DNA of 64,000 nucleotides from Cedecea neteri (GTDB taxonomy: Bacteria; Pseudomonadota; Gammaproteobacteria; Enterobacterales; Enterobacteriaceae): the NCBI RefSeq assembly GCF_000757825.1, contig NZ_CP009451.1:310001-374000 (forward strand), in the 5' to 3' direction. The first letter of the stretch is position 1. Each line of letters begins with the position of its first letter. Of this stretch, positions 1 through 64,000 are shown piece by piece. Made by a program: the position numbers and the translations under genes. Under the pieces are notes generated by a model, which worked only from the letters and a program-made list of their open reading frames with translations, made no database searches and was not told the origin of the DNA.

Positions 1-273
1 GTCGTTAATGACCACGCTTTTCTGACTTAACTGCAGCTCATCGCGCAGCTTGTCGATTAACTGGGGCGCCCGCAGAAGCAACAGGCGAAAAGGCAGTTCA
101 AAGCTGGTGACGTAATCCACGTTGAGCAGCGCCAGGCGCAGGCGCTGCTCCGCATCCTGAGGCTCTCTGTGGTATTCCTCCCTGACCTCTTCCCACTGCC
201 GACTGAGGCGCGGCGTCTCTTCAATTTCCGTAAAACTGTACTTTTCAATCTGATAATCGATACGGTCGCTCAT
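1..273 (-). CDS. hypothetical protein, N-terminal part only (runs off the window start)
   Basis: An open frame starts at an ATG at 273 and continues past base 1, giving 91 residues without a stop. The visible part begins MSDRIDYQIE, is rich in charged residues and looks like a soluble helical protein. No signal peptide, membrane segment or known motif is visible. I do not recognise the family. It is read in the same direction as the acetyltransferase that ends 32 bases upstream, so the two may be cotranscribed. The coding call rests on the frame being open throughout and on typical enteric codon use. Confidence 0.55.
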   Translation of the reverse strand, partial: MSDRIDYQIEKYSFTEIEETPRLSRQWEEVREEYHREPQDAEQRLRLALLNVDYVTSFELPFRLLLLRAPQLIDKLRDELQLSQKSVVIND

Positions 274-304
274 GAGGGCACCTTTTACGTTTTTAGTTTT
301 CAGG

Positions 305-775
305 CTAAATGTCGCAACTCATTTCAAAGCAGCGCAGAGATGCCCCGGCCAGTGCCGAAGGGTAAAGGCTTTCTTTTACGATGCTAAATCCCTGCGTCAG
401 GTAAAAATCGCGGGCGTTCGGCGTGGCAGACAGCGTTAACGTGGTCATGCCCCGTGTTTTCGCCTCCTGCTTTATAGCGCCCATAATCTGCTTTGCCAGA
501 CCTTTGCCTGTATATGCTGGCAAGGTAAATACCGCTTCTACAGCACAATTTTCCAAATCCAGATAACCCGTCGCGACCGGCTCGCCGTTTTCATTCTCGG
601 CCACAAAAAAAGGGTTATTAATTATCTCGTGAAGGTAACCCGCAGGCATTAGCTCCGGCGTCCAGGCCTGCAGCACATCTTCGGGATAAACATCCCGGCA
701 GCCGAAGCGAATAGCCTCGTTTCTTATCACCCACAGCGCCTGCGCCTCATCGGGTATGGCTCGTCTGATTGTCAC
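305..775 (-). CDS. GNAT family N-acetyltransferase
   Basis: The 156-residue protein has the size and layout of a single-domain GNAT acetyltransferase, which moves acetyl from acetyl-CoA to an amine. The acetyl-CoA binding motif A is around residues 85-98 (VFTLPAYTGKGLAKQ), after a beta strand carrying VATGYLDL, and a C-terminal ARDFYLTQGF segment matches motif B. The substrate cannot be read from sequence. It is divergent from dsbG, with about 110 bases between the two starts. Family assignment is firm; specific function is unknown. Confidence 0.85.
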   Translation of the reverse strand: MTIRRAIPDEAQALWVIRNEAIRFGCRDVYPEDVLQAWTPELMPAGYLHEIINNPFFVAENENGEPVATGYLDLENCAVEAVFTLPAYTGKGLAKQIMGAIKQEAKTRGMTTLTLSATPNARDFYLTQGFSIVKESLYPSALAGASLRCFEMSCDI

Positions 776-885
776 CGGCTGGCCTCCGAAATGCCCGGTT
801 ACTTAAAGGAAAGTAAGTCTGATGACTTCACGTAAAAAGGAATGCTACCCTTTGATGAAAATAGCATTTAATCAAGGACTGCTCG

Positions 886-1650
886 ATGAAAAAAATCTCC
901 GCCGTGTCCGTTTCGCTGGCCCTGCTTTTTAACGCCACGGCGTTTGCCGCCGACGGTAAATTGCCTGCCCCCATTGAAGCATTAGAGAAACAGGGCTTCG
1001 AAATAAAAGGGGAATTTAAAGCGCCCGGCGATCTACAGGGCTATGCGATGCAGTACCAGGGGCAAGGCACAACCGTTTATCTGACGCCGGACAAACAGCA
1101 CGCCATCATGGGTAACCTGGTAGATGCCGCAGGCAAAAACCTGAGCGACGCGGAAGTCGAGAAGTTTGTCTATGCCCCGATGGCGAAAGAGATGTGGCAG
1201 AGCCTCGAAAAGCACCGCTGGATAGCCGCCGGGGATGCAAAAGCGTCGCGCATTGTTTACGTGTTTGCCGATCCGTACTGCCCGTACTGCACCCAATTCT
1301 GGGAACAGGCTCAGCCCTGGCTGAAGTCCGGTAAAGTTCAGCTGCGCGTGCTGTTAGTCGGCATGCTGCGCCCGGACAGCGGCCAGAAAGCCGCGGCGAT
1401 CCTCATGTCGAAAGATCCGGCGAAAACGCTGGCCGACTATGAGAACAGCAAAGGCAAGCTGGCGCTGCAAAAGCCGGAGAAGATCGACCCGGTTATCGGG
1501 GAAGCGTTAAAAGATAACCTTACGCTGATGGATGACCTGGGCGGCAACGCCACGCCTGCCATTTACTACCTCAACGCCGAAGGTCGCCTGCAGCAGCATC
1601 AGGGCATGCCGGATGCCGAAACGCTCAACACCATTTTGGGCGATAAATAA
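886..1650 (+). CDS. dsbG: periplasmic thiol:disulfide isomerase/chaperone DsbG
   Basis: A 254-residue precursor with a Sec signal peptide (residues 1-21, ending AFA) and a thioredoxin-like catalytic domain. The redox motif CPYC is at residues 132-135 and the cis-proline loop (NATPAIYY) at about 224. An N-terminal dimerisation region precedes the catalytic domain, as in the DsbC/DsbG family, and the length is close to E. coli DsbG (248). DsbG protects exposed periplasmic cysteines from over-oxidation and is kept reduced by DsbD. The ATG at 886 is preceded by AAGGA. The stop is 4 bases from the stop of the convergent reductase gene. Confidence 0.95.
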   Translation: MKKISAVSVSLALLFNATAFAADGKLPAPIEALEKQGFEIKGEFKAPGDLQGYAMQYQGQGTTVYLTPDKQHAIMGNLVDAAGKNLSDAEVEKFVYAPMAKEMWQSLEKHRWIAAGDAKASRIVYVFADPYCPYCTQFWEQAQPWLKSGKVQLRVLLVGMLRPDSGQKAAAILMSKDPAKTLADYENSKGKLALQKPEKIDPVIGEALKDNLTLMDDLGGNATPAIYYLNAEGRLQQHQGMPDAETLNTILGDK

Positions 1651-1653
1651 CGT

Positions 1654-2589
1654 CTACAGTTTTAACAGCGGTTTGCGCTGGCGGCCGGGTTCACGGAACA
1701 GCGCCAGCGCAAGCCGCCACTCCTCCAGCTTATAAACCTCTGCTTCTGGCTGCTGAGTCTCGCGCAGCAGTTGCCACAGGGAAGAAAACCAACCCTGCCA
1801 TTCCTCAACCGGCGTTACCGCCAGCGTATCCCGCAGATGAAATCGCTGCGCCGTGATATGCCTTCCACGCGGAGAGAAGCCCTTACCGCTGAGCAGGCCG
1901 TAAGAAATCATTACCGCCCGGCTATTGAGGTGATCGAGCATCAAAGTGGCTAATTCGCCCCCTACCGCGTCATAAACGACATCGACCTGCCTTGCCACTT
2001 CAGCGATTGCTCTGCTGTCGCCGCTGTCCAGAGGAATGATGCCCAGCTTGAGTAGCGCCGGAAGATGATCTGGCGAACGGTAAATACCATAAACTTCTGT
2101 CGCGCCCTGTCGTTTCGCCCACTGAGCCAGCAAGCCAGCACAGGCCGAGCCAGCGGCGGTCACCAGCACTCGTTTTCCCATAACCGGCCATCTTTCCAGC
2201 ATCAGCCAGGCAGCCAGCGGATTGATATAGCCTCGCGCCGCAAGCTCATCTGGAATACTGTCCGGTACAGGCACCGCCCACTGAGTCGGGCAATCAACCC
2301 AGCGCTGCCAGGTCCCTTCACCGCGCAGAGGTAACACTCGCCGGCCGATCCATTGCGCAGAGTCAGCCTGTTCGACGACGCCGACGCCTTCATAGCCGAC
2401 AATCCGCGGCGGAAAAACCCGGTGACGATAGGCGCCGGTAATGGGGATCAGGTCGGAGGGATTAACCGGCGCATAGTGCATGCGCACTCGTAGCGTACCG
2501 GGAATAAACGGTGCCAGCGGAGCGTGTTCGAGGGTCAGAACCTGTTCAGGCTCACCAAACTGCCGGAACCAGAGCGCTGTGTTTTCCAT
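1654..2589 (-). CDS. zinc-independent MDR-superfamily oxidoreductase (quinone/enoyl reductase type)
   Basis: The 311-residue protein belongs to the medium-chain dehydrogenase/reductase superfamily. It has an N-terminal GroES-like domain (about 1-120, with APVNPSDL and VGYEGVGVV) and a Rossmann domain whose nucleotide-binding stretch VLVTAAGSACAG lies at about 141-152. Catalytic and structural zinc ligands are absent, which points to the quinone reductase / trans-2-enoyl-CoA reductase branch using NADPH. The substrate is unknown. The gene is monocistronic and convergent with dsbG. A perfect matS palindrome lies about 70 bases upstream of its start. Confidence 0.8.
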   Translation of the reverse strand: MENTALWFRQFGEPEQVLTLEHAPLAPFIPGTLRVRMHYAPVNPSDLIPITGAYRHRVFPPRIVGYEGVGVVEQADSAQWIGRRVLPLRGEGTWQRWVDCPTQWAVPVPDSIPDELAARGYINPLAAWLMLERWPVMGKRVLVTAAGSACAGLLAQWAKRQGATEVYGIYRSPDHLPALLKLGIIPLDSGDSRAIAEVARQVDVVYDAVGGELATLMLDHLNSRAVMISYGLLSGKGFSPRGRHITAQRFHLRDTLAVTPVEEWQGWFSSLWQLLRETQQPEAEVYKLEEWRLALALFREPGRQRKPLLKL

Positions 2590-2660
2590 ACTAAAGTGCC
2601 TGCAACTGCCATATTGCGGGCACTATAGCATGCCTGAAGGGGGTTAAAAGCGACGATCAA

Positions 2661-2673
2661 GTGACACTGTCAC
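2661..2673. other. matS site (MatP binding, Ter macrodomain)
   Basis: GTGACACTGTCAC matches matS, GTGACRNYGTCAC, at every position. Symmetry extends to CAAGTGACACTGTCACTTG (2658-2676). It lies in the 92-base gap between the reductase start and the acetyltransferase stop and is the only one of the four perfect copies in this window that is intergenic. MatP binding here would tether Ter DNA, as known in E. coli. A local operator role is possible but unnecessary. Confidence 0.85.
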
Positions 2674-2681
2674 TTGTTAAA

Positions 2682-3206
2682 TCACAAGTTCCGGTAATAA
2701 ATCGTGGTAGAACACGGGCTGCCGTCCGGCATCAGCGCATAGTTTGGCAGATCGCCAACGCGCTGCCAGCCCATGCCCTGATAGAAAATTTCGGCATCGC
2801 TGCCGGTGGCGGTATCCAGCACCAGAACCGACTTGCCATGGGTCGTGGCCACGGCTTCAAGATAGCCCATCAGCCGCTGAGCAATGCCTCTCCGCCGCGC
2901 CGCTCGGTGAACCAGCAGCTTGGAAACGTCCGCCCGGTGCGGCTGGTTTTCCGGCTGGCTGGTGATAAGCTGCACGGTGCCGACAATGCGCCCTTGCCCG
3001 TCTTCGGCGACAATCACCGTTCTCTCTCCCCGACTTACGCTTTGCCCGACATCGTCCCAAAAAGCAGCCGCTTTCTCCGGCGACAAAGGATGTAAAAAGC
3101 TGACCGAAGCCCCGCCTTCCACGCAGTCAATTAATACGTCCGTTAATTCTGCCGTAACGTCTGCAAACTCACAGGCCTTGAGGGAACGAATCCGATACTC
3201 GGGCAC
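2682..3206 (-). CDS. GNAT family N-acetyltransferase
   Basis: A 174-residue single-domain GNAT enzyme. The acetyl-CoA binding loop RRRGIAQRLM is at about residues 104-113, after the beta-strand segment DVSKLLV. The C-terminal FYQGMGWQRVGDLPNYALMPDG resembles acetyltransferases that act on small amines or antibiotics, but the substrate is not determined. It has its own upstream region (3207-3320) and no obvious operon partner. Confidence 0.85.
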   Translation of the reverse strand: MPEYRIRSLKACEFADVTAELTDVLIDCVEGGASVSFLHPLSPEKAAAFWDDVGQSVSRGERTVIVAEDGQGRIVGTVQLITSQPENQPHRADVSKLLVHRAARRRGIAQRLMGYLEAVATTHGKSVLVLDTATGSDAEIFYQGMGWQRVGDLPNYALMPDGSPCSTTIYYRNL

Positions 3207-3320
3207 AGCGACTCCTGAATGTTAGTTTAAGTTGTCGGGACGGTTGATGTAGAAATAACAATGGGCCAGATTACTGGCTAATGCGGGCAACTACTATTAA
3301 GAAGGTATACGGAATTGTTA

Positions 3321-3821
3321 TTACAGTTGATTTCGTGACGGTGTTCTGACGCTTCTTGCCTGACGCATGGCCTGATCGACCTCGTTGACCAGATCCTCAA
3401 GGCTGAGATGCCGTTGAGGGGCATACTCCACGCATCCCCAGTTAAAACCCAGCGCCCAGGGGTGTTCTGCCCGCTGGTTAAACGCCGAAACCTTGCCCTC
3501 AAGATGCTGCATCGCGATAAACGCGCCCTCTTCGCTGGTGCCGTTAAACAGCAGGATAAACTCATCGACGCCCTGGCGGGCTATGAGGTCGATTTCGCGG
3601 AAGGAGGACTTCATCAGTTCGGAGAAAACGATCAGCGCACGATCGCCCTGTTCATGCCCATGGCCGTCATTAATTTGCCCGAAGTGGTCAAAAACAACAA
3701 ACACTACGGAAAGATGCTCCGCCCGACGATGCGCGCCGCTCGTGGCGTACTGCCCCAGAAACATAAAACCCTGACGGTTCAACAGGCCAGTCAGTTCATC
3801 GGTCATCGCGGTATTCAGCAT
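3321..3821 (-). CDS. stand-alone GGDEF-like domain with degenerate active site
   Basis: The 166-residue protein is almost only a GGDEF domain. It opens with DELTGLLNRQGF (residues 8-19), the usual start of such domains. The signature that is normally GG[D/E]EF reads GVDEF at 84-88, so the first half of the active-site loop is altered and diguanylate cyclase activity is doubtful. There is no sensory or membrane domain. It lies 58 bases downstream of a complete MASE2-GGDEF gene on the same strand and may be cotranscribed with it. It could be a c-di-GMP or GTP-binding regulator, or a remnant of a longer cyclase. The ATG is preceded by GGGGAG. Confidence 0.75.
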   Translation of the reverse strand: MLNTAMTDELTGLLNRQGFMFLGQYATSGAHRRAEHLSVVFVVFDHFGQINDGHGHEQGDRALIVFSELMKSSFREIDLIARQGVDEFILLFNGTSEEGAFIAMQHLEGKVSAFNQRAEHPWALGFNWGCVEYAPQRHLSLEDLVNEVDQAMRQARSVRTPSRNQL

Positions 3822-3879
3822 GTCATCTCCCCGGCGCAGACAAATAACCTACTCTGCATACAGTTTAGATGAACATTTC

Positions 3880-4932
3880 TCAGGCCGCGTAAATACGGTT
3901 TTTACCGGCGCGCTTGGCGTTGTAAAGGGCATCATCCGCCGCTCTCAGCCACTCGACGGCATCCGGCATCTCTTTAGTCGCACAGGCAATGCCGATGCTT
4001 AGGGTACAGAAGGCGTTTTTTTCCGGCAGCACGCGAACGTTAATGGACTCCAGAAGGATCCGCTGCGCAATGCCCTCGGCTTCTTCCAGCGAAGTATTCG
4101 GCATCAGAACCACAAACTCGTCGCCGCCGAGGCGGGCCGGGGTATCGCTTGAACGCGTAACCACGCGCAGCACGTCGGACACCGCCATCAGGATTGAATC
4201 ACCGACTTTATGTCCGAAACGATCGTTCACTTCTTTGAAATTGTCGATGTCGATAAACATCAGCGCCGAACTTCCGCAGGCAATCCGTAATCGCGCCAGC
4301 TCATTGCCAATTTTACGCTCCAGCAGGCGACGGTTTGCGATCCCGAGCAGAGGGTCCATCATGGCGATATTTTCCAGCTCACGGCTTTTTTGCCGCAGCT
4401 TCAGCGAGATGGAAGCGGTTAGCATGCTGAGCGCGATGGTGTAAATGGCGATAAGCGGCAGCGTGGCGTACATCGTGCGGGCAGAAACCGCCGGGTTGAA
4501 CGGCATTCCGTGGCTTATCCAGGTGAGTGAAAACGCCAGCAGCATTGCCACCATCGCCCTGACCATCAGCGGTTTTCCTCCAGCGGCCAGCCTGTCGGAG
4601 ACCAGAATGGTGACAATCGCCACTGAAGGCAGCGCACTTAGCGACATCATGGCAATCCAGAAGCCCCCCGCCGCCGCATCTATGACCAGATTCTGCTTTT
4701 CACCGGTGACCGGAGAGGAGGAAAAACGCGCTTTCAACAGCGCCACGTGTGGCCAGACAAAAGCGTTGACCGCTAACAGGGCGATAATCGCCAGAGAAGC
4801 CTGTTGCTCGTGCAGCACCGAAAAGATAGGCAAAAAGCACAGCAGCGTGCCCAACATCCGCATGATATACATACGATTAATGAAACGAGAGCCCTGCGTT
4901 CTGGCTTTTTTGTGAGGATCGGGTGTACTCAT
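3880..4932 (-). CDS. membrane diguanylate cyclase, MASE2-GGDEF (DgcC/AdrA-like)
   Basis: 350 residues. The N-terminal half holds several hydrophobic segments and the MASE2-type opening RFINRMYIMRMLGTLL, as in DgcC (AdrA). The C-terminal GGDEF domain has an intact RLGGDEF (about 267-273), an upstream FIDIDNFKEVND metal-binding segment, and ends DALYNAKRAGKNRI. It should make c-di-GMP at the inner membrane, where AdrA-type enzymes typically drive cellulose and biofilm matrix production. I chose the ATG at 4932 over a TTG 27 bases upstream because MSTPDPHKK leads directly into the domain. Confidence 0.85.
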   Translation of the reverse strand: MSTPDPHKKARTQGSRFINRMYIMRMLGTLLCFLPIFSVLHEQQASLAIIALLAVNAFVWPHVALLKARFSSSPVTGEKQNLVIDAAAGGFWIAMMSLSALPSVAIVTILVSDRLAAGGKPLMVRAMVAMLLAFSLTWISHGMPFNPAVSARTMYATLPLIAIYTIALSMLTASISLKLRQKSRELENIAMMDPLLGIANRRLLERKIGNELARLRIACGSSALMFIDIDNFKEVNDRFGHKVGDSILMAVSDVLRVVTRSSDTPARLGGDEFVVLMPNTSLEEAEGIAQRILLESINVRVLPEKNAFCTLSIGIACATKEMPDAVEWLRAADDALYNAKRAGKNRIYAA

Positions 4933-5016
4933 AAATTTCTCAGGCAAACGAACCAGCAACGACGAACTGAGCGGTAATACTACTCGATAATAAAGGATCG
5001 AAAATGAACATGCTTA

Positions 5017-6498
5017 TTATGAATCGCTAATATGCGATGCCGGTAGCTCATCGGCATTTTGGCTGCTCGAGCTGGTCTTATTGCGTCCCTGCCGTTTCGA
5101 CAGATACAGATTTTTATCTGCTTCAGGGATCAGCTGATTAAACGTTGCTTCCAGCGTGTTATTGCCCAGCGTGGCCTCAGCCAGGCCGATACTCACGGTA
5201 ATAAACAGCGACCGCTGCTCGTAATGGAAGCTGCTTGCTTCAATGGTTTTTCGAATCTGCTCGGCTATCTCAAAACCCTGCTTCGGATCCCGGGTTCGGC
5301 ACACCACCACAAACTCTTCCCCGCCAATACGTGCCACCATTCCCCGATTGCCCACGGTATCCAGCACCCTGGCAGCAAAAGAGGCCAACACCATATCGCC
5401 GCACTCGTGACCCCAGCTGTCGTTTATACGCTTGAAGAAATCAATATCCAGCAGCATGACGCACAGCAGCGGCTGCCCGATATCTGGCTGCTGGCGCGCG
5501 CTACGTTTGAGCGCTTCAAACAGGCCTGAGCGCGAATAAACGCCGGTCAGGTAGTCATAATCCGCCCGCAGCGACGTTTGCTTGATCAGTTGGTTAATGG
5601 CATCCACGCTGATGGAAACAATCAGCGGGCAAATGGCGATGGTGGCGATGCCCAGACGGGCGGAGAACATCTGATCCACCAGCAACAGCGGCTGCTCGGA
5701 GTGAAGATTGATCGCCGCATGGGCCACCAGCACAATTTCCACCGCCCCGGTAATCAACGTTAATAGCGCGGTGACCGGGAGCGGATAGCGTATGGCACAC
5801 CAGATAAGCGCCGGCAATGGAAACGCCAGGCTGCCCGCGCCACCGATAATCATCGCCGTGAAGACGGCAATCACGACGGCAAAAAGCGGATACATGTCGG
5901 ATGGCACAATGCCGGACAGCTTACGCCAGGAAGGCCAGCTTGCGGTCAGCAAGCACGGCAGCATCAGCACGCCGGTTGAAAACTGCTCGCTGACCCAGTC
6001 GGCATACAGCGGCATAAACTTTTCATGGTAATCACCACTAATACCCAGCGAGCCCACCGCGCCAAATAACGAAGATAATATGGCGGCAATCAGCGAGAAA
6101 TTAAAAATATTAAACGCATTTAGCGCCCAATTGCTCTCGTCCATATTGCGTGAATAACGCAACAATAAACGCGCGGCGGTGACAATAAAGACCATATTGG
6201 AAAAGTTAATGATCGTCGACTGCCAGCCCCACTGCGTGGTGAAAGCGTCGTAAACCAACATCGCCGCATAGCAAATAAAATAGTAAACGGCTTTATTCAG
6301 CCACGGATTGCGGACAAAGATGGCCGCCAGCACCGCATTCAGCGGCCAAAATAGCGACAGATCGTTAACCAGGCGTAGCGAAGCGCCAAAAAAGTAAAAC
6401 AGCGTGGTCAGAGCAAAAACACTGATGGCATTTAACAGCATTTTTTCTGGGGAAAAGAATAAAAACTTGGATCGATTAACCATGCTATCCTGGTTCAT
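5017..6498 (-). CDS. dgcF: membrane diguanylate cyclase, MASE1-GGDEF
   Basis: 493 residues with about eight hydrophobic segments forming an N-terminal MASE1-like sensor (to about residue 310), then a GGDEF domain with RIGGEEF (392-396), the metal-binding segment MLLDIDFFKRINDSWGH, and a final DKNLYLSKRQGRNKT. Domain make-up and position next to glsB fit E. coli DgcF (YneF), which is shortened at the N terminus in K-12; here the sensor appears complete. The product would make c-di-GMP in response to an unknown signal. Its start faces the PhoP-type promoter of the small membrane protein gene across a 250-base gap. Confidence 0.85.
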   Translation of the reverse strand: MNQDSMVNRSKFLFFSPEKMLLNAISVFALTTLFYFFGASLRLVNDLSLFWPLNAVLAAIFVRNPWLNKAVYYFICYAAMLVYDAFTTQWGWQSTIINFSNMVFIVTAARLLLRYSRNMDESNWALNAFNIFNFSLIAAILSSLFGAVGSLGISGDYHEKFMPLYADWVSEQFSTGVLMLPCLLTASWPSWRKLSGIVPSDMYPLFAVVIAVFTAMIIGGAGSLAFPLPALIWCAIRYPLPVTALLTLITGAVEIVLVAHAAINLHSEQPLLLVDQMFSARLGIATIAICPLIVSISVDAINQLIKQTSLRADYDYLTGVYSRSGLFEALKRSARQQPDIGQPLLCVMLLDIDFFKRINDSWGHECGDMVLASFAARVLDTVGNRGMVARIGGEEFVVVCRTRDPKQGFEIAEQIRKTIEASSFHYEQRSLFITVSIGLAEATLGNNTLEATFNQLIPEADKNLYLSKRQGRNKTSSSSQNADELPASHISDS

Positions 6499-6751
6499 AC
6501 TTATTCATCACCGCTGAAAATAAATAGCGCCATCAGGTGATTGCGAAAATAAGCATTAGCTTAGCATGTTTACCCAGCTAACAACCCCCGGGCATTGAGA
6601 GAAAGAGGAAAATTCACTCAACCTGCCAGCGCACAGCATCAACTATCAGCCATAAGCTAAATTTTTGCCACCTTCTGCAGACCACTGCATTCAGGGCAGG
6701 ATTTGCGACTAACAATTCACACTTATCGCCAATGAATAATTAGCAGACTCA

Positions 6752-6786
6752 GGTTTAACCGATGTTTAAAGTGACTGGCTTATAGT
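6752..6786 (+). promoter_or_regulatory. PhoP box and -10 element for the 39-residue membrane protein gene
   Basis: GGTTTA (6752-6757), five bases, TGTTTA (6763-6768): both halves match the PhoP direct repeat (T/G)GTTTA-N5-(T/G)GTTTA. Exactly 12 bases later comes TATAGT (6781-6786), a good -10, with no -35 needed. This spacing is that of classic PhoP-activated promoters and equals the one upstream of mgtS in this window. Predicted transcription starts near 6793, giving a leader of about 23 bases. The rest of 6499-6751, the dgcF upstream region, shows nothing else I can name. Confidence 0.8.
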
Positions 6787-6815
6787 CCCTGAACGAAGGA
6801 TTTCCCGGAGTCAAA

Positions 6816-6935
6816 ATGCGTAAAACCCCCTGGGCGGAGCGATTGCTTATCACCGCCATTATGATAGCCGTGCTGGCCACCGTTAGCCTGGTTGGCGTGC
6901 TATGGTTGCGCATACCGGGATTGTTGCTGCTGTAA
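6816..6935 (+). CDS. small hydrophobic membrane protein (39 residues), predicted PhoP-regulated
   Basis: The frame starts ATG at 6816 behind GGAG (6807-6810) and stops TAA at 6933. The product begins MRKTPWAER and ends RIPGLLLL. Residues about 10-31 form one strong transmembrane helix, with positive charge at the N terminus suggesting N-in, followed by a short second hydrophobic tail. It is not MgrB, MgtS, MgtU, PmrR or any other small PhoP-regulated protein I know. It sits where E. coli has yneG, between dgcF and glsB, and stops 12 bases before the convergent glsB stop. Function is unknown; PhoP-regulated proteins of this size often modulate a membrane kinase or transporter. Confidence 0.7.
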   Translation: MRKTPWAERLLITAIMIAVLATVSLVGVLWLRIPGLLLL

Positions 6936-6947
6936 TGCCAGAACAGT

Positions 6948-7874
6948 TTAAAAAATAGAACGCCCAATGCGCTGAGAAAGAATTTCCAGCGCGGCAGTCC
7001 CCGCCAGAGAGTTACCGGAAGCGTCCAGCTCCGGGCACCACACGGCGATAGACATCTCGTTCGGCACGTTGGCGATAATACCGCCGCCCACGCCCGATTT
7101 CCCCGGCAGACCTACGCGATAAGCAAATTCACCCGCACCGTCATACATGCCGCTGGTTATCATCAGCGCATTAATTTGCCGTGCGTGCTGGGCGGAAATC
7201 ACCGGCTCATCGAGATCCAATGCCCGTCCCTGATTTGCCAGGAATAAAAACGTTTTGGCTAATTCGAGGCAGCTCATTTCCAGAGAACAAAAATGGAAAT
7301 AGGCTTGTAGCACCGCAATCACGTCATTTTCGAAATTGCCAAAAGACTTCATCAGCCAGGCAATAGCGGCATTTCGCGCCGAATGCTCGAATTCGGAACG
7401 CGCCACGCGCGTGTTATAGACCAGATCCTCAGCGCCGGAAAGCTGACGAACCACCTCGAGCATGCGCTGCTTAGGCGCACTGAGGCGGGTTTGCAGCATA
7501 TCGCAAACGACCAGCGCACCTGCGTTAATAAACGGGTTACGGGGCTTGCCCTGCTCAAGCTCAAGCTGCAAAAGGGAATTAAAAGGCTGCCCGGAGGGCT
7601 CTTTGCCTACGCGCTGCCAGATTTCATGCTCTTCATAGCGCCCCATTGCCAGCGTCAGGCTTAGTACTTTAGAGATCGACTGAATGGAAAAGCGTTCTGT
7701 GGCATCTCCGGCGCTAAAGAATTCACCGTCAACGGTACAGATAGCAATGCCCAGCTTATTGCCGGAGACTTCTTCCAGGGCTGGAATATAGTTCGCCACT
7801 TTCCCTTTTCCCAGCAAAGGGCGAACCTGGTCGAGGATCTCTTCCAGTAACTGATTGTCTAATTGAACCGGCAC
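6948..7874 (-). CDS. glsB: glutaminase
   Basis: 308 residues, the exact length of E. coli GlsB (YneH), with strong similarity along the chain. The serine-dependent beta-lactamase-like fold is marked by SIQSISK (Ser66, Lys69), [11 protein letters not shown] and the glycine-rich KSGVGGGI. It hydrolyses L-glutamine to glutamate and ammonia in the cytoplasm. The order dgcF, glsB, sad, yneJ is that of E. coli, except that a chemoreceptor gene sits between glsB and sad here. Monocistronic. Confidence 0.96.
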
Positions 7875-7943
7875 CGTGCTCTCCTGAGCGATATATTTAG
7901 CGGCGCAAGTATATCAGAGCCACGGGCCGATAATAAAACGAAC

Positions 7944-9545
7944 TCAGGCAGTCATCTGAAAGCGGGCAACGGCTTTTTCAAGGCGCTGCGATTCATCCAG
8001 CAAACGCTGAGAAGTGTTTGCCGAAGCTTTTATCAGCTGCCCCGTTTGATTCACCGCCTGATTCAGCGTGGTTATCCGCGCCGTAACATGATGCACGCTG
8101 GCCCCCTGGTCTACGGACGCGCTGGAAATTTCATTCAGCAGGCCGCTAAGACGCGTAACCAGCGCGATAACATTCTTCAACTGCGTCTCAAGTTCAGACA
8201 CCGCCTCGCTGCCCTGCTCGATACCCTGCAGCGAGTTATTGATTAACGCCTGAATGTTTCTGGTCGACTGACTGCTCTGCTTAGCAAGCAGGCCCACCTC
8301 GCGAGCAACCACGGCGAAACCACGCCCCTGATTGCCCGCATGAGCGGCTTCAATCGCGGCGTTCAACGCCAGAATATTGGTCTGGAACGCCACGTTATCA
8401 ATCATTGCCACGATGCCGCGCATCTCTGATGAACGGGCGACAATATCCTGCATAGACATATTTACCGTGTGCATCATCCGATCGCCCCCGGCCACCATCT
8501 CACGCGCTTCATCTGCGCGCTGGTTCGCCTGAATAGCGTACTGGCTATTTTCCTGTACGCGGGACTCCAGCTCGGTAATATGCAGCGTAACCTTCTCCAG
8601 CTCCTGCTCCTGCTGAGAAGACTGGCTGGACAACTCATTGTTACCTTCGGCAAGCTGACCGATGTTGCTCAACAACGTCGCGGACGATTCACGAACCTCC
8701 AGCACCAGTTGCTGAATGCCCTGCTGCATTTCCAGTACGCTGCCGTGTAGCTGCTTCACTTCACGGTTCACCAGTTTTCTTTCGGCGGGCAAACGGGACA
8801 AGTCACCGGCAGCCAAAACATGCAGATGCTCAATCAGGCCGCGCAGCGGACGAATCACCCAGCGGGCCACGCCCAGCCAGACGGTAATCGCCACCGCCAA
8901 TAAAATGCCCAGCGCGATGATGAACAGCGTTTGCGCCTGGCTCAGGCTACCCAGTAAAGCATGGCCGGCCTGCGCGGTTTGTTTCTCACCGTCGGTCTGG
9001 TAATGCGCATACTGTTCGTTGAAGTCAGACTGAAACGCCTGAATGGGTACTTCGAAAAACGCATCGATTGAGGCATGTTTTTGCATGCCATCCAGCTGCT
9101 CTTTTAACCCGCCTGAGAACAGCTGATAGCTATTGGCCAGCGCCTCGCTGCCTTGCGGATGCAGCTGTTGCCAGGCGGCAAAGTTTTGCTGCGACACCTT
9201 CAGCGCCGCGTCAGCTTCATCTACCAGGCTATTCCAACTGCCAACGGAGCCGGTTTCTTTGTCCTGCATAAAGTAAACGCCCGCCCGGTTTAACAGGTCG
9301 CTGGTCATTAACAAAGATGTTCTGGCTTTCTCCATGACGACCTGCTGCCGATGAAGCTGATTGCTTTCAAGCACGCTCTGGCGGGTTTCATGCAGGATAT
9401 TAGAAAGGGAGACGGTGGAGAGAATTTGCAGCATGGAAAAGAGTGCGATAACGCCAACCACCCCGCTCAGTAACCCAAACTCGCGAGGACGTCGGGCGAA
9501 AAGTTTGAAGGGGTTTAAACGGCGAAAAATTTGGCTTATGTTCAT
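7944..9545 (-). CDS. methyl-accepting chemotaxis protein
   Basis: 533 residues from the ATG at 9545 (an in-frame ATG 18 bases upstream is possible). One N-terminal transmembrane helix, a periplasmic helical ligand domain of about 160 residues, a second helix near residues 205-225, HAMP (WVIRPLRGLIEHLHVLAAGDLS), then a signalling coiled coil whose tip reads VAFQTNILALNAAIEAAHAGNQGRGFAVVA. It lacks the C-terminal NWETF-type CheR tether. The ligand is unknown. No sigma-28 promoter is visible upstream, unlike the chemoreceptor at 53.5 kb. Confidence 0.9.
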   Translation of the reverse strand: MNISQIFRRLNPFKLFARRPREFGLLSGVVGVIALFSMLQILSTVSLSNILHETRQSVLESNQLHRQQVVMEKARTSLLMTSDLLNRAGVYFMQDKETGSVGSWNSLVDEADAALKVSQQNFAAWQQLHPQGSEALANSYQLFSGGLKEQLDGMQKHASIDAFFEVPIQAFQSDFNEQYAHYQTDGEKQTAQAGHALLGSLSQAQTLFIIALGILLAVAITVWLGVARWVIRPLRGLIEHLHVLAAGDLSRLPAERKLVNREVKQLHGSVLEMQQGIQQLVLEVRESSATLLSNIGQLAEGNNELSSQSSQQEQELEKVTLHITELESRVQENSQYAIQANQRADEAREMVAGGDRMMHTVNMSMQDIVARSSEMRGIVAMIDNVAFQTNILALNAAIEAAHAGNQGRGFAVVAREVGLLAKQSSQSTRNIQALINNSLQGIEQGSEAVSELETQLKNVIALVTRLSGLLNEISSASVDQGASVHHVTARITTLNQAVNQTGQLIKASANTSQRLLDESQRLEKAVARFQMTA

Positions 9546-9623
9546 GATTTTCTTCAGTAACACAACGATGCGGCGAGTGTACTGAGCGAAAATGACAGAA
9601 TTATTTCATTTCAATGACAAACA

Positions 9624-9644
9624 GGGCCACCTGCGCGGTGGCCC
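9624..9644 (-). terminator. rho-independent terminator after sad
   Basis: GGGCCACC / GGTGGCCC form a perfect 8-bp stem with a 5-base loop. On the minus strand it is followed by TGTTTGTC. It lies 13 bases beyond the sad stop. Confidence 0.75.
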
Positions 9645-9656
9645 CCTCATAGAAAA

Positions 9657-11048
9657 CTACCGGCGATCCTTCCACACGGTCTGAATATTACAGAACTCAT
9701 GCAGGCCAAAGTGGGAAAGCTCACGGCCAAACCCACTCTTTTTCACCCCGCCAAACGCCACGCGCGGGTCGCTGGCGCTGTAGCCGTTGATGAACACGCC
9801 GCCGCACTCAAGGCGAGCCGCCATCTCCAGCGCAAGCTGCTCATTGGCGGTATAAACCGTGGCAGAAAGCCCGTAATCACTGTCGTTCGCCAGTGCAAGA
9901 GCGTGCTCGCTGTCACGGGCAACGGTAATGGCGGCTACAGGGCCAAACAGCTCCTGACGGAACGCGGTCATTTCCGGCGTGACATTGGTCAGCACGGTTG
10001 GCGCATAGTAGTTGCCCTCGCCGGGCAGCTTATCCCCGCCGGTCAACAGTTTTGCACCCTGCTTAAGTGACGTTGTCACCTGCTCGTGCAGCTCATCACG
10101 CAGATCGTAGCGCGCCATCGGCCCGATGCGGTTAGCCTCTTCCACCGGCGAACCTAACTGATAGCTTTTCAGCTCGGCAACAAAGCGGTCGGTAAAGGCT
10201 GCGGCGATCCCGGCTTCAACAATAAAGCGTTTCGCCGCCGCACAAACCTGCCCGGTATTCTGGAAACGCCCGGCCACCGCGGCCTTAACGGCTTCGTCCA
10301 GATCTGCGTCGTTGAGCACGATAAACGGATCGGAACCGCCCAGCTCCAGCACGCATTTTTTCAGCGCTGCACCCGCCTGAGCGCCAATCGCTGCCCCGGC
10401 TCTGCCGCTGCCGGTTACCGTCACGGCGGCAACACGCGGGTCGTTAATCGCCTGGCTTACCCCTTCCGGCGTGACGTTCAGCAGCTCGAACAGCGACGAC
10501 GGCAGCCCGGCATCCGTGAACATCTGGCGGATAATGTCGGCGCAGCCCATCACGTTTGGCGCATGCTTCAGAATATAGCTGTTCCCGGCCAGCAGAATCG
10601 GCACAGCGCCGCGCAAAACCTGCCATAGCGGGAAGTTCCAAGGCATCACCGCCAGAATTGGCCCAAGCGGACGGTACTCGATAACCGCGTTGTTATTTTC
10701 AACCTGAGTCGTTTCCGCGCCTAACATCGCCGGGCCATGCTCTGCGTACCAGTCGCAAAGATTGGCTGACTTAGCCACTTCGGCACGCGCCTGCAAAATC
10801 GGCTTGCCCATTTCGGCGGTAATCATTTGCGCCATGGCCTCGGCATGTTTACGCACCGCAGCACCTAAATCACGCAGCTTCTGCGCTCTCTCGCTCAGCG
10901 GCGTAGCCCGCCATGCATTAAACGCCTGATGGTTGCGGGCCAGCGCGGCATCAATCTGTGCTGCGTTCTCAAAAGGATAAACCGCAATGCGCTCACCGGT
11001 GGCGGGATTGCGTGAAATGGCGTGGGTTTGCCCGGTTACTGATTGCAT
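9657..11048 (-). CDS. sad: NAD(P)+-dependent succinate semialdehyde dehydrogenase
   Basis: 463 residues, an aldehyde dehydrogenase very similar to E. coli Sad (YneI). Key features are the catalytic cysteine in [12 protein letters not shown] (about Cys269), LELGGSDPF with the general-base glutamate, and the cofactor segments MPWNFPLWQ and [14 protein letters not shown]. It oxidises succinate semialdehyde to succinate in putrescine and GABA catabolism. The divergent LysR gene yneJ/ptrR begins 101 bases away. A matS site is embedded in the coding sequence at 10067. Confidence 0.95.
10067..10079. other. matS site (MatP binding, Ter macrodomain)
   Basis: GTGACGTTGTCAC is a perfect match to GTGACRNYGTCAC. 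It lies inside sad, where the minus strand encodes Val-Thr-Thr-Ser. The same 13-mer recurs at 20534 and 63552. Confidence 0.85.
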
Positions 11049-11149
11049 GGTGGTGCCTCGACAGGTGAATGAGATGTTAACAGTAGCCTTGAGGCGTAAA
11101 GTTTAAAAATGAATAATACTAAGCAAACCCTTCACGATTTGAGAAAGCT

Positions 11150-12001
11150 ATGGATCTGACCCAGCTGGAAATGTTCAACGCCGTCGCAGAAACCGGCAGC
11201 ATCAGCGCCGCCGCACAGCAGGTGCATCGCGTCCCGTCGAATCTCACGACCCGCATCAAGCAGTTGGAGGCCGACCTGGGCGTGGCGCTGTTTATCCGCG
11301 AGAACCAGCGCCTGAAGCTCTCGCCGTCCGGCCACAGTTTTCTGGCCTACAGTAAACGCATCCTGGCGCTGGTGGATGAAGCGCGAATGGTGGTATCCGG
11401 CGATGAGCCTCAGGGACCGCTCGCGCTCGGTTCGCTGGAAAGCACGGCGGCGGTACGCATTCCCGGCCTGCTGGCAAGCTTCAACCAGCGCTACCCGAAA
11501 ATTCACCTTTCGCTGGCTACCGGCCCCTCAGGTGACCAGATTGACGGCGTACTCGAAGGCCGGCTTTCTGCCGCCTTTGTTGACGGCCCGGTGCTGCATC
11601 CTTCCCTTGAGGGCGTGGCGGTGTATCGCGAAGAGATGACCATCGTCGCGCCTGCAGACCATGCCCCGATTCACAGCGGCGCGGACGTTAACGGCGCGAG
11701 TATTTATGCCTTTCGGGCCAACTGCTCTTACCGCCGCCATTTTGAAAGCTGGTTCCACGACAGCCAGGCCATGCCGGGCAAGATCCATGAAATGGAGTCT
11801 TACCACGGGATGCTGGCCTGCGTTATTGCCGGGGCGGGGCTGGCGCTGATGCCAAGAAGTATGCTGGAGAGTATGCCGGGTAGCCATCAGGTGAGTACCT
11901 GGCCGCTGCCGGAGGATAAGCGTTATCTGGATACCTGGCTGCTGTGGCGCAGAGACGCCAAAACCCGCCAGCTTGAAGCCTTTATTTCCCTGCTGGAATA
12001 G
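11150..12001 (+). CDS. yneJ: LysR-family regulator of sad (PtrR)
   Basis: 283 residues. The N-terminal winged helix-turn-helix (residues 1-60; [28 protein letters not shown]) and C-terminal substrate-binding-like effector domain are typical LysR type. Gene order and similarity match E. coli YneJ (PtrR), which controls sad and putrescine use. It is transcribed away from sad, so the 101-base gap (11049-11149), AT-rich with GTTTAAAAATGAATAATAC, should contain its binding site. I could not delimit a convincing T-N11-A box. Confidence 0.9.
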
Positions 12002-12069
12002 CTCCCGCGGGCGGGGGCAAACGCCATCAGCCCTTTTTAACGGTGATGCTCCAGCTGGCATCAATGTAC

Positions 12070-12122
12070 AAAGGCTAGCATGGACGGGTTCAACAATAAT
12101 CGCGCCTGATCAGCTAGCCTTT
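12070..12122. repeat. 10-bp perfect inverted repeat with 33-base loop
   Basis: AAAGGCTAGC at 12070-12079 and its exact complement GCTAGCCTTT at 12113-12122 lie in the gap between the convergent yneJ and PhzF genes. As RNA it would make a hairpin and could end transcription from either side, but no T run follows. A remnant of a tiny mobile sequence is another possibility. Confidence 0.45.
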
Positions 12123-12181
12123 ATGAGCTGAATTCATCAATCCCGGATAACTATAATCATGAATAGCTATGCTGGAATATT

Positions 12182-12973
12182 CTAACGCAGCAGCACTTTA
12201 CCAATCAGATAGGTGACCGCTTTGCCGCCGATCAGCACACGCTCGCCTTTATACTGGCAGCGCAAATCGCCGCCGCGATAAGAGACCTGCCGCGCCAGCA
12301 GATGCGTTTTGTTCAGTTTATCCGCCCAGTAAGGGATCAGCATGCTGTGGGTAGAACCGGTGACGGGATCTTCCGGCACTGACTCTCCTGGGCAGAAAAA
12401 GCGGCTGACAAAATCATATTCACCCTCGCCTTTCGCGGTGATACAGACCATTTTTTCCAGCGGGATCATGGCGTTGATATCAGGCTGAATAGCTTCTACT
12501 TCCGCCTGGCTTTCCAGCACCACCAGATAATCACGCCCGACGCGCATCTCTTTGCACTCGCTGATGCCAAGCGTTGCCAGCAGCTCAGGCAGCGGCGCCA
12601 TCTGTTGCGTTTCCCAGGCGGGGAAATCCAGCGTCAGCCATTCGCCGTTGCGGGTAACGGTCAGCGGGCCAACAAAACGCGTGCTGAAATGAATCACCGA
12701 TTCAGGGTAATCGAGATGCTCAAAGATGACGTGTGAAGCGGCAAGCGTGGCGTGCCCACAAAGGTTGATTTCTCCCTGCGTGGTAAACCAACGCAGCTCA
12801 AAGCCCTCGTCTGTGGTGACAAAGAAAGCCGTTTCCGACTGATTATGCTGTTGGGACATTTTCAGCAGCGTGTCATCCGGCAGCCATTCACTGAGCGGGC
12901 AAACGGCGGCGGCGTTACCGCCAAAGGTGGCGTCGGCGAAGGCATCTACCATATAAAAGTCAATTGCTTGCAT
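12182..12973 (-). CDS. PhzF-family isomerase/epimerase-like protein
   Basis: 263 residues of the PhzF fold, two diaminopimelate-epimerase-like halves. MVDAFADATFGGNAAAV opens the protein, the conserved active-site glutamate is in QSETAFF (Glu47), and GEINLCGHATLAA and EDPVTGSTH are the usual family motifs. Homologues include E. coli YddE; PhzF itself isomerises a phenazine precursor, but no phenazine genes are nearby, so the substrate is unknown. Monocistronic, with sotB divergent about 195 bases away. Confidence 0.88.
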   Translation of the reverse strand: MQAIDFYMVDAFADATFGGNAAAVCPLSEWLPDDTLLKMSQQHNQSETAFFVTTDEGFELRWFTTQGEINLCGHATLAASHVIFEHLDYPESVIHFSTRFVGPLTVTRNGEWLTLDFPAWETQQMAPLPELLATLGISECKEMRVGRDYLVVLESQAEVEAIQPDINAMIPLEKMVCITAKGEGEYDFVSRFFCPGESVPEDPVTGSTHSMLIPYWADKLNKTHLLARQVSYRGGDLRCQYKGERVLIGGKAVTYLIGKVLLR

Positions 12974-13168
12974 CGTGATAACTCCTGCTTTTCATTGTTA
13001 TTTTCTCACCGCCTACCATGACACACTCGCCTGCACCGCGCTGCTTTTTTCTTGCTCAGGTCTGGCAGAATCGTAAATGAGACATAAATCACAAAATCGG
13101 TTGTGCCGCCGATCTGATGGTTTTATGATCCATCCATTCCTACCGCTTATTTACCTGCCTGGCTCCTT

Positions 13169-14368
13169 ATGACAATCACTACCGTCTCACGCAAAACGGC
13201 GTGGCTACGGGTGGTAACCCTTGCAGTTGCCGCTTTTATTTTTAACACCACCGAGTTTGTGCCGGTTGGCCTGCTGTCAGATATAGCCCAGAGTTTTGGC
13301 ATGGAAACCGCGCAGGTCGGCATCATGCTGACCATTTATGCCTGGGTGGTGGCCCTGATGTCGCTGCCCTTTATGCTGATGACCAGCCAGGTTGAGCGCC
13401 GTCGGCTGCTGATTAGCATTTTCCTGCTGTTTATCGCCAGCCACGTGCTGTCGTTCCTTGCCTGGAACTTTACCGTGCTGGTGATGAGCCGAATTGGTAT
13501 CGCTTTCGCTCACGCGATTTTCTGGTCGATCACCGCTTCACTTGCCATTCGTATGGCGCCTGCGGGCAAAAAGGCCCAGGCGCTGAGTTTACTCGCGACC
13601 GGCACGGCGCTGGCGATGGTGCTGGGCTTACCGCTGGGCCGCATCGTCGGGCAGTATTTTGGCTGGCGTACCACCTTCTTCGCCATTGGCGTGGTGGCGG
13701 CCGTGACGCTGTTCTGCCTGATTAAGCTGCTGCCTAAACTGCCTAGCGAGCATTCGGGTTCGCTGTCCAGCGTGCCTGAGCTGTTCCGTCGGCCCGCGCT
13801 GGTCAACATTTATGCGTTAATCGCCGTGGTGGTCACCGCGCACTACACCGCCTACAGCTATATCGAGCCTTTCGTGCAGCAGGTCGTGGGGCTTAGCGCC
13901 AATTTTGCAACGCTGCTTTTACTGTTGTTTGGCGGCGCGGGCATCATCGGCAGCGTGCTGTTTGGCAAATGGGGAAATAAATACGCTTCAGGGCTGGTTT
14001 CCGGGGCGATTGCCCTGCTGGCGGCCAGCCTGATACTCCTGTTACCCGCTGCAGGAAACGAGCTGACCCTCGCCGGGCTGAGCCTGTTCTGGGGCATTTC
14101 AATCATGATTATTGCCCTCGGGATGCAGGTGAAGGTTCTGGCCCTTGCGCCGGATGCCACCGACGTGGCGATGTCGCTGTTCTCAGGTATTTTTAATATC
14201 GGCATCGGCGCGGGCGCGCTGGTGGGCAATCAGGTCAGCCTGCATATTTCTATGGCGGATATCGGCTTTATTGGCGCAATTCCGGCGCTTGTCGCGCTGT
14301 TCTGGTCAATAATTGTGTTTCGCCGCTGGCCGGTGGCGCTGGACGAGCAGCCCCGGCCGACGCATTAA
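13169..14368 (+). CDS. sotB: MFS sugar efflux transporter SotB
   Basis: 399 residues with about twelve transmembrane helices, highly similar to E. coli SotB (YdeA). Conserved stretches include [34 protein letters not shown] and [11 protein letters not shown]. SotB exports arabinose and related sugars or IPTG from the cytoplasm. The gene's downstream terminator has been split by the IS150-like element. Upstream (12974-13168) is a plain promoter region. Confidence 0.95.
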
Positions 14369-14369
14369 C

Positions 14370-14384
14370 AAAAATGCCCTCATT
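14370..14384. terminator. left arm of the sotB/marC bidirectional terminator, split by an IS
   Basis: AAATGCCCTC at 14372-14381 is complementary to GAGGGCATTT at 15837-15846 on the far side of the IS150-like element. Removing the element and one copy of the ATT duplication restores a compact hairpin with flanking A and T runs between convergent sotB and marC. With 1.45 kb in the loop it can no longer fold as one terminator. Confidence 0.7.
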
Positions 14385-14416
14385 TGGACTGACCCCATAA
14401 AGTTGGACAGTTCATG

Positions 14417-15202
14417 TTAAGCGGCTATCGGGGTCTGGGTTCGGTATTCTACCGGACTCAGGCCTTTTAATTTCAGACTGATCCGCTCGTTGTTATAGTA
14501 ATGGATATAGTCCTCTATCGCCTTCCTCAGTTCATTCAGATCGCTGAACCTGTTCAGGTAAAAACACTCCGATTTCAGTGTGCCGAAGAAGTTCTCCATC
14601 ACCGCATTATCCAGACAGTTTCCTTTGCGCGACATACTTTGTGTCATGCCCTGTGCCTTTAACCTTGCCTGATAGCCTGCCATTCGATATTGCCAGCCCT
14701 GATCCGTGTGCAGCAAGGGGCTATCTTCCGGGCTGAGCTTCAGGAACGCATCGCGCAGCATGCTATTAACCATCTCCATCACCGGCCTTTCCGACAGGCT
14801 GTAGGAGATAATCTCCCGGTTAAACAGATCGAGAACCGGCGACAGATACAGCTTTTTACCCTGTACTGAGAACTCGGTGACATCCGTGACCCATTTTTCG
14901 TTGGCTTTCGATGCCCCGAAGTTCCGGCCCAGGATATTGGGTGCAGCCTTGCCCACTTCCCCTTTCCAGGCACGATATTTCTTCACCCTTATCAGAGAAC
15001 GGAGCGACAGTTCTGCCATCAGCCGCTGTACAGTTTTATGGTTCACCAGCAGACCCTGCCTTCTCAGCGAGAGCGTGATCCTGCGGTAGCCATAACGCCC
15101 TTTGTGATAGTGATAAATCTCTCTGATTTTGGCTTTCAGCCCGGCATGCCTGTCTGCTCGCTTCAGCGCATTGATATTGTGATACCACGTACTGCGGGAC
15201 AT
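14417..15202 (-). CDS. IS150-type transposase OrfB (DDE integrase domain)
   Basis: 261 residues from the first internal ATG. The retroviral-integrase-type catalytic core has Asp in WVTDVTEF, Asp in LLHTDQGWQYR and Glu in MENFFGTLKSE, the DDE triad of the IS3 family. In vivo OrfB is probably made mainly as an OrfAB fusion: its frame stays open upstream into orfA as far as the slippery site at 15304-15310. The full fusion would span 14417-15780. Confidence 0.92.
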   Translation of the reverse strand: MSRSTWYHNINALKRADRHAGLKAKIREIYHYHKGRYGYRRITLSLRRQGLLVNHKTVQRLMAELSLRSLIRVKKYRAWKGEVGKAAPNILGRNFGASKANEKWVTDVTEFSVQGKKLYLSPVLDLFNREIISYSLSERPVMEMVNSMLRDAFLKLSPEDSPLLHTDQGWQYRMAGYQARLKAQGMTQSMSRKGNCLDNAVMENFFGTLKSECFYLNRFSDLNELRKAIEDYIHYYNNERISLKLKGLSPVEYRTQTPIAA

Positions 15203-15255
15203 GCCCGCTGCACGAAGAAGATCACTGAGCGCATACTCCAGCCTTAGTTCGTTGA

Positions 15256-15780
15256 TTATTGCGGCTTTCCGCCGTTTTTCTCGCTTTGAACTAAGGCCTT
15301 CAGCTTTTTTAGATAGGCATTCTCTGCTCGCAGGTAACGAAGTTCAGCCCGCAACTCTTCGGGAGATAACTTATCCAGCGCAGCATCGGTAAGTGGAGGT
15401 GTTTTTTTGGGTTTTGTCATGTCCTTGCTCCGGCCAGGTTTTATGCTCAGAAGTCCTTTTTCACCTGCGTCTTTGTAGACATTCACCCAGTGCCGGACAA
15501 CGGTTTCAGTGGAGATATTAAACCGTGCGGCAGCTTCGCGCATCGAAAGTTCTTCAGCGAGAACCGTGCGTACGACAGCAATCCGGAACGCCGGAGAATG
15601 GCGGTCATTTTTCCAGGTAATGCCATCAATACCGTGGAGTTGCCAGGCTCTTACCCAGCGTCGCACTGATGTTCTTTCAACACCAAAACGTTCAGCGGTA
15701 CGATGTGTTCCATCTTTTCCGGCAAGGTAGTGTTTGACTACAGCTAATCTGGTTTCGAGGGAATATTTTGGCTTTGCCAT
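15256..15780 (-). CDS. IS150-type OrfA (DNA-binding helix-turn-helix protein)
   Basis: 174 residues from the ATG at 15780 (MAKPKYSLETRL). Two helix-turn-helix repeats (about 10-55 and 65-110) bind the terminal repeats, followed by a leucine-zipper-like segment (EELRAELRYLRAENAYLKKLKAL). The last segment contains the frameshift heptamer. OrfA alone typically regulates transposition; the OrfAB fusion is the transposase. Confidence 0.9.
   Translation of the reverse strand: MAKPKYSLETRLAVVKHYLAGKDGTHRTAERFGVERTSVRRWVRAWQLHGIDGITWKNDRHSPAFRIAVVRTVLAEELSMREAAARFNISTETVVRHWVNVYKDAGEKGLLSIKPGRSKDMTKPKKTPPLTDAALDKLSPEELRAELRYLRAENAYLKKLKALVQSEKNGGKPQ
15304..15310 (-). other. programmed -1 frameshift site (A AAA AAG)
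   Basis: On the minus strand the codons CTA AAA AAG CTG contain the heptamer A AAA AAG, the strongest bacterial -1 slippery sequence. Slipping here moves ribosomes from orfA into the open orfB frame. A small CGGC/GCCG hairpin about 30 bases downstream may stimulate it. Confidence 0.85.
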
Positions 15781-15866
15781 AAAAAACTGCACCTTACTCA
15801 GTTGGGTGTCCAACTTTTGGGGTGCAGTCCAATTGAGAGGGCATTTCTCTTTGCATCACGCTCAAA

Positions 15867-16535
15867 TCAGGCCGGGTAAGTCTTAATAATTTCCAGCACG
15901 CCGTTAATAATAAACTGCACGCCCATACACACCAGCAGGAAGCCCATCAGGCGGGAAATGGCCTCAATGCCGCTTTTACCGACTATGCGCATAATCGCCC
16001 CTGAACTGCGCAGGCTAGCCCAAAGAATCAGGCCTACGGCGAGGAAAATCAGCGGCGGCGCCACGGTTATCACCCAGTTGGGGAAATCAGAACCTGCGCG
16101 CACGGTGGACGCCGAACTGATGATCATCGCGATGGTACCCGGCCCGGCCGTACTTGGCATCGCCAGCGGCACAAAGGCGATATTCGCCTCGGGCTCTTCG
16201 CTCAGCTCTTCCGACTTGCTTCTCGACTCCGGTGATTCATGCGCCTTTTGCTGCGGGAACAGCATGCGGAAACCGATAAAGGCGACGATCAGTCCCCCGG
16301 CAATACGCAGGCCCGGAATTGAAATCCCGAAGGTATTCATCACCACCTGACCGGCGTAATACGCCACCATCATAATGACAAACACATTCACCGAAGCCAT
16401 CAGTGCGGTGCGGTTACGCTGCCGGCTATTCATGTCTCCGGAAAGCCCAAGGAACAGCGCCACGGTGGTCAGTGGGTTAGCTAACGGCAGCAACACCACC
16501 AGGCCAAGGCCTATGGCCCTGAGTAAATCCATCAT
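15867..16535 (-). CDS. marC: inner-membrane protein MarC (UPF0056)
   Basis: 222 residues, about six transmembrane helices, very close to E. coli MarC (221). Conserved parts include [35 protein letters not shown] and [20 protein letters not shown]. Despite its name, MarC is not needed for multiple antibiotic resistance and its function is unresolved. It is divergent from marRAB across the mar operator. The start could also be the second ATG at 16532. Confidence 0.95.
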
Positions 16536-16619
16536 ATTTTAATCCTTTTTGGTCCTTTATCGAGCGGGCTTAGCAGGTTTGAGTATAGCAGCACGGAGTT
16601 TACCGACGGTGGGTGAAGC

Positions 16620-16714
16620 GTTTTAGCTTTTCGTGGCATCGGCTAAACCATCACGTTGACTTATACTTGCCTCGGCAATAATATCTGCCGTGACTAATCT
16701 ACTTGCCTGGGCAA
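16620..16714 (+). promoter_or_regulatory. marO: marbox, promoter and two MarR operators
   Basis: Order along the plus strand: a marbox-like sequence containing CGTGGCATCGG (about 16620-16645), the MarA/SoxS/Rob activation site; TTGACT -35 (16656-16661); 17 bases; TAATAT -10 (16679-16684); MarR site I TTGCCTCGGCAA (16667-16678), overlapping the promoter; and site II TTGCCTGGGCAA (16703-16714), just before the marR start. The layout is that of E. coli marO, so derepression by MarR ligands and autoactivation by MarA should be conserved. Confidence 0.92.
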
Positions 16715-16719
16715 ACATA

Positions 16720-17154
16720 GTGAAAAGCACCTGTGATCTGTTTAACGAAATCATTCCCCTCGGGCGATTGATCCACATGGTGAATCAGCACAAAGACCGC
16801 CTGTTAAACGACTCGCTCTCCCCGCTGGATATTACCGCTACCCAGTTTAAGGTGCTGTGCTCTATTCACTACCAAGTTTGCATCACCCCAGTCGAGCTGA
16901 AAAAAGTGCTTTCCGTTGACCTCGGTGCATTAACCCGAATGCTGGACCGCCTGCTGTGCAAAGGCTGGATCGAGCGTTTGCCGAACCCCAACGATAAGCG
17001 CGGCGTTCTGATCAAGCTGACGCCGGAAGGCGTTGCGCTGTGTGAAGAGTGCCGAAGCCTGGTGGGGCTAAGCCTCCACAAAGAACTCACAAAAAACCTG
17101 ACCGACGACGAAGTCGACACGCTTTATCGCCTGTTAACAAAGGTATTGCCGTAA
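16720..17154 (+). CDS. marR: multiple antibiotic resistance repressor MarR
   Basis: 144 residues from a GTG at 16720, matching E. coli MarR in length and sequence (KSTCDLFNEIIPLGRLIH, CITPVELKKVLSVDLGALTRMLDRL). An in-frame ATG at 16690 would place the start upstream of operator site II, so the GTG is preferred. The winged helix-turn-helix core is DITATQFKVLCSIHYQV through WIERLPNPNDKRGV. It represses marRAB and is released by phenolic ligands or copper-driven oxidation. Confidence 0.96.
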   Translation: MKSTCDLFNEIIPLGRLIHMVNQHKDRLLNDSLSPLDITATQFKVLCSIHYQVCITPVELKKVLSVDLGALTRMLDRLLCKGWIERLPNPNDKRGVLIKLTPEGVALCEECRSLVGLSLHKELTKNLTDDEVDTLYRLLTKVLP

Positions 17155-17175
17155 AACCTGCAAAGAGGTGAAACG

Positions 17176-17568
17176 ATGTCCAGACGCAACAATGATGCGA
17201 TTACGATTCAGAGCATTTTGGGGTGGATCGAAGAAAACCTGGAAACCCCGCTCTCGCTGGAGAAGGTTTCTCAGCGGTCTGGCTACTCCAAGTGGCATCT
17301 GCAGCGGATGTTTAAGAAAGAAACCGGCCACTCGATGGGCCAGTACATCCGTAACCGTAAGCTGACAGAAATCGCGCTTAAGCTCAAAGAAAGCAACGAA
17401 CCGATTCTTTACCTGGCCGAGCGCTATGGATTTGAGTCGCAGCAGACGTTAACCCGCACCTTTAAGAACTACTTTTCGGTGCCGCCGCACAAGTACCGGG
17501 TGACCCGTCTTGCCGTAGAAGGCAAGTATCTGCATCCGTACAATCAGTATTGTAGTTTGTGTAATTAA
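17176..17568 (+). CDS. marA: multiple antibiotic resistance activator MarA
   Basis: 130 residues, an AraC-family protein consisting only of the two helix-turn-helix DNA-binding domain. [33 protein letters not shown] and the second recognition region [17 protein letters not shown] are almost identical to E. coli MarA. It activates efflux and porin-control genes (acrAB, tolC, micF) and its own operon. It begins 21 bases after marR and shares its transcript. Confidence 0.97.
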
Positions 17569-17606
17569 TGCATCACCGCCTGTTTTACAGGCGTAATCGA
17601 GGAAAT

Positions 17607-17819
17607 ATGAAATTCATCTCCGCAGCCACCCTTCTTCTGGCCCTGGCATCGACAAACGCTCTTGCGGAGCAATCCGGCAGCTTCAACGCCACCCAGGCCA
17701 ACTACGGCAACATGATCTCCTGCTCCGGCGGTCAGCTGTCTAAAGGCCCGCAGCAAACCGCTGCAGAAAAATCTGAAGAACTGGGTTCCCCTTACTATCA
17801 CGGTAACGTTCGTTCATAA
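17607..17819 (+). CDS. marB: MarB, small periplasmic protein of the mar operon
   Basis: 70 residues from the ATG at 17607, behind GAGGAA. A signal peptide (1-21, ending ALA) precedes a short mature part ending GSPYYHGNVRS; the GxPYY motif is shared with E. coli MarB (GVPYYNQ). The rest is poorly conserved, as usual for MarB. In E. coli it indirectly lowers marA expression. Position as third gene of the operon is the main evidence. Confidence 0.85.
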   Translation: MKFISAATLLLALASTNALAEQSGSFNATQANYGNMISCSGGQLSKGPQQTAAEKSEELGSPYYHGNVRS

Positions 17820-17830
17820 GATGCAGGCTA

Positions 17831-17852
17831 ACCCGCCCGATGCTGGGCGGGT
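17831..17852. terminator. hairpin between convergent marB and eamA
   Basis: ACCCGCCC (17831-17838) pairs perfectly with GGGCGGGT (17845-17852) around a 6-base loop. The T run is weak, but its position between convergent stops suggests a bidirectional terminator. Confidence 0.6.
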
Positions 17853-17862
17853 GCCGCGAACG

Positions 17863-18765
17863 TCAGGAAGAGACTCGTTTCACCGAACGCCTGAAGCGCA
17901 AACCAAAGACGTTGATATACAGCCCCCCCATAATCAGTACCGCCCCTAACAGCTGCATTACCGTTAGCGTCTCCCCGAGCATCAGCGCGGCGCTTGCCAT
18001 ACCGACCACCGGCACCAAAAGCGACAGCGGCGCCACTCGCCAGGTTTCATAGCGCCCAAGCAGCGTGCCCCAAATACCGTAGCCCACAATGGTCGAGATA
18101 AACGCCAGATAGATAAGCGACAGAATGGTCGTACCGTCTATATTCACCAGGCTTTGCAGCATGGTTTCTGGCCCATCCAGCAGCCAGCTTGCGGCAAAGA
18201 ACGGCAGCACCGGAATAAGCGCGCTCCAGACGATAAGCGACATGATGGCCGGACGCGGCTCGTGCTGCATGATCTTCTTGTTGAAGATATTGCCGAAAGC
18301 CCAGCTCAGGCCTGCCGCCAGCGTCAGCATAAATCCGAGCAGCGCCACGTGCTGCCCTGCAAAACTGCCTTCAATCAGCACCAGCACGCCGAATACCGCG
18401 AGGGTAATCCCCGCCAGCTGTTTGGCCTGAAGGCGTTCGCCAAAGAAAAACGTGCCCAGAATGATGGTGAAAAACGCCTGAGACTGCAGCACCAGAGAAG
18501 CCAGCCCGGCGGGCATACCAAACTTAATCGCGGTAAACAGGAAGGCGAACTGCCCGAAGCTGATGGTCAGCGCATAGGCCGCCAGCAGGCGAAAAGGCAG
18601 CTTCGGGCGGGCAACGAACAACATCGCCGGGAACGCCACCAGTAAAAAGCGCAGCCCCGCCAGCATCAGCGGCGGCATGTTGTGCAGCCCCAGCTTGATT
18701 GCCACAAAATTCACGCCCCAAATCACCACCACCAGCAACGCCAGCAGTCCATCTTTACGCGTCAT
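17863..18765 (-). CDS. eamA: DMT-family exporter EamA (cysteine/O-acetylserine)
   Basis: 300 residues from the ATG at 18765, with ten predicted transmembrane helices in two EamA repeats. It closely matches E. coli EamA (YdeD, 299), including VVIWGVNFVAIKLGLHNMPP. EamA exports O-acetylserine and cysteine. It lies directly after marB, in the E. coli order, in convergent orientation. The 198-base gap to ydeE contains GATACA-N7-TGTATC, a possible operator that I could not assign. Confidence 0.94.
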   Translation of the reverse strand: MTRKDGLLALLVVVIWGVNFVAIKLGLHNMPPLMLAGLRFLLVAFPAMLFVARPKLPFRLLAAYALTISFGQFAFLFTAIKFGMPAGLASLVLQSQAFFTIILGTFFFGERLQAKQLAGITLAVFGVLVLIEGSFAGQHVALLGFMLTLAAGLSWAFGNIFNKKIMQHEPRPAIMSLIVWSALIPVLPFFAASWLLDGPETMLQSLVNIDGTTILSLIYLAFISTIVGYGIWGTLLGRYETWRVAPLSLLVPVVGMASAALMLGETLTVMQLLGAVLIMGGLYINVFGLRFRRSVKRVSS

Positions 18766-18963
18766 AACCCTGCCTCTGTATTTATTATCGATTTGTAAAA
18801 AAATAAACCTTATCCGCCTGAGCAAACAGATACAGATCCCACTTTTTGCCGGGGATACAGATGTGTTGTATCGTGCCTTCGCCAAAACTGGTCGCTATAC
18901 CAGGCTGATTTTTCGTGATAAATCTTTCACCCTCTTATCTCATCACAATTAAAACATGCCGCC

Positions 18964-20178
18964 ATGACCGCCCTCAGTAAACTGTTCTCAGGCAAACAAC
19001 TTGCAACAACTGTGTTACTTATTTCTTCGCTGCTGCTGACCATTGGCCGGGGACTTACGCTGCCGTTTATGACCATTTATCTGTCGCGCGAGTACCATAT
19101 GGCGCTGAAGGATATTGGCCTGGCGATTACCGTCGCGCTGGTCGCCGGGGTGATATTCAGCCTTTGGTTTGGCATCCTTGCAGACAAATTCGATAAGAAA
19201 AAAGCCATGCTGTTGGCTATCGTCATCTTCCTCGGCGGCTTTGCGGTCATCCCGCTGGTGCATAACGCGGGACTGGTGGTGCTGTTTTACTCGATCATCA
19301 ACTGCTCTTACACGGTGTTTTCCGTGGTGGTTAAGGCATGGTTCTCCGACACGCTGGACGTTAGCCTGAAACCCAAAATATTCTCCCTCAACTATACCTT
19401 CGTTAACGTCGGCTGGACGGTCGGCCCGCCGATAGGCACCTTTGTGGTGATGTACAGCACCAACCTGCCGTTCTGGCTCTCCGCCATGACCGCCCTGCTG
19501 CCAATTCTGATGATTGGGCGCTATGTAAAAAGCCAGCCGGTCAGCGCCAGCAGCGTCACTGATACTGAAGATAAGGTGCTGCCGTCGCCGCGCATGATGC
19601 TGCGCGATAAACAGCTTATGTGGTTCACCACTTCGGCTTTTTTAGGCTCGATGGTTTACGGCGCCTTCGCCGGCTGCCTGTCGCAGTACGCAATTGTTAT
19701 CGGTGATACCGGGCTGGCTGAAAAAGTCGTCAGCGTCGTGCTGTCGGTAAACGCCATTGTTGTCGTCGCTTTCCAGTACTTCCTGGGGAAAAACATTCGC
19801 CCCGATAACATCAAAAAGATGATGTTCTTCGGTACGATCTTTTTCGTCTTCGGCCTTGGCGGCTTTATGATTTCAGGCACGAACCTGTGGCTGTGGGGGC
19901 TGTCTTCGCTGGTGTTTACCCTTGGCGAGCTTATCTATGCGCCGGGGGAATATATGCTTATCGACAATATCGCGCCGCCGGGGCTGAAATCCAGCTACTT
20001 TGCCGCGCAGCAGCTTGGCTGGCTCGGCGGGGCCTGTAACCCACTGGTCACCGGCCTGCTGCTGAGCTGGCTGCCGTCTTACATGCTGTTTGTGGTGCTG
20101 ATGGGCACGATTTTACTGGCTTACTACGCCATCGTGATTGGCATGAATACGCCGCCCCGCCAGCCTCTCACGGCCTGA
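18964..20178 (+). CDS. ydeE: MFS transporter YdeE (dipeptide exporter)
   Basis: 404 residues with about twelve transmembrane helices, similar throughout to E. coli YdeE. SSLLLTIGRGLTLPFMTIYLSREY opens the protein and FGILADKFDKKKAMLL is the MFS loop 2-3 motif. E. coli YdeE has been linked to dipeptide export. Divergent from eamA, as in E. coli. In E. coli mgtS follows ydeE; here mgtS is 39 kb away, so the segment has been rearranged. Confidence 0.9.
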   Translation: MTALSKLFSGKQLATTVLLISSLLLTIGRGLTLPFMTIYLSREYHMALKDIGLAITVALVAGVIFSLWFGILADKFDKKKAMLLAIVIFLGGFAVIPLVHNAGLVVLFYSIINCSYTVFSVVVKAWFSDTLDVSLKPKIFSLNYTFVNVGWTVGPPIGTFVVMYSTNLPFWLSAMTALLPILMIGRYVKSQPVSASSVTDTEDKVLPSPRMMLRDKQLMWFTTSAFLGSMVYGAFAGCLSQYAIVIGDTGLAEKVVSVVLSVNAIVVVAFQYFLGKNIRPDNIKKMMFFGTIFFVFGLGGFMISGTNLWLWGLSSLVFTLGELIYAPGEYMLIDNIAPPGLKSSYFAAQQLGWLGGACNPLVTGLLLSWLPSYMLFVVLMGTILLAYYAIVIGMNTPPRQPLTA

Positions 20179-20193
20179 CGAGGCATCATTCAA

Positions 20194-21372
20194 CTAAACG
20201 GCTTTTTCGTATTTGATAAAGCCGGACTTCTGCGCCACTTTGTCGTACAGGGTTTGCGCCGTGGCGTTGGTTTCATGGGTATGCCAGTAAAGGCGCGAGC
20301 TGTTGTTGGCCTCTGCGTGCTGGCGTACCGCTTCAATCAGCGCCCGGCCAACGCCTTTGCCTCTTGCCTGCGGGGCCGCAAACAGATCCTCGAGATAGCA
20401 GTACTGGGTTGCTGACCAGGTGCTGCGGTGATAGAGGAAGTGGGTGAATCCCAGCATGTTCCCCTGCTCGTCGAAGGCGCCCAGGCCCCGTACCGGCTCT
20501 TGCTCATTCAGCATGCGCTGCCAGGTTAAATCCGTGACGTTGTCACTTATTTGTGCGTCGTAGAAGGTCAGGTAGCCCTGCCAGAGTGCTTGCCACGCTT
20601 CGCGGTCGTCCGCCGTTAACGGGCGCACGTCTACCCGACGAGCGGGTTCGCTTTTCTGGCGGCTAAGTGCATCGCGAATAGCCGCCAGCCCTGTACGCTG
20701 CACGCCGTTGGTCATATTTTCCGGGGACAGCCAGCTCTCAAAAGCGAGCTTCACCAGCGGCCATTCACCATCGGTGATGGAGAACCAGGCCGTATCGCGA
20801 GTGCGCCCTTTGTAAATCCCCATCTGGCGGAATACGCCCTCAAAGCGGAAACCAAACCGCAGCGCGGCACGACGGGAAGGTCCGTTCAGGCTATCGCACT
20901 TCCACTCGTAGCGGCGGTAACCCAACACTTCAAAGGCATACTTCATCAGTAAGAAATGCGCTTCCGTAGCCTGAACGGTACGCTGTAGCAGCGGGGAGAA
21001 CACCACAAACCCGACTTCAATACTGCCGTTCGCCGGGTCAATACGCATCAGCGACAGCGTGCCAAGCGCTTTGCCGCTGGCGTTATCCACGACGGCAAAA
21101 TGGAAAGGATCTGCACTTTGCCCGGCGCCGGTGATGTAGCTGATAAAATCGGCCTCGTTATCAAACGGCCCAACGCTCAGGTAAGTCCAGCCACGCGAAT
21201 CTTCGGCCTGGCTCCAGGCCTGCCAAAGCTGTGCCCCATGCCGCTCCACGCTCAACGGTTCGAGGCGGCAAAACTGCCCGTTTAAGGTGACGCGTTCCGG
21301 CAGCGGGCGTCGCTGCCAGTCAGGGAGAGATAAGCCAATCGGCTGCTGGAAACTGTTGACGGTAAAAGACAT
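20194..21372 (-). CDS. tandem-domain GNAT acetyltransferase (RimJ/RimL-type plus second GNAT)
   Basis: 392 residues from the ATG at 21372 (AGAGG upstream). The first half (about 25-210) resembles RimJ/RimL-type acetyltransferases: LEPLSVERHG, GTLSLMRIDPANGSIEVGFVVFSPLLQRT and YRRYEWKCDSLNGPSRRAALRFGFRFEGVFRQ. After a linker, the second half (about 245-392) is a separate GNAT domain with VRPLTADDREAWQALW and YLEDLFAAPQARGKGVGRALIEAVRQHA. Both acetyl-CoA sites look intact, so this seems a true fusion of two enzymes. It lies just downstream of urtE on the same strand, with 94 bases between. Substrates unknown. Confidence 0.85.
   Translation of the reverse strand: MSFTVNSFQQPIGLSLPDWQRRPLPERVTLNGQFCRLEPLSVERHGAQLWQAWSQAEDSRGWTYLSVGPFDNEADFISYITGAGQSADPFHFAVVDNASGKALGTLSLMRIDPANGSIEVGFVVFSPLLQRTVQATEAHFLLMKYAFEVLGYRRYEWKCDSLNGPSRRAALRFGFRFEGVFRQMGIYKGRTRDTAWFSITDGEWPLVKLAFESWLSPENMTNGVQRTGLAAIRDALSRQKSEPARRVDVRPLTADDREAWQALWQGYLTFYDAQISDNVTDLTWQRMLNEQEPVRGLGAFDEQGNMLGFTHFLYHRSTWSATQYCYLEDLFAAPQARGKGVGRALIEAVRQHAEANNSSRLYWHTHETNATAQTLYDKVAQKSGFIKYEKAV
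20534..20546. other. matS site (MatP binding, Ter macrodomain)
   Basis: GTGACGTTGTCAC, a perfect matS match inside the tandem acetyltransferase gene (minus strand encodes Asp-Asn-Val-Thr). A one-mismatch copy, GAGACGTTGTCAC, lies at 25258-25270 within urtB. Confidence 0.85.
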
Positions 21373-21466
21373 GCTAACCTCTGGAATTCGATAGTGAATA
21401 TCAAAAACTATAGGCGCGTAGAGGTTCAGCCGAAAGGGCCACAATCATTAAATTTTGGCAGACCAC

Positions 21467-22165
21467 TTATATCGCCACCAGTCCCCGGACGCCGTCCTGT
21501 TCCATCGCGCTGCCGTCGCCACGCTGGACTATCTCCCCCCGCGACATCACCAGGTACTGGTCGGCAAGCTCTGCGGCAAAATCATAAAACTGTTCCACCA
21601 GCAGAATAGCCATATCGCCCCGCCCGGCGAGATGCCGAATCACCTGGCCAATCTCTTTAATGATCGACGGCTGTATCCCTTCCGTGGGCTCATCCAGAAT
21701 CAGCAACTGCGGCCTACAGGCCAGCGCCCGGCCAATCGCCAGCTGCTGTTGCTGCCCGCCGGAGAGATCGCCCCCGCGCCTGAGCCTCATCTCTTTCAAC
21801 ACCGGAAATAGCTGGTAAATCTCGTCCGGCACGGCCTTTGCTTCGCCCCCGGAAAAGCGCGACAGCCCCATCAGCAGGTTTTCTTCCACCGTCAGCCGGG
21901 GAAAGATATCTCGCCCTTGAGGAACGTAGGCGATGCCCGCCTGAACGCGCTGGTGCGGCCTGCGCTGGGTTATTGTCTGCCCCTGCCAGCTGATGCTGCC
22001 GCCCTTCACAGGCACAAGCCCCATCAGGCATTTCAGCAGCGTGGTTTTCCCCACGCCGTTACGCCCGAGCAGGCAGGTCACTTCCCCCACGCGCACCTCA
22101 AAGCTGACGCCGCGCAAAATATGGCTGCCGCCGTAATACTGGTTAAGCTCATTCACCTGCAGCAT
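21467..22165 (-). CDS. urtE: urea ABC transporter ATPase UrtE
   Basis: 232 residues, a LivF-like ATPase. Walker A GRNGVGKT is at 34-41, signature LSGGQQQQL, Walker B LLILDEPTEG, where the TEGIQPSII continuation is typical of UrtE. With UrtD it powers urea import through UrtBC. Last of the five urt genes, 9 bases after urtD. Confidence 0.95.
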   Translation of the reverse strand: MLQVNELNQYYGGSHILRGVSFEVRVGEVTCLLGRNGVGKTTLLKCLMGLVPVKGGSISWQGQTITQRRPHQRVQAGIAYVPQGRDIFPRLTVEENLLMGLSRFSGGEAKAVPDEIYQLFPVLKEMRLRRGGDLSGGQQQQLAIGRALACRPQLLILDEPTEGIQPSIIKEIGQVIRHLAGRGDMAILLVEQFYDFAAELADQYLVMSRGEIVQRGDGSAMEQDGVRGLVAI

Positions 22166-22174
22166 GTTTGCTCC

Positions 22175-22975
22175 TTAGCGCCCAAGATAGACCTCGATAA
22201 CCTGCTCATTCGCCTGCACCTCACGCAGAGATCCTTCCGCCAGCACCTGGCCCTGATGCAGCACGGTGACGTGGTCAGCGATAGTTTCGACAAAGCCCAT
22301 ATCGTGCTCAACCACCATCAGCGAGTGCTTGCCCGCCAGGCTGCGGAACAGCTCCGCCGTGTACTCTGTTTCGGCATCCGTCATGCCCGCTGCAGGCTCG
22401 TCCAGCAGCAGCAAATGCGGCTCCTGTACCAGCAGCATGCCGATTTCCAGAAACTGTTTTTGCCCGTGAGAAAGCAGCCCCGCCCCGCGATGGCGTTCTC
22501 CCGTCAGCCGGAGCGTGATTAACATTTCGTCGATACGATCGCGCTGTTCGCCGCTGAGCTTTGCCCGCAGGCTTGCCCACACGGATTTATCGTTTTTCTG
22601 CGCAATTTCCAGATTTTCAAAGACCGTGAGCGCCTCAAAGACCGTTGGCTTTTGAAACTTACGGCCAATGCCCCTCCGGGCGATTTCAATGGGTTCCAGC
22701 CGCATCAGGTCGATGGACTGATCGTAAAAAGCTTTGCCGCTTTGGGGTTTGGTTTTGCCGGTGATCACGTCCATCAGCGTAGTTTTGCCCGCGCCGTTAG
22801 GGCCAATCACGCAGCGCAGCTCGCCCACGCCGATGTTCAGCGACAAATTGGTCAGCGCCTGGAAGCCGTCAAAGTTAACGTTGATATTTTCCAGCGCCAG
22901 CACCGGGTCGGTTTGCTCGCGAAAGCGGTCCGTAGGATGCTGGCGGGTAAACAGGGATTCGGCGGGCTGCATCAT
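22175..22975 (-). CDS. urtD: urea ABC transporter ATPase UrtD
   Basis: 266 residues, a LivG-like ATPase with Walker A GPNGAGKTT (about 58-66), signature LLSHGQKQFLEIGML (SHGQ replacing SGGQ, common in this family) and Walker B LLLLDEPAAGMTDAE. It carries an N-terminal extension of about 25 residues (MMQPAESLFTRQHPTDRF). The start overlaps the urtC stop by 4 bases, indicating translational coupling. Confidence 0.95.
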   Translation of the reverse strand: MMQPAESLFTRQHPTDRFREQTDPVLALENINVNFDGFQALTNLSLNIGVGELRCVIGPNGAGKTTLMDVITGKTKPQSGKAFYDQSIDLMRLEPIEIARRGIGRKFQKPTVFEALTVFENLEIAQKNDKSVWASLRAKLSGEQRDRIDEMLITLRLTGERHRGAGLLSHGQKQFLEIGMLLVQEPHLLLLDEPAAGMTDAETEYTAELFRSLAGKHSLMVVEHDMGFVETIADHVTVLHQGQVLAEGSLREVQANEQVIEVYLGR

Positions 22976-24045
22976 TTCTCTCCTTTGCGCAGCAGGCCAA
23001 TGACCCCGCGCGGTAAAAATAGCGTCACCAGAATAAATATCAGGCCGAGAAACAGCTGCCAGTACTCCGGCACCGCCATGGTGAAGTAGCTTTTAGCCCC
23101 GTTCACCAGCCCTGCGCCCAATACCGGGCCAATTAGCGTGCCGCGCCCGCCCAGCGCCACCCAGATGGCGGCCTCAATCGAGTTGGTCGGTGACATCTCA
23201 CCGGGGTTAATAATGCCGACCTGCGGAACATACAGCGCCCCGGCCAGCCCGCAAAGCACGGCGGAAAGCGTCCACACCAGCAGCTTGAAGCCTTTCGGAT
23301 CGTAGCCGCAGTAGGTCAGCCGGTTTTCCGCATCACGCACCGCAGTCAGAATGCGGCCAAACTTGCTGCGTGCCAGCCAAAAGCCTAGCCCGACGCTTGC
23401 CACCAACAGCAAAACGGTGGCGATAAACAGCCCGATTCGCGTGCCGGTTGCCGTCACCGGCATCCGCAACAGCGTGGTAAACCCGGTGAAGCCGTTATTG
23501 CCGCCAAAGCCGGTTTCATTGCGGAAAAACAGCAGCATCCCCGCGTATGTCAGCGCCTGGGTCATGATCGAGAAGTAAACGCCCTTAATCTTTGAGCGAA
23601 AGGCGAAATAGCCGAAAACAAACGCCAGCAGCCCCGGAATCGCCATTGCCAGCAGCAGAGCCCAGGCGAAGTGCTGCGTCCCCCACCAGTACCACGGCAG
23701 CTCGCTCCACGAGAGAAACGACATAAAACCGGGCAGCCCGTCACCTGCGGCCTGGCGCATCAGGTACATCCCCATGGCGTAGCCGCCGAGGGCAAAAAAC
23801 AGGCCGTGACCGAGGGAGAGTAACCCGGCATAGCCCCAGACTAAATCCAGCGCCACTGCCACGGTGGCATAGCAGAGGATCTTGCCGACAAGCGTCATAG
23901 TGTAGGTCGACAGGCTGAACGGATTGCTGCCGGGCAACAGCGTCAGGAACGGCAGCGTCAGCAGCAAAACCACCAGCAGCGTGCCCAAAACCAAAGTCAG
24001 GCGCGGCGCTTTACGTCCGAGCGTTAAAGTCAGCGGCATAGTCAT
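22972..24045 (-). CDS. urtC: urea ABC transporter permease UrtC
   Basis: 357 residues, a LivM-like permease with eight to ten transmembrane helices. DLVWGYAGLLSLGHGLFFALGGYAMGMYLM and ALGGRGTLIGPVLGAGLVNGAKSYFT are characteristic of UrtC. Forms the membrane channel with UrtB. Its start shares one base with the urtB stop at 24045. Confidence 0.95.
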   Translation of the reverse strand: MTMPLTLTLGRKAPRLTLVLGTLLVVLLLTLPFLTLLPGSNPFSLSTYTMTLVGKILCYATVAVALDLVWGYAGLLSLGHGLFFALGGYAMGMYLMRQAAGDGLPGFMSFLSWSELPWYWWGTQHFAWALLLAMAIPGLLAFVFGYFAFRSKIKGVYFSIMTQALTYAGMLLFFRNETGFGGNNGFTGFTTLLRMPVTATGTRIGLFIATVLLLVASVGLGFWLARSKFGRILTAVRDAENRLTYCGYDPKGFKLLVWTLSAVLCGLAGALYVPQVGIINPGEMSPTNSIEAAIWVALGGRGTLIGPVLGAGLVNGAKSYFTMAVPEYWQLFLGLIFILVTLFLPRGVIGLLRKGEK

Positions 24046-25616
24046 CAGTCAATGACCCTCCCTTTGAGCGCGAACAGCCCCTGAGGACGTTTCTGAATAA
24101 ACAGCACGATCAGCCCCAGAATAAGAATCTTACCCAGCACCGCGCCGATTTGCGGCTCGAGTATTTTGTTAAAGATGCCCAGCCCGAACGCCGCCGCCAC
24201 GCTACCGGCAAGCTGCCCCACGCCGCCGAGCACCACCACCAGGAAGGAGTCGATGATGTAGCCCTGCCCAAGCTCCGGGCCAACGTTACCCAGTTGAGAA
24301 AGCGCCACGCCGCCCAAACCTGCAATGCCTGACCCAAGCCCGAATGCGAGCATATCCACGCGCCCGGTGGACACGCCGCAGCAGGCCGCCATCGCGCGAT
24401 TTTGCGTCACGGCGCGCACGTTCATCCCCAGCCGCGTTTTGTTCAGCAACAGCCAGGTAAACAGCAGCACCAGCAGCACAAAACCCAGCACCACCAGGCG
24501 ATTCCACGGCAGGATCAGGTTCGGTAGCACCTGCAGGCCGCCCGACAGCCAGGCCGGATTAGCCACTTCCACGTTCTGAGCGCCAAACAGCATGCGCACG
24601 ATCTGGATCAGCATCAGGCTGATGCCCCATGTCGCCAGCAGCGTTTCCAGCGGGCGACCGTACAAATGACGAATAATCGTGCGCTCAAGCGCCATGCCGA
24701 TCCCGGCGGTGACGGCAAAAGCCACCGGCAGCGCGACCAGCGGATAAAACGCCAGCCACGCCGGAGCAAACTGCTGGAACCCGGCCTGAACAAGCCAGGC
24801 AGAGTACGCGCCAAGCATCAGCATTTCGCCGTGAGCCATGTTGATCACGCCCAGCAGGCCGTAGGTAATTGCCAGGCCGAGCGCGGCCAGCAGCAGAATC
24901 GAGCCAAGGGAAAGCCCCATAAACGCCTGACCAAGGATTTCACCCAGCCTCTGGCGATGCTCAATTTTACGCAGACCCTCTGTGGCGGCCTGGCGCACCT
25001 CCGCATTCGGCTCCGCGCTTGCGTCGGTTAATGGTTTGAGCAAAGCCTCAGTTTCCGGGTCGCTGGACTGGCTCAGAAGCTTTACCGCATCCAGACGCAC
25101 TTCTGCCTGCGGACTTGTCAGCTCCAGACGGGCAATCGCCAGCCCAAGCGCTGCCCGCACGCTTTGCTCTTTTTCTGCGTTTATACGCTGCTGAAGAATC
25201 GGGAGTAATTCCGGCGGAGCCTCTTTCTGCAAGGCTTTAGCCGCATTTAAACGCATAGAGACGTTGTCACTTATTAATTGATGGCTCGCCAGCGCCCCGG
25301 CGACCAGCACACGAAGCCTGTTGGTCAGCCGCAGCTTTTTTGTCTCGCCCTGCGGTTGGGCCTCATCCCCTAATGGAGTCAGGCCTGCGTCGGTCTGGTT
25401 AAAGGCCGAGTGCCCGTCGGTGACCAGCGTTTCCTGCTTAAGCGCGTTGAGCAGCGGCAAGCGAGCGGGATCGGGCGATAGCGTCCAGTTCTGGAGCAGC
25501 TCCGCCTGAGCCGTACGATTCGCGGTCGAAAACGTCTCCGCGTCACCGGCGGCGGCAAGCCCCGGCAATAAAGCGGCCACAACCAGCAGCAGCCGGGCCA
25601 GTGTTGCTAACGTCAT
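24045..25616 (-). CDS. urtB: urea ABC transporter permease UrtB
   Basis: 523 residues, longer than LivH-type permeases because a signal-like segment and an exported helical N-terminal domain (about 25-215, with HEAT-like repeats such as VRLDAVKLLSQSSDPETEALLKPL) precede the permease part. That extension is typical of UrtB. The permease half holds AITYGLLGVINMAHGEMLMLGAYSAWL and ALSQLGNVGPELGQGYIIDSFLVVVLGGVGQLAGS. A 212-base repeat-rich gap separates it from urtA. Confidence 0.94.
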   Translation of the reverse strand: MTLATLARLLLVVAALLPGLAAAGDAETFSTANRTAQAELLQNWTLSPDPARLPLLNALKQETLVTDGHSAFNQTDAGLTPLGDEAQPQGETKKLRLTNRLRVLVAGALASHQLISDNVSMRLNAAKALQKEAPPELLPILQQRINAEKEQSVRAALGLAIARLELTSPQAEVRLDAVKLLSQSSDPETEALLKPLTDASAEPNAEVRQAATEGLRKIEHRQRLGEILGQAFMGLSLGSILLLAALGLAITYGLLGVINMAHGEMLMLGAYSAWLVQAGFQQFAPAWLAFYPLVALPVAFAVTAGIGMALERTIIRHLYGRPLETLLATWGISLMLIQIVRMLFGAQNVEVANPAWLSGGLQVLPNLILPWNRLVVLGFVLLVLLFTWLLLNKTRLGMNVRAVTQNRAMAACCGVSTGRVDMLAFGLGSGIAGLGGVALSQLGNVGPELGQGYIIDSFLVVVLGGVGQLAGSVAAAFGLGIFNKILEPQIGAVLGKILILGLIVLFIQKRPQGLFALKGRVID

Positions 25617-25645
25617 GGCGTTCTCCTGTTTGATTTCACCCTGTT

Positions 25646-25807
25646 GCCCCTCACCCTAACCCTCTCCCCAGAGGGGCGAGGGAGTAAAGAATTTAACCCT
25701 CTCCCCAGAGGGGCGAGGGAGTAAAGAATTTCACCCTCTCCCTTCCAAAAAGAGGGCATTCACGCTTTTCCCCCTCTCCCTTCCAGGGAGAGGGCCGGGG
25801 TGAGGGT
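25646..25807. repeat. composite G/C-rich palindromic intergenic repeat (REP/BIME-like), urtA-urtB gap
   Basis: The block opens with CCCCTCACCCTAACCCTCTC and closes with its approximate inverse, ending GGGCCGGGGTGAGGG. Inside is a tandem pair CCCTCTCCCCAGAGGGGCGA followed by GGGAGTAAAGAATTT, then a CCCTTCCAGGGAG hairpin. The same composite occurs at 34597-34730 and 48385-48475. Transcribed within the urt operon, its hairpins could stabilise the upstream urtA message, which encodes the binding protein needed in excess. Confidence 0.85.
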
Positions 25808-25828
25808 AAAATCAGCTAAGGGTATAAA

Positions 25829-27100
25829 TTAGTTGCTGACGGTCTTTACCGGCAGCTCTGATTTCTTATCGTTCCCCGGAATAAACGGACTCCACGGCTG
25901 GGCGCGCACAGGTTTGTCGGTCTGCCACACCACGTTGAACTGGCCGTTACTTTCGATCTCGCCGATCATCACCGGCTTGTGCAGATGGTGGTTGGTGGCA
26001 TCCATCGTCAGGGTAAAGCCAGACGGCGCTTTAAAGGTCTGCCCGGCCATCGCCGCGCGGACTTTATCCACGTCCGTCGTGCCCGCTTTCTCAACGGCCT
26101 GCGCCCACATATGAATGCCAACGTAGGTCGCTTCCATCGGGTCATTGGTCACGACGGTATTGGCGTTCGGCAGATTGTGGGCTTTGGCATAGGCCTTCCA
26201 CTCGTTAACAAATTGCTTGTTGGTCGGGTTATCGACGGACTCGAAGTAGTTCCAGGCCGCGAGGTTGCCCACCAGCGGTTTAGTGTCGATGCCGCGCAGC
26301 TCTTCTTCACCCACGGAGAAGGCCACCACCGGCACGTCGGTCGCCTTCAGCCCCTGGTTCGCCAGCTCTTTGTAGAACGGCACGTTAGAGTCACCGTTAA
26401 TGGTGGAGATCACCGCCGTTTTACCGCCAGCGGAGAATTTTTTGATATTGGCCACGATGGTCTGGTAGTCGCTGTGGCCAAACGGCGTGTAGACCTCTTC
26501 AATGTCTTTATCCTGAACGCCCTTAGAGTGCAGGAAGGCGCGCAGGATCTTATTGGTGGTGCGCGGATAAACGTAGTCCGTCCCCAACAGGAAGAAGCGC
26601 TTCGCCGCCCCGCCGTCTTCGCTCATCAGGTATTCCACCGCCGGAATCGCCTGCTGGTTAGGTGCCGCCCCGGTATAAAACACGTTCGGCGACATCTCTT
26701 CCCCTTCGTACTGCACCGGATAGAACAGCAGGCCGTTCAGCTCTTCAAACACCGGCAGCACGGATTTACGCGACACGGACGTCCAGCAGCCGAACACCAC
26801 GGCCACCTTATCCTGGCTCAGCAACTGGCGGGCTTTTTCGGCAAACAGCGGCCAGTTTGACGCCGGGTCAACCACCACCGGCTCCAGCTTTTTGCCGAGT
26901 ACGCCGCCCTTCGCGTTAATGTCGTCGATGGTCATCAACGCCACGTCTTTAAGCGGCGTCTCTGAAATGGCCATGGTGCCCGACAGCGAGTGCATGATCC
27001 CAACTTTGATGGTATCTGCCGCCTGGGCGGCAAACGCCAGCCCGAAGCTGACAACCGAAGCGGAAAGCGCGAAAGCTTTAACAAAGGTACGACGTTGCAT
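25829..27100 (-). CDS. urtA: urea ABC transporter substrate-binding protein UrtA
   Basis: 423 residues. The N terminus MQRRTFVKAFALSASVVSFG has a twin-arginine pair before a hydrophobic stretch ending AAQA, consistent with Tat export. The mature part is a type I periplasmic binding fold: IKVGIMHSLSGTMAISETPLKD, VVFGCWTSVSRKSVLPVFEE, FYPVQYEGEEMSPNVFYTGAAPNQQ and NDPMEATYVGIHMWAQAVEKA match UrtA-type urea and short-amide binding proteins. It follows the GntR gene by 32 bases in the operon. Confidence 0.95.
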   Translation of the reverse strand: MQRRTFVKAFALSASVVSFGLAFAAQAADTIKVGIMHSLSGTMAISETPLKDVALMTIDDINAKGGVLGKKLEPVVVDPASNWPLFAEKARQLLSQDKVAVVFGCWTSVSRKSVLPVFEELNGLLFYPVQYEGEEMSPNVFYTGAAPNQQAIPAVEYLMSEDGGAAKRFFLLGTDYVYPRTTNKILRAFLHSKGVQDKDIEEVYTPFGHSDYQTIVANIKKFSAGGKTAVISTINGDSNVPFYKELANQGLKATDVPVVAFSVGEEELRGIDTKPLVGNLAAWNYFESVDNPTNKQFVNEWKAYAKAHNLPNANTVVTNDPMEATYVGIHMWAQAVEKAGTTDVDKVRAAMAGQTFKAPSGFTLTMDATNHHLHKPVMIGEIESNGQFNVVWQTDKPVRAQPWSPFIPGNDKKSELPVKTVSN

Positions 27101-27132
27101 AAGTCTGACTCCCCTGAAGAAACGATAAATGG

Positions 27133-27813
27133 TTAACTCAGCTTGAGTTGCCGAGCCTGGTGCAGCATATGAAGCGTTATCTGACGAACCTCTTTCTGAC
27201 TTGCGGCGATGTGGTCGTGTAATCGGGTCTGTGCCTCCTCAAGGTTGCGGTCCCACACGGCGAGCAGGATTTGCCCATGTTCGGCGTACGTCGCACTGAC
27301 GCGAGGCTGACGGGTAAAGTCCAGCCTGCGCACAATACGGATTTTCTCGGTGATATCCCGGTGAACCCTGGCCATTTCAGGGTTGCCCGCCGCAGACACC
27401 AGCGTCATGTGAAAAGCCTCGTCATACGGCGCGACGTTGATGCCCTCGTCGAGCGGCGGTTCCTCCAGCCAGAACTGCTTCAACGCCTGCAGTGGCAGCG
27501 GGCATACGGAGTCAGCCCGCTGGCAAAGCCGTTTCACCGCCTCCAGCTCCAGCACGATGCGCAGATCGTAAAGCGATTCGAGATGATCGAAGTCCACCGC
27601 CCGGATCTGCCAGCCGCTGCGGGGCTGCACGTCGACATAACCTTCCTGCTGCAGGGCATAAAGCGCCTGGCGAACCGGCGTGCGGCTGGCGCTCATGCGG
27701 TCGGCAATTTCGTTTTCGCTAAAGCGGTCGCCCGGCAGCAGGAGAAAGTCGAAGATTTCCTGCTTTAGCTGCTGGTATATGCGTTCGGCTACGGCTTCTG
27801 GTCGCTTTGGCAT
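27133..27813 (-). CDS. GntR-family (FCD/FadR-type) regulator of the urea operon
   Basis: 226 residues from the ATG at 27813 (MPKRPEAVAERI). An N-terminal winged helix (about 10-75; ENEIADRMSASRTPVRQALYALQQEGYV) is followed by an all-helical FCD effector domain with conserved Asp/His positions (YDEAFHMTLVSAAGNPEM, YAEHGQILLAVWDRNLEEAQTRLHDHI) that usually bind a metal and a small ligand. It lies between urea carboxylase (4 bases away) and urtA, so it probably reports a pathway metabolite to this operon. The ligand is inferred only. Confidence 0.88.
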   Translation of the reverse strand: MPKRPEAVAERIYQQLKQEIFDFLLLPGDRFSENEIADRMSASRTPVRQALYALQQEGYVDVQPRSGWQIRAVDFDHLESLYDLRIVLELEAVKRLCQRADSVCPLPLQALKQFWLEEPPLDEGINVAPYDEAFHMTLVSAAGNPEMARVHRDITEKIRIVRRLDFTRQPRVSATYAEHGQILLAVWDRNLEEAQTRLHDHIAASQKEVRQITLHMLHQARQLKLS

Positions 27814-27817
27814 AGGC

Positions 27818-30800
27818 CTACACCGCCTCCAGCCACAGCAGCGCATCCCCCGGCCCCACCGGTCGGCCCTGCTGGCACTGAATGCGCACGACTTTGCCGT
27901 CGCACGGCGCGCTGACTAATAGCTCCATCTTCATCGCCTCCACGACGATCAGCGGTTCGCCCTGCTTTACGCTCTGGCCCGGCTCAACGAGGATTTTCCA
28001 GATATTGCCGTTCAGGTCGGCGCTGACGAGTTGGCCGGCCTGTTCTTCCTCCGGCATAGCCGTCGCCATCAGCGCGCTCTCCACCGCCGCGCTTTCCTGT
28101 TCCTTCCAGTGCGCCACTTCGCTCAGGAAGGCCTCCTGCTGGCGGCTACGGAAAGCGGTAATATCGTCGGCATTGTCCGCAAGGAAGCGGCTATATTCGG
28201 CAAAATCGAAATCAACCTCTTCGATCTCCACCTGCGCACGCCCTTCACGAAATGCCGTGCGGAACGTGGTCAGCTCTTCTTCACTCACCGGGTAGAAACG
28301 CACCTGGTCGAAGAACTTGAGCAGCCACGGCTCGTCGCCAAACTGTTCGTTTTTGAGGAATTTGTTCCAGATAGGCAGCGTGCGCCCCACCAGCTGATAA
28401 CCTCCTGGAGAGTCCATGCCGTAGATGCACATATACATGCCGCCGATGCCCACCGTGCCTTCTGCGGTCCAGGTACGCGCCGGGTTGTACTTCGAACTCA
28501 GCAGGCGGTGACGCGGGTCAAGCGGCACGGCACAAGGCGCGCCGAGATAGACATCGCCCAGCCCGAGCACCAGGTAGCTGGCATCAAACAGGATCTGCTT
28601 CACCTCGTCACGGCTTTGCAGCCCGTTGGTGCGCTGAATAAAGTCCACGTTGTTCGGCAGCCACGGGGCGTCTTCCCGCACCGTTTGCTGGTAGCGCTCC
28701 ACCGCCGCCAGCGTGGCGCTGTCTTCAAAAGCCAGCGGCAGATGCACAATGCGCGAAGGAATTTTCAGGCGAGTCACATCGCCAAGCTGTTTCTCAACGC
28801 TCAGCAGCAGAGTCAGCAGCTGGTTTTGGGAGATACGCTGGCTGTCATAACGGATCTGCAGCGAGCGAACGCCGGGAGAAAGCTCCTCAACACCCGTTTG
28901 CGCCGCCTGGTTAATCGCCTTCATCAGCAGATAAATACGCAGGCGCAGCGCCAGGTCGAGCACGTTATCGCCGTATTCGATCAACACATAGTTGTCGCCC
29001 GCCTGACGGTAAACCACCGCCGGCAGGGCTCCCTGAGCAGGGATTTCCGCCAGGATCGCCGCGCTGGTCGTCGCGCCTGGTGCAATAGAAGGATGCAGGT
29101 CCGGCAGGCTTGCCCCGGCACACAGGTTGGTCACCGCCACCTGTTGGGCGATTTCCAGAGACTGCGCGTGTTCAAAGCTAATGGCGTGAAAACGAATCCG
29201 GTCACCCGGCTTCACCTGCCCGACTTTCCACAATTCCGCTTTGGCAATAGTCACCGGGCAGACAAACCCGCCGAGGCTTGGGCCGTCACGCGTCAGGATC
29301 ACCGGGAAGTCGCCGGTAAAGTTCACCGCGCCGATGGCGTATTCACAGTCGTGCACGTTGGAAGGATGCAGCCCGGCCTCACCGCCGTCGGCTCTGGTCC
29401 ACTCCGGCTTGGGCCCGACAAGGCGCACCCCGAGGCGGTTAGAGTTGTAGTGAACCTGCCATTCGGCGTTGAAAAAGGTTTCCATCGACTCAGGCGTAAA
29501 GAAGTCCGGCGCGCCGTGCGGCCCGTAGAGCACGCCAATCTCCCATATCTCGCCGTACTGCGGGATCAGCGCGGGTTCCGGCGCCTGCGGCAGGCTAATC
29601 GGCGCAGGCGTAGTGCAGGCTGGCAGGCAAGGCTGAGAGATGGGCAGCACGTCCGCGACGCGCAATGTGCGCCCCGCATGTCCGCCAAACTGGCCGAGCG
29701 CAAAGGTAGAGCGACTGCCGAGATACACCGGCACGTCAAAACCGTTGCGTACCGCCAGATAGGTGCGGCAGCCGCTGCTGGCTCTGCCCAGGGTGAGGAT
29801 CTGCCCCGCTTTCACCACCGTTGGCTGCCAGAAGGTCACCGGCTGGTCATCAAGCCGTGCCGGGCAAGGTGCGCCGGTCAGCGCGATGGTGGCTTCGCTG
29901 TGGAAGCGCAGCGTCGGCCCCTGCAGGGTAAACTCCAGCCCGGCGGCGGAAGGATGGTTACCGACGATGCGGTTCGCCAGACGGAAGGCAAAATCATCCA
30001 TCGGCCCCGACGGCGGCACGCCGATATCCCAATATCCGAGGCGGCCAGGGCTGTCCTGAATGCTGCTCCAGGTGCCAGGCTCCAGCACTTCCACGGCCTG
30101 CGCCTGATAGCTCACGCTATCGAGCAGGCGCGTCCACATCACCCCGGCCTTAAACTCCGGCAGACGAACTATCTGCCGCAGATAATCCAGATTGGTGGCG
30201 ATCCCGTGCAGCCTCGTCGCCGCCAGCGCGTCGTTCAGTATACTTAACGCCTGCAGGCGGTCTGCACCGTAAACGATGATCTTGGCGATCATCGGATCGT
30301 AGAAAGCGCTAACTTCGCTACCGGTGCTGACCCAGCCGTCAACCCGTACGCCCTCTGGAAAATAAACGTCGGTCAATACGCCCGGCGAAGGCTGGAAGTT
30401 TTTCAGCGCGTCTTCGGCGTAAATGCGAACTTCGATAGCCGCGCCCTGCGGCGCTGCGGCCATTTTTTGCCAGTCCGGGGAAGCCTCTGCCGCCACCAGC
30501 ACCATGCATTCGATCAGATCCAGGCCGGTTACGCACTCGGTCACCGGGTGCTCAACCTGCAGCCGCGTGTTGACTTCCAGGAAGTAGAAAGCATCGCGTG
30601 CCGCGTCATAAATAAACTCTACGGTTCCCGCGCTGCGGTAGTTAACGGATTCACCCAGCGCCACCGCCGCACGATGCAGCGCCTCACGCGTTGCCTGTGG
30701 AAGATTGGGCGCGGGCGTTTCCTCGACCACTTTCTGGTTACGGCGCTGCAGCGAGCAGTCACGTTCTCCGAGGGCCACAACCTTGCCCTTCCCGTCGCCA

Positions 30801-31438
30801 AAGATTTGCACTTCCAGGTGGCGAGCTTTGTCGACAAAGCGCTCGATAAACACGCCATCGTCGCTGAAAAACTGCGCCCCCATGCGCTTGACGCTTTCCC
30901 AGGCTTCAAGCAATGCCGTTTCGCTGTCGCAGCGGGTCAGGCCAATCCCTCCCCCGCCCGCCGTGGTTTTTAGCATCACCGGATAACCAATTTCCGCCGC
31001 CGCCAGCTGCGCATCTGCAAGCGATGTCAGCAGCCCGGTGCCCGGCGTCATCGGCACGTCCACGCCGGAGGCCAGCTCACGAGCCCGGTGTTTGAGGCCG
31101 AAATCGCTGATTTGCTGCGCCGTTGGTCCGATAAATACGATCCCAGCCGCTTCGCAGGCCTCGGCAAATTCGGCGCGTTCTGAAAGAAAACCGTAGCCGG
31201 GGAAAATTGCCTCCGCGCCGCTCTCTTTTGCCGCCGCCAGTATTTTTTCGATATTCAGATAGGTGTCGCTGGCTTTATCTCCACCAAGCGCCATCGCCAT
31301 ATCGGCGTCAATGACGTGCTGCGCGCTGGCGTCCGCGTCGGAATAAACGGCCACGCTGGTAATGCTCATTTTTTTCAGCGTGCGGATAGCACGACAGGCA
31401 ATTTCGCCGCGGTTGGCAATTAAGACTTTGCTAAACAT
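27818..31438 (-). CDS. biotin-dependent urea carboxylase
   Basis: 1206 residues from the ATG at 31438, behind AAGGAGAGG. Domains in order: biotin carboxylase (1-450; MFSKVLIANRGEIACRAIRT, KTTAGGGGIGL ATP loop, EVNTRLQVEHPVTE), a KipA-type carboxyltransferase half (about 480-790), a KipI-type half (about 800-1010), and a biotin carrier domain with EAMKMELL, biotinylated at about Lys1170. It carboxylates urea to allophanate using ATP and bicarbonate. Many relatives prefer guanidine, but the urt transporter and the absence of a guanidine riboswitch favour urea here. It begins 10 bases after allophanate hydrolase. Confidence 0.93.
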   Translation of the reverse strand: MFSKVLIANRGEIACRAIRTLKKMSITSVAVYSDADASAQHVIDADMAMALGGDKASDTYLNIEKILAAAKESGAEAIFPGYGFLSERAEFAEACEAAGIVFIGPTAQQISDFGLKHRARELASGVDVPMTPGTGLLTSLADAQLAAAEIGYPVMLKTTAGGGGIGLTRCDSETALLEAWESVKRMGAQFFSDDGVFIERFVDKARHLEVQIFGDGKGKVVALGERDCSLQRRNQKVVEETPAPNLPQATREALHRAAVALGESVNYRSAGTVEFIYDAARDAFYFLEVNTRLQVEHPVTECVTGLDLIECMVLVAAEASPDWQKMAAAPQGAAIEVRIYAEDALKNFQPSPGVLTDVYFPEGVRVDGWVSTGSEVSAFYDPMIAKIIVYGADRLQALSILNDALAATRLHGIATNLDYLRQIVRLPEFKAGVMWTRLLDSVSYQAQAVEVLEPGTWSSIQDSPGRLGYWDIGVPPSGPMDDFAFRLANRIVGNHPSAAGLEFTLQGPTLRFHSEATIALTGAPCPARLDDQPVTFWQPTVVKAGQILTLGRASSGCRTYLAVRNGFDVPVYLGSRSTFALGQFGGHAGRTLRVADVLPISQPCLPACTTPAPISLPQAPEPALIPQYGEIWEIGVLYGPHGAPDFFTPESMETFFNAEWQVHYNSNRLGVRLVGPKPEWTRADGGEAGLHPSNVHDCEYAIGAVNFTGDFPVILTRDGPSLGGFVCPVTIAKAELWKVGQVKPGDRIRFHAISFEHAQSLEIAQQVAVTNLCAGASLPDLHPSIAPGATTSAAILAEIPAQGALPAVVYRQAGDNYVLIEYGDNVLDLALRLRIYLLMKAINQAAQTGVEELSPGVRSLQIRYDSQRISQNQLLTLLLSVEKQLGDVTRLKIPSRIVHLPLAFEDSATLAAVERYQQTVREDAPWLPNNVDFIQRTNGLQSRDEVKQILFDASYLVLGLGDVYLGAPCAVPLDPRHRLLSSKYNPARTWTAEGTVGIGGMYMCIYGMDSPGGYQLVGRTLPIWNKFLKNEQFGDEPWLLKFFDQVRFYPVSEEELTTFRTAFREGRAQVEIEEVDFDFAEYSRFLADNADDITAFRSRQQEAFLSEVAHWKEQESAAVESALMATAMPEEEQAGQLVSADLNGNIWKILVEPGQSVKQGEPLIVVEAMKMELLVSAPCDGKVVRIQCQQGRPVGPGDALLWLEAV

Positions 31439-31448
31439 ATTCCTCTCC

Positions 31449-33245
31449 TTAAGCGCCAGGTTGACGAGCCAGCCAGGCTTTCCAGCCGCCCCATGGGGTA
31501 ATGTCCGTGGCGCCTTCTGTCGCGCACGGTTCACAAATAAAGCCCTTCACGCTGCGCCCGTCCTGCAAGGCCAGCGTGCCGATCCCCAACGGCGCGGGAA
31601 TTTCAGCAACAAACTCACCGAAGCGTGCGAGCGGGATATCCCAAAGCTCAACGGCAATCGGCTGCCCTTCAGTGGCGCGAACCAGGCCAGGCTTCGGCGG
31701 CTGGGTATTGGCCAGGGCATACAGGCGATAGGTATCCGCCGTGTGGGTTTCTTCGACAAACACGGCATTGCGGCTGGTTAACTGATGATTGAGCGGCATA
31801 CCACGCAGATGAGCGCCCACCACCGCTACGCGCACGTAACCATCGGCAGGCGTGCAGGTCTGAGCGGCGGGCAGTTTCAGCGCTGTTGCTCCGGCGGGGA
31901 GATCAAGCTGAGTCTGCCATTGCGCGCCAAAGTGGCTAAGCGCGGCATCATGCCAGGCAGGCGCGATAAGCGTAATTCCCGCTGGCAGGCCATCAGCACG
32001 GAAATCCGCCGGCAGCGCCAGTGCGCTCAGGTCAGCAAGGTTGGTAAAGTTGGTGTAGGTGCCAAACTGCGAGTTGTAGCGTACGGGCTCGTCGCGCATT
32101 TCGGCCAGCGTATGGATCGTTGGCGACGTCGGCACCACAAGGGCGTCAAACAACGCAAGCTGCTGGTTAATACGGCGAGCCAGTTCGGCGCGGGTATATT
32201 CGGCCTGCCACGCATCGCAGGCCGTGAAGCTCAGGCCGCTGGCGACGATGCCGCGCACGGTGGGGTCCATGGCATCAGGATGTTTTTCGAGGATCTCTTT
32301 CACCGCGACGGTGCGCTCGGCCACCCACGCCCCGTTATAAAGCTGTTCTGCAAGACGGGTAAAATCACTGAAATCCACGGCGACCAGCTCTGCCCCCATC
32401 GCCATTAATCTTTCCAGCGCCCGCTGAAAAGCCTCCTCGCTGTGTTTGTCGCCAAAGAAGTTCAGTCGGTCTGGAATAGCAAAGCGCAGGCGCGGGCTAA
32501 AGCGAGCCGGGGCGGTATTAGGATTGCTGCGGGAATAAGGATCGAGCGGATCGTACCCCCCGGCTACATTTGCGAGCAGGGCTGCATCCGCCGCCGAGTG
32601 GGCAAAAATCGAAACACAGTCGTTGAGGCGGCAGGCCGGGACGACACCAGCGGTAGAGAGCCAGCCTTTGGTGGGTTTTAAACCGACGATATTATTGAAC
32701 CCGGCAGGAACGCGCCCGGAGCCTGCGGTGTCCGTCCCCAAAGAGAAACAAACCAGCCCGCGAGCCACCACGGAAGCGGAGCCTGAACTCGAGCCGCCGC
32801 TGACGTAATCCGGGTTGAAGCTGTTAACCACCGCGCCATAGGGAGAGCGAGTGCCGACCAGGCCAGTCGCAAACTGGTCGAGATTAGTTTTGCCCACCAC
32901 AATAGCCCCGGCGGCGCGAAGGCGCGCAATTACCGTGGCATCGTCAGTGGGATGATAAGTAAATACCGGGCAGGCTGCGCTGGTGGGCATCCCGGCCACA
33001 TCAATATTGTCTTTAACCGCAAACGGCACGCCAAATAACGGGAAATCCGCCGGTGTTTTATCCTCGTCATTAATGGCCTGCAATAATGAATTTATTTGCG
33101 CAGTTATTTGCTGTTCGCTGGCGATATATATCCAGGCATTATCCTGCCGTGAGATATTGGCCATTAATTGCTGATAAGCCCCCAGGAGCAAATGAGGCTG
33201 TTGCTGGTAATCGGTAATCCACTGCGACAAGAGAGCGACTGGCAT
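31449..33245 (-). CDS. atzF: allophanate hydrolase (amidase-signature enzyme)
   Basis: 598 residues from the ATG at 33245. The amidase-signature domain has the triad Lys78 (AVKDN), cis-Ser152 (SGGSSSGSA) and Ser176 (TDTAGSGRVP). A C-terminal domain of about 130 residues (VRVAVVGAHLRGMPLNHQL to GGWKAWLARQ) is typical of allophanate hydrolases. It converts allophanate to ammonia and CO2, the second step of urease-independent urea use. First gene of the operon, about 31 bases after the predicted sigma-54 transcription start. An upstream in-frame start would overlap the promoter region. Confidence 0.93.
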   Translation of the reverse strand: MPVALLSQWITDYQQQPHLLLGAYQQLMANISRQDNAWIYIASEQQITAQINSLLQAINDEDKTPADFPLFGVPFAVKDNIDVAGMPTSAACPVFTYHPTDDATVIARLRAAGAIVVGKTNLDQFATGLVGTRSPYGAVVNSFNPDYVSGGSSSGSASVVARGLVCFSLGTDTAGSGRVPAGFNNIVGLKPTKGWLSTAGVVPACRLNDCVSIFAHSAADAALLANVAGGYDPLDPYSRSNPNTAPARFSPRLRFAIPDRLNFFGDKHSEEAFQRALERLMAMGAELVAVDFSDFTRLAEQLYNGAWVAERTVAVKEILEKHPDAMDPTVRGIVASGLSFTACDAWQAEYTRAELARRINQQLALFDALVVPTSPTIHTLAEMRDEPVRYNSQFGTYTNFTNLADLSALALPADFRADGLPAGITLIAPAWHDAALSHFGAQWQTQLDLPAGATALKLPAAQTCTPADGYVRVAVVGAHLRGMPLNHQLTSRNAVFVEETHTADTYRLYALANTQPPKPGLVRATEGQPIAVELWDIPLARFGEFVAEIPAPLGIGTLALQDGRSVKGFICEPCATEGATDITPWGGWKAWLARQPGA

Positions 33246-33286
33246 AAGCTGGAATCCCACCTGGTATACAAGATGGAATAGATAAA

Positions 33287-33301
33287 GCAATTACGATGCC
33301 A
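33287..33301 (-). promoter_or_regulatory. sigma-54 (RpoN) type -24/-12 promoter of the urea operon
   Basis: Minus strand: TGGCATCGTAATTGC, matching TGGCAY-N5-TTGC at all conserved positions, with the required 10 bases between GG and GC. Transcription would begin near 33276. Such promoters need an AAA+ activator; for urea use this is normally NtrC under nitrogen limitation. Confidence 0.75.
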
Positions 33302-33365
33302 TGTTTAGTTAGCTAATGATTAGCAAGGAGTTTTAATCAATAAATAAGATTTTGTTATATTTAAC

Positions 33366-33380
33366 GCACCGTGGCGGCGC
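33366..33380. promoter_or_regulatory. NtrC-like binding site
   Basis: GCACCGTGGCGGCGC resembles the NtrC dyad GCACY-N5-RGTGC with one mismatch. It is centred about 97 bases upstream of the predicted sigma-54 start, a usual distance for NtrC enhancers. A single weak site, so only suggestive. Confidence 0.4.
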
Positions 33381-33421
33381 ATTGTTTTAGTGCGAGTGAA
33401 TAATTAAGGGGATATATTTAG

Positions 33422-33442
33422 CGGCGAATGCAATGCGTTCGC
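33422..33442 (-). terminator. hairpin downstream of the oxidoreductase gene
   Basis: GGCGAATGC and GCGTTCGCC form a 9-bp stem (one G-T pair) around AAT. On the minus strand it follows the dehydrogenase stop by 12 bases and is succeeded by an AT-rich run, so it may end that transcript before the urea promoter. Confidence 0.5.
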
Positions 33443-33454
33443 CACCAATAAAAC

Positions 33455-34327
33455 TTATTGCCCGCTACGGCGAGCGGACACCGTGGCTAAAGCCGCCCAG
33501 TCGAGCTGTTCATCACCGTGGGCAAGAGCATCAAGATAGTTATCTCGCAATACGCCCGCAAAACCCATCGGCACATTTTTACTTTCTGCCGCCTGCTGCG
33601 CCAGACGCACGTCTTTCAGCCCAAGTTTCATGGTAAAACCTGCCGGGCTGTAGCGTGACTCGGCAATCATCGCCCCATAGTTTTTATAGGCCGGGGCGGC
33701 AAACAAGGTGCTGGTCAACATGCCGAGGAAATCCCCCGCTGTAACGTCATAAGCGCCGACCAGAGCAGATGATTCCCCCATCGCTTCAATGGCGCTGGCC
33801 AGCATAAAGTTAGCCGCCAGTTTCACCGCCGCTGCCTGCTCCGGCCTGTCGCCAAAGCGCCAGGTTTTCTGCCCCAGAACATCAAAGATCGGCTGCACGC
33901 TGTCCAGCAGTTCCGCTGGCCCGGCGGTAAGAATGTTCAGGTTACCCGCAGCTGCCACGTCCACGCGCCCCAGCACAGGCGCAGCGATATAACGCTGCCC
34001 GCCAGCGTCGGCCTTTTCAGCCATTTCATTGGTAAAGGCAACGGAAACGGTGGCCATGTTGATCCAGATAGCGCCCTTCGGCAGCGCGGCAAGCGCGCCC
34101 TGATCGATAATCACGCGGCGGCTGGTATCGTCGTCGGCCAGCATAGTTATCAGCACTTCGCTGTCGGTAAACTCAGCCGGCGTGGCTACAACTGTCGCCC
34201 CTTTTGCTTTTAAAGCTTCCGCAGGCGCCTGAGAACGGTTCCACACGGCAACCTGATGCCCGGCTTTCAGCAGATTTTCTGCCATCGGCTGGCCCATTCC
34301 GCCCAGCCCGATAAATCCAATACGCAT
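33455..34327 (-). CDS. NAD(P)-dependent beta-hydroxyacid dehydrogenase family oxidoreductase
   Basis: 290 residues. The N-terminal Rossmann motif GFIGLGGMGQPMA (4-16) and the catalytic-lysine segment AAVKLAANFMLASAIEAMGE (about 165-185) place it with 3-hydroxyisobutyrate / 6-phosphogluconate-like dehydrogenases and glyoxylate/succinic semialdehyde reductases. The substrate cannot be told from sequence. It is preceded on the same strand by the ydcY homologue (12 bases), so those two may form a short transcript. Confidence 0.85.
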   Translation of the reverse strand: MRIGFIGLGGMGQPMAENLLKAGHQVAVWNRSQAPAEALKAKGATVVATPAEFTDSEVLITMLADDDTSRRVIIDQGALAALPKGAIWINMATVSVAFTNEMAEKADAGGQRYIAAPVLGRVDVAAAGNLNILTAGPAELLDSVQPIFDVLGQKTWRFGDRPEQAAAVKLAANFMLASAIEAMGESSALVGAYDVTAGDFLGMLTSTLFAAPAYKNYGAMIAESRYSPAGFTMKLGLKDVRLAQQAAESKNVPMGFAGVLRDNYLDALAHGDEQLDWAALATVSARRSGQ

Positions 34328-34339
34328 AATAACTCCCGG

Positions 34340-34573
34340 CTAGATAATGGTGCCGCTGCGCGTTAACTGCTCGCGGCGCTCTTCGGTTTCTTCTCTGTGG
34401 TGATTGCCCTTGTGGGCAATGGCGATGCGCAGCCGCTGCTGTTGGGCATAGCGGTCTTCCCGCGTCAGCTCTGCGTCGTCGCTAAGTTCAATCAACAGTT
34501 CGTTCATGTGGGTGATGACGTCTGCGGCAATCGCCGCGTCTACGCGGCTGATAACGTCTGAAAGATGGGTCAT
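34340..34573 (-). CDS. ydcY: DUF2526 protein YdcY
   Basis: 77 residues, the same length as E. coli YdcY and similar along its whole length (VISRVDAAIAADVITHMNELLIELSDDAELTREDRY). It is highly charged and helical, with no membrane segment. Function unknown. Lies between the dehydrogenase and a repeat block. Confidence 0.9.
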   Translation of the reverse strand: MTHLSDVISRVDAAIAADVITHMNELLIELSDDAELTREDRYAQQQRLRIAIAHKGNHHREETEERREQLTRSGTII

Positions 34574-34596
34574 GGCGTGTTCCTTATCATGTTTTT

Positions 34597-34730
34597 CCCC
34601 TCACCCTAACCCTCTCCCCAGAGGGGAGAGGGAATAAGAAGAGAAACCCTTTCCTCATGGGGAGAGGGAATAAAAAGAGAAAGCATCCGTATTCCCCCTC
34701 TCCCTTCCAGGGAGAGGGCCGGGGTGAGGG
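34597..34730. repeat. composite G/C-rich palindromic intergenic repeat (REP/BIME-like)
   Basis: Opens CCCCTCACCCTAACCCTCTC, closes GGGAGAGGGCCGGGGTGAGGG, with AGAGGGGAGAGGGAATAA units and an AGAGAAA spacer twice in between. The ends are inverted copies of each other, so the whole block can fold back. Same family as 25646-25807. It separates ydcY from the upstream gene for a binding protein. Confidence 0.85.
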
Positions 34731-34740
34731 TTGGTACTGG

Positions 34741-36339
34741 TTAATCCAGCTTCGCTTTGGAGAAATCACTCCCGGCGAGGCTAACGGTATAACCGCTCAC
34801 GTTGCTGCGGGTCGCGTAGAAGGTTTTACCGTTCGCCAGCGCAATCCACGGCGCCTGCTGATAGTAAATTTCCTGCGCCTGCACATAGAGCTTCGCACGG
34901 GCGGCCGGGTCGCTGGTTAGCTTCGCCTTCTGCACCAGGGCGTCGTAGTTTTTGTCGCACCAGCGGGCAACGTTCGACCCACTGGCTACGCTGCCGCAGC
35001 CCAGCAGGGTATCGGCAAAGTTATCCGGGTCGCCGTTATCGGACATCCAGCCAAACAGCGCCGAGGAGTGCTCCCCTTTACGCATCCCGGCCAGATACTC
35101 GCCCCACTCAAAGGTAACGATTTTGGCGTTCACGCCCACTTTCGCCCAGTCGCTCTGAATCATCTCCGCAATGCGGCGCGAGTTAGGATTATACGGACGC
35201 TGCACCGGCATGGACCAGAGATCGGTATCAAAGCCCTTCTCCAGCCCGGCCTGCTTCAGCAGCGCTTTGGCTTTTTCCGGATCGTAGCCGTAGTCTTTCA
35301 GATCCTTGTCGTAGCCCAGCATGGTCGGCGGGATCGGTGATTTTGCCACCGAGCCGGAGCCCATAAAGATGGCGTTAACGATAGCTTTTTTGTCCACCGC
35401 GTAGTTCAGCGCCTGGCGAACCAGCGCGTTATCGAACGGCTTTTTGCTGGTGTTAAACGCCAGATAACCGACGTTCAGACCGTCAATGCTGTGCAGCGCC
35501 AGGTCTTTATTCGCCTTGATGGCGTCGAACTGTACCGGGCTTGGGGCCGGAATAATCTGGCATTCATTCTTCTGCAGCTTCGCCAGGCGGGTTTGCACGT
35601 TCGGGGTGATAGAGAAGATCAGATGTTTGGTCGGCACCTCGCCTTTCCAGTAGTCTGGGTTGGCGACGTAGCGAATCACGGAGTCAATTTTATAGTCCTG
35701 CAGCGCGTAAGGCCCGGTGCCGATTGGGTTGTTGTCCACCCGCTCAGGCGTGCCGGCTTTCAGCATCGCATCCGCGTACTCTGCAGACAGAATAGAGGCA
35801 AAGTCCATGCCCCAGTCGGCCAGGAACGCCGCGTTCGGCTCGCTCAGGGTGAACTGGACGTGGTAATCATCCAGCTTTTTAACGTCCACGATGAGCTTAT
35901 CGAGGCCCACATCGTTAAAGTATTCGTAGTTCGCCTGCGACACCTTGTGATACGGGTTGTTGGCGTCTTTCTGGCGCATGACCGAGAACACCACGTCATC
36001 GGCGTTAAAGTCTCGCGTTGGCTTAAAGAACTTGTTGCTGTTGAACTTCACGCCCTGGCGCAGGGTAAAGGTATAAGTTTTACCGTCCGGGCTGATTTTC
36101 CATTCCGTCGCCAGCGACGGTACCGGCGTATTGTCGGCCGGGTTGAAATCAATCAGGCGGTTATAAAGCGTTTGCGAGCTGGCAACAAAGCTTGGGCCGG
36201 AGCTGGCAATCTGCGGGTTAAAGGATTCAGGAGAGGCTTCGGAGCAGTAAACCAGCGTGCTGTTTGCCGCCGCCATCGCGCTTCCTGCCGGGAGGAGCGC
36301 GCTCAGCAGCAGGCCGAGGAGTGTTTTCCCTGTAGACAT
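34741..36339 (-). CDS. periplasmic peptide-binding protein (DppA-like, SBP family 5)
   Basis: 532 residues with a Sec signal peptide (1-24, ending AMAAA). The extracellular solute-binding family 5 fold is shown by TLVYCSEASPESFNPQIASSG, YTFTLRQGVKFNSNKFFKPTRDFNADDVVFSVMRQ and NNPIGTGPYALQDYK. It strongly resembles DppA, the dipeptide/haem binding protein. No permease or ATPase genes are next to it, so it is an orphan that may feed the chromosomal Dpp transporter or another one. The upstream gap (36340-36476) holds GCTTGCCA (36358) and its inverse TGGCAAGC (36428), a possible operator. Confidence 0.88.
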   Translation of the reverse strand: MSTGKTLLGLLLSALLPAGSAMAAANSTLVYCSEASPESFNPQIASSGPSFVASSQTLYNRLIDFNPADNTPVPSLATEWKISPDGKTYTFTLRQGVKFNSNKFFKPTRDFNADDVVFSVMRQKDANNPYHKVSQANYEYFNDVGLDKLIVDVKKLDDYHVQFTLSEPNAAFLADWGMDFASILSAEYADAMLKAGTPERVDNNPIGTGPYALQDYKIDSVIRYVANPDYWKGEVPTKHLIFSITPNVQTRLAKLQKNECQIIPAPSPVQFDAIKANKDLALHSIDGLNVGYLAFNTSKKPFDNALVRQALNYAVDKKAIVNAIFMGSGSVAKSPIPPTMLGYDKDLKDYGYDPEKAKALLKQAGLEKGFDTDLWSMPVQRPYNPNSRRIAEMIQSDWAKVGVNAKIVTFEWGEYLAGMRKGEHSSALFGWMSDNGDPDNFADTLLGCGSVASGSNVARWCDKNYDALVQKAKLTSDPAARAKLYVQAQEIYYQQAPWIALANGKTFYATRSNVSGYTVSLAGSDFSKAKLD

Positions 36340-36476
36340 ATCGTTTGCCTTTTATTTGCTTGCCAAATGGTTGAGCTACTTATTATTACTCACAGTAATA
36401 ACAGCACAGCCTGTAGCGACAAGCAAATGGCAAGCCTTCCCTTCTCTATACAATAGTGGCGGTTAACATGGGAGAC

Positions 36477-37676
36477 TCAACCCATAACCTTCACACCCTG
36501 CCCGGCAAAATCACGCCACAGACAGGTCAGCACCGCAATAATCATCAGCGCCAGAGAGGCCAGCGAGAGAGCGGTAAAACCATGGTCGGTATAAAGCGGC
36601 CCGTAGCTGCTGCTGCCGGCAAACACCGCCAGATAAGTCACCGCGCTATTTAGCCCCATCAGCGTGCCACGCTTAGCCGGGTCGATGGCCGTCAGGCGCT
36701 GAATCAATAAGTTCACCCCCAGGTGGTTCACCAGGCCCAGCACAAACAGCAGGCAGATAACCCCCACCAGCATGCTGCCGAACAGCGCCAGCCCAAGATA
36801 AACCGCAGCAGCAACCAGAAGAACAGGCGGCATCAGGCGTTTAGGGCCAAACCGGTCCACCATCCCGCTGAGCAATGCCGCACAGCCAAACCCTGCCCCA
36901 TAGGCAATCGCCACCCCGCCGTTCGCCGTCACCGGCAGGCCGAGATCCTGATGAAGATGGTCGCCCAGATAGGCATACAGGCCGTAAAACGCGGTCATAA
37001 ATGCGCCGCACACCACCAGCAATGACTTGATCCCCGGCAGGCCCAGCGCAGAAAGCGGTGACGGGGCAATGCCCGCCGCCGGGCGATCCTGCATGTTCAG
37101 CCTGAACAAAGCGATCAGCGCCAGAGCGGCCAGACAGCTGACCGACACATACACCGCGCGCCAGCTGAACAGTTCGGCCAGCACCACGGAAAACGACACG
37201 CCGGCGATCATGCTCAGCGTCCAGCCGGTCAGCACTTTGCCGATGGTCCGACTTTCACGCCCCGGCTCCGCGATGGCGGCCGCGCTGGCGTAAATCGCGG
37301 GCAGCGCGATACCCGAAGCAATCCCGGCAATCAGCTGGGCGGCAATAAACATCGCCACGGAAGGCGAAGCCGCGCAAAGCAGCAGCGCCACGCCCAGCAG
37401 CGTCATGGTGAATTTGAGCATCCGGGCAGAGCCGACTAAGTCGATAAGCCTTGCCAAAAACAGCGCACTTGTCGCCGTGCCGAGCCCGAAGGCCGCTGCG
37501 GCCATCATCACCGTCGGCACTGTCGCGCCTATGGATGACGCCACTGCCGGAGCGATTGGCCCCAGCACCATCGAGTTAGCGCCGATAACGCCGACGCAGC
37601 CGGTTAACACATATACAGCTTTGGCGGGAGACAGAGACGGCTCTGGATGCAGCTCCAGACACTGGCTATTTTTCAT
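36477..37676 (-). CDS. MFS transporter (DHA1-type drug/metabolite efflux)
   Basis: 399 residues, about twelve transmembrane helices. The motif LARLIDLVGSARMLKF stands for the loop 2-3 signature and GWTLSMIAGVSFSVVLAELFSWRAVY resembles antiporter motif C, so export by proton antiport is likely. It is divergent from an Lrp/AsnC-family gene 91 bases away, suggesting amino-acid-responsive control and possibly amino-acid export. Substrate not known. Confidence 0.85.
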   Translation of the reverse strand: MKNSQCLELHPEPSLSPAKAVYVLTGCVGVIGANSMVLGPIAPAVASSIGATVPTVMMAAAAFGLGTATSALFLARLIDLVGSARMLKFTMTLLGVALLLCAASPSVAMFIAAQLIAGIASGIALPAIYASAAAIAEPGRESRTIGKVLTGWTLSMIAGVSFSVVLAELFSWRAVYVSVSCLAALALIALFRLNMQDRPAAGIAPSPLSALGLPGIKSLLVVCGAFMTAFYGLYAYLGDHLHQDLGLPVTANGGVAIAYGAGFGCAALLSGMVDRFGPKRLMPPVLLVAAAVYLGLALFGSMLVGVICLLFVLGLVNHLGVNLLIQRLTAIDPAKRGTLMGLNSAVTYLAVFAGSSSYGPLYTDHGFTALSLASLALMIIAVLTCLWRDFAGQGVKVMG

Positions 37677-37709
37677 TTCACTTCCTGAATAATGATTAAA
37701 CTTGACTTA

Positions 37710-37739
37710 CATTCGATAAAAACCAATTTTATCCGAATG
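37710..37739. promoter_or_regulatory. imperfect palindrome between the MFS and Lrp-type genes
   Basis: CATTCGATAAAA and TTTTATCCGAATG are inverse copies apart from one extra base, separated by a few bases. It lies in the shared divergent promoter region, as expected for an Lrp/AsnC operator that controls both genes. Confidence 0.55.
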
Positions 37740-37767
37740 AAATTCAGCGTCATTAGCGAGAGTCGAT

Positions 37768-38286
37768 ATGAAAAAAGAAACAGACGGTATTAAGCAGAAC
37801 GGTGCGGCAGAACGAGTTCTCGATGCCGCAGACCGAAGAATATTAGGCGCGCTGGTGGAGGATGCGACCATCAGCTATGCCGAACTCGGCGAAAAAGTGG
37901 CGCTTTCTGCGCCAGCGGTACATGAACGCGTTAAGCGCCTGAAGCGATCGGGCGTGATCCAGCAGACGGCGGCGCTGCTCGACCCAAAGGCCATCAACAA
38001 ATCCCTGCTGGCATTCGTCCACATTGATACCAAAGGCTGGGGAAAAACGCCGGATCTGCTGCGCATTTCCGCCTACCCGGAAGTGGAGGAGATCCATTCC
38101 GTGGCCGGGGACACCTCCATGCTGCTCAAGGTGCGCACCGAGGACTCAAGAGCGCTTGAGGCCCTCCTCGCCCATCTGTATGAGATAAACGGCGTGGTGG
38201 CGACCAGAACCTATATCGTGCTGTCGACCTATCTTGAGCGCCCTGTCCAGCCGGGCATTACCCGCGACTGGCCGGAGCAGGACTAG
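37768..38286 (+). CDS. Lrp/AsnC-family transcriptional regulator
   Basis: 172 residues. N-terminal helix-turn-helix (about 25-75; RRILGALVEDATISYAELGEKVALSAPAVHERVKRLKRSGVI) and C-terminal RAM/ACT-like ligand domain (about 90-160; LLAFVHIDTKGWG, VEEIHSVAGDTSMLLKVRTEDSRALEALL). An unusual hydrophilic N-terminal extension precedes the HTH. Probable local regulator of the divergent MFS exporter. Confidence 0.9.
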   Translation: MKKETDGIKQNGAAERVLDAADRRILGALVEDATISYAELGEKVALSAPAVHERVKRLKRSGVIQQTAALLDPKAINKSLLAFVHIDTKGWGKTPDLLRISAYPEVEEIHSVAGDTSMLLKVRTEDSRALEALLAHLYEINGVVATRTYIVLSTYLERPVQPGITRDWPEQD

Positions 38287-38288
38287 CG

Positions 38289-39350
38289 TCATTTCACGAT
38301 ATAGCGCGTTGAGGCAAAGTTATTCAGTATCTTATGGATAATAAAGGTGACGGCCAGCGTGCCGACAATCGCCACCGATACCGATGAGATACGGTACAGC
38401 GCGCTAAAAACGATATCCTGGTTCGGGTGCATGTATTGCCCGAACATCAGCGCCAGAGTGGTCAGAATAGAAAAGCCCACGCCCGGCCCGACCTTCTCAA
38501 AAACGTGAATTCGCGCGGCCAGCAGCAGGCCGAGGCTAATCAACGGCATCAGCAGGATCAGGTGGCGGCTAAAATCGTAGATAACCAGCTGGACCAGAAT
38601 CGCATAGAGACACCCGGCTATTACCCCGACGATGCGCCACCAGGACGAAAGAATCGCCCCCCGGAAGTGCATGGGGAACAGAGCAAAAATCCCGGCCATC
38701 AGCGCGGCCAGGGAGTCATTCAGCGTGTAGACCTGGAACACGGTGAATAAGATGGTCGCCGTTAACGAGGCCAGCAGCGTTTCATGCATCACCCTTGGCC
38801 CGTCTTTTTGGATAGCAGGCGGCGGCTTGCGCGGCTCGACGTCCGGCAGCAGATAGCAGCTGAGCGCCGACAGCCCTACCGCCAGCAGGCTGCCGATGAT
38901 GTTAGAAAACATCAGGTCGCTCATGTCGGTGGTCGGGTAGCTCAGGAAGTTTGCCATCACGCTTAAGCAGACCACGCCCATTGAGCCAAACAGGAAGAGT
39001 GGCCCCCGGCTCATCAGGTAGAAGCGCGTCATGTACATCAGGAAGACAATCAGCGTCATCGGTAGCGGGTAATTCACCAGCACCGCAAACAGCAGCGTCA
39101 TTTCTACGCAATTCAGTAGCGCATTGGCAATCATCTGCCGGGCGATATGGCCGTTGAAAACAGGCACCAGGCCGGTAAGCATGATGGGGTAAACCACATA
39201 GAACACCCCATACTGCGTATTGACCCAGCTGTAGACAAACATCCCCACGCAGCCCGCCATGACGATGCGCAGCATATGGCGGAAGTCATTGCCGCTGAAC
39301 GGCGTCGGCGCGTTACGCTTCAGCGGGCCAAGAATAAATTTAATAAACAT
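38289..39350 (-). CDS. DUF2955 inner-membrane efflux protein (FUSC/AaeB-like)
   Basis: 353 residues with about nine or ten transmembrane helices in two blocks around a middle loop (LLPDVEPRKPPPAIQKDGPRVMHETLLAS). The arrangement resembles the membrane half of fusaric-acid/AaeB-type exporters. Its start overlaps the stop of the HlyD-type gene by 11 bases, and together they should form a proton-driven efflux pump. The exported compound is unknown. Its stop is 2 bases from the convergent Lrp-type stop. Confidence 0.85.
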   Translation of the reverse strand: MFIKFILGPLKRNAPTPFSGNDFRHMLRIVMAGCVGMFVYSWVNTQYGVFYVVYPIMLTGLVPVFNGHIARQMIANALLNCVEMTLLFAVLVNYPLPMTLIVFLMYMTRFYLMSRGPLFLFGSMGVVCLSVMANFLSYPTTDMSDLMFSNIIGSLLAVGLSALSCYLLPDVEPRKPPPAIQKDGPRVMHETLLASLTATILFTVFQVYTLNDSLAALMAGIFALFPMHFRGAILSSWWRIVGVIAGCLYAILVQLVIYDFSRHLILLMPLISLGLLLAARIHVFEKVGPGVGFSILTTLALMFGQYMHPNQDIVFSALYRISSVSVAIVGTLAVTFIIHKILNNFASTRYIVK

Positions 39351-40401
39351 AATGCAGGTAGCTCACCAGCCTGATTTGCATCCCGCCGATAAACGAAGCG
39401 AAAGCGGAAGGTGAATTGTAGAGCTGCACCGTGGCCCGCGCGCCCGCCGGCAAATCAGGCGTTTTCCCGTCTTCAAGCAGCAAATGAATGCGCATGCGCT
39501 GCGCGTCCCTCACCCAGCGGTTTGAGGTTTCCGGGGCGGAAAGCTGGCCGTTAATAGCCTGCTGCCCCTGCAGGACCCCCGCATCTTTGCTGGTCACCCG
39601 GGCTTTGAAAACCTGCCCCGGAAGCCCGTCAAAAACGATATCCGCCGTGGTCTCTGGCCGGGTTTTGCTCAGGCTTTTCTCCCGGAAGTCGGCCACGATA
39701 TCGAGCCTGTCGTTGACCAGCGCCAGCGCGGGTGCGCCCGCCCCGGCATACCAGCCCTCTTTCAGCTGCAAATTACTGATAATGCCGTCGCTGCTGGCCA
39801 CCACGCGGGTGTAATCCAGGTTTAGCCGGGCGTCGTTCAGCAGGTTACGGTATTTTTGCAGCGTGACGTTTTGCTCCCCGCGTTCACCCCGCGAAATCAC
39901 CAGCTGCGCCAGCGACGCCTGGAGGTTGTTAACGTTTTGCACCGCGCTTTGCCAGCGCGTAAAGGCCGCATCCAGATCCTGTTTTGAGATCAGATTCCCG
40001 CTGCTCAGGCCGTTGTAACGGTGATAGCTGCGCCCGGCATTGTCGGCATCCAACTGGGCGGCTTTGATTTTCGCCCGCGCGGCGCTGATTTGGGCATCAA
40101 TTTGCTGGTTGTCGAGTATCGCTTGCTGATAAGCAATCTCCGCGCGTTCCAGCTGATTTTGGTAGGGCTTATTATCTATCTCGAACAGCACATCCCCTTT
40201 CTTCACCACGCTGTTATTGCTGACGTAGATATGCGTCACGTAGCCCGACACGCGGGATGAAACCGGGGTCACCACGCGCATCACGGTGGAGTCTGGGGTT
40301 TGCGGCACCCAGATATCGGCGGCCAGAAAATAGCAAAACATTGCGGCAAACAGCGCCAGCGTGACTTTTACCCAACGGGTAAATCGTTGTTCAGGGGTCA
40401 T
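39340..40401 (-). CDS. HlyD/EmrA-type membrane fusion protein
   Basis: 353 residues. A single N-terminal transmembrane helix (about 12-30) is followed by lipoyl/barrel segments split by a coiled-coil hairpin (about 75-185): SSRVSGYVTHIYVSNNSVVKKGDVLFEIDNKPYQNQLERAE and later LNLDYTRVVASSDGIISNLQLKEGWYAG. It would link the DUF2955 pump to an outer-membrane channel such as TolC. Second gene of the MarR-HlyD-DUF2955 operon, 48 bases after the MarR gene. Confidence 0.9.
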   Translation of the reverse strand: MTPEQRFTRWVKVTLALFAAMFCYFLAADIWVPQTPDSTVMRVVTPVSSRVSGYVTHIYVSNNSVVKKGDVLFEIDNKPYQNQLERAEIAYQQAILDNQQIDAQISAARAKIKAAQLDADNAGRSYHRYNGLSSGNLISKQDLDAAFTRWQSAVQNVNNLQASLAQLVISRGERGEQNVTLQKYRNLLNDARLNLDYTRVVASSDGIISNLQLKEGWYAGAGAPALALVNDRLDIVADFREKSLSKTRPETTADIVFDGLPGQVFKARVTSKDAGVLQGQQAINGQLSAPETSNRWVRDAQRMRIHLLLEDGKTPDLPAGARATVQLYNSPSAFASFIGGMQIRLVSYLHYVY

Positions 40402-40449
40402 AACTACTCGCTAAATGAGAAATACGCCTGAATACCAGGCGTAAAAAAA

Positions 40450-40908
40450 CTACCGAATTTTGATCATGTTGGCGGCCAGCAGATTTACCGTCTGGCTGAA
40501 CTGTTCTATTTGCTGCGCCGGAATGCCCTGCGCGACCTGCGCCTGACAGCGCTCCACCGTTTCACTTACCGCTTTAATCGCTTTTTGGCCTGCGGGCGTC
40601 AGCGAGATAAATTTCACCCGCCTGTCTTTTTCGTCCGGCGTGCGGGTGACATACCCTTCTTTCTCAAGCTGTGCCAGCGTGCGCGTCAGAGGCGGCAGGT
40701 CGATGCCCTGCGCCCGGGCCAGATCCGTGACGGTGATTTTCTCTCCCGCCACGCTGAGCTGCATCAGCGTCGTCCAGCTGCTTTGGGTCAGGCCGGTAAA
40801 GGCGACGGCATCATCCACGATGCCGCGCCACAGGCGTACCAGCATCGCCAGGCGCATCCCTAGCGGGCGTTCGGGAAAATCGACAATGTCGTACTTATCG
40901 TCATGCAT
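40450..40908 (-). CDS. MarR/SlyA-family regulator of the adjacent efflux operon
   Basis: 152 residues with a winged helix-turn-helix (about 45-110; SSWTTLMQLSVAGEKITVTDLARAQGIDLPPLTRTLAQLEKEGYVTRTPDEKDRRVKFISLT). It is the first gene of the efflux operon, and its promoter region carries perfect inverted repeats, so autorepression relieved by an efflux substrate is likely. SlyA-like length. Confidence 0.88.
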   Translation of the reverse strand: MHDDKYDIVDFPERPLGMRLAMLVRLWRGIVDDAVAFTGLTQSSWTTLMQLSVAGEKITVTDLARAQGIDLPPLTRTLAQLEKEGYVTRTPDEKDRRVKFISLTPAGQKAIKAVSETVERCQAQVAQGIPAQQIEQFSQTVNLLAANMIKIR

Positions 40909-40918
40909 GAGGTACTTC

Positions 40919-40966
40919 CCAGATAAATAGTCACCAAGATAATTATCATGATAAGTATTTATCTGG
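40919..40966. promoter_or_regulatory. operator region of the MarR-HlyD-DUF2955 operon
   Basis: CCAGATAAATA (40919-40929) and its exact inverse TATTTATCTGG (40956-40966) enclose a second, perfect palindrome TTATCATGATAA (40943-40954). They begin 11 bases upstream of the MarR start. MarR proteins usually bind such AT-rich dyads. Confidence 0.65.
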
Positions 40967-41021
40967 TGAATACAACCGACAATAACCAGGGGTAATTACC
41001 TAAGGGATGAGAAAGTAACGG

Positions 41022-41045
41022 AAAAAAAGCGCCCGCAGGCGCTTT
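41022..41045 (-). terminator. rho-independent terminator of the flavoprotein gene
   Basis: Minus strand: AAAGCGCC-TGCG-GGCGCTTT followed by further T residues, 18 bases past the gene's stop. Perfect 8-bp stem and tetraloop. Confidence 0.85.
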
Positions 41046-41062
41046 AGCAAAGAAAAGAAACC

Positions 41063-41614
41063 TTAGCTCAGGCGGGCGGCAATATCGGCCACGCGGGCGC
41101 CATATTTCACGGCGGTGTCCAGGTCACCCTGGGCAATTTGCTCGGCGCTGGCATCGGCCGGGGACTGCACCAGCAGGCCTACGGAGCCACCCAGATTGTT
41201 CGCGTCTTCACGGGTTGCCGCCAGGGTGTTAGCAGGCAGTTGCCCCAGGCTAACCCAAATGCCGCCGTGCTGGGAGGCCAGGGTTTGCATCCACTGCAGG
41301 CTAACCTGCTTGTCGCCGTTCAGGCTGGCGCTGTTGGTAAAGCCGCCGAACACTTTGTCCTGCCAGCCGCGGGTAAACCACACTTTAGACGAGGCGTCGG
41401 CAAACTTCTTAAACTGCCACGGCACGCTGCCCATGTAGGTCGGGGCCCCAAAGATAATTCCTTTGGCGTCGTTCAGTTTTTGCCAGTCCGCTTCCTGAAT
41501 ATCACCGTTGCTGTCTACGGCAATCAGTTCGGCGTTTGCCCCCTGGGCAACGTGCTCTGCCACACGTTTAGTGTGACCGTATCCGGAAAAGTAAATAACA
41601 ACGATTTTAGCCAT
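41063..41614 (-). CDS. flavodoxin-like NAD(P)H:quinone oxidoreductase (WrbA-like)
   Basis: 183 residues from the ATG at 41614 (MAKIVVIYFSGYGHTKRVAEHV). The flavodoxin FMN phosphate loop is SGYGHTKR (10-17) and the second FMN segment is FGAPTYMGSVPWQFKKFAD. The size and motifs fit WrbA-type two-electron quinone reductases that avoid semiquinone radicals. The promoter region carries two identical-type palindromes, so expression is probably induced by quinones or electrophiles. Single-gene transcript with its own terminator. Confidence 0.87.
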   Translation of the reverse strand: MAKIVVIYFSGYGHTKRVAEHVAQGANAELIAVDSNGDIQEADWQKLNDAKGIIFGAPTYMGSVPWQFKKFADASSKVWFTRGWQDKVFGGFTNSASLNGDKQVSLQWMQTLASQHGGIWVSLGQLPANTLAATREDANNLGGSVGLLVQSPADASAEQIAQGDLDTAVKYGARVADIAARLS

Positions 41615-41707
41615 AATGTTTCTCGACATGGTTAGAGGAAAAGCTCCGGCCTGCTGGCCGTGAAAACGGAGCCCATCGTGTCTGTCTTTTTCTTTCTGGT
41701 CAAGAAG

Positions 41708-41740
41708 TTACCCGCCGGTAAGTGACTTACCTGCGGGTAA
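41708..41740. promoter_or_regulatory. tandem palindromic operators TTACC-N4-GGTAA
   Basis: TTACC-CGCC-GGTAA at 41708-41721 and TTACC-TGCG-GGTAA at 41727-41740; the centres are 19 bases apart, near two helical turns. They lie about 95-125 bases upstream of the quinone reductase start and 140-175 bases before srfA. Paired sites of this kind suit a dimeric regulator of HxlR or MarR type. No regulator gene is adjacent. Confidence 0.6.
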
Positions 41741-41804
41741 GTATAGCCGCCTCATTTTATCTAATAGCCAGATAATTTACCCATTTTGCCGTCTCTTCAG
41801 CCGT

Positions 41805-41835
41805 TTGACTTAGGGCCGCTTCGTTAAACTGTAAA
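41805..41835 (+). promoter_or_regulatory. possible srfABC promoter
   Basis: TTGACT at 41805-41810 and TGTAAA at 41830-41835 are a reasonable -35/-10 pair, though the 19-base spacer is long. The srfA start is about 40 bases further on, behind AGGA (41871-41874). Confidence 0.35.
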
Positions 41836-41882
41836 GCGTGAAGATGGCTCTCGGGTGAGCCGTTAACAGCAGGATTGATGAC

Positions 41883-43259
41883 GTGGCAAAAACATTATTG
41901 CGCAGCGGATGCCTGGATGACTTTCTCGCGCTGGGCGAAAACGGTCAGGCGGTATTTGATTCGGCGTTTCAGATACGTGAAACCTTACGCCTTCGTAAAC
42001 AGCAGGCGGTCGCCGATGCCCTGGCCATTCCCCAGCCTAACGACGAAGGTGACCGGGTAGACTGGTACGCGCCTCAGGAAGGCAGCGTCACCAGCTGGGC
42101 CGCCGCCAGCGACGAAGAGCGTCGCACCGCCCTTCGCTATCTGGATAATTGCTTATCTAACGTAGCCTCGCTCAGCGCCCGCTGCCAGCAGGCGGATAAA
42201 ACTTCGATTCGCCTGTTTGGCGCGCTGCTGGAAAAAGCCCTGCAGTTCCCCGGCAGTCAGCACGTCTATCTGGTGAACGGCAAGCCGGTTATCACCTTCT
42301 GGGGTTTTGTGAACCTCAACCAGGGCGCACGGGATGACGTGCTGGAGTGCCTGCGCGTTGTTGAGCCGCGCGAGCCGGAAATCGCCTTTATCCCAGAAGA
42401 AGCCATGCCGGAGCCTGAACCGCTGCCGGTAGAAATCAGCGAGCCGGAAAAACCGCTGCTTGAAACCCCGCGAGCCGTTCAGGTATCCGAAGATTCTCCT
42501 GTTTACAGCCTCTCGACAGCCGCCATTAAGGCAGCGTCGGTTGAAGAAGAAAAAACCGCGCCACCTCCGGAACCCGTCGTCATAGCGAAAAAACCACGTC
42601 GCCGCTGGCTGCTGCCGGTCGCCGCCGTGATTGCCGTGGCCGTTGCGGCACCAGTTAGTTATCTGTTGCTTAGCAGCAACCAGGCCGAACCTGTGGCAAT
42701 GGCCCAGGCCGAAGTTCAGCCTCAGCCTATTGCGCCTGCGCCAATCCAGGCCGTAGACGCGGTAAAAACCACCCTGCCGCTGACGCCTGCCGAGGTTGTA
42801 GCCCCGGCAAAACCAGAGCCAGAACCTGCCGCAGCACCTGAGCCAGAGGCCATTGCCGTTGCGGCAGACGTGCCGAAGAATGCGTTAATTCTACCGGCTG
42901 AGGCGCTGAAAATGGGCTCCACTAAATTCCTCAACGGCACCTGGCGTGCGCAAATTAATTTCAGCGACCCAATCACCGGCAAAGCCCCAAGCCTGCGCTA
43001 CCAGATTGCCAACAACAAAGGCACGGTGCGCCTGGTGCACGGCGATAACATTGTCTGTAAAGCAGAGATGTTTTCCGGCCTGCATCAGAACGGCGCGCTG
43101 ATGATTAAAACCCGCGGCAGCGCTCGCTGCAGCGACGGCAGCCGCTACCCGATGCCGGAAGTGACCTGTAAAACCGGCAGCAACGGCGCCGCCGTTTGCA
43201 CCGGGCGCTATGATGGCGACAAGGTCATCCCCATCACCTTCCGCAAAGTGAGTAACTGA
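41883..43259 (+). CDS. srfA: SrfA-family protein, single-pass membrane protein
   Basis: 458 residues from a GTG at 41883. An N-terminal soluble domain (1-165) is followed by a Pro/Glu-rich linker, one transmembrane helix (about 242-264, after KKPRRRW), a second Pro/Ala/Glu-rich linker, and a C-terminal globular domain (about 350-458) with four cysteines in pairs (VCKAEMF, ARCSDG, VTCKTG, AVCTGR). The helix and charges suggest the N-terminal domain is cytoplasmic and the C-terminal domain periplasmic. First gene of srfABC, named in Salmonella as SsrB-regulated factors. Biochemical role not established. Confidence 0.85.
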   Translation: MAKTLLRSGCLDDFLALGENGQAVFDSAFQIRETLRLRKQQAVADALAIPQPNDEGDRVDWYAPQEGSVTSWAAASDEERRTALRYLDNCLSNVASLSARCQQADKTSIRLFGALLEKALQFPGSQHVYLVNGKPVITFWGFVNLNQGARDDVLECLRVVEPREPEIAFIPEEAMPEPEPLPVEISEPEKPLLETPRAVQVSEDSPVYSLSTAAIKAASVEEEKTAPPPEPVVIAKKPRRRWLLPVAAVIAVAVAAPVSYLLLSSNQAEPVAMAQAEVQPQPIAPAPIQAVDAVKTTLPLTPAEVVAPAKPEPEPAAAPEPEAIAVAADVPKNALILPAEALKMGSTKFLNGTWRAQINFSDPITGKAPSLRYQIANNKGTVRLVHGDNIVCKAEMFSGLHQNGALMIKTRGSARCSDGSRYPMPEVTCKTGSNGAAVCTGRYDGDKVIPITFRKVSN

Positions 43260-43261
43260 GA

Positions 43262-46234
43262 ATGCTGGCGACCCTTTTTCACTACAAGCCGAGCGTCACG
43301 CTCATCAAAGACAGCGGCATTCAGTTCCTGGATTTCGGCCTTGCGCCGCAGACTAACGCCGCCCACGCCGGGCGCTTTGTACGCCAGACGGCCAACGGCC
43401 CGCTGCTGCGTCTGGACTACGACGTTGTGCCGGGGAAATTTACCCTGCCGGGAGAAAACGGCGCCGCGCCAGAAGTGGTGAAACCCGAAAGCACCATTAC
43501 GCTTGGCCACTCCCTGCGGGTGATGGATAAGACCTGGCTGCCGCTGCCTTTCCTGCGTTTTAACCCGCCCCGTACCTTTGTTGGTGGCCCCGATAACTGG
43601 GCGCGCGTTCAGGTTCGGGTGCTGGAAACGCCAGACCCTGCGGGCAACACCGTGCGCATTAGCATCGCCCTGGACAGCAAAATCTACGCGGATGACCACC
43701 CGGCCGCGCACCTTGCGCCAACCGAAAGCGACGTGCGTAACGGCGCTCGTTTTGCCCTTGCCTGGCATAACCACGAGATCAAAGAGTTTCTCGATCAGAC
43801 CTGGGTGGACGGCTGGCTGCGCGAAACCTTTGCCCAGTTCGCCACCCGTGTTGAAGAACGCTCGGAGCGCGACCTCACCGCGGCGATGAAAGCCTTTGAG
43901 TACCAGGCTCACTACCTGAATATTCTTGAGCTTATCGGCAATCAACTGGCGGTGCCGGAAGTGAAAATTGTCACGGCGACCCTGCAATCCCCGCCGATTG
44001 ACGTAGATTTAGTGCTCGACGTCGGCAACACCCATACCTGCGGCGTGCTGATTGAAGATCACGGCGAAGAGAACGATGGCCTGCGCCAGACCGCCGAGCT
44101 GCAAATCCGCTCCCTGAGCGAGCCACAGCTGATCAACGACGCGATGTTCACCAGCCGCCTTGAATTCAGCGAGGCGAAGTTCGGCAAGCAGCATTTCTCC
44201 GTCGAAAGCGGGCGTGACGACGCTTTTGTCTGGCCTTCTATTGCCCGCGTCGGCGATGAAGCCCGCCGCATGGCCTGCGCTCGCCTCGGCACCGAAGGCG
44301 CCAGCGGGATCTCCAGCCCGCGCCGCTACCTGTGGGATGTCACGCCAGCCAGCCAGGACTGGCGCTTCAGCCAGATGGGCGTCAAAACCCAACGCGAGCC
44401 GCTGGCAACCGCCTTCCCGCTGATGAACCTGATGAACGATGACGGGCAGCCGCTGTACGCCCTGCCGATGGACGAGCGTCTGCCGGTGTTTTCGCCGCAG
44501 TACAGCCGCAGTTCGCTGATGACGCTGATGCTGTGCGAGCTGCTCTCTCAGGCGCTGATGCAGATCAACAGTATTGGCTCCCGCCAGAGCATGGGGCACC
44601 CGACCTCACCTCGCCAGCTGCGTAACCTGATCCTGACGCTACCTTCCGCCATGCCGAAGCCGGAGCGCGAGCTGTTCCGCCAGCGTATGCAGGAGGCTGT
44701 AGGCCTGGTGTGGAAGGCGATGGACTGGCACCCGACCGACGACGGGTTCACCCTCGAGCGTGACAAAAAGAAAAGCATCGTGCCGGTGCCAGAAGTGCAG
44801 ATGGAGTGGGACGAAGCGACCTGCGGCCAGCTGGTCTGGCTGTATAACGAAGCGCTGGTTAACTATGCCGGGCAAACCGGGCGCTTCTTTGAGAGCCTCG
44901 CCCGCCCTGACCGCGCCCTGACGCCGGACGAACCTGTCGGTAAAACCCTGCGCGTAGCCTCGATTGACATCGGCGGCGGTACCACCGACATGGCCATCAC
45001 CCAGTACCAGCTGGATGACGGCGTAGGCAGCAACGTGAAAATCGCCCCGCGCCTGCTATTCCGCGAAGGTTTTAAGGTCGCCGGGGACGATATTTTGCTG
45101 GACGTGATTCAGCGCTGCGTGCTGCCCGCTTTACAGGCCCACATCCATAAAGCAGGCGTAGCCGACGCGCCAGGCCTGATGACCACGCTGTTCGGGGAGT
45201 CCGGCCGCATGGATACCCGCGCCACGCTGCGCCAGCAAACCGCGTTGCAGCTGTTTATTCCGCTTGGGCATGCGGTGCTGTCATTCTGGGAAGAGAGCGA
45301 CCCGGAAGAGCCGAATGCCGTCCTTGAAGCCACCTTTGGCGAGCTGCTGAGCCAGCTGCCAACCCGCAACGTGATCAATTACGTTCAGCAGGCCGTGCAG
45401 CATGAGCTACCGGCCGATGCGCCGCAGTTCGACATCATGAGCGTGCCGCTGCAGGCAGAAATTGCCGCGCTGCAGGATGCCCTACTGGCGGGCCAGTTTA
45501 CCCTCACCGCGCCGCTGCAGGCGTTGTGCGAGGTTATCAACCATTACTGTTGTGACGTGCTGTTAGTCACCGGTCGGCCTGGCTGCCTGCCGGGCGTGCA
45601 GGCGCTGCTGCGCCATCTCCAGCCGGTGCCGGTTAACCGCATCGTCTGGCTCGATAACTACCAGACCCACGAGTGGTATCCGTTCAGCCAGCAGGGCCGC
45701 ATCGGCAACCCGAAATCTACCGCCGCGGTGGGCGCGATGCTGTGCAGCCTGGCGATGGACCTGCGTCTGCCGAGCTTTAACTTTAAGGCCGCCGATATTC
45801 AGGCCTATTCCACCGTGCGCTATCTGGGCATGCTGGACGGCAACGACCGGCTGCTGGAAGACAACGTCTGGTACCGGGATATCGATCTCGACAGCCCGCA
45901 GGCGAGCCTGGACACCCGAGTCCACTTCCCGCTGCGCGGCAACGCCTGCCTGGGCTTCCGCCAGCTGGATAACGCCCGCTGGCCGGCCACGCCGCTCTAC
46001 ACGCTGGCGATTAACTCGCCGCAGCTGGCGAAATCTATCGCCGGAGACGGCGTGCTGAACGTACGCCTGAAACAAACCCGCGAGGCCGAGTCGTTTCACC
46101 TCGCCGAAGCCTGGCTGTCGGACGGCAGCAAAGTCCCTCTCGAACAGCTTAGTTTTAAACTGAATACCCTCGCTGGCAGCTACAGCGGGGCGACGCATTA
46201 CTGGATAGACAGCGGGAGCGTTTACCAAAAATGA
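43262..46234 (+). CDS. srfB: SrfB-family protein with actin/Hsp70-type ATPase motifs
   Basis: 990 residues, matching SrfB. Two motifs of the actin/Hsp70/sugar-kinase (ASKHA) fold are visible: phosphate-1 LVLDVGNTHTCGVLI (Asp at about 253) and phosphate-2 SIDIGGGTTDMAI (Asp at about 569). A further LLVTGRPGCLPGVQALL (about 765) may be the adenosine loop. No signal peptide or membrane helix. It starts 2 bases after srfA and overlaps srfC by ATGA, so the three proteins are probably made together. ATP-driven remodelling of a partner is inferred. Confidence 0.88.
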   Translation: MLATLFHYKPSVTLIKDSGIQFLDFGLAPQTNAAHAGRFVRQTANGPLLRLDYDVVPGKFTLPGENGAAPEVVKPESTITLGHSLRVMDKTWLPLPFLRFNPPRTFVGGPDNWARVQVRVLETPDPAGNTVRISIALDSKIYADDHPAAHLAPTESDVRNGARFALAWHNHEIKEFLDQTWVDGWLRETFAQFATRVEERSERDLTAAMKAFEYQAHYLNILELIGNQLAVPEVKIVTATLQSPPIDVDLVLDVGNTHTCGVLIEDHGEENDGLRQTAELQIRSLSEPQLINDAMFTSRLEFSEAKFGKQHFSVESGRDDAFVWPSIARVGDEARRMACARLGTEGASGISSPRRYLWDVTPASQDWRFSQMGVKTQREPLATAFPLMNLMNDDGQPLYALPMDERLPVFSPQYSRSSLMTLMLCELLSQALMQINSIGSRQSMGHPTSPRQLRNLILTLPSAMPKPERELFRQRMQEAVGLVWKAMDWHPTDDGFTLERDKKKSIVPVPEVQMEWDEATCGQLVWLYNEALVNYAGQTGRFFESLARPDRALTPDEPVGKTLRVASIDIGGGTTDMAITQYQLDDGVGSNVKIAPRLLFREGFKVAGDDILLDVIQRCVLPALQAHIHKAGVADAPGLMTTLFGESGRMDTRATLRQQTALQLFIPLGHAVLSFWEESDPEEPNAVLEATFGELLSQLPTRNVINYVQQAVQHELPADAPQFDIMSVPLQAEIAALQDALLAGQFTLTAPLQALCEVINHYCCDVLLVTGRPGCLPGVQALLRHLQPVPVNRIVWLDNYQTHEWYPFSQQGRIGNPKSTAAVGAMLCSLAMDLRLPSFNFKAADIQAYSTVRYLGMLDGNDRLLEDNVWYRDIDLDSPQASLDTRVHFPLRGNACLGFRQLDNARWPATPLYTLAINSPQLAKSIAGDGVLNVRLKQTREAESFHLAEAWLSDGSKVPLEQLSFKLNTLAGSYSGATHYWIDSGSVYQK

Positions 46235-48372
46235 AGCAGCTAACTACCTCGCTCAGCCCTCTGGTGACCTGGGTTCAGATGACCCGAACTTTCTCTCCGC
46301 TGCTGGATAACGAAGCAGACAGCCTGCTGGCACGCCTGCAGCAGTTGAGCGAACGCCAGCGCCGAATCAGCGCGCTGGAAGACGCTCCGCTGACGCTGGG
46401 AATTTATGGTCACGCTCTGGACGGCAAAAACCACCTGCTGAATACCCTGCAGGGCAGCCCGAACGGGCGCATTGATATTCAGCTCGGCGATAAGCGCCTG
46501 GACTACCTGACGCACATCAATCCGGGGCATACGCCAGCCACCATGGCGGTGCGTTTTAGCGCGCAGCACGCGCCGGAAGTGGATAATTACCCGCTGCTGT
46601 TGACGCTGTTTAGCGAAGCCGAACTGGCACAGCAGTTTATCAACCGTTATCACGCCTCTGACGCGCCTCGCCTGGCGACGTCCAGCGCGGTTGCCCTGCG
46701 CCTGACCGAACTTGAGTCCCGCCGTCAGCCCGTGCAAACGCCAGGCTTAACCAGCGAAGAAACTGCCGATCTGCTGCACGGCTACCACCGCCTTCAGCGT
46801 CGCCAGAATCACCTGGACGAGCACGTTGGTTACCAAATGGCGCAGCTTGCACCTTACCTCTGCGTAGAAGATCGGGCCGCGCTGTTCGCCCTGCTGTGGG
46901 GGGAAGATAGCGCCCTGACGGAAACCTGGCAGCGGCTGGCGCTGGCGCTGCTGCATCTCGGCAGCGTGGAGCAAGTGCTGGCCCCGGCAAGCCTGGTCGT
47001 CGACAGCTTCCTGCTCCCGACAGAGGGTTTTCTGATCCCGGCTGGCCCGGAAGACGTGCCTGAACAGGCTGACGTGATGGTTTGCCCGCTGGTGGATAAT
47101 CTGCCTGGCTCCCATCTGAGCCTGCCGCAAAACGATCTCGCCCAGCTGTGCGCGGAAGTCATTTTTACCCTCAGCCAGCCGTCGGCGCTGGCTAACGTAG
47201 ATTTACTGGATATCCCACCCCAGTTGCTGACCTGGTACACAACTCGCCTGCAGCCGGACACTTTGCTTGTTTGCAACGCCGTCAATGAGCGCGGTGAAGT
47301 GCAGGCGGCGGGCAAAGCGCTGGCGTGGTGGGTGGACAGCACCCAAAGTCCGGGACACAGTGCGCTGCCGGGCCTGGTCTGGGCGATTACCCCGTTTGAT
47401 GCCCGCTTTACCCTGGGTACCAGCCTTGATGACGGCGTTCAGCGTCTGGTCGGCTATCCGGGTAAACGTTGGGGCACGCTACAGGCGCTGGACAGTAGAA
47501 ACATGCATCGCCTGCTGGAATGGTTGACCGATGCGCTCAATACCACCCGCCGGGAGCAGCGTATTGCCGCACTGCGCAACGACCTGGACACGCAAACCGT
47601 CGCGCTGTTCCAGCGCTTTATTGACGCGCAGCAGGTTACGCCCCAGCAGGCACGCCAGCAGGCCGAAGATCTTGTGCGCGCCCTGCAGGCGAGAGCCACC
47701 CAGCATGGAAATTTGCTGGCAAGCCTTATACCGTCTCGCGATGCGCTTCAGCAGCGCTGGCTGCGGCATCAACAGCAGCATCAGCCTAAGCCGGAAGGCT
47801 TTGCGCTGGAAATAGACCTTTTTGCCGACGGCACCGAGCATGAAGCCTCGCAGAGCGAGGGCATTAGCTATGCCCGTGCCGTGCATCAGCTTTGGGTTAA
47901 CCACCTGCGCCTGCTGGGGCATCGCCGCGAGGCAGCGCACCAGTTTGGCCTGGACAGCGTGCAGCTTCAGGCTTTGTGCGATGTGCTGATCGTCGCCAGC
48001 TATCGGCTGGATGTGCCGCTGATGCTGGAACGCAGTATGCAAAACGGTGATTCAGGGCTTGAGCTGGATATCTCCCGCGCCAGCACGGTGCTGGGTGATT
48101 TCATTGCCTGGCTGGGCTACGCCAGCGTGCCCGTTTCTGGCCGCCCGGCAAGCCGCGTGAACAAGGGCCTGGCGGTGTTTGCCCCTCCCGCACAGGCGGA
48201 TATCAGCCGCCGACTGACGCAGCTCGGCGAGCAGCCCACACGCGGCAACGCCAGCTATGTTTATGACTGGCTGGTCGCGCTGTATACCCGAGCCACGGAA
48301 AATATCGGTTACCAGAACCCGCTGGATATTAACGATAAGCAGCGGCAAACGCTGTTGAAGCTGCTGGGGTAA
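46231..48372 (+). CDS. srfC: SrfC-family protein with P-loop-like N terminus
   Basis: 713 residues, matching SrfC. Near the N terminus GHALDGKNHLLNTL (60-73) resembles a Walker A loop of dynamin-like GTPases, preceded by a hydrophobic strand (LTLGIYG), but asparagine 67 replaces the usual Ser/Thr. VDLLDIPPQLL (about 317-327) could supply the DxxG switch. The rest is mainly helical, with QRLLLRH-type and glutamine-rich stretches. Annotated as a putative virulence factor; whether it binds nucleotide is unproven. Translationally coupled to srfB. Confidence 0.85.
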   Translation: MKQLTTSLSPLVTWVQMTRTFSPLLDNEADSLLARLQQLSERQRRISALEDAPLTLGIYGHALDGKNHLLNTLQGSPNGRIDIQLGDKRLDYLTHINPGHTPATMAVRFSAQHAPEVDNYPLLLTLFSEAELAQQFINRYHASDAPRLATSSAVALRLTELESRRQPVQTPGLTSEETADLLHGYHRLQRRQNHLDEHVGYQMAQLAPYLCVEDRAALFALLWGEDSALTETWQRLALALLHLGSVEQVLAPASLVVDSFLLPTEGFLIPAGPEDVPEQADVMVCPLVDNLPGSHLSLPQNDLAQLCAEVIFTLSQPSALANVDLLDIPPQLLTWYTTRLQPDTLLVCNAVNERGEVQAAGKALAWWVDSTQSPGHSALPGLVWAITPFDARFTLGTSLDDGVQRLVGYPGKRWGTLQALDSRNMHRLLEWLTDALNTTRREQRIAALRNDLDTQTVALFQRFIDAQQVTPQQARQQAEDLVRALQARATQHGNLLASLIPSRDALQQRWLRHQQQHQPKPEGFALEIDLFADGTEHEASQSEGISYARAVHQLWVNHLRLLGHRREAAHQFGLDSVQLQALCDVLIVASYRLDVPLMLERSMQNGDSGLELDISRASTVLGDFIAWLGYASVPVSGRPASRVNKGLAVFAPPAQADISRRLTQLGEQPTRGNASYVYDWLVALYTRATENIGYQNPLDINDKQRQTLLKLLG

Positions 48373-48384
48373 ATTAGAGCGTTT

Positions 48385-48475
48385 GCCCCTCACCCCGGCC
48401 CTCTCCCCAAAGGGGCGAGGGGGGGAAAACAGACGATGGGGAACATTGTTTATTCCCTCTCCCTTCCAGGGAGAG
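48385..48475. repeat. composite G/C-rich palindromic repeat, left part, interrupted by IS110 element
   Basis: Opens CCCCTCACCCCGGCCCTCTC after the srfC stop and ends inside a CCCTTCCAGGGAGAG hairpin, where the IS begins. The missing end, GGCTAGGGTGAGGG, resumes at 49676 on the other side. Same family as the blocks at 25.6 and 34.6 kb. Confidence 0.85.
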
Positions 48476-48490
48476 ATACCGTCTTGTCGG

Positions 48491-49450
48491 TTATCCGGCA
48501 AGCGGTATTTCAGCGTTAAATTCACGCCCTGATTTCACCACCCCATAAGCCAGCTGTAGCAGCTTTCTCATTCCTGCACACACGCGTTCTTTGCCTGTCT
48601 TCCCCCTGCTCGCCATCCGGGTCATCAGGTCTTTCACCACTTCATTACATCTTCCCGCCACTACCGTAGGCATATACAGCACGCTACGCAGCTCACGGCT
48701 CCCCACTTTTGACAACCTGCTCTTTCCCTTCCACATCCCGGACTCACAACGTCGTGGGTTCAGCCCTGCATAAGCCACCAGAGCCTTACTGCTCCTGAAC
48801 CGCCTCAGGTTTCCCGCGAAGGCCAGAAGACTCGTACTCAGCACATCTCCCACTCCCGGGATACTCTCCAGCAGCGCTTTGTCTTTTCTCAGGTCCGGGT
48901 CATCATCAATGTGCTGTCTGATTTTCTTTTTGGTTTCTTTTATCAGTTCATCCAGCGTGGCGATGTGCTCTTTTAACGAGCCAGTGATGACCTCATCTGC
49001 GGCCTCCAGCCTGTTCTCTTCCATCTGACGCATCTCTTCAAGATTTTTAAGATGCCGCACCAGCGCGGTCAGCTGTCGCTGGCTGAGAGGAGCCGGATGC
49101 CATTGGGCTGGCTGATACAGGGCACAATACCGTGCTATCAGGGCGGCATCGCTTTTATCCGTTTTGTTTCGGGTCAGTTCGGTGTTACTGAAGGCATGAA
49201 TGCGGGCAGGGTTTTCCAGGCTGACGCGATAGCCGCCATCGGACAATGCCGTGGCGAGTTCCGTGCTGTAGCTGCCCGTCGCTTCCATACAGACATGACA
49301 GTCCCCAAAGCGGGTCAGCCAGTGAATAAACTCACGACATCCCGCAGGCGTGTTAGCAAACTTTTTAGTTTTGTATTTCTGACCAGGCAGCAGGACAGCG
49401 ACATCAAATTTTAGCTTAGCAATATCAACGCCGACAGAAGTGAGGGTCAT
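48491..49450 (-). CDS. IS110-family transposase (bridge-RNA-guided recombinase)
   Basis: 319 residues. The N-terminal RuvC-like DEDD domain shows VGVDIAKLKFDVAV (first Asp), CMEATGSY (Glu) and RNKTDKSDAALIARYC (the two Asp). A helical middle leads to a C-terminal Transposase_20 domain with SIPGVGDVLSTSLLAF and a candidate serine in the segment FRSSKALVAYAGLNPRRCESG. The length is typical and the gene appears intact. It acts with the bridge RNA encoded upstream. Confidence 0.93.
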   Translation of the reverse strand: MTLTSVGVDIAKLKFDVAVLLPGQKYKTKKFANTPAGCREFIHWLTRFGDCHVCMEATGSYSTELATALSDGGYRVSLENPARIHAFSNTELTRNKTDKSDAALIARYCALYQPAQWHPAPLSQRQLTALVRHLKNLEEMRQMEENRLEAADEVITGSLKEHIATLDELIKETKKKIRQHIDDDPDLRKDKALLESIPGVGDVLSTSLLAFAGNLRRFRSSKALVAYAGLNPRRCESGMWKGKSRLSKVGSRELRSVLYMPTVVAGRCNEVVKDLMTRMASRGKTGKERVCAGMRKLLQLAYGVVKSGREFNAEIPLAG

Positions 49451-49464
49451 CTGATTCTCCGTAA

Positions 49465-49665
49465 CCTTATGAATAATATCGCCAGACCATCCTTATATGT
49501 GGGTGCTCAGAGGCACAGGATACCGTTCGGTCTTGAGGCGACAGGGAATAAGGTTGCCGGGGCATAATCTCTCCCACGGGCTCGGAAGCACCAGGGCCAG
49601 GGGATGCTCACCGGCAACCTCCCGATGATCAGTCGGGGATCTTCCCCGCACTGGCGGGGAAGTTC
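49465..49665 (-). ncRNA. predicted bridge RNA of the IS110 element
   Basis: Minus strand from the left end: a CTTCCCCGCC/GGGGAAG hairpin, then a loop closed by GGTTGCCGG and CCGGCAACC (49611-49619 and 49552-49560) whose interior carries TGGCCCT (49593-49599), like the target left half, and GGGAGAG (49569-49575), complementary to the target right half CTCTCCC. A second region carries ACGGTATCC (49518-49526), like the element's right end ACGGTATCT, and ATATAAGG (49491-49498), pairing with CTTAT at the left end. Exact ends are estimated. Confidence 0.7.
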
Positions 49666-49985
49666 AAGACATAAGGGCTAGGGTGAGGGTAAAAAAAAAG
49701 CGAGGCTCGGTTCCGGCTTAAATCGCCTCCGTTTTATCTCCCAGTCCGGGGTCTCGGGGGAGTGACGGTGACTCCACCGAGTCGTTCACAAGTCCGGTGG
49801 CTGCATATAAAGCAGGGCTGGAAGTGAACGGAATCTTAACCGAACCTTCATAGAGTGTATTTGTGACTAAACATCGCGGCTCTATTAGACAAGGCCGCAC
49901 AACAATTTCTGGCAGGTGGCAACCCGTTAACTTTCCCGCTACAATCCGCCTACCCATTCACTCAACGAATATAAGGAGGATCCCC

Positions 49986-50069
49986 ATGATGTCTTGTGAG
50001 CGCTTTAACCGTTCGCATACTTTTGGCGATCGTCTCTGCTCAAGCGTTATCGGTTCCGTGCTGCGATAA
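49986..50069 (+). CDS. leader peptide upstream of the ABC-F gene (27 residues)
   Basis: ATG at 49986, with a second ATG directly after, behind a very strong AAGGAGGA (49973-49980). The peptide starts MMSCERFNRSHT and ends VIGSVLR, stopping at TAA 50067-50069. Its last codons and stop lie inside the first RNA hairpin that precedes the ABC-F gene, so ribosome position on this frame would change the fold. A possible -10 (TACAAT) is at 49940. No match to a known leader peptide is recognised. Confidence 0.6.
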   Translation: MMSCERFNRSHTFGDRLCSSVIGSVLR

Positions 50070-50170
50070 CTTCGGCTTGAGCGAAGAAACTTACTGAATC
50101 CCTTCCCTCGGGTTTACCGGGTTATCGTCAGCGTTATACGACGAGGCGTTTGTACGCCATAACTCTTGAG
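50038..50170 (+). promoter_or_regulatory. predicted attenuator of the ABC-F gene (competing hairpins)
   Basis: Hairpin A: GCTCAAGC-GTTATCG (50038-50052) with CGATAAC-ttcg-GCTTGAGC (50064-50082). Hairpin B: GTTAT...GGCGT (50133-50149) with ACGCCATAAC (50154-50163). Alternative: CTCAAGCGTTAT (50039-50050) can pair at 11 of 12 positions with ATAACTCTTGAG (50159-50170), immediately before the ABC-F start codon. A and the long-range pairing exclude each other; ribosome stalling on the leader peptide could decide between them. Confidence 0.6.
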
Positions 50171-50179
50171 TAAGCACCT

Positions 50180-51910
50180 ATGAGCACTTTATTAACCGCC
50201 CAATCTCTGCACCTCGACACCGCTTTCGGTTCGCTGCTGGAGTCCATCACTTTTACCCTGAAAAAAGGCGACCGCATTGGCCTGATTGGTCATAACGGCT
50301 GTGGCAAAAGCACCCTGCTGAAACTGCTGGACGGCACCCTTTCGCCCACCAGCGGCTCGGTTACGCGCGCGGCCACCTGCCTGATGGCAAGGGTTGAGCA
50401 GCATCTGCCGGAAAGCCTTAACGCGATGACCATGCTAGATGCGGTACTGGCGCAAATTGAGGATAACCTGCGAGATAGCGAACGCTGGCGTGCGGAAGCA
50501 CTGCTGGCGAGCATGGGCTTTAGCGAAACGGACTGGCAGCTGACCTCCGGCACGCTGAGCGGCGGGCAGCATACCCGCCTGCTGCTGGCGCGAGCGCTGA
50601 TAAGCGAGCCTGACCTGCTGTTACTGGATGAACCCAGCAACCACCTCGACCTGCCCACGCTTCTGTGGCTGGAGCAGTTCCTGCGCGGCTGGAGCGGCAG
50701 CTTTGTGCTGGTTTCCCATGACCGCAGCCTGCTGGATAACGTCACCAACGGCAGCTGGATTTTGCGCGATCGTTCACTGCATTTCTTTGCGCTGCCGTGT
50801 ACTCAGGCACGCAGCGCGCTGGAAGAGCGCGACAGGACCGATGCCCACCGCCATCAGGCGGAGCAAAAGGAAATTGACCGCATTACCGCCAGCGCCAAAC
50901 GCCTGGCCATTTGGGGCCGGGTCTACGACAACGAAGACCTTTCCCGAAAGGCCAAGCAGATGGAGAAGCGCATCGACCGGCTGAAGGACGAGCAAACCGA
51001 GCTCACGGCCGGCAGCCAGTGGCAGTTTAAGCTGAAAGGCGAAGCGCTGATTGCCGACAGGCTGCTGGAGCTGGAAGCACTGAAGGTTCGGCCTGCGCCG
51101 CAGTGTGAGCCTCTGTTCACTCTGCCTTTGCAGAGAGTGAAAAGCGGAGACCGCGTGGCGGTGATAGGCCGTAACGGCTGCGGCAAGTCATCTCTGCTGC
51201 GCCTGCTTTGGCAGCAATATCAGCAGCCAGAACGCGAGGAAGGCATTCACCTGCATCCTCGCGTGCATCTGGGATATTACGACCAGACGCTGCATCAGCT
51301 TCACGACGGTGACTCGCTGCTGGCGGCGCTGGAGCCTTTTGCCCCGCTCAGCGAGCAGGACAGGAAAATGGCGTTAATCAGCGCCGGATTCCCGTGGCTG
51401 CGGCATCAACAAGCCGTCAGTACGCTGAGCGGCGGTGAACGTTCACGGCTATTGTTTGTGGGGCTGACGCTGGCCCGTTATTCCCTGCTGATGCTGGACG
51501 AACCGACCAACCACCTGGACATGGAAGGCAAAGAGGCGCTGGCGGAAACGTTGCAAACCTTTGAAGGCGGCGTGCTGCTGGTGACCCACGATCGTGAGCT
51601 GATAGCCAAAAGCTGTAACCGCTTCTGGCTGGTAGATAACGGCGTGTTAAGCGAATGGCACGACCTGGACGCGCTGTACGCTTTGTTGACCGCAGAGGAA
51701 ACCGGGCAACCGGTGGCCGACGAGAGCCCACAGCCCGAGCAAACCGTAGCTCAGCCCTCGGGTGAAAGTGATGTGCTACTGGAGCGGCTTATCGATCTGG
51801 AGGAAAAGCTGGCGGAGGACACAGCCCGCAAGCAGAAGCACCAGAAACCGGCGCTGCAAAAACAGTGGCGGGCGGAGATAGAGGCGCTAAATAAACAGTT
51901 AGCGATTTAA
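50180..51910 (+). CDS. ABC-F family ATPase (ribosome-associated type)
   Basis: 576 residues, two ABC domains and no membrane segment. First domain: Walker A GHNGCGKST (about 34-42), signature LSGGQHTRLLLARAL, Walker B LLLLDEPSNHLDL. Linker (about 215-290) charged and helical. Second domain: GRNGCGKSS, LSGGERSRLLFVGL, LLMLDEPTNHLDM, then a coiled-coil C-terminal tail. ABC-F proteins act at the ribosomal exit site; some give resistance to ribosome antibiotics. It is not clearly EttA, Uup, YbiT or YheS. The upstream leader peptide and hairpins suggest induction by translational stress. Confidence 0.88.
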   Translation: MSTLLTAQSLHLDTAFGSLLESITFTLKKGDRIGLIGHNGCGKSTLLKLLDGTLSPTSGSVTRAATCLMARVEQHLPESLNAMTMLDAVLAQIEDNLRDSERWRAEALLASMGFSETDWQLTSGTLSGGQHTRLLLARALISEPDLLLLDEPSNHLDLPTLLWLEQFLRGWSGSFVLVSHDRSLLDNVTNGSWILRDRSLHFFALPCTQARSALEERDRTDAHRHQAEQKEIDRITASAKRLAIWGRVYDNEDLSRKAKQMEKRIDRLKDEQTELTAGSQWQFKLKGEALIADRLLELEALKVRPAPQCEPLFTLPLQRVKSGDRVAVIGRNGCGKSSLLRLLWQQYQQPEREEGIHLHPRVHLGYYDQTLHQLHDGDSLLAALEPFAPLSEQDRKMALISAGFPWLRHQQAVSTLSGGERSRLLFVGLTLARYSLLMLDEPTNHLDMEGKEALAETLQTFEGGVLLVTHDRELIAKSCNRFWLVDNGVLSEWHDLDALYALLTAEETGQPVADESPQPEQTVAQPSGESDVLLERLIDLEEKLAEDTARKQKHQKPALQKQWRAEIEALNKQLAI

Positions 51911-51915
51911 ACCTA

Positions 51916-51940
51916 AAGCCATCCTTCGGGATGGCTTTTT
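51916..51940 (+). terminator. rho-independent terminator after the ABC-F gene
   Basis: AAAGCCATCC-TTCG-GGATGGCTTTTT: a 9-bp stem with a stable TTCG loop and a T run, between convergent genes. The inverse strand has A residues that also serve as a T run for the opposite gene. Confidence 0.9.
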
Positions 51941-51949
51941 GGATAGAGA

Positions 51950-53287
51950 TTACTTCAGGGGTTCGGGCAGCTTAATTACCCAGAAATCGTTCTGCGATTC
52001 AGGTTTTTCCAGCGGTTTCAGCTCGATTTTGGTCGCCACTGCCGTGCCGTCTTTCAACAGATGACCTTTCCCGTCAACCTGGTAGTCATCGGCGTTTTGC
52101 AGCACAGCCTGCAGGCCAAAGTCGTTGTCGTTGATCACGGCAATCGTCTGGTTATCAATCAGCGCCATACCTTCGGCTTTTTCCTGCTGCCAGCCCAGCT
52201 TGCGCAGGTCGACGACCTCTTTTTTGCTCGCCAGCTTGATGCCGCGCGCCTTCAGTTGCTCAGCATCATCAAACTCAGGGGCTTTTTCTTTATCGAACCC
52301 AGCCAGGTCGGACGCGCCGTTCAGATCGACCACATACACCAGGTTGCGCATCTGCTTGTTCTTGTCGCCGCCTTGCTCAATCAGCAACAGCCGGTGGTTA
52401 TCCAGCGCCACGATGTCGCCAATTTTGGCATCTTTGGCTTTTTTATAGACGCCCACGTCTATCGGGTAGCCGTACATTTCTGTTTTACCGGTCGCCGGGT
52501 CGAGACTCACCAGGCGGGTAAACTGCGCGCTGTTTTTGGTTTTGCCGTCAATATCCAGCGTGCTTTGCACCGCTGCAATAATACGGCCATCCGGCATACG
52601 GGTTATGCCTTCGAACCCACGGTTAGGCTGGCGCCATTTGACAATATTTGGCAATCCGCCCGCCACGCCCTGTTCACCTTGCTCAGCCTGCGGACCATAT
52701 TTTTTCAGGATTTTGCCGTCAGCATCCACATGGATAACGAACGGACCGTACTCGTCGCACAGCCAGTAACCGCCTTTGCCGTCCGGCGTTACGCCTTCGG
52801 TATCCAGCCCGCGCTTGTCGCTCTTCAACTGCTGTAACGTATCGCTCAGGGCAATTTCATTGGTAGCACCAATCAACCCTTCCGGCAGCGGCAGCCCGCT
52901 AACTGGCCCTTGCTCATCATGCAGCGGCTTCGCGTCTATAGCTTCGGCCTTGCCTTTGCCAACGCGGAGGGTCATCAGCAGCGGCGTGAAATCAGGATTT
53001 GCAAAAATCTTGGACTCTTTTTTCCCTGCTTTCGGCGAATCGGCGTTTGGCCCGCGATCCGTCACGGTGGTAAAGATCAGGTCGTCGCCCTGCTTGCCCA
53101 TAAAGGTCAGGCCGGAACCTACGCCTACCGGCAATCCATGAGGGAAGTTAGCGGCGTATTCTCCTTTGTAGGCCACGCTATCCCCTTGAGGAAAAGTGAC
53201 AATGTAACGTTCTACCTGCGCATCTGCAGCGTGAACAGCCAGAGGGAAAACGGTACTGCAAAGTAAGGCAAGTGTTTTTAATTTCAT
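51950..53287 (-). CDS. secreted phytase-like/esterase-like beta-propeller protein
   Basis: 445 residues with a Sec signal peptide (1-20, ending VHAA). The mature protein matches the 'esterase-like activity of phytase' family: VTPDGKGGYWLCDEYGPFVIHVDADGKILKKYGP, NRGFEGITRMPDGRIIAAVQSTL and IDNQTIAVINDNDFGLQ are its calcium-binding-like repeats. A periplasmic role in phosphoester hydrolysis is inferred from the family. Convergent with the ABC-F gene. Confidence 0.85.
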   Translation of the reverse strand: MKLKTLALLCSTVFPLAVHAADAQVERYIVTFPQGDSVAYKGEYAANFPHGLPVGVGSGLTFMGKQGDDLIFTTVTDRGPNADSPKAGKKESKIFANPDFTPLLMTLRVGKGKAEAIDAKPLHDEQGPVSGLPLPEGLIGATNEIALSDTLQQLKSDKRGLDTEGVTPDGKGGYWLCDEYGPFVIHVDADGKILKKYGPQAEQGEQGVAGGLPNIVKWRQPNRGFEGITRMPDGRIIAAVQSTLDIDGKTKNSAQFTRLVSLDPATGKTEMYGYPIDVGVYKKAKDAKIGDIVALDNHRLLLIEQGGDKNKQMRNLVYVVDLNGASDLAGFDKEKAPEFDDAEQLKARGIKLASKKEVVDLRKLGWQQEKAEGMALIDNQTIAVINDNDFGLQAVLQNADDYQVDGKGHLLKDGTAVATKIELKPLEKPESQNDFWVIKLPEPLK

Positions 53288-53390
53288 GGTTTTTATACAT
53301 ATCGGTGGTTGAGGTACCGGAGTTATAAAATAGCCAGATGACAGTAAGATTACACTTTGTGCTCTATATTCGCCGTTTGGTAAATATCCC

Positions 53391-53417
53391 CTTCGCGCTG
53401 CCGATAACCTTACAGCC
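53391..53417 (+). promoter_or_regulatory. sigma-28 (FliA) promoter of the chemoreceptor gene
   Basis: TAAA (53391-53394), 15 bases, GCCGATAA (53410-53417) is a full match to the flagellar class 3 consensus TAAA-N15-GCCGATAA. The chemoreceptor start is 65 bases downstream. Confidence 0.85.
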
Positions 53418-53481
53418 AGCAGTGTTGAACTTCTTAGCGGCTGGCTGGGATGAGAATATTTTACCGAATTAAGGATGTACT

Positions 53482-55020
53482 ATGTCAGTCAGGCGTTTTT
53501 CGATTTTGGTTTTCAGCACGCTGTTGCTTATTTTTCTCGCCAGTACGGCGTCCAACATTTGGTCCCTTACCCGCAGCAATCACGCCCTCAATGACGTAAA
53601 CAGTGAAATCCGCGTCGTGTTATCCGTAATTGACCCGATTAACCACAGCCGCACGATGCGCGTTCGCGCCATGCAGGCGATTCAGGAGATGGATTCAGGC
53701 AACGCCTCAGGGGCAAGCCAGAGTCTGGAAGGTGCAAAGGAAGCGCTGGGCAAAGCCGACTCAAGTTTCCAGGGTTACCAGGCGGCGGTGAAGCAGCCCG
53801 GAGAACAGGCGCTGGCGGATGAGTATAAAGCTGCCTGGCTTGCCTATCGTGACGGTGGCCTGCAGCTCCTGCTGGACGCCGCCAAAGCCAATGACAAAAC
53901 CCGCAGCGCTGAACTGGTCACGACCACCATCCCGGCGCTCGATCGCGGGTTCGAAATCACGCTGGATAAGCTGCTGGCGTTCAGAGAACAGCACGCGCGT
54001 CAGCTAAATGAAGATGCACAGGCTGGCTTCCACTCCAGCTTTGTTGCCATCGGCCTGTTTGCCGCGCTGTTTATCGCGATCCTCGCCGCCGTGTTTATTT
54101 TGCTGAAGGTTCGCGTTCTTAAAGAGCTGGATACCGCGAAGTCGCACTGCGCTGAAATCGCCAACGGCCTGCTGCATCACTCGATTGATATCAAATCCAA
54201 TGATGAAATCGGCCAGATGATGCACAGCCTTGAGCAAATGCGCCTGTCGCTGACCGACATCATTGGCCAGGTGCGTGACTCCAGTACCACCGTGGCTTAT
54301 GCCGCAGAAGAGATAGCGGCAGGCAATACCGACCTGTCTGCCCGCACCGAAGAACAAGCGGCCTCTCTGGGCGAAACGGCGGCCAGTATGGAACAGCTTA
54401 CCGTCACGGTTAAACGGACGTCGGAAAGCTCGCATCAGGCCAATACGCTGGCTAACGGTATGCGCGCGGCGGCGAGCGAAGGTCAGCAAATCGTCGACCA
54501 GGTGATAGGCTCCATGCGCAATATCGAAACCAGTTCCGGCAAAATCGACAGCATTATCTCCATCATTGAAGACATTGCTTTCCAGACCAATATTCTTGCC
54601 CTTAACGCGGCGGTAGAAGCCGCACGAGCGGGTGAACAAGGCCGTGGTTTTGCGGTGGTCGCCTCCGAGGTGCGCAACCTTGCCCAGCGCTCCTCCGTGG
54701 CGGCAAAAGAGATTAAAGATCTGATTGAGCTGTCCGGCCAGCAGGTTATCAACGGCAGCGAGCTGGTTAACCGCGCGGGGGAAAGCATGAAGCGCATCTC
54801 ATCTTCCATAACGCAAGTCACCACGCTAATGGCGGAAATTGCCGTGTCTACCGACGAGCAAAGCCGCGGCATCGAGCAAATTAACCAGGCCGTGCTGCAA
54901 ATGGACGTGGTTACGCAGCAAAACGCCGCGCTGGTTGAGCAAGCTTCTGCCGCCGCTCTTTCTCTGAAGGATCAGTCTCAGCGGCTCAACGAAGCCGTCT
55001 CGGTGTTCAAACTCGCCTGA
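53482..55020 (+). CDS. methyl-accepting chemotaxis protein (Tar/Tsr-type)
   Basis: 512 residues. Transmembrane helix 1 (about 7-29), four-helix-bundle ligand domain (30-188), helix 2 (about 190-212), HAMP, then signalling domain with methylation regions TDLSARTEEQAASLGETAASMEQLT and the tip IAFQTNILALNAAVEAARAGEQGRGFAVVASEVRNLAQRS. It lacks the C-terminal NWETF tether, so it would rely on full-length receptors for methylation. A sigma-28 promoter and a downstream hairpin show it is its own flagellar-regulon unit. Ligand unknown. Confidence 0.93.
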   Translation: MSVRRFSILVFSTLLLIFLASTASNIWSLTRSNHALNDVNSEIRVVLSVIDPINHSRTMRVRAMQAIQEMDSGNASGASQSLEGAKEALGKADSSFQGYQAAVKQPGEQALADEYKAAWLAYRDGGLQLLLDAAKANDKTRSAELVTTTIPALDRGFEITLDKLLAFREQHARQLNEDAQAGFHSSFVAIGLFAALFIAILAAVFILLKVRVLKELDTAKSHCAEIANGLLHHSIDIKSNDEIGQMMHSLEQMRLSLTDIIGQVRDSSTTVAYAAEEIAAGNTDLSARTEEQAASLGETAASMEQLTVTVKRTSESSHQANTLANGMRAAASEGQQIVDQVIGSMRNIETSSGKIDSIISIIEDIAFQTNILALNAAVEAARAGEQGRGFAVVASEVRNLAQRSSVAAKEIKDLIELSGQQVINGSELVNRAGESMKRISSSITQVTTLMAEIAVSTDEQSRGIEQINQAVLQMDVVTQQNAALVEQASAAALSLKDQSQRLNEAVSVFKLA

Positions 55021-55030
55021 TAGCCTCTTC

Positions 55031-55060
55031 AGGCCACCTTCTGCCGTTCTGGGGTGGCCT
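55031..55060 (+). terminator. terminator of the chemoreceptor gene
   Basis: AGGCCACC (55031-55038) pairs with GGTGGCCT (55053-55060), followed by GTTGTT, starting 10 bases after the stop. Confidence 0.7.
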
Positions 55061-55147
55061 GTTGTTAAGATTCTGTAGTGATAAATGTTGATCTGCGTCA
55101 CGGTCTGCCGTTAAATACAGGCTCTTGTTACTATTCTGTTACTCATC

Positions 55148-56065
55148 ATGATCGTTCGCCCGCATCAACACTGGTTGGCTCGCCTGTTCGTCTGGCACGG
55201 CTCAGTTCTGGAAAAAATCTATTCCCGCCTGCTGCTGAATCTTGCTCTTTCGATTAGCGTTATTTTCTTTCTGCCGTGGTATGAAACCCTCGGGATTAAG
55301 CTCACCATCGCGCCGTTCAGCATCCTCGGCGTGGCCATCGCTATTTTCCTCGGGTTCCGCAACAGCGCCTGTTACGCGCGTTTTAACGAAGCGCGTTTGC
55401 TGTGGGGGCAACTGGCTATCACCTCCCGCTCTTTGCTGCGAGAAGTGAAAACGCTGACGGGCGACCAGCCTGAAGCCGTGCAGCATTTTGTGAATTTGCA
55501 GGTGGCCTTTTGCCACAGCCTGCGCATGACGTTGCGCAAAAAGCCGCAGCAGGAGACGCTTAGCCGCTACCTGAGCCCACAAGATCTGGCCTGGGTCAGC
55601 GAAAGCCACGCCCCGTGCAACCGTATTCTGATGCTGATGGGCAGCTGGCTGAACCAGCAGCGCGAACGAGGCGTTATTTCTGACGTGCTGTGGCGCAGTC
55701 TGGACAACCACCTGAACGAACTGTCGGCGGTTTCCGGCGGCTGCGAACGTATTATTTCTACCCCGATGCCGTTCGCCTACAGCCTTATCCAGCACCGCAC
55801 GGTGTATATCTTCTGCATCATGCTGCCGTTTGCCCTGGTGACCGACCTGCACTACATGACGCCGTTTGTTTCGGTGTTTGTTTCCTACACCTTTATCTCT
55901 CTCGACTCGCTGGCCGAAGAGCTGGAAGATCCGTTTGGTACCGAGGATAACGACCTGCCGCTGGATGCAATTTGCGTGGCGATTGAGCGTGATTTGCGGG
56001 ATATGAACGACGAGGCGGAGAAGCCCGAGGCGCTGAAGCCTAACAGGCATTATCGGTTGAGCTAG
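55148..56065 (+). CDS. yneE: bestrophin-like inner-membrane protein YneE
   Basis: 305 residues, as E. coli YneE (304), starting MIVRPHQHW. Four membrane segments and the bestrophin/RFP-TM family features FLGFRNSACYARFNEARLLWGQL, PFAYSLIQHRTVYIFCIMLPFALV and LAEELEDPFGTEDNDLPLDAI. Bacterial bestrophins form pentameric channels, in some cases cation-selective. In E. coli the gene lies next to tam; here they are 6 kb apart. Confidence 0.93.
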   Translation: MIVRPHQHWLARLFVWHGSVLEKIYSRLLLNLALSISVIFFLPWYETLGIKLTIAPFSILGVAIAIFLGFRNSACYARFNEARLLWGQLAITSRSLLREVKTLTGDQPEAVQHFVNLQVAFCHSLRMTLRKKPQQETLSRYLSPQDLAWVSESHAPCNRILMLMGSWLNQQRERGVISDVLWRSLDNHLNELSAVSGGCERIISTPMPFAYSLIQHRTVYIFCIMLPFALVTDLHYMTPFVSVFVSYTFISLDSLAEELEDPFGTEDNDLPLDAICVAIERDLRDMNDEAEKPEALKPNRHYRLS

Positions 56066-56066
56066 A

Positions 56067-56100
56067 TTACCCTCACCCTCTCCCTGGAAGGGAGAGGGGA
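56067..56100. repeat. short palindromic intergenic repeat (REP-like, single unit)
   Basis: ACCCTCACCC followed directly by CTCTCCCTGGAAGGGAGAGG: one end module of the composite blocks seen at 25.6, 34.6 and 48.4 kb, in the opposite orientation to the closing module there. It lies between convergent yneE and the ArsR-type gene and may serve as terminator for both. Confidence 0.75.
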
Positions 56101-56124
56101 AACAACCAAGTGCCAGACAGTCTG

Positions 56125-56805
56125 TCAAAACGCCACTCCAAATATCCCCGCCAGCCTGCGCTTACCGCTCGCCGACACGTGCAGCTCGCGGCTGACTAAA
56201 TCCCGCCGCATCCACCCTTTCTCTTCGCAGGCGTGCAGCAACGCTTTCCCTAACTGCCCGCCCAGGTGTTCACGCCTTTCGCTCCAGTCCAGACAGCCGC
56301 AGGCATAGCGACGGCGGGACGAACCGGCCTCCGCGCTTACCCCAAGAAGCAACAGTTGCTCTTTACCGTGAGCGGTGACCGCATACTCTTCACCTTCCAG
56401 CCAGTTAAGACGAAACAGCGCGTCGTGCAGCGCCACCGCAATTTCACCCGCCATATGGTCGTAGCAGGTTCTGGCGTAGCGAAGGTTGCTGGGCGTTTTA
56501 GTGCGTAATGCGGCGTCATCGCGGCCAACCAGCCCCATTAATCCCTCCAGCGCGCTGGCAATTTGGCTGCTATAAAGCCGATAGTAGCGGTGCCGCCCCT
56601 GCTGTACGCAGGCAATAAGCGATTGCTCCATCAGCTTTGCCAGATGGCTACTGGCGGTCGATGGCGCCACATCAGCCATAATGCTTAATTCGGTTGCGGT
56701 CCATGCCCGGCCATCCATGAGTGCACAAAGCATGCTGGCGCGGGTTTTATCTGCAATGGCGGCGGCAACGCCGGCAAGGCGGGATTCCAGAAAATGTGTT
56801 TCCAT
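56125..56805 (-). CDS. ArsR-family (winged helix) transcriptional regulator
   Basis: 226 residues from the ATG at 56805 (METHFLESRLAGVAAAIADKTRASML). The HTH (about 20-85; WTATELSIMADVAPSTASSHLAKLMEQSLIACVQQGRHRYYRL) is ArsR-like. The C-terminal half, containing CYDHMAGEIAVALHDALF and RRRYACGCLDWSERREHLGG, is typical of longer ArsR regulators and has several cysteines that could sense redox state or metal. It is divergent from the monooxygenase/TauE pair, which it probably controls. A reading start further upstream (57108) is possible but would overlap that operon. Confidence 0.87.
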   Translation of the reverse strand: METHFLESRLAGVAAAIADKTRASMLCALMDGRAWTATELSIMADVAPSTASSHLAKLMEQSLIACVQQGRHRYYRLYSSQIASALEGLMGLVGRDDAALRTKTPSNLRYARTCYDHMAGEIAVALHDALFRLNWLEGEEYAVTAHGKEQLLLLGVSAEAGSSRRRYACGCLDWSERREHLGGQLGKALLHACEEKGWMRRDLVSRELHVSASGKRRLAGIFGVAF

Positions 56806-56880
56806 ATTTCGATGCTCAGCGAAGCGTCCTGTCTGACGATGAATTAGGGTTAGCAGGAGATAACCATAAGGAGCAACCTG

Positions 56881-57240
56881 ATGATCGCCGTAATCTTTGA
56901 AGTCCTGCCTGCAGAAGGTCACTATAGCCGCTATCTTGAGCTGGCGGCAGAGCTTAAGCCGCTGCTGGCAGAAATTGAGGGGTTTATCTCCATTGAGCGT
57001 TTTCAGAGCCTTAGCGAGCCGGGGAAAATTCTCTCGCTTTCGTTCTGGCGCGATGAGGCCGCCGTGCAGCAATGGCGCACCCAGGAACTGCATCGCAGCG
57101 TCCAGCAACAGGGCCGCAGCGCGGTCTTTACCGATTACCGGCTAAGGGTCGCAGGCGTGATTCGGGATTATGGCATGTTCGACCGTGAACAAGCGCCGCA
57201 GGACAGCCGTGACGCGCACAAGGAAAACGCTGATGAGTGA
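56881..57240 (+). CDS. antibiotic biosynthesis monooxygenase (ABM)-domain protein
   Basis: 119 residues with a dimeric alpha/beta-barrel ABM fold (MIAVIFEVLPAEGHYSRYLELAAELKPLLAEIEGFISIERFQSL, then LSLSFWRDEAAVQQWRTQELHR). Such proteins include haem-degrading and quinone or sulfur-compound oxygenases. The start overlaps nothing; its stop overlaps the TauE-type start by 8 bases (ATGAGTGA), so the two are coupled. Preceded by a clear ATAAGGAG. Confidence 0.87.
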   Translation: MIAVIFEVLPAEGHYSRYLELAAELKPLLAEIEGFISIERFQSLSEPGKILSLSFWRDEAAVQQWRTQELHRSVQQQGRSAVFTDYRLRVAGVIRDYGMFDREQAPQDSRDAHKENADE

Positions 57241-57976
57241 TATCACGCTAAGCCTGGCGATTGCCGCCACGTTTGTTCTCGCAGGAACCGTGAAGGGCGT
57301 CACCGGGATGGGTTTACCCACCGTGGCGATGGGCATTTTAGGATCGCTGATTTCCCCGGTTGCGGCGGCCGGCATGCTGCTTCTGCCCTCTTTCCTGACC
57401 AATATTTTCCAGCTCTATGAAGGCGGTAACCTGGCCGCATTGCTCAGGCGCCTGTGGCCGATGATGCTGACCATCGTGCTGGGTACCATCGCCAGCAGCA
57501 GCCTGTTAGCTTCGGGCAGCAGCCACGCGACCACAATTTCGCTGGGCATCGCGCTGATTATCTATGCGTTATGGACGCTTTTTGCCAGACCGCTGCACGT
57601 GCCTGCCCGCCATGAACGCTGGCTTTCACCGCTGACAGGCTTGCTCACAGGGTTGTTGACCGGCGGGACCGGCGTGTTTGTGATCCCCGCCGTGCCGTAT
57701 ATTCAGTCGCTTGGCCTCGAGCGCGATGAACTGGTTCAGGCGCTCGGGCTTTCCTTCACCTTTTCTACCCTGGCGCTGGCGGCCGGGCTTTGGTGGCACG
57801 GCGCGCTGCAGGAAATCGCTATCAGCACGTCAGTCATGGCGGTGGTCGCCGCGCTTATCGGCCTGTTTGCAGGCCAGCGTATCCGCAAATGCATCAGCCC
57901 ATTAGCCTTCAAACGCGGCTTCCTGGTTTGCCTGGTTCTGCTCGGCGGCGATATGGTTATCCGGGCGCTGATTTAG
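57233..57976 (+). CDS. TauE/SafE-family sulfite exporter-like permease
   Basis: 247 residues from the ATG at 57233, with seven or eight transmembrane helices. TVKGVTGMGLPTVAMGIL and the second repeat GLLTGLLTGGTGVFVIPAVPYIQSLGL are the paired family motifs. TauE/SafE members export sulfite, sulfoacetate or related organic anions. Coupling to an ABM monooxygenase, and a rhodanese on its far side, suggests oxidation and export of a sulfur compound; this is inference. Its stop overlaps the convergent rhodanese stop. Confidence 0.88.
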   Translation: MSDITLSLAIAATFVLAGTVKGVTGMGLPTVAMGILGSLISPVAAAGMLLLPSFLTNIFQLYEGGNLAALLRRLWPMMLTIVLGTIASSSLLASGSSHATTISLGIALIIYALWTLFARPLHVPARHERWLSPLTGLLTGLLTGGTGVFVIPAVPYIQSLGLERDELVQALGLSFTFSTLALAAGLWWHGALQEIAISTSVMAVVAALIGLFAGQRIRKCISPLAFKRGFLVCLVLLGGDMVIRALI

Positions 57977-58362
57977 CCGAACGCCAGGCCTTCATTTGCC
58001 CAGCCGGTAATGCCACCGGGCATAACCTTCACTAACCTGCCGAGCTGCGCAAGTTTCAATGCGGCGCGGTCGGCACCGTTGCAGTGTGGCCCTGCGCAGT
58101 ACACCACAAACAGCGTGTCTGCGGGCCATTCGGCCATGCGGGCTTCGGTGATAAGCCGGTGCGGTAAATGAATAGCGCCCGGCAGGTGCCGACGAGCAAA
58201 TGCCTCGTCAGACCCCACCACGTGAAGCAAAACAAAGTCGATATCACCGCTGTGAATCGCCGCGTTGACGTCTGCACAGTCGGTTTCAAGCGACAGTTTT
58301 TGCAGGTAATGCGCCGCGACGATTTCTGGCGTAGCCGCAGGGTAATCAGTGACATAGCTCAT
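57973..58362 (-). CDS. rhodanese-like protein
   Basis: 129 residues from the ATG at 58362, behind AAGGAGA. Single rhodanese domain with the active-site cysteine in FVVYCAGPHCNGADRAA (Cys89); the loop CAGPHCNG resembles arsenate-reductase-like or thiosulfate sulfurtransferase members. HLPGAIHLPHRLI is the usual substrate-side motif. It may transfer sulfane sulfur. Divergent from a GlxA-type regulator 65 bases away, its likely controller. Confidence 0.88.
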   Translation of the reverse strand: MSYVTDYPAATPEIVAAHYLQKLSLETDCADVNAAIHSGDIDFVLLHVVGSDEAFARRHLPGAIHLPHRLITEARMAEWPADTLFVVYCAGPHCNGADRAALKLAQLGRLVKVMPGGITGWANEGLAFG

Positions 58363-58427
58363 ATGCTTCTCCTTTTGGTTTGAGCTTTGATTCTGAAGCA
58401 GCCGAGGCGACTTGACAGCTGGCATAA

Positions 58428-59432
58428 ATGACGATTAGCGTAAAGATTATGACAAAATTATCCGTTACCTCTGATTCTCCGCTCGTTGTGGCGCTCGCCT
58501 ACGACGGCCTTTGTACGTTTGAATTCGGCGTGGCCGTCGAGGTTTTTGGCCTGCCGCGCCCGGAGATGGGCGAAAATTGGTACCGGTTTGCCGTGGCCGG
58601 TATCGAGTCCGGCGAGCTTCGGGCGATGGGCGGTATTCGGCTGGCCGTTGACGGCGGGCTGGATTTGCTGGCTGAAGCCAGCCTGATTGTCATCCCCGGC
58701 TGGCGCGGTATTGATGCACCTGTCCCGGAGGCGCTGATCGAAGCCCTGAGGGCAGCGCACATGCGCGGTGCCCGCATTATGTCCATCTGTTCTGGCGTAT
58801 TTGTTCTGGCCGCGGCTGGCTTGCTTAATGGCAAACGGGCAACCACCCACTGGCGCTACACGGCTGCGCTGCAGGCGCGTTATCCGGACATCGACGTTAT
58901 TCCGGACGTGCTTTACCTCGACAACGGTGACGTTTTAACCTCTGCAGGCAGCGCCGCGGGCATCGACCTCTGCCTGCATCTGGTGCGCCGTGATTTCGGC
59001 GCAGCGGCCGCGAACAGCGTTGCGCGCCGATTGGTCGTACAGCCGCATCGCGACGGCGGGCAGGCTCAGTTTATTGAACAGGCCGTCCCCGTAGAATACG
59101 AAGGCGAACGATTCGCGCCGCTGTTTGATTATCTTCAGCGCACGCTTAGCGGCCAGCATTCCGTGGCAAGCCTCGCCGCTTTTGTCGGCATGAGCCCGAG
59201 GACTTTTTTACGCCGCTTTGAGGCCGCAACGGGCGTGACGCCTGCCCGCTGGCTGCTACAAACTCGCCTCAAGCGCTGCCGGGAACTGCTGGAAAACAGC
59301 GCGTTGTCGGTAGAGCTTATTGCCGAACAAACGGGATTTGGTTCAGCGGCAACGCTGCGGCATCACTTTCGGAAACACCTGCGTACTTCTCCCGGCGCTT
59401 ATCGAAATTCATTTACTTCACAAAACGAATAA
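58428..59432 (+). CDS. GlxA-type transcriptional regulator (DJ-1/PfpI plus AraC HTH)
   Basis: 334 residues (an ATG at 58449 could be the true start: MTKLSVTSDS). The N-terminal DJ-1/PfpI-like sensing domain (10-200) includes SICSGVFVLAAAGLLNGKRATTHW and TSAGSAAGIDLCLHLVRRDFG. The C-terminal AraC DNA-binding domain (about 228-330) has FVGMSPRTFLRRFEAATGVTPARWLLQTRLKRCRELLE and TGFGSAATLRHHFRKHLRTSPGAYR. It probably activates the divergent rhodanese gene in response to an unknown small molecule. Confidence 0.9.
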   Translation: MTISVKIMTKLSVTSDSPLVVALAYDGLCTFEFGVAVEVFGLPRPEMGENWYRFAVAGIESGELRAMGGIRLAVDGGLDLLAEASLIVIPGWRGIDAPVPEALIEALRAAHMRGARIMSICSGVFVLAAAGLLNGKRATTHWRYTAALQARYPDIDVIPDVLYLDNGDVLTSAGSAAGIDLCLHLVRRDFGAAAANSVARRLVVQPHRDGGQAQFIEQAVPVEYEGERFAPLFDYLQRTLSGQHSVASLAAFVGMSPRTFLRRFEAATGVTPARWLLQTRLKRCRELLENSALSVELIAEQTGFGSAATLRHHFRKHLRTSPGAYRNSFTSQNE

Positions 59433-59440
59433 TTTACCTG

Positions 59441-59475
59441 CGGTTAGTCATTGTTTAAGTTGTGTACGGTATGAT
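59441..59475 (+). promoter_or_regulatory. PhoP box and -10 element of mgtS
   Basis: CGGTTA (59441-59446), five bases, TGTTTA (59452-59457), then 12 bases to TATGAT (59470-59475). This is the PhoP direct-repeat layout, equal in spacing to that at 6752. E. coli mgtS is PhoPQ-controlled, which supports the call. The leader continues to 59553 and contains the perfect palindrome ATTTCTATAGAAAT (59518-59531). Confidence 0.8.
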
Positions 59476-59553
59476 GGCGTCACTCATCTGAGTAAACCCT
59501 TTTTTATCACGCGAGGTATTTCTATAGAAATGCAGTAATCTGGAGGATTAACT

Positions 59554-59649
59554 ATGTTAGGGAACATGAACGTATTTATGGCAGTACTCGGATTCATCTT
59601 GTTTTCCGGTTTTCTTGCCGCCTGGTTTAGCCACAAATGGGATGACTAA
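59554..59649 (+). CDS. mgtS: small membrane protein MgtS (YneM)
   Basis: 31 residues, nearly identical to E. coli MgtS: begins MLGNMNVFMAVLG and ends FSHKWDD, with one transmembrane helix (about 6-24). Start preceded by GGAGGA. MgtS protects the magnesium transporter MgtA from FtsH degradation and modulates PitA during magnesium limitation. It has no partner gene close by. Confidence 0.96.
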   Translation: MLGNMNVFMAVLGFILFSGFLAAWFSHKWDD

Positions 59650-59675
59650 TGAACGGTGACCTTCCCCCACCTACC

Positions 59676-59718
59676 ACGCCTCTCGCGAAATACACTTTCC
59701 GGGAGGCGTTTTCTTTTC
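59676..59718 (+). terminator. terminator after mgtS
   Basis: ACGCCTC (59676-59682) pairs with GAGGCGT (59703-59709), the stem extending inward through GCGAAA/TTTCCG, and followed by TTTTCTTTTC. In E. coli the sRNA MgrR is encoded next to mgtS; the 59650-59715 stretch with CTTCCCCCACC could belong to such an RNA, but I cannot confirm it. Confidence 0.75.
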
Positions 59719-59843
59719 TGCCGCCGGTTACGGTGGAGGATTTGCTAACAAAAAAATACAGCGCGAAATGAGTAAATCGGCACAATTTGTTGTCTTCCTA
59801 TTCGGGACCAACAAAAGCAGACTGGATTCACTCTGGAGAATTT

Positions 59844-60203
59844 ATGCGCAAGTCAACAAAAGTAGCGGTATTAATGGCGGTATGGCTCGCGGGCGCGCTG
59901 CCCTCTCTGGCCTTTGCCTATTCAGGGGATAAGCAGCTGAAAGCGACTGCGCCCGGCACGTCTACGCAGTCCTATGAACTAAAAGAATTCTCCTCAGATT
60001 TCAAAATGTACAAAATCGGCGACATCGCGCCGGACATCTACCGCACGGAACCCTATAACATCAAAAGCTGGCAGCTTCGCCATCTTCCTGCGCCACAGGC
60101 CGGCAGCCACTGGACCTATATGGGCGGCAATTACGTATTAATTACCGACGCCGAAGGAAAAATTCTTCAGGCACTGGCCGGCGATATATTTTATCAGCAC
60201 TAA
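59844..60203 (+). CDS. RcnB-family periplasmic protein
   Basis: 119 residues from the ATG at 59844, behind TGGAG. Signal peptide 1-24 (ending AFA). The mature part ends with the RcnB-type segment WQLRHLPAPQAGSHWTYMGGNYVLITDAEGKILQALAGDIFYQ. RcnB modulates nickel and cobalt efflux in E. coli; this paralogue has no rcnA nearby, so its metal role is inferred. A hairpin (AAGGA/TCCTT around ATCCA/TGGAT, 60202-60234) follows the stop. Confidence 0.82.
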   Translation: MRKSTKVAVLMAVWLAGALPSLAFAYSGDKQLKATAPGTSTQSYELKEFSSDFKMYKIGDIAPDIYRTEPYNIKSWQLRHLPAPQAGSHWTYMGGNYVLITDAEGKILQALAGDIFYQH

Positions 60204-60248
60204 GGATAATCCAACCCTGAGGCTGGATTTCCTTAAGACCTTCAGGGT

Positions 60249-60515
60249 TTAATTTAATAAGTTTCTCAGGGGATCGATTTCGGCATAGTGATTATCGATC
60301 TCCAGTTGCCCTGCAATATCCAATACCTGCCTGTACTCTTCAGGGCTAATGCGCACCTGATAATTTGCGATATGTCCACACAGCGTTTCAAAAGCCAGTA
60401 CGTTCTCTGAAAAGTCGATATATTCCAGCGCGAAGTCAATAAGCGATGAATCGAGCCGGTTTTTAAGAGCCTCACCAAAGGTTTTAATTTTTTCGTTGAT
60501 ATCCATGTTGACCAC
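60249..60515 (-). CDS. MafI-type immunity protein (orphan)
   Basis: 88 residues from a GTG at 60515, or 85 from the ATG at 60506. Small, acidic, all-helical protein similar to MafI-family immunity proteins (FALEYIDFSENVLAFETLCGHIANYQVRISPEEYRQVLDIAGQLEIDNHY). Such proteins neutralise polymorphic toxins. No toxin gene or toxin fragment is adjacent, and coding sequence here is AT-richer than its neighbours, consistent with horizontal origin. Confidence 0.7.
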   Translation of the reverse strand: MVNMDINEKIKTFGEALKNRLDSSLIDFALEYIDFSENVLAFETLCGHIANYQVRISPEEYRQVLDIAGQLEIDNHYAEIDPLRNLLN

Positions 60516-60653
60516 GTAAAGTTAATTGTTATTTGCGTGCCATCATTGCGTATAGAGTCGGCATCCTGCCGAAATACATCCCTTTGGATATCGGATTGCG
60601 AGGAAATTTCTTGAGGGGTAAGCGTAATAGTTATTTTAAATGGCTACCTGGCG

Positions 60654-61556
60654 CTAACTTTTTGCCAGCCATTTCGCGTAATGCTCGGGCCATTTCACCG
60701 TGGGTGTCCCCGGTTTACCCATGCCGAAACCGTGGCCGCCGCTGCTGTAGCGGTGCATTTCTACCGGAACATGCTGCTGTTCGCAGGCTGCCGCCATAAT
60801 CAGCGTGTTTTGCGGGTCAGAAACCGGATCGTCTTCCGCCTGAACCAGGAAGAACGGCGGCGAATGCGGCGTGAGGTAATTCTGCACCGACCATGCGGCG
60901 TTTTCGGCAGACGAAGCGTCTTTGCCGACAAGAATCTTATGGGTGGAGGTATGCTCGTAAGGTTTTTCCAGCGTAATGACCGGATAAATTAGAGCGGCAC
61001 GGTCGGCGAATGCCGGTTTGTCGTCTAAGCGATCCTGCTTTGGATAGGAACGATAGTCGGTACGCGTGGCGGCCAGGCCAAGCAGATGCCCCCCGGCGGA
61101 AAACCCCAGCACGCTAACGTTGTTTGCTCGCTCACGAACAAGTCTCAACGCGCGTTGCGCATCCTGGAATCCAACCAGATTACCGTCAACCCATCCTTCC
61201 GACGGCAAACGGTAACTCAGCACATACGCGGTATAACCTCTCTCCACCAGCCATTCTGCCGCCGGCCAGGCCTCTGACCCCATTTCAATGCGCTTATAGC
61301 CGCCGCCCGCGGCCACCAGCACGGCGTGGCCATTAGGTGACTCTGGTTCAATCACGGTCAGAATGGGAAACGCAATATTGCTTTGCGCCCCTCGGGCCGA
61401 GGTCTGAATACTCCCGGCTGGTCCACCGCCGCCGGGAGGCGTGCCTTTCCACAGCGGAATAACCGAACGCTTAACGCCTGCGGAAGCAAAAGAAACGCCC
61501 GCCTTCGCGGCAAGTAGCCCGGCGGTAACACAGGTAATAAAATGGCGACGATCCAT
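60654..61556 (-). CDS. Tat-exported alpha/beta hydrolase (BD-FAE/acetyl-esterase type)
   Basis: 300 residues from the ATG at 61556 behind CAGGAG. MDRRHFITCVTAGLLAAKAG is a twin-arginine signal. The alpha/beta hydrolase fold has the nucleophile elbow LGFSAGGHL (Ser153), EDDPV carrying the acid and SSGGHGFGMG the histidine. VLVAAGGGYKRIEMGSEAWPAAEWL replaces the oxyanion HGGG-type segment. Periplasmic or exported esterase; similar proteins act on acetylated xylan or other sugars. Substrate unknown. Confidence 0.85.
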   Translation of the reverse strand: MDRRHFITCVTAGLLAAKAGVSFASAGVKRSVIPLWKGTPPGGGGPAGSIQTSARGAQSNIAFPILTVIEPESPNGHAVLVAAGGGYKRIEMGSEAWPAAEWLVERGYTAYVLSYRLPSEGWVDGNLVGFQDAQRALRLVRERANNVSVLGFSAGGHLLGLAATRTDYRSYPKQDRLDDKPAFADRAALIYPVITLEKPYEHTSTHKILVGKDASSAENAAWSVQNYLTPHSPPFFLVQAEDDPVSDPQNTLIMAAACEQQHVPVEMHRYSSGGHGFGMGKPGTPTVKWPEHYAKWLAKS

Positions 61557-61710
61557 AGTAAACTCCTGACAGCACAGGCTAATCAATATGCCAAAAGAGT
61601 GTGTCTAAACTAGTCGTCCAGCTCACCCAGAGCGTAACTAACCGTTTCGCTTCTGATAATTATGGAGAGAAATAGCGGAGTGGAAAGATTGAAGCAGCGT
61701 CGTGAAAAAA

Positions 61711-61733
61711 TTACCCGGCCTGGTGCCGGGTAA
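61711..61733 (-). terminator. rho-independent terminator of the 96-residue protein gene
   Basis: Minus strand: TTACCCGGC with GCCGGGTAA around a 5-base loop, followed by a run of six T. It lies 6 bases beyond the stop of the adjacent gene. Confidence 0.9.
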
Positions 61734-61739
61734 CTGATG

Positions 61740-62030
61740 TTATTTACGCAGTGCCCTGACCTGCGAAAAACCGTGTTCAAACACGCTATCTGCGGCACAG
61801 ATAATGACGATAACGTCGCCCCCGGACGCTTCTTCCAGCAAACGCGCCAGCTCCGAGTCCAGCTCTCGGTTCATCTTCGGCATCGCAAGGTGCATTTCAC
61901 CCGGATAATCCTCGTCTTCGTCAGGCGGCATATCTTCAATGCGGCTACCTTTGACCACATAAATCAGCAGGTCATTGTCATTATGGGTGAGCTCTAGTCT
62001 CAAATATTTGCCAACCGGATGTTTAGCCAT
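61740..62030 (-). CDS. hypothetical acidic protein
   Basis: 96 residues, MAKHPVGKYLRLELTHND..., soluble and acidic (PPDEDEDYPGEMHL in the middle), predicted alpha/beta. No signal peptide, membrane segment or motif that I recognise. It has its own terminator and normal codon use, so it is likely a real conserved gene. Divergent from tam across 66 bases. Confidence 0.75.
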   Translation of the reverse strand: MAKHPVGKYLRLELTHNDNDLLIYVVKGSRIEDMPPDEDEDYPGEMHLAMPKMNRELDSELARLLEEASGGDVIVIICAADSVFEHGFSQVRALRK

Positions 62031-62096
62031 GCGTTACCTTCAATAGCGTATAAAATAATTTGTCGGCAATGTTAGCAAAGCAACGAGGATAAAACG

Positions 62097-62855
62097 ATGC
62101 AGGACTGGAACCCCGCTCTCTATTTGCAGTTTGAAGCTGAACGTACCCGCCCGGCCGCCGAATTGGTTGCCCGAATCAACCACCCCGGCGCAACGACCCT
62201 TACCGATTTAGGCTGCGGCCCCGGCAACTCCACGGCCCTGCTGCGCAATCTGGCGCCGAAAGCCACCATTACCGGGCTTGATAATTCTCCTGCGATGCTG
62301 CAAAAAGCCAGCACCGCGCTACCCGACTGCCGTTTTGAAGAGGCGGATATCGCCACATGGCAACCCGAGGTCAGGCAGGACGTGATTTTTGCTAACGCTT
62401 CACTGCAGTGGATTGCTAACCATAAGCAGGTCTTCCCGCATCTCGCCGCGCAGCTGGCCGATGGCGGCGTGCTCGCGGTGCAAATGCCCGACAACTGGCA
62501 GGAACCCACGCATACTTTGATGCGCCAGGTTGCAGACGAACTGGGGATCTCGCGCTCAAGCCGCGAAGCCTTGTTGACGGCTCAGGAGTATTACGATCTG
62601 CTGGCCGAAAGCGGCTGTACGGTCGATATCTGGCGCACAACCTATTTCCACGTCATGCCGTCTGCCCGCGCGATTATCGAATGGCTAAGCTCAACCGGCC
62701 TTCGTCCTTACCTGAACGGGCTCGACGCGGTTCAGCATGAGGCGTTTATTGAGCGCTATCACCAGCTGCTGCAACGCGCCTACCGCAAGCAGCATGACGG
62801 CAACGTATTGATGCCGTTCCCACGCCTGTTTATCGTGGCGCGGAAAACGGCCTAA
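62097..62855 (+). CDS. tam: trans-aconitate 2-methyltransferase
   Basis: 252 residues, as E. coli Tam. The SAM-binding motif DLGCGPGNSTALL is at 37-49, followed by GLDNSPAMLQKA, ADIATWQP and IFANASLQWI. It methylates trans-aconitate, an inhibitor of the citric-acid cycle formed from cis-aconitate. Its stop overlaps that of the convergent AraC-type gene by 4 bases. Confidence 0.95.
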   Translation: MQDWNPALYLQFEAERTRPAAELVARINHPGATTLTDLGCGPGNSTALLRNLAPKATITGLDNSPAMLQKASTALPDCRFEEADIATWQPEVRQDVIFANASLQWIANHKQVFPHLAAQLADGGVLAVQMPDNWQEPTHTLMRQVADELGISRSSREALLTAQEYYDLLAESGCTVDIWRTTYFHVMPSARAIIEWLSSTGLRPYLNGLDAVQHEAFIERYHQLLQRAYRKQHDGNVLMPFPRLFIVARKTA

Positions 62856-63781
62856 AGCGAAGTGCCCTGCTGGCGCAGGGCGTCAATGTCCTGCAGCGGA
62901 GAAGCGCCAAACGCGAGGCGGTACTCCCGATTAAACTGGGAGGGGGAATCATAGCCCACCTTCCAGGCAACGCTTGCCACATCCCCTTCACGGCTTAATA
63001 AGCGACGGCGTGCCTCCAGCAGGCGAATTTGTTTTTGGTACTGTAGCGGGCTCATGATAGTTAGGGCTTTAAAGCGGTGATGCAGGCTGGATGCGCTCAT
63101 GCCAACTCGTTTTGCCAGCTCGTCGATGACCAGCGGCTCGGCGTAGTTTTCTTTTATCCAACTGATGGCTTCCCCCACGCCTTTGCCCTGCGCCCAGCCT
63201 AATGCCTGTTTCCAGAAAGATGCCCCGGCGGGGGCAATAACCAGCCGGTAAAGAATTTCTTGTTTGATCAGCGGCGCGAGGGCATGCAGATGCTGCGGGC
63301 TGTCCAGCAGCGTGACCAGGCGCAGGAACGCGGCCTGGAGTTCTTCTTCGGCGGCGGCCACCCAGGCCCCGGTTTTCTCGCCGTTGCCGTCCGGCAGCAC
63401 GACGTTCATGTTCACTACCAGGTCGGCTATTTCTTTGCCGTCGAGATCGATGCGCACCCCGTAGTAAGGTTGTTCTTCGCAGGCCTGAGTAACCTGGCCG
63501 GAAACGGGCATATCCACGGCCGCCAGCGAATAGCTGCCCGGCCCGTATTCCGTGACGTTGTCACCTATCAGCATCTTTTTGCTGCCCTGCAGCACCATGC
63601 ACATCGACGGTGAAAGCATGCCCCGGTTCAGCAATGTAGGCTGGTCTATGCGGATAAAGCTGAGCCACGGTAAGGCGCAGCTGAGCTCTTTCACGCCGCT
63701 GCCGCCCGCCGTGTAGCGACGGGCCACGCGCTGGCACAGCTCTTCGATAATGCGGCCCGCAGGCCGCTCAGGTTGTTGCAT
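62852..63781 (-). CDS. AraC-family transcriptional regulator
   Basis: 309 residues from the ATG at 63781 (MQQPERPAGRIIEELCQRV). The N-terminal AraC-type cupin region (to about 195; PSMCMVLQGSKKMLIGDNVTEYGPGSYSLAAVDMPVSGQV) precedes the HTH domain (about 210-300; IDELAKRVGMSASSLHHRFKALTIMSPLQYQKQIRLLEARRRLL, VGYDSPSQFNREYRLAFG). It starts 1 base after the stop of an aldehyde dehydrogenase gene on the same strand, so the two form an operon and the regulator probably senses an aldehyde-related compound. Confidence 0.88.
   Translation of the reverse strand: MQQPERPAGRIIEELCQRVARRYTAGGSGVKELSCALPWLSFIRIDQPTLLNRGMLSPSMCMVLQGSKKMLIGDNVTEYGPGSYSLAAVDMPVSGQVTQACEEQPYYGVRIDLDGKEIADLVVNMNVVLPDGNGEKTGAWVAAAEEELQAAFLRLVTLLDSPQHLHALAPLIKQEILYRLVIAPAGASFWKQALGWAQGKGVGEAISWIKENYAEPLVIDELAKRVGMSASSLHHRFKALTIMSPLQYQKQIRLLEARRRLLSREGDVASVAWKVGYDSPSQFNREYRLAFGASPLQDIDALRQQGTSL
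63552..63564. other. matS site (MatP binding, Ter macrodomain)
   Basis: GTGACGTTGTCAC, a perfect matS match inside the AraC-type gene, where the minus strand encodes Gly-Asp-Asn-Val-Thr. Confidence 0.85.
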
Positions 63782-63782
63782 A

Positions 63783-64000
63783 TTACAGTCCCATAATGGC
63801 TTTGGGTTCAAGATACGCTTCCAGCCCGTAGGTGCCAAATTCACGGCCAAGACCGGACTGTTTAAAACCGCCAAACGGCGCGAGCGGCTCATCGTAAACG
63901 CCGTTCACAAACACGCGCCCGGCAATAAGCTGACGGGCAACGGCGGCGGTTCGTTCGGCGTTTTTACCGCTGACGTAGGCCTGTAGCCCGTAAACCGTAT
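63783..64000 (-). CDS. aldehyde dehydrogenase, C-terminal part (runs off the window end)
   Basis: The last 71 residues of an aldehyde dehydrogenase: VNGVYDEPLAPFGGFKQSGLGREFGTYGLEAYLEPK is the family's C-terminal signature. The catalytic cysteine lies outside the window. Immediately followed by the AraC-type regulator. The substrate cannot be assigned from this part. Confidence 0.9.
   Translation of the reverse strand, partial: TVYGLQAYVSGKNAERTAAVARQLIAGRVFVNGVYDEPLAPFGGFKQSGLGREFGTYGLEAYLEPKAIMGL

Follow-up and report, generated by a model that had tools for sequence, protein, structure and literature searches.

Genetic organisation of the locus

The window, which is the whole stretch of 64,000 nucleotides of Cedecea neteri DNA analysed here, comes from a genome assembled as one contig of 4,876,443 bases. 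It contains a small gene of 39 codons on the + strand (6816..6935), whose predicted product, MRKTPWAERLLITAIMIAVLATVSLVGVLWLRIPGLLLL, is a 39-residue single-span membrane protein, as indicated by its homologues, its pN/pS and a predicted helix. Two PhoP-type half-boxes, GGTTTA (6752..6757, +) and TGTTTA (6763..6768, +), are found upstream as a direct repeat with a gap of 5 bases, and are followed, 12 bases 3′ of the box, by the -10 hexamer TATAGT (6781..6786, +). All three elements are invariant in the seven aligned Cedecea genomes. The short leader (6787..6815, +) carries a putative ribosome-binding site, GGAG, at 6807-6810; the distance from TATAGT to the ATG at 6816 is 29 bases, giving a leader of about 22-23 bases if transcription starts 6-7 bases past the -10 hexamer. 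Direct reading of the sequence thus reproduced exactly the repeat, spacings, TATAGT, leader, GGAG and 39-codon frame given in the preliminary description of this DNA.

To the left lies a divergent dgcF-like diguanylate cyclase gene (5017..6498, -; GGDEF domain TIGR00254 over cut-off) and to the right the convergent glutaminase B gene glsB (6948..7874, -; NF002132 over cut-off), with 12 bases separating the stop codons of glsB and the small gene. No co-directional gene is located 3′ of the small gene, and a role as an operon leader peptide was rejected on this ground. A search of Rfam with 6300-7200 gave no match at E<=1, and a consensus scan of the + strand from the small gene to 7151 found no terminator-like site.

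Distribution of the small gene

A frame of 39 codons is meaningless by itself, and conservation is what counts. The small gene is present in 7 of 8 Cedecea genomes; the exception is the draft G267, in which neither the small gene nor glsB was found. Profile searches recovered 18 full-length copies in 6 of the 154 sampled genera of the family (g1, which is Cedecea, g106, g66, g18, g28 and g3), and no intact copy in the other 148. Copies of g106 are recorded under "uncultured Cedecea sp." and "Klebsiella sp. BIGb0407", that of g3 belongs to Entomohabitans teleogrylli, and g66 is probably Dryocola-like, judging by protein P0011. There is one clear match per genome. The frame, the box and the position are conserved in relatives, a test that had been set beforehand.

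The first profile search matched 24 of 392 genomes at E<=0.02: 14 with full-length copies (E<=2.8e-14), G002, a full-length member with a weak match, G188 with a copy cut short, and eight set aside as chance matches that had internal stops, lay inside long frames or came from a very small genome. The second matched 18 of 329 genomes at E<=0.01, comprising 13 full-length copies, G188, a relic in G050 and three chance matches. At E<=0.1 the number of genomes was 55, of which the remainder were likewise judged to be chance, although not every one was read individually.

Searches of a protein database returned 23 clusters, every one of them unnamed, "hypothetical" or "uncharacterised". No Pfam or NCBIfam family was matched over cut-off; the lowest E-value that 29 members gave with Pfam was 0.037, and the window protein had no Pfam match at E<=10, in agreement with the earlier statement that it corresponds to no named protein. 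Protein search found no match on plasmids, and in the literature, covered as listings and abstract openings, no publication naming the protein was found. The small gene had also been described as falling outside normal gene-calling length. This holds in that it is called at most as hypothetical or uncharacterised, but several copies are in fact recorded, annotated in this way in Cedecea davisae, "uncultured Cedecea sp.", "Klebsiella sp. BIGb0407", Dryocola and Entomohabitans.

Selection on the reading frame

Among the seven Cedecea sequences, changes were mostly synonymous, with a mean pS of 0.30, a mean pN of 0.033 and a pN/pS of 0.11. Codon positions 1, 2 and 3 were invariant at 0.79, 0.97 and 0.46, respectively, a test that cannot separate the two strands alone as antisense third positions coincide with sense ones. 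A 70-codon antisense frame (6755-6967, -) overlaps the small gene. Its pN/pS was higher than that of the small gene's own frame in Cedecea (0.28 versus 0.11), g106 (0.46 versus 0.30) and g66 (0.37 versus 0.23); 15 of 17 copies keep it open over the small-gene stretch, the exceptions being the two g18 copies tested, in which it is broken. An opposite-strand gene was rejected for these reasons, and the antisense frame was judged to be a by-product of codon composition. In the copies read, the start codon of the small gene is kept, with a purine-rich stretch ahead of it. On comparative sequence grounds, we judge that the small gene is protein-coding and under purifying selection.

A PhoP-type promoter precedes the small gene

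Architecture I promoters of the PhoP regulon have been described as having one PhoP box in direct orientation, with about 12 nt between it and the downstream -10 hexamer, as in mgtA, phoP, yrbL, slyB, pmrD and orgB (PMC3335776). The corresponding repeat, (T/G)GTTTA-N5-(T/G)GTTTA, is found at 6752-6768, and the direct orientation and the spacing of about 12 nt were found in the window and in all 19 copies of the small gene scanned, the scan being made at a fixed 12-base spacing. Box and spacing are the same as in the known promoters of this type, but the target here is an undescribed small gene. The best site in each of the 19 copies scored 12-15 of 15; the weaker boxes, with 12 of 15, were those of the three g18 copies and the g28 copy, and the others scored 14-15. 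The distance from the -10 hexamer to the start codon was 27-34 bases in all 19. Upstream sequences that had been shuffled and scored in the same way reached 12 in 0.6% of cases and 14 in about 0.003%. As a further control, 2556 tiles of the window were scored; ten had 12 or more, two of these reaching 15. In the seven Cedecea genomes the half-boxes and the -10 hexamer are invariant, as against 50% of positions in the 12-base spacer.

The strict pattern GTTTA-N6-GTTTA-N12-TANNNT occurs at exactly two sites in the 4.88 Mb genome, compared with about 0.04 expected from base composition, which bears out the earlier view of a near-ideal PhoP promoter. The second site precedes mgtA, encoding the Mg2+-translocating P-type ATPase. 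Allowing spacings of 10-12 bases gave four sites, the two extra ones both at 10, and the backward pattern gave none. Each of the seven Cedecea genomes carrying the small gene has exactly two sites of the strict pattern, and tblastn of the second locus, read in all of them but G389, showed it to be that of mgtA in these six. That the small gene is a probable PhoP target is well supported by these sequence comparisons.

Structure of the predicted protein

The small protein is 38-40 residues long. A lone helix was predicted for residues 5-38 with a mean pLDDT of 86.5, using a 21-row alignment. The hydropathy of the window protein peaks at 2.64 over 19 residues from residue 11, the peak exceeds 2.2 in every full-length copy, and the putative transmembrane stretch, about residues 10-31 from hydropathy and column conservation, is encoded by 6843..6908 (+). 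All 19 copies have an N-terminus with a net positive charge, and by the positive-inside rule the protein would be oriented N-in, C-out.

Conservation is highest in columns M1, E8, I12, I15, V19, T22, S24, V26 and L29. From E8 onwards, and S24 apart, they step 4-3-4-3 along one face of the helix in a heptad-like manner. E8, which is invariant, is located just before the transmembrane stretch, and the remainder of this face (I12-I15-V19-T22-V26-L29) lies mostly inside it. Conservation was periodic near 102 degrees, a moderately significant result matched in 127 of 5000 shuffles and accompanied by a near-equal peak at 156 degrees. The conserved face suggests that the helix may pack against another helix.

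Genetic neighbourhood and history

The small gene was found adjacent and convergent to glsB for 16 of the 18 full-length copies, by tblastn or, in G393, by matching downstream sequence, and its left neighbour differs among genera in the loci read. The order in g18 is yneG-like gene, small gene, glsB and sad-like gene; in g28 the yneG-like and sad-like genes flank the small gene, and glsB was not found. The names YneG and Sad in these relatives are presumptive; the YneG-like proteins tested, like the SlyB-like ones mentioned below, had no NCBIfam match over cut-off. G027 keeps the small gene although a search at E<=1e-100 detected no glsB; the next gene there encodes an aldehyde dehydrogenase, which we take to be Sad. 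In G265 the small gene is about 2.9 kb from glsB.

The locus had been said to be the slot occupied in E. coli by yneG, and yneG was indeed there in the single E. coli region read, where it overlaps glsB by one base and leaves no room for the small gene. No DNA-level match to window 6500-7000 was found in E. coli. With no copy found by that DNA search or beside glsB in the single region mentioned, the small gene could easily be missed by work in E. coli.

Of 198 genomes with glsB, the glsB flanks of 70 were read: ten, all from g1, g106 or g66 and one of them cut short, show a box plus membrane frame, and 60 do not. The 60 include G265, and the flanks of g18 and g3 were outside this set. In G050 (g51) a decayed relic abuts glsB (L183), with its C-terminal half recognisable and no PhoP-type promoter detected. 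In G188 (g66) the copy ends prematurely after 26 residues, behind a PhoP-type site of 14 of 15 (L028). The relic and the cut-short copy indicate that the small gene can be lost. The simplest reading is that of an old gene at the glsB spot that was lost repeatedly; entry into one lineage followed by later transfer is a conceivable alternative history.

Comparison with known PhoP-regulated small membrane proteins

With its small size, one predicted helix and a PhoP-type promoter, the small protein resembles the PhoP-induced single-span small membrane regulators. MgtS is reported to bind and stabilise MgtA (PMC10925321), MgrB (47 aa) is described as a small membrane protein activated by PhoP and able to bind PhoQ (PMC10117436), and UgtS (34 aa) of Salmonella as a PhoP-controlled protein of narrow distribution with a predicted single N-in/C-out span, which binds PhoQ and UgtL and is encoded in an operon with ugtL (PMC8896665).

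MgtS (YneM, 31 aa) is likewise a small membrane protein with a PhoP-type promoter, at one mismatch, in the same chromosome stretch, but differs from the small protein, which does not match NF033842 and gave a profile comparison probability of 0.2%; in the case of single helices, such comparisons are weak evidence for or against a relationship. MgtS was found in 14 of 22 examined genomes and in 12 of the 18 with a full-length small gene; it was not found in the four g106 genomes, in G002 (Entomohabitans) or in the 73% complete G316. Replacement of MgtS as a rule was rejected from its presence in those 12. MgrB also differs, in that the small protein has no PF13998 match and the window protein has no cysteine. 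MgrB is encoded by a separate gene in 21 of the 22 genomes, the 22nd being 73% complete, and replacement of MgrB was rejected on this basis. Since both are encoded by separate genes in the window's genome, the small protein is neither MgrB nor MgtS, and from their counts it stands beside them. UgtS shares with the small protein a narrow distribution and a predicted single N-in/C-out span, and a difference lies in genetic organisation, the operon with ugtL having no parallel at a locus where the next gene is the convergent glsB. We conclude that the small protein represents a new protein family of an already known kind of protein. The observation is confirmed to be far beyond chance, and the preliminary description is supported on nearly every point.

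Possible functions of the small protein

From the promoter, the predicted topology and the conserved face taken together, we consider it probable that the small protein is a PhoP-induced, N-in/C-out regulator of the inner membrane which presents its conserved face to a membrane partner. The small gene would be transcribed alone from its PhoP-dependent architecture I promoter: when Mg2+ is low or another signal activates PhoQ, PhoP in its phosphorylated form would bind the box, which replaces a -35 element, and the small gene would be switched on together with mgtA. The peptide would then enter the inner membrane and bind its partner through the conserved face. PhoP control in vivo, the single-gene transcript, the topology and the binding of a partner are what we infer here, the last by analogy with MgtS, MgrB and UgtS.

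MgtA is the first candidate partner because its gene shares with the small gene the only exact promoter matches, and PhoQ is the second. Tentatively, the small protein may be a PhoP-induced subunit or modulator of MgtA (or PhoQ) that is found in some lineages only, alongside MgtS and MgrB. Regulation of PhoQ as such, by an additional lineage-specific feedback peptide alongside MgrB, seems unlikely, although the PhoP-type promoter and a single predicted N-in span, as predicted for UgtS (PMC8896665), agree with it. Such a niche would already be filled, given the MgrB found in nearly all genomes examined. Moreover, the window protein has no Cys and almost no tail past the helix, whereas MgrB has both a Cys and a tail beyond its helix.

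The convergent arrangement, the 12 bases between the stops and the lack of a + strand terminator-like site up to 7151 would also be compatible with a PhoP-driven antisense RNA that reads into glsB from its 3′ end and, in PhoP-inducing conditions, reduces glutaminase, the transcript mattering more than the peptide. The adjacency to glsB in 16 of 18 full-length copies and the failure to find either gene in the draft G267 point in the same direction. We regard this as improbable, because selection acts on the amino acids (pN/pS 0.11), the relationship between genera is visible at the protein level, and the small gene is kept in G027 with no glsB detected and at a distance from glsB in G265. Size and hydrophobicity would fit a type I-like hydrophobic toxin (Hok/TimP-like) repressed by an antisense RNA and preceded by a PhoP promoter by chance; a toxin is very improbable in view of the single clear match in each genome, the absence of Rfam matches from 6300-7200 and the conservation of the PhoP-type promoter. 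That the conserved promoter serves an untranslated small RNA and the frame is incidental can hardly be maintained against the codon-position pattern in the seven Cedecea sequences, the protein homologues that profile searches recovered from five other genera and the start codon retained behind a purine-rich stretch.

If the small protein is a PhoP-induced membrane regulator as proposed, the PhoP regulon, the subject of decades of work in E. coli and Salmonella, would gain a well-conserved target in sister genera. If it modulates MgtA or PhoQ beside MgtS and MgrB, several single-helix peptides of independent origin would be tuning the same set of PhoP-controlled membrane proteins in enterics. 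The small gene, of which natural variants exist, would offer a compact system for the tuning of membrane transporters or sensors by single-helix peptides.

Other PhoP-type sites in the genomes

With one mismatch allowed, 13 sites are found in the window's genome and 4 with the backward control, but this control exceeds the count in G106 (3 versus 6) and G214 (4 versus 8). One-mismatch sites are a poor guide to PhoP targets. In the window's genome, 11 sites have one mismatch, including those of phoP (NF008078), MgtS (NF033842) and a presumably SlyB-like lipoprotein; for the remaining eight we know of no PhoP link. Possible further PhoP targets are a phosphatase-like protein, matched in NCBIfam below cut-off, and a protein of 126 residues with no family assignment, which follow two of these sites, L180 and L174, respectively. 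The MgtS gene is located in the window at 59554-59649 (+), about 53 kb from the small gene, with its one-mismatch site at 59442-59475. G267, the Cedecea genome without the small gene, has the mgtA site and another exact PhoP-type site (L139, C47:1931-1964), which precedes a 187-residue frame.
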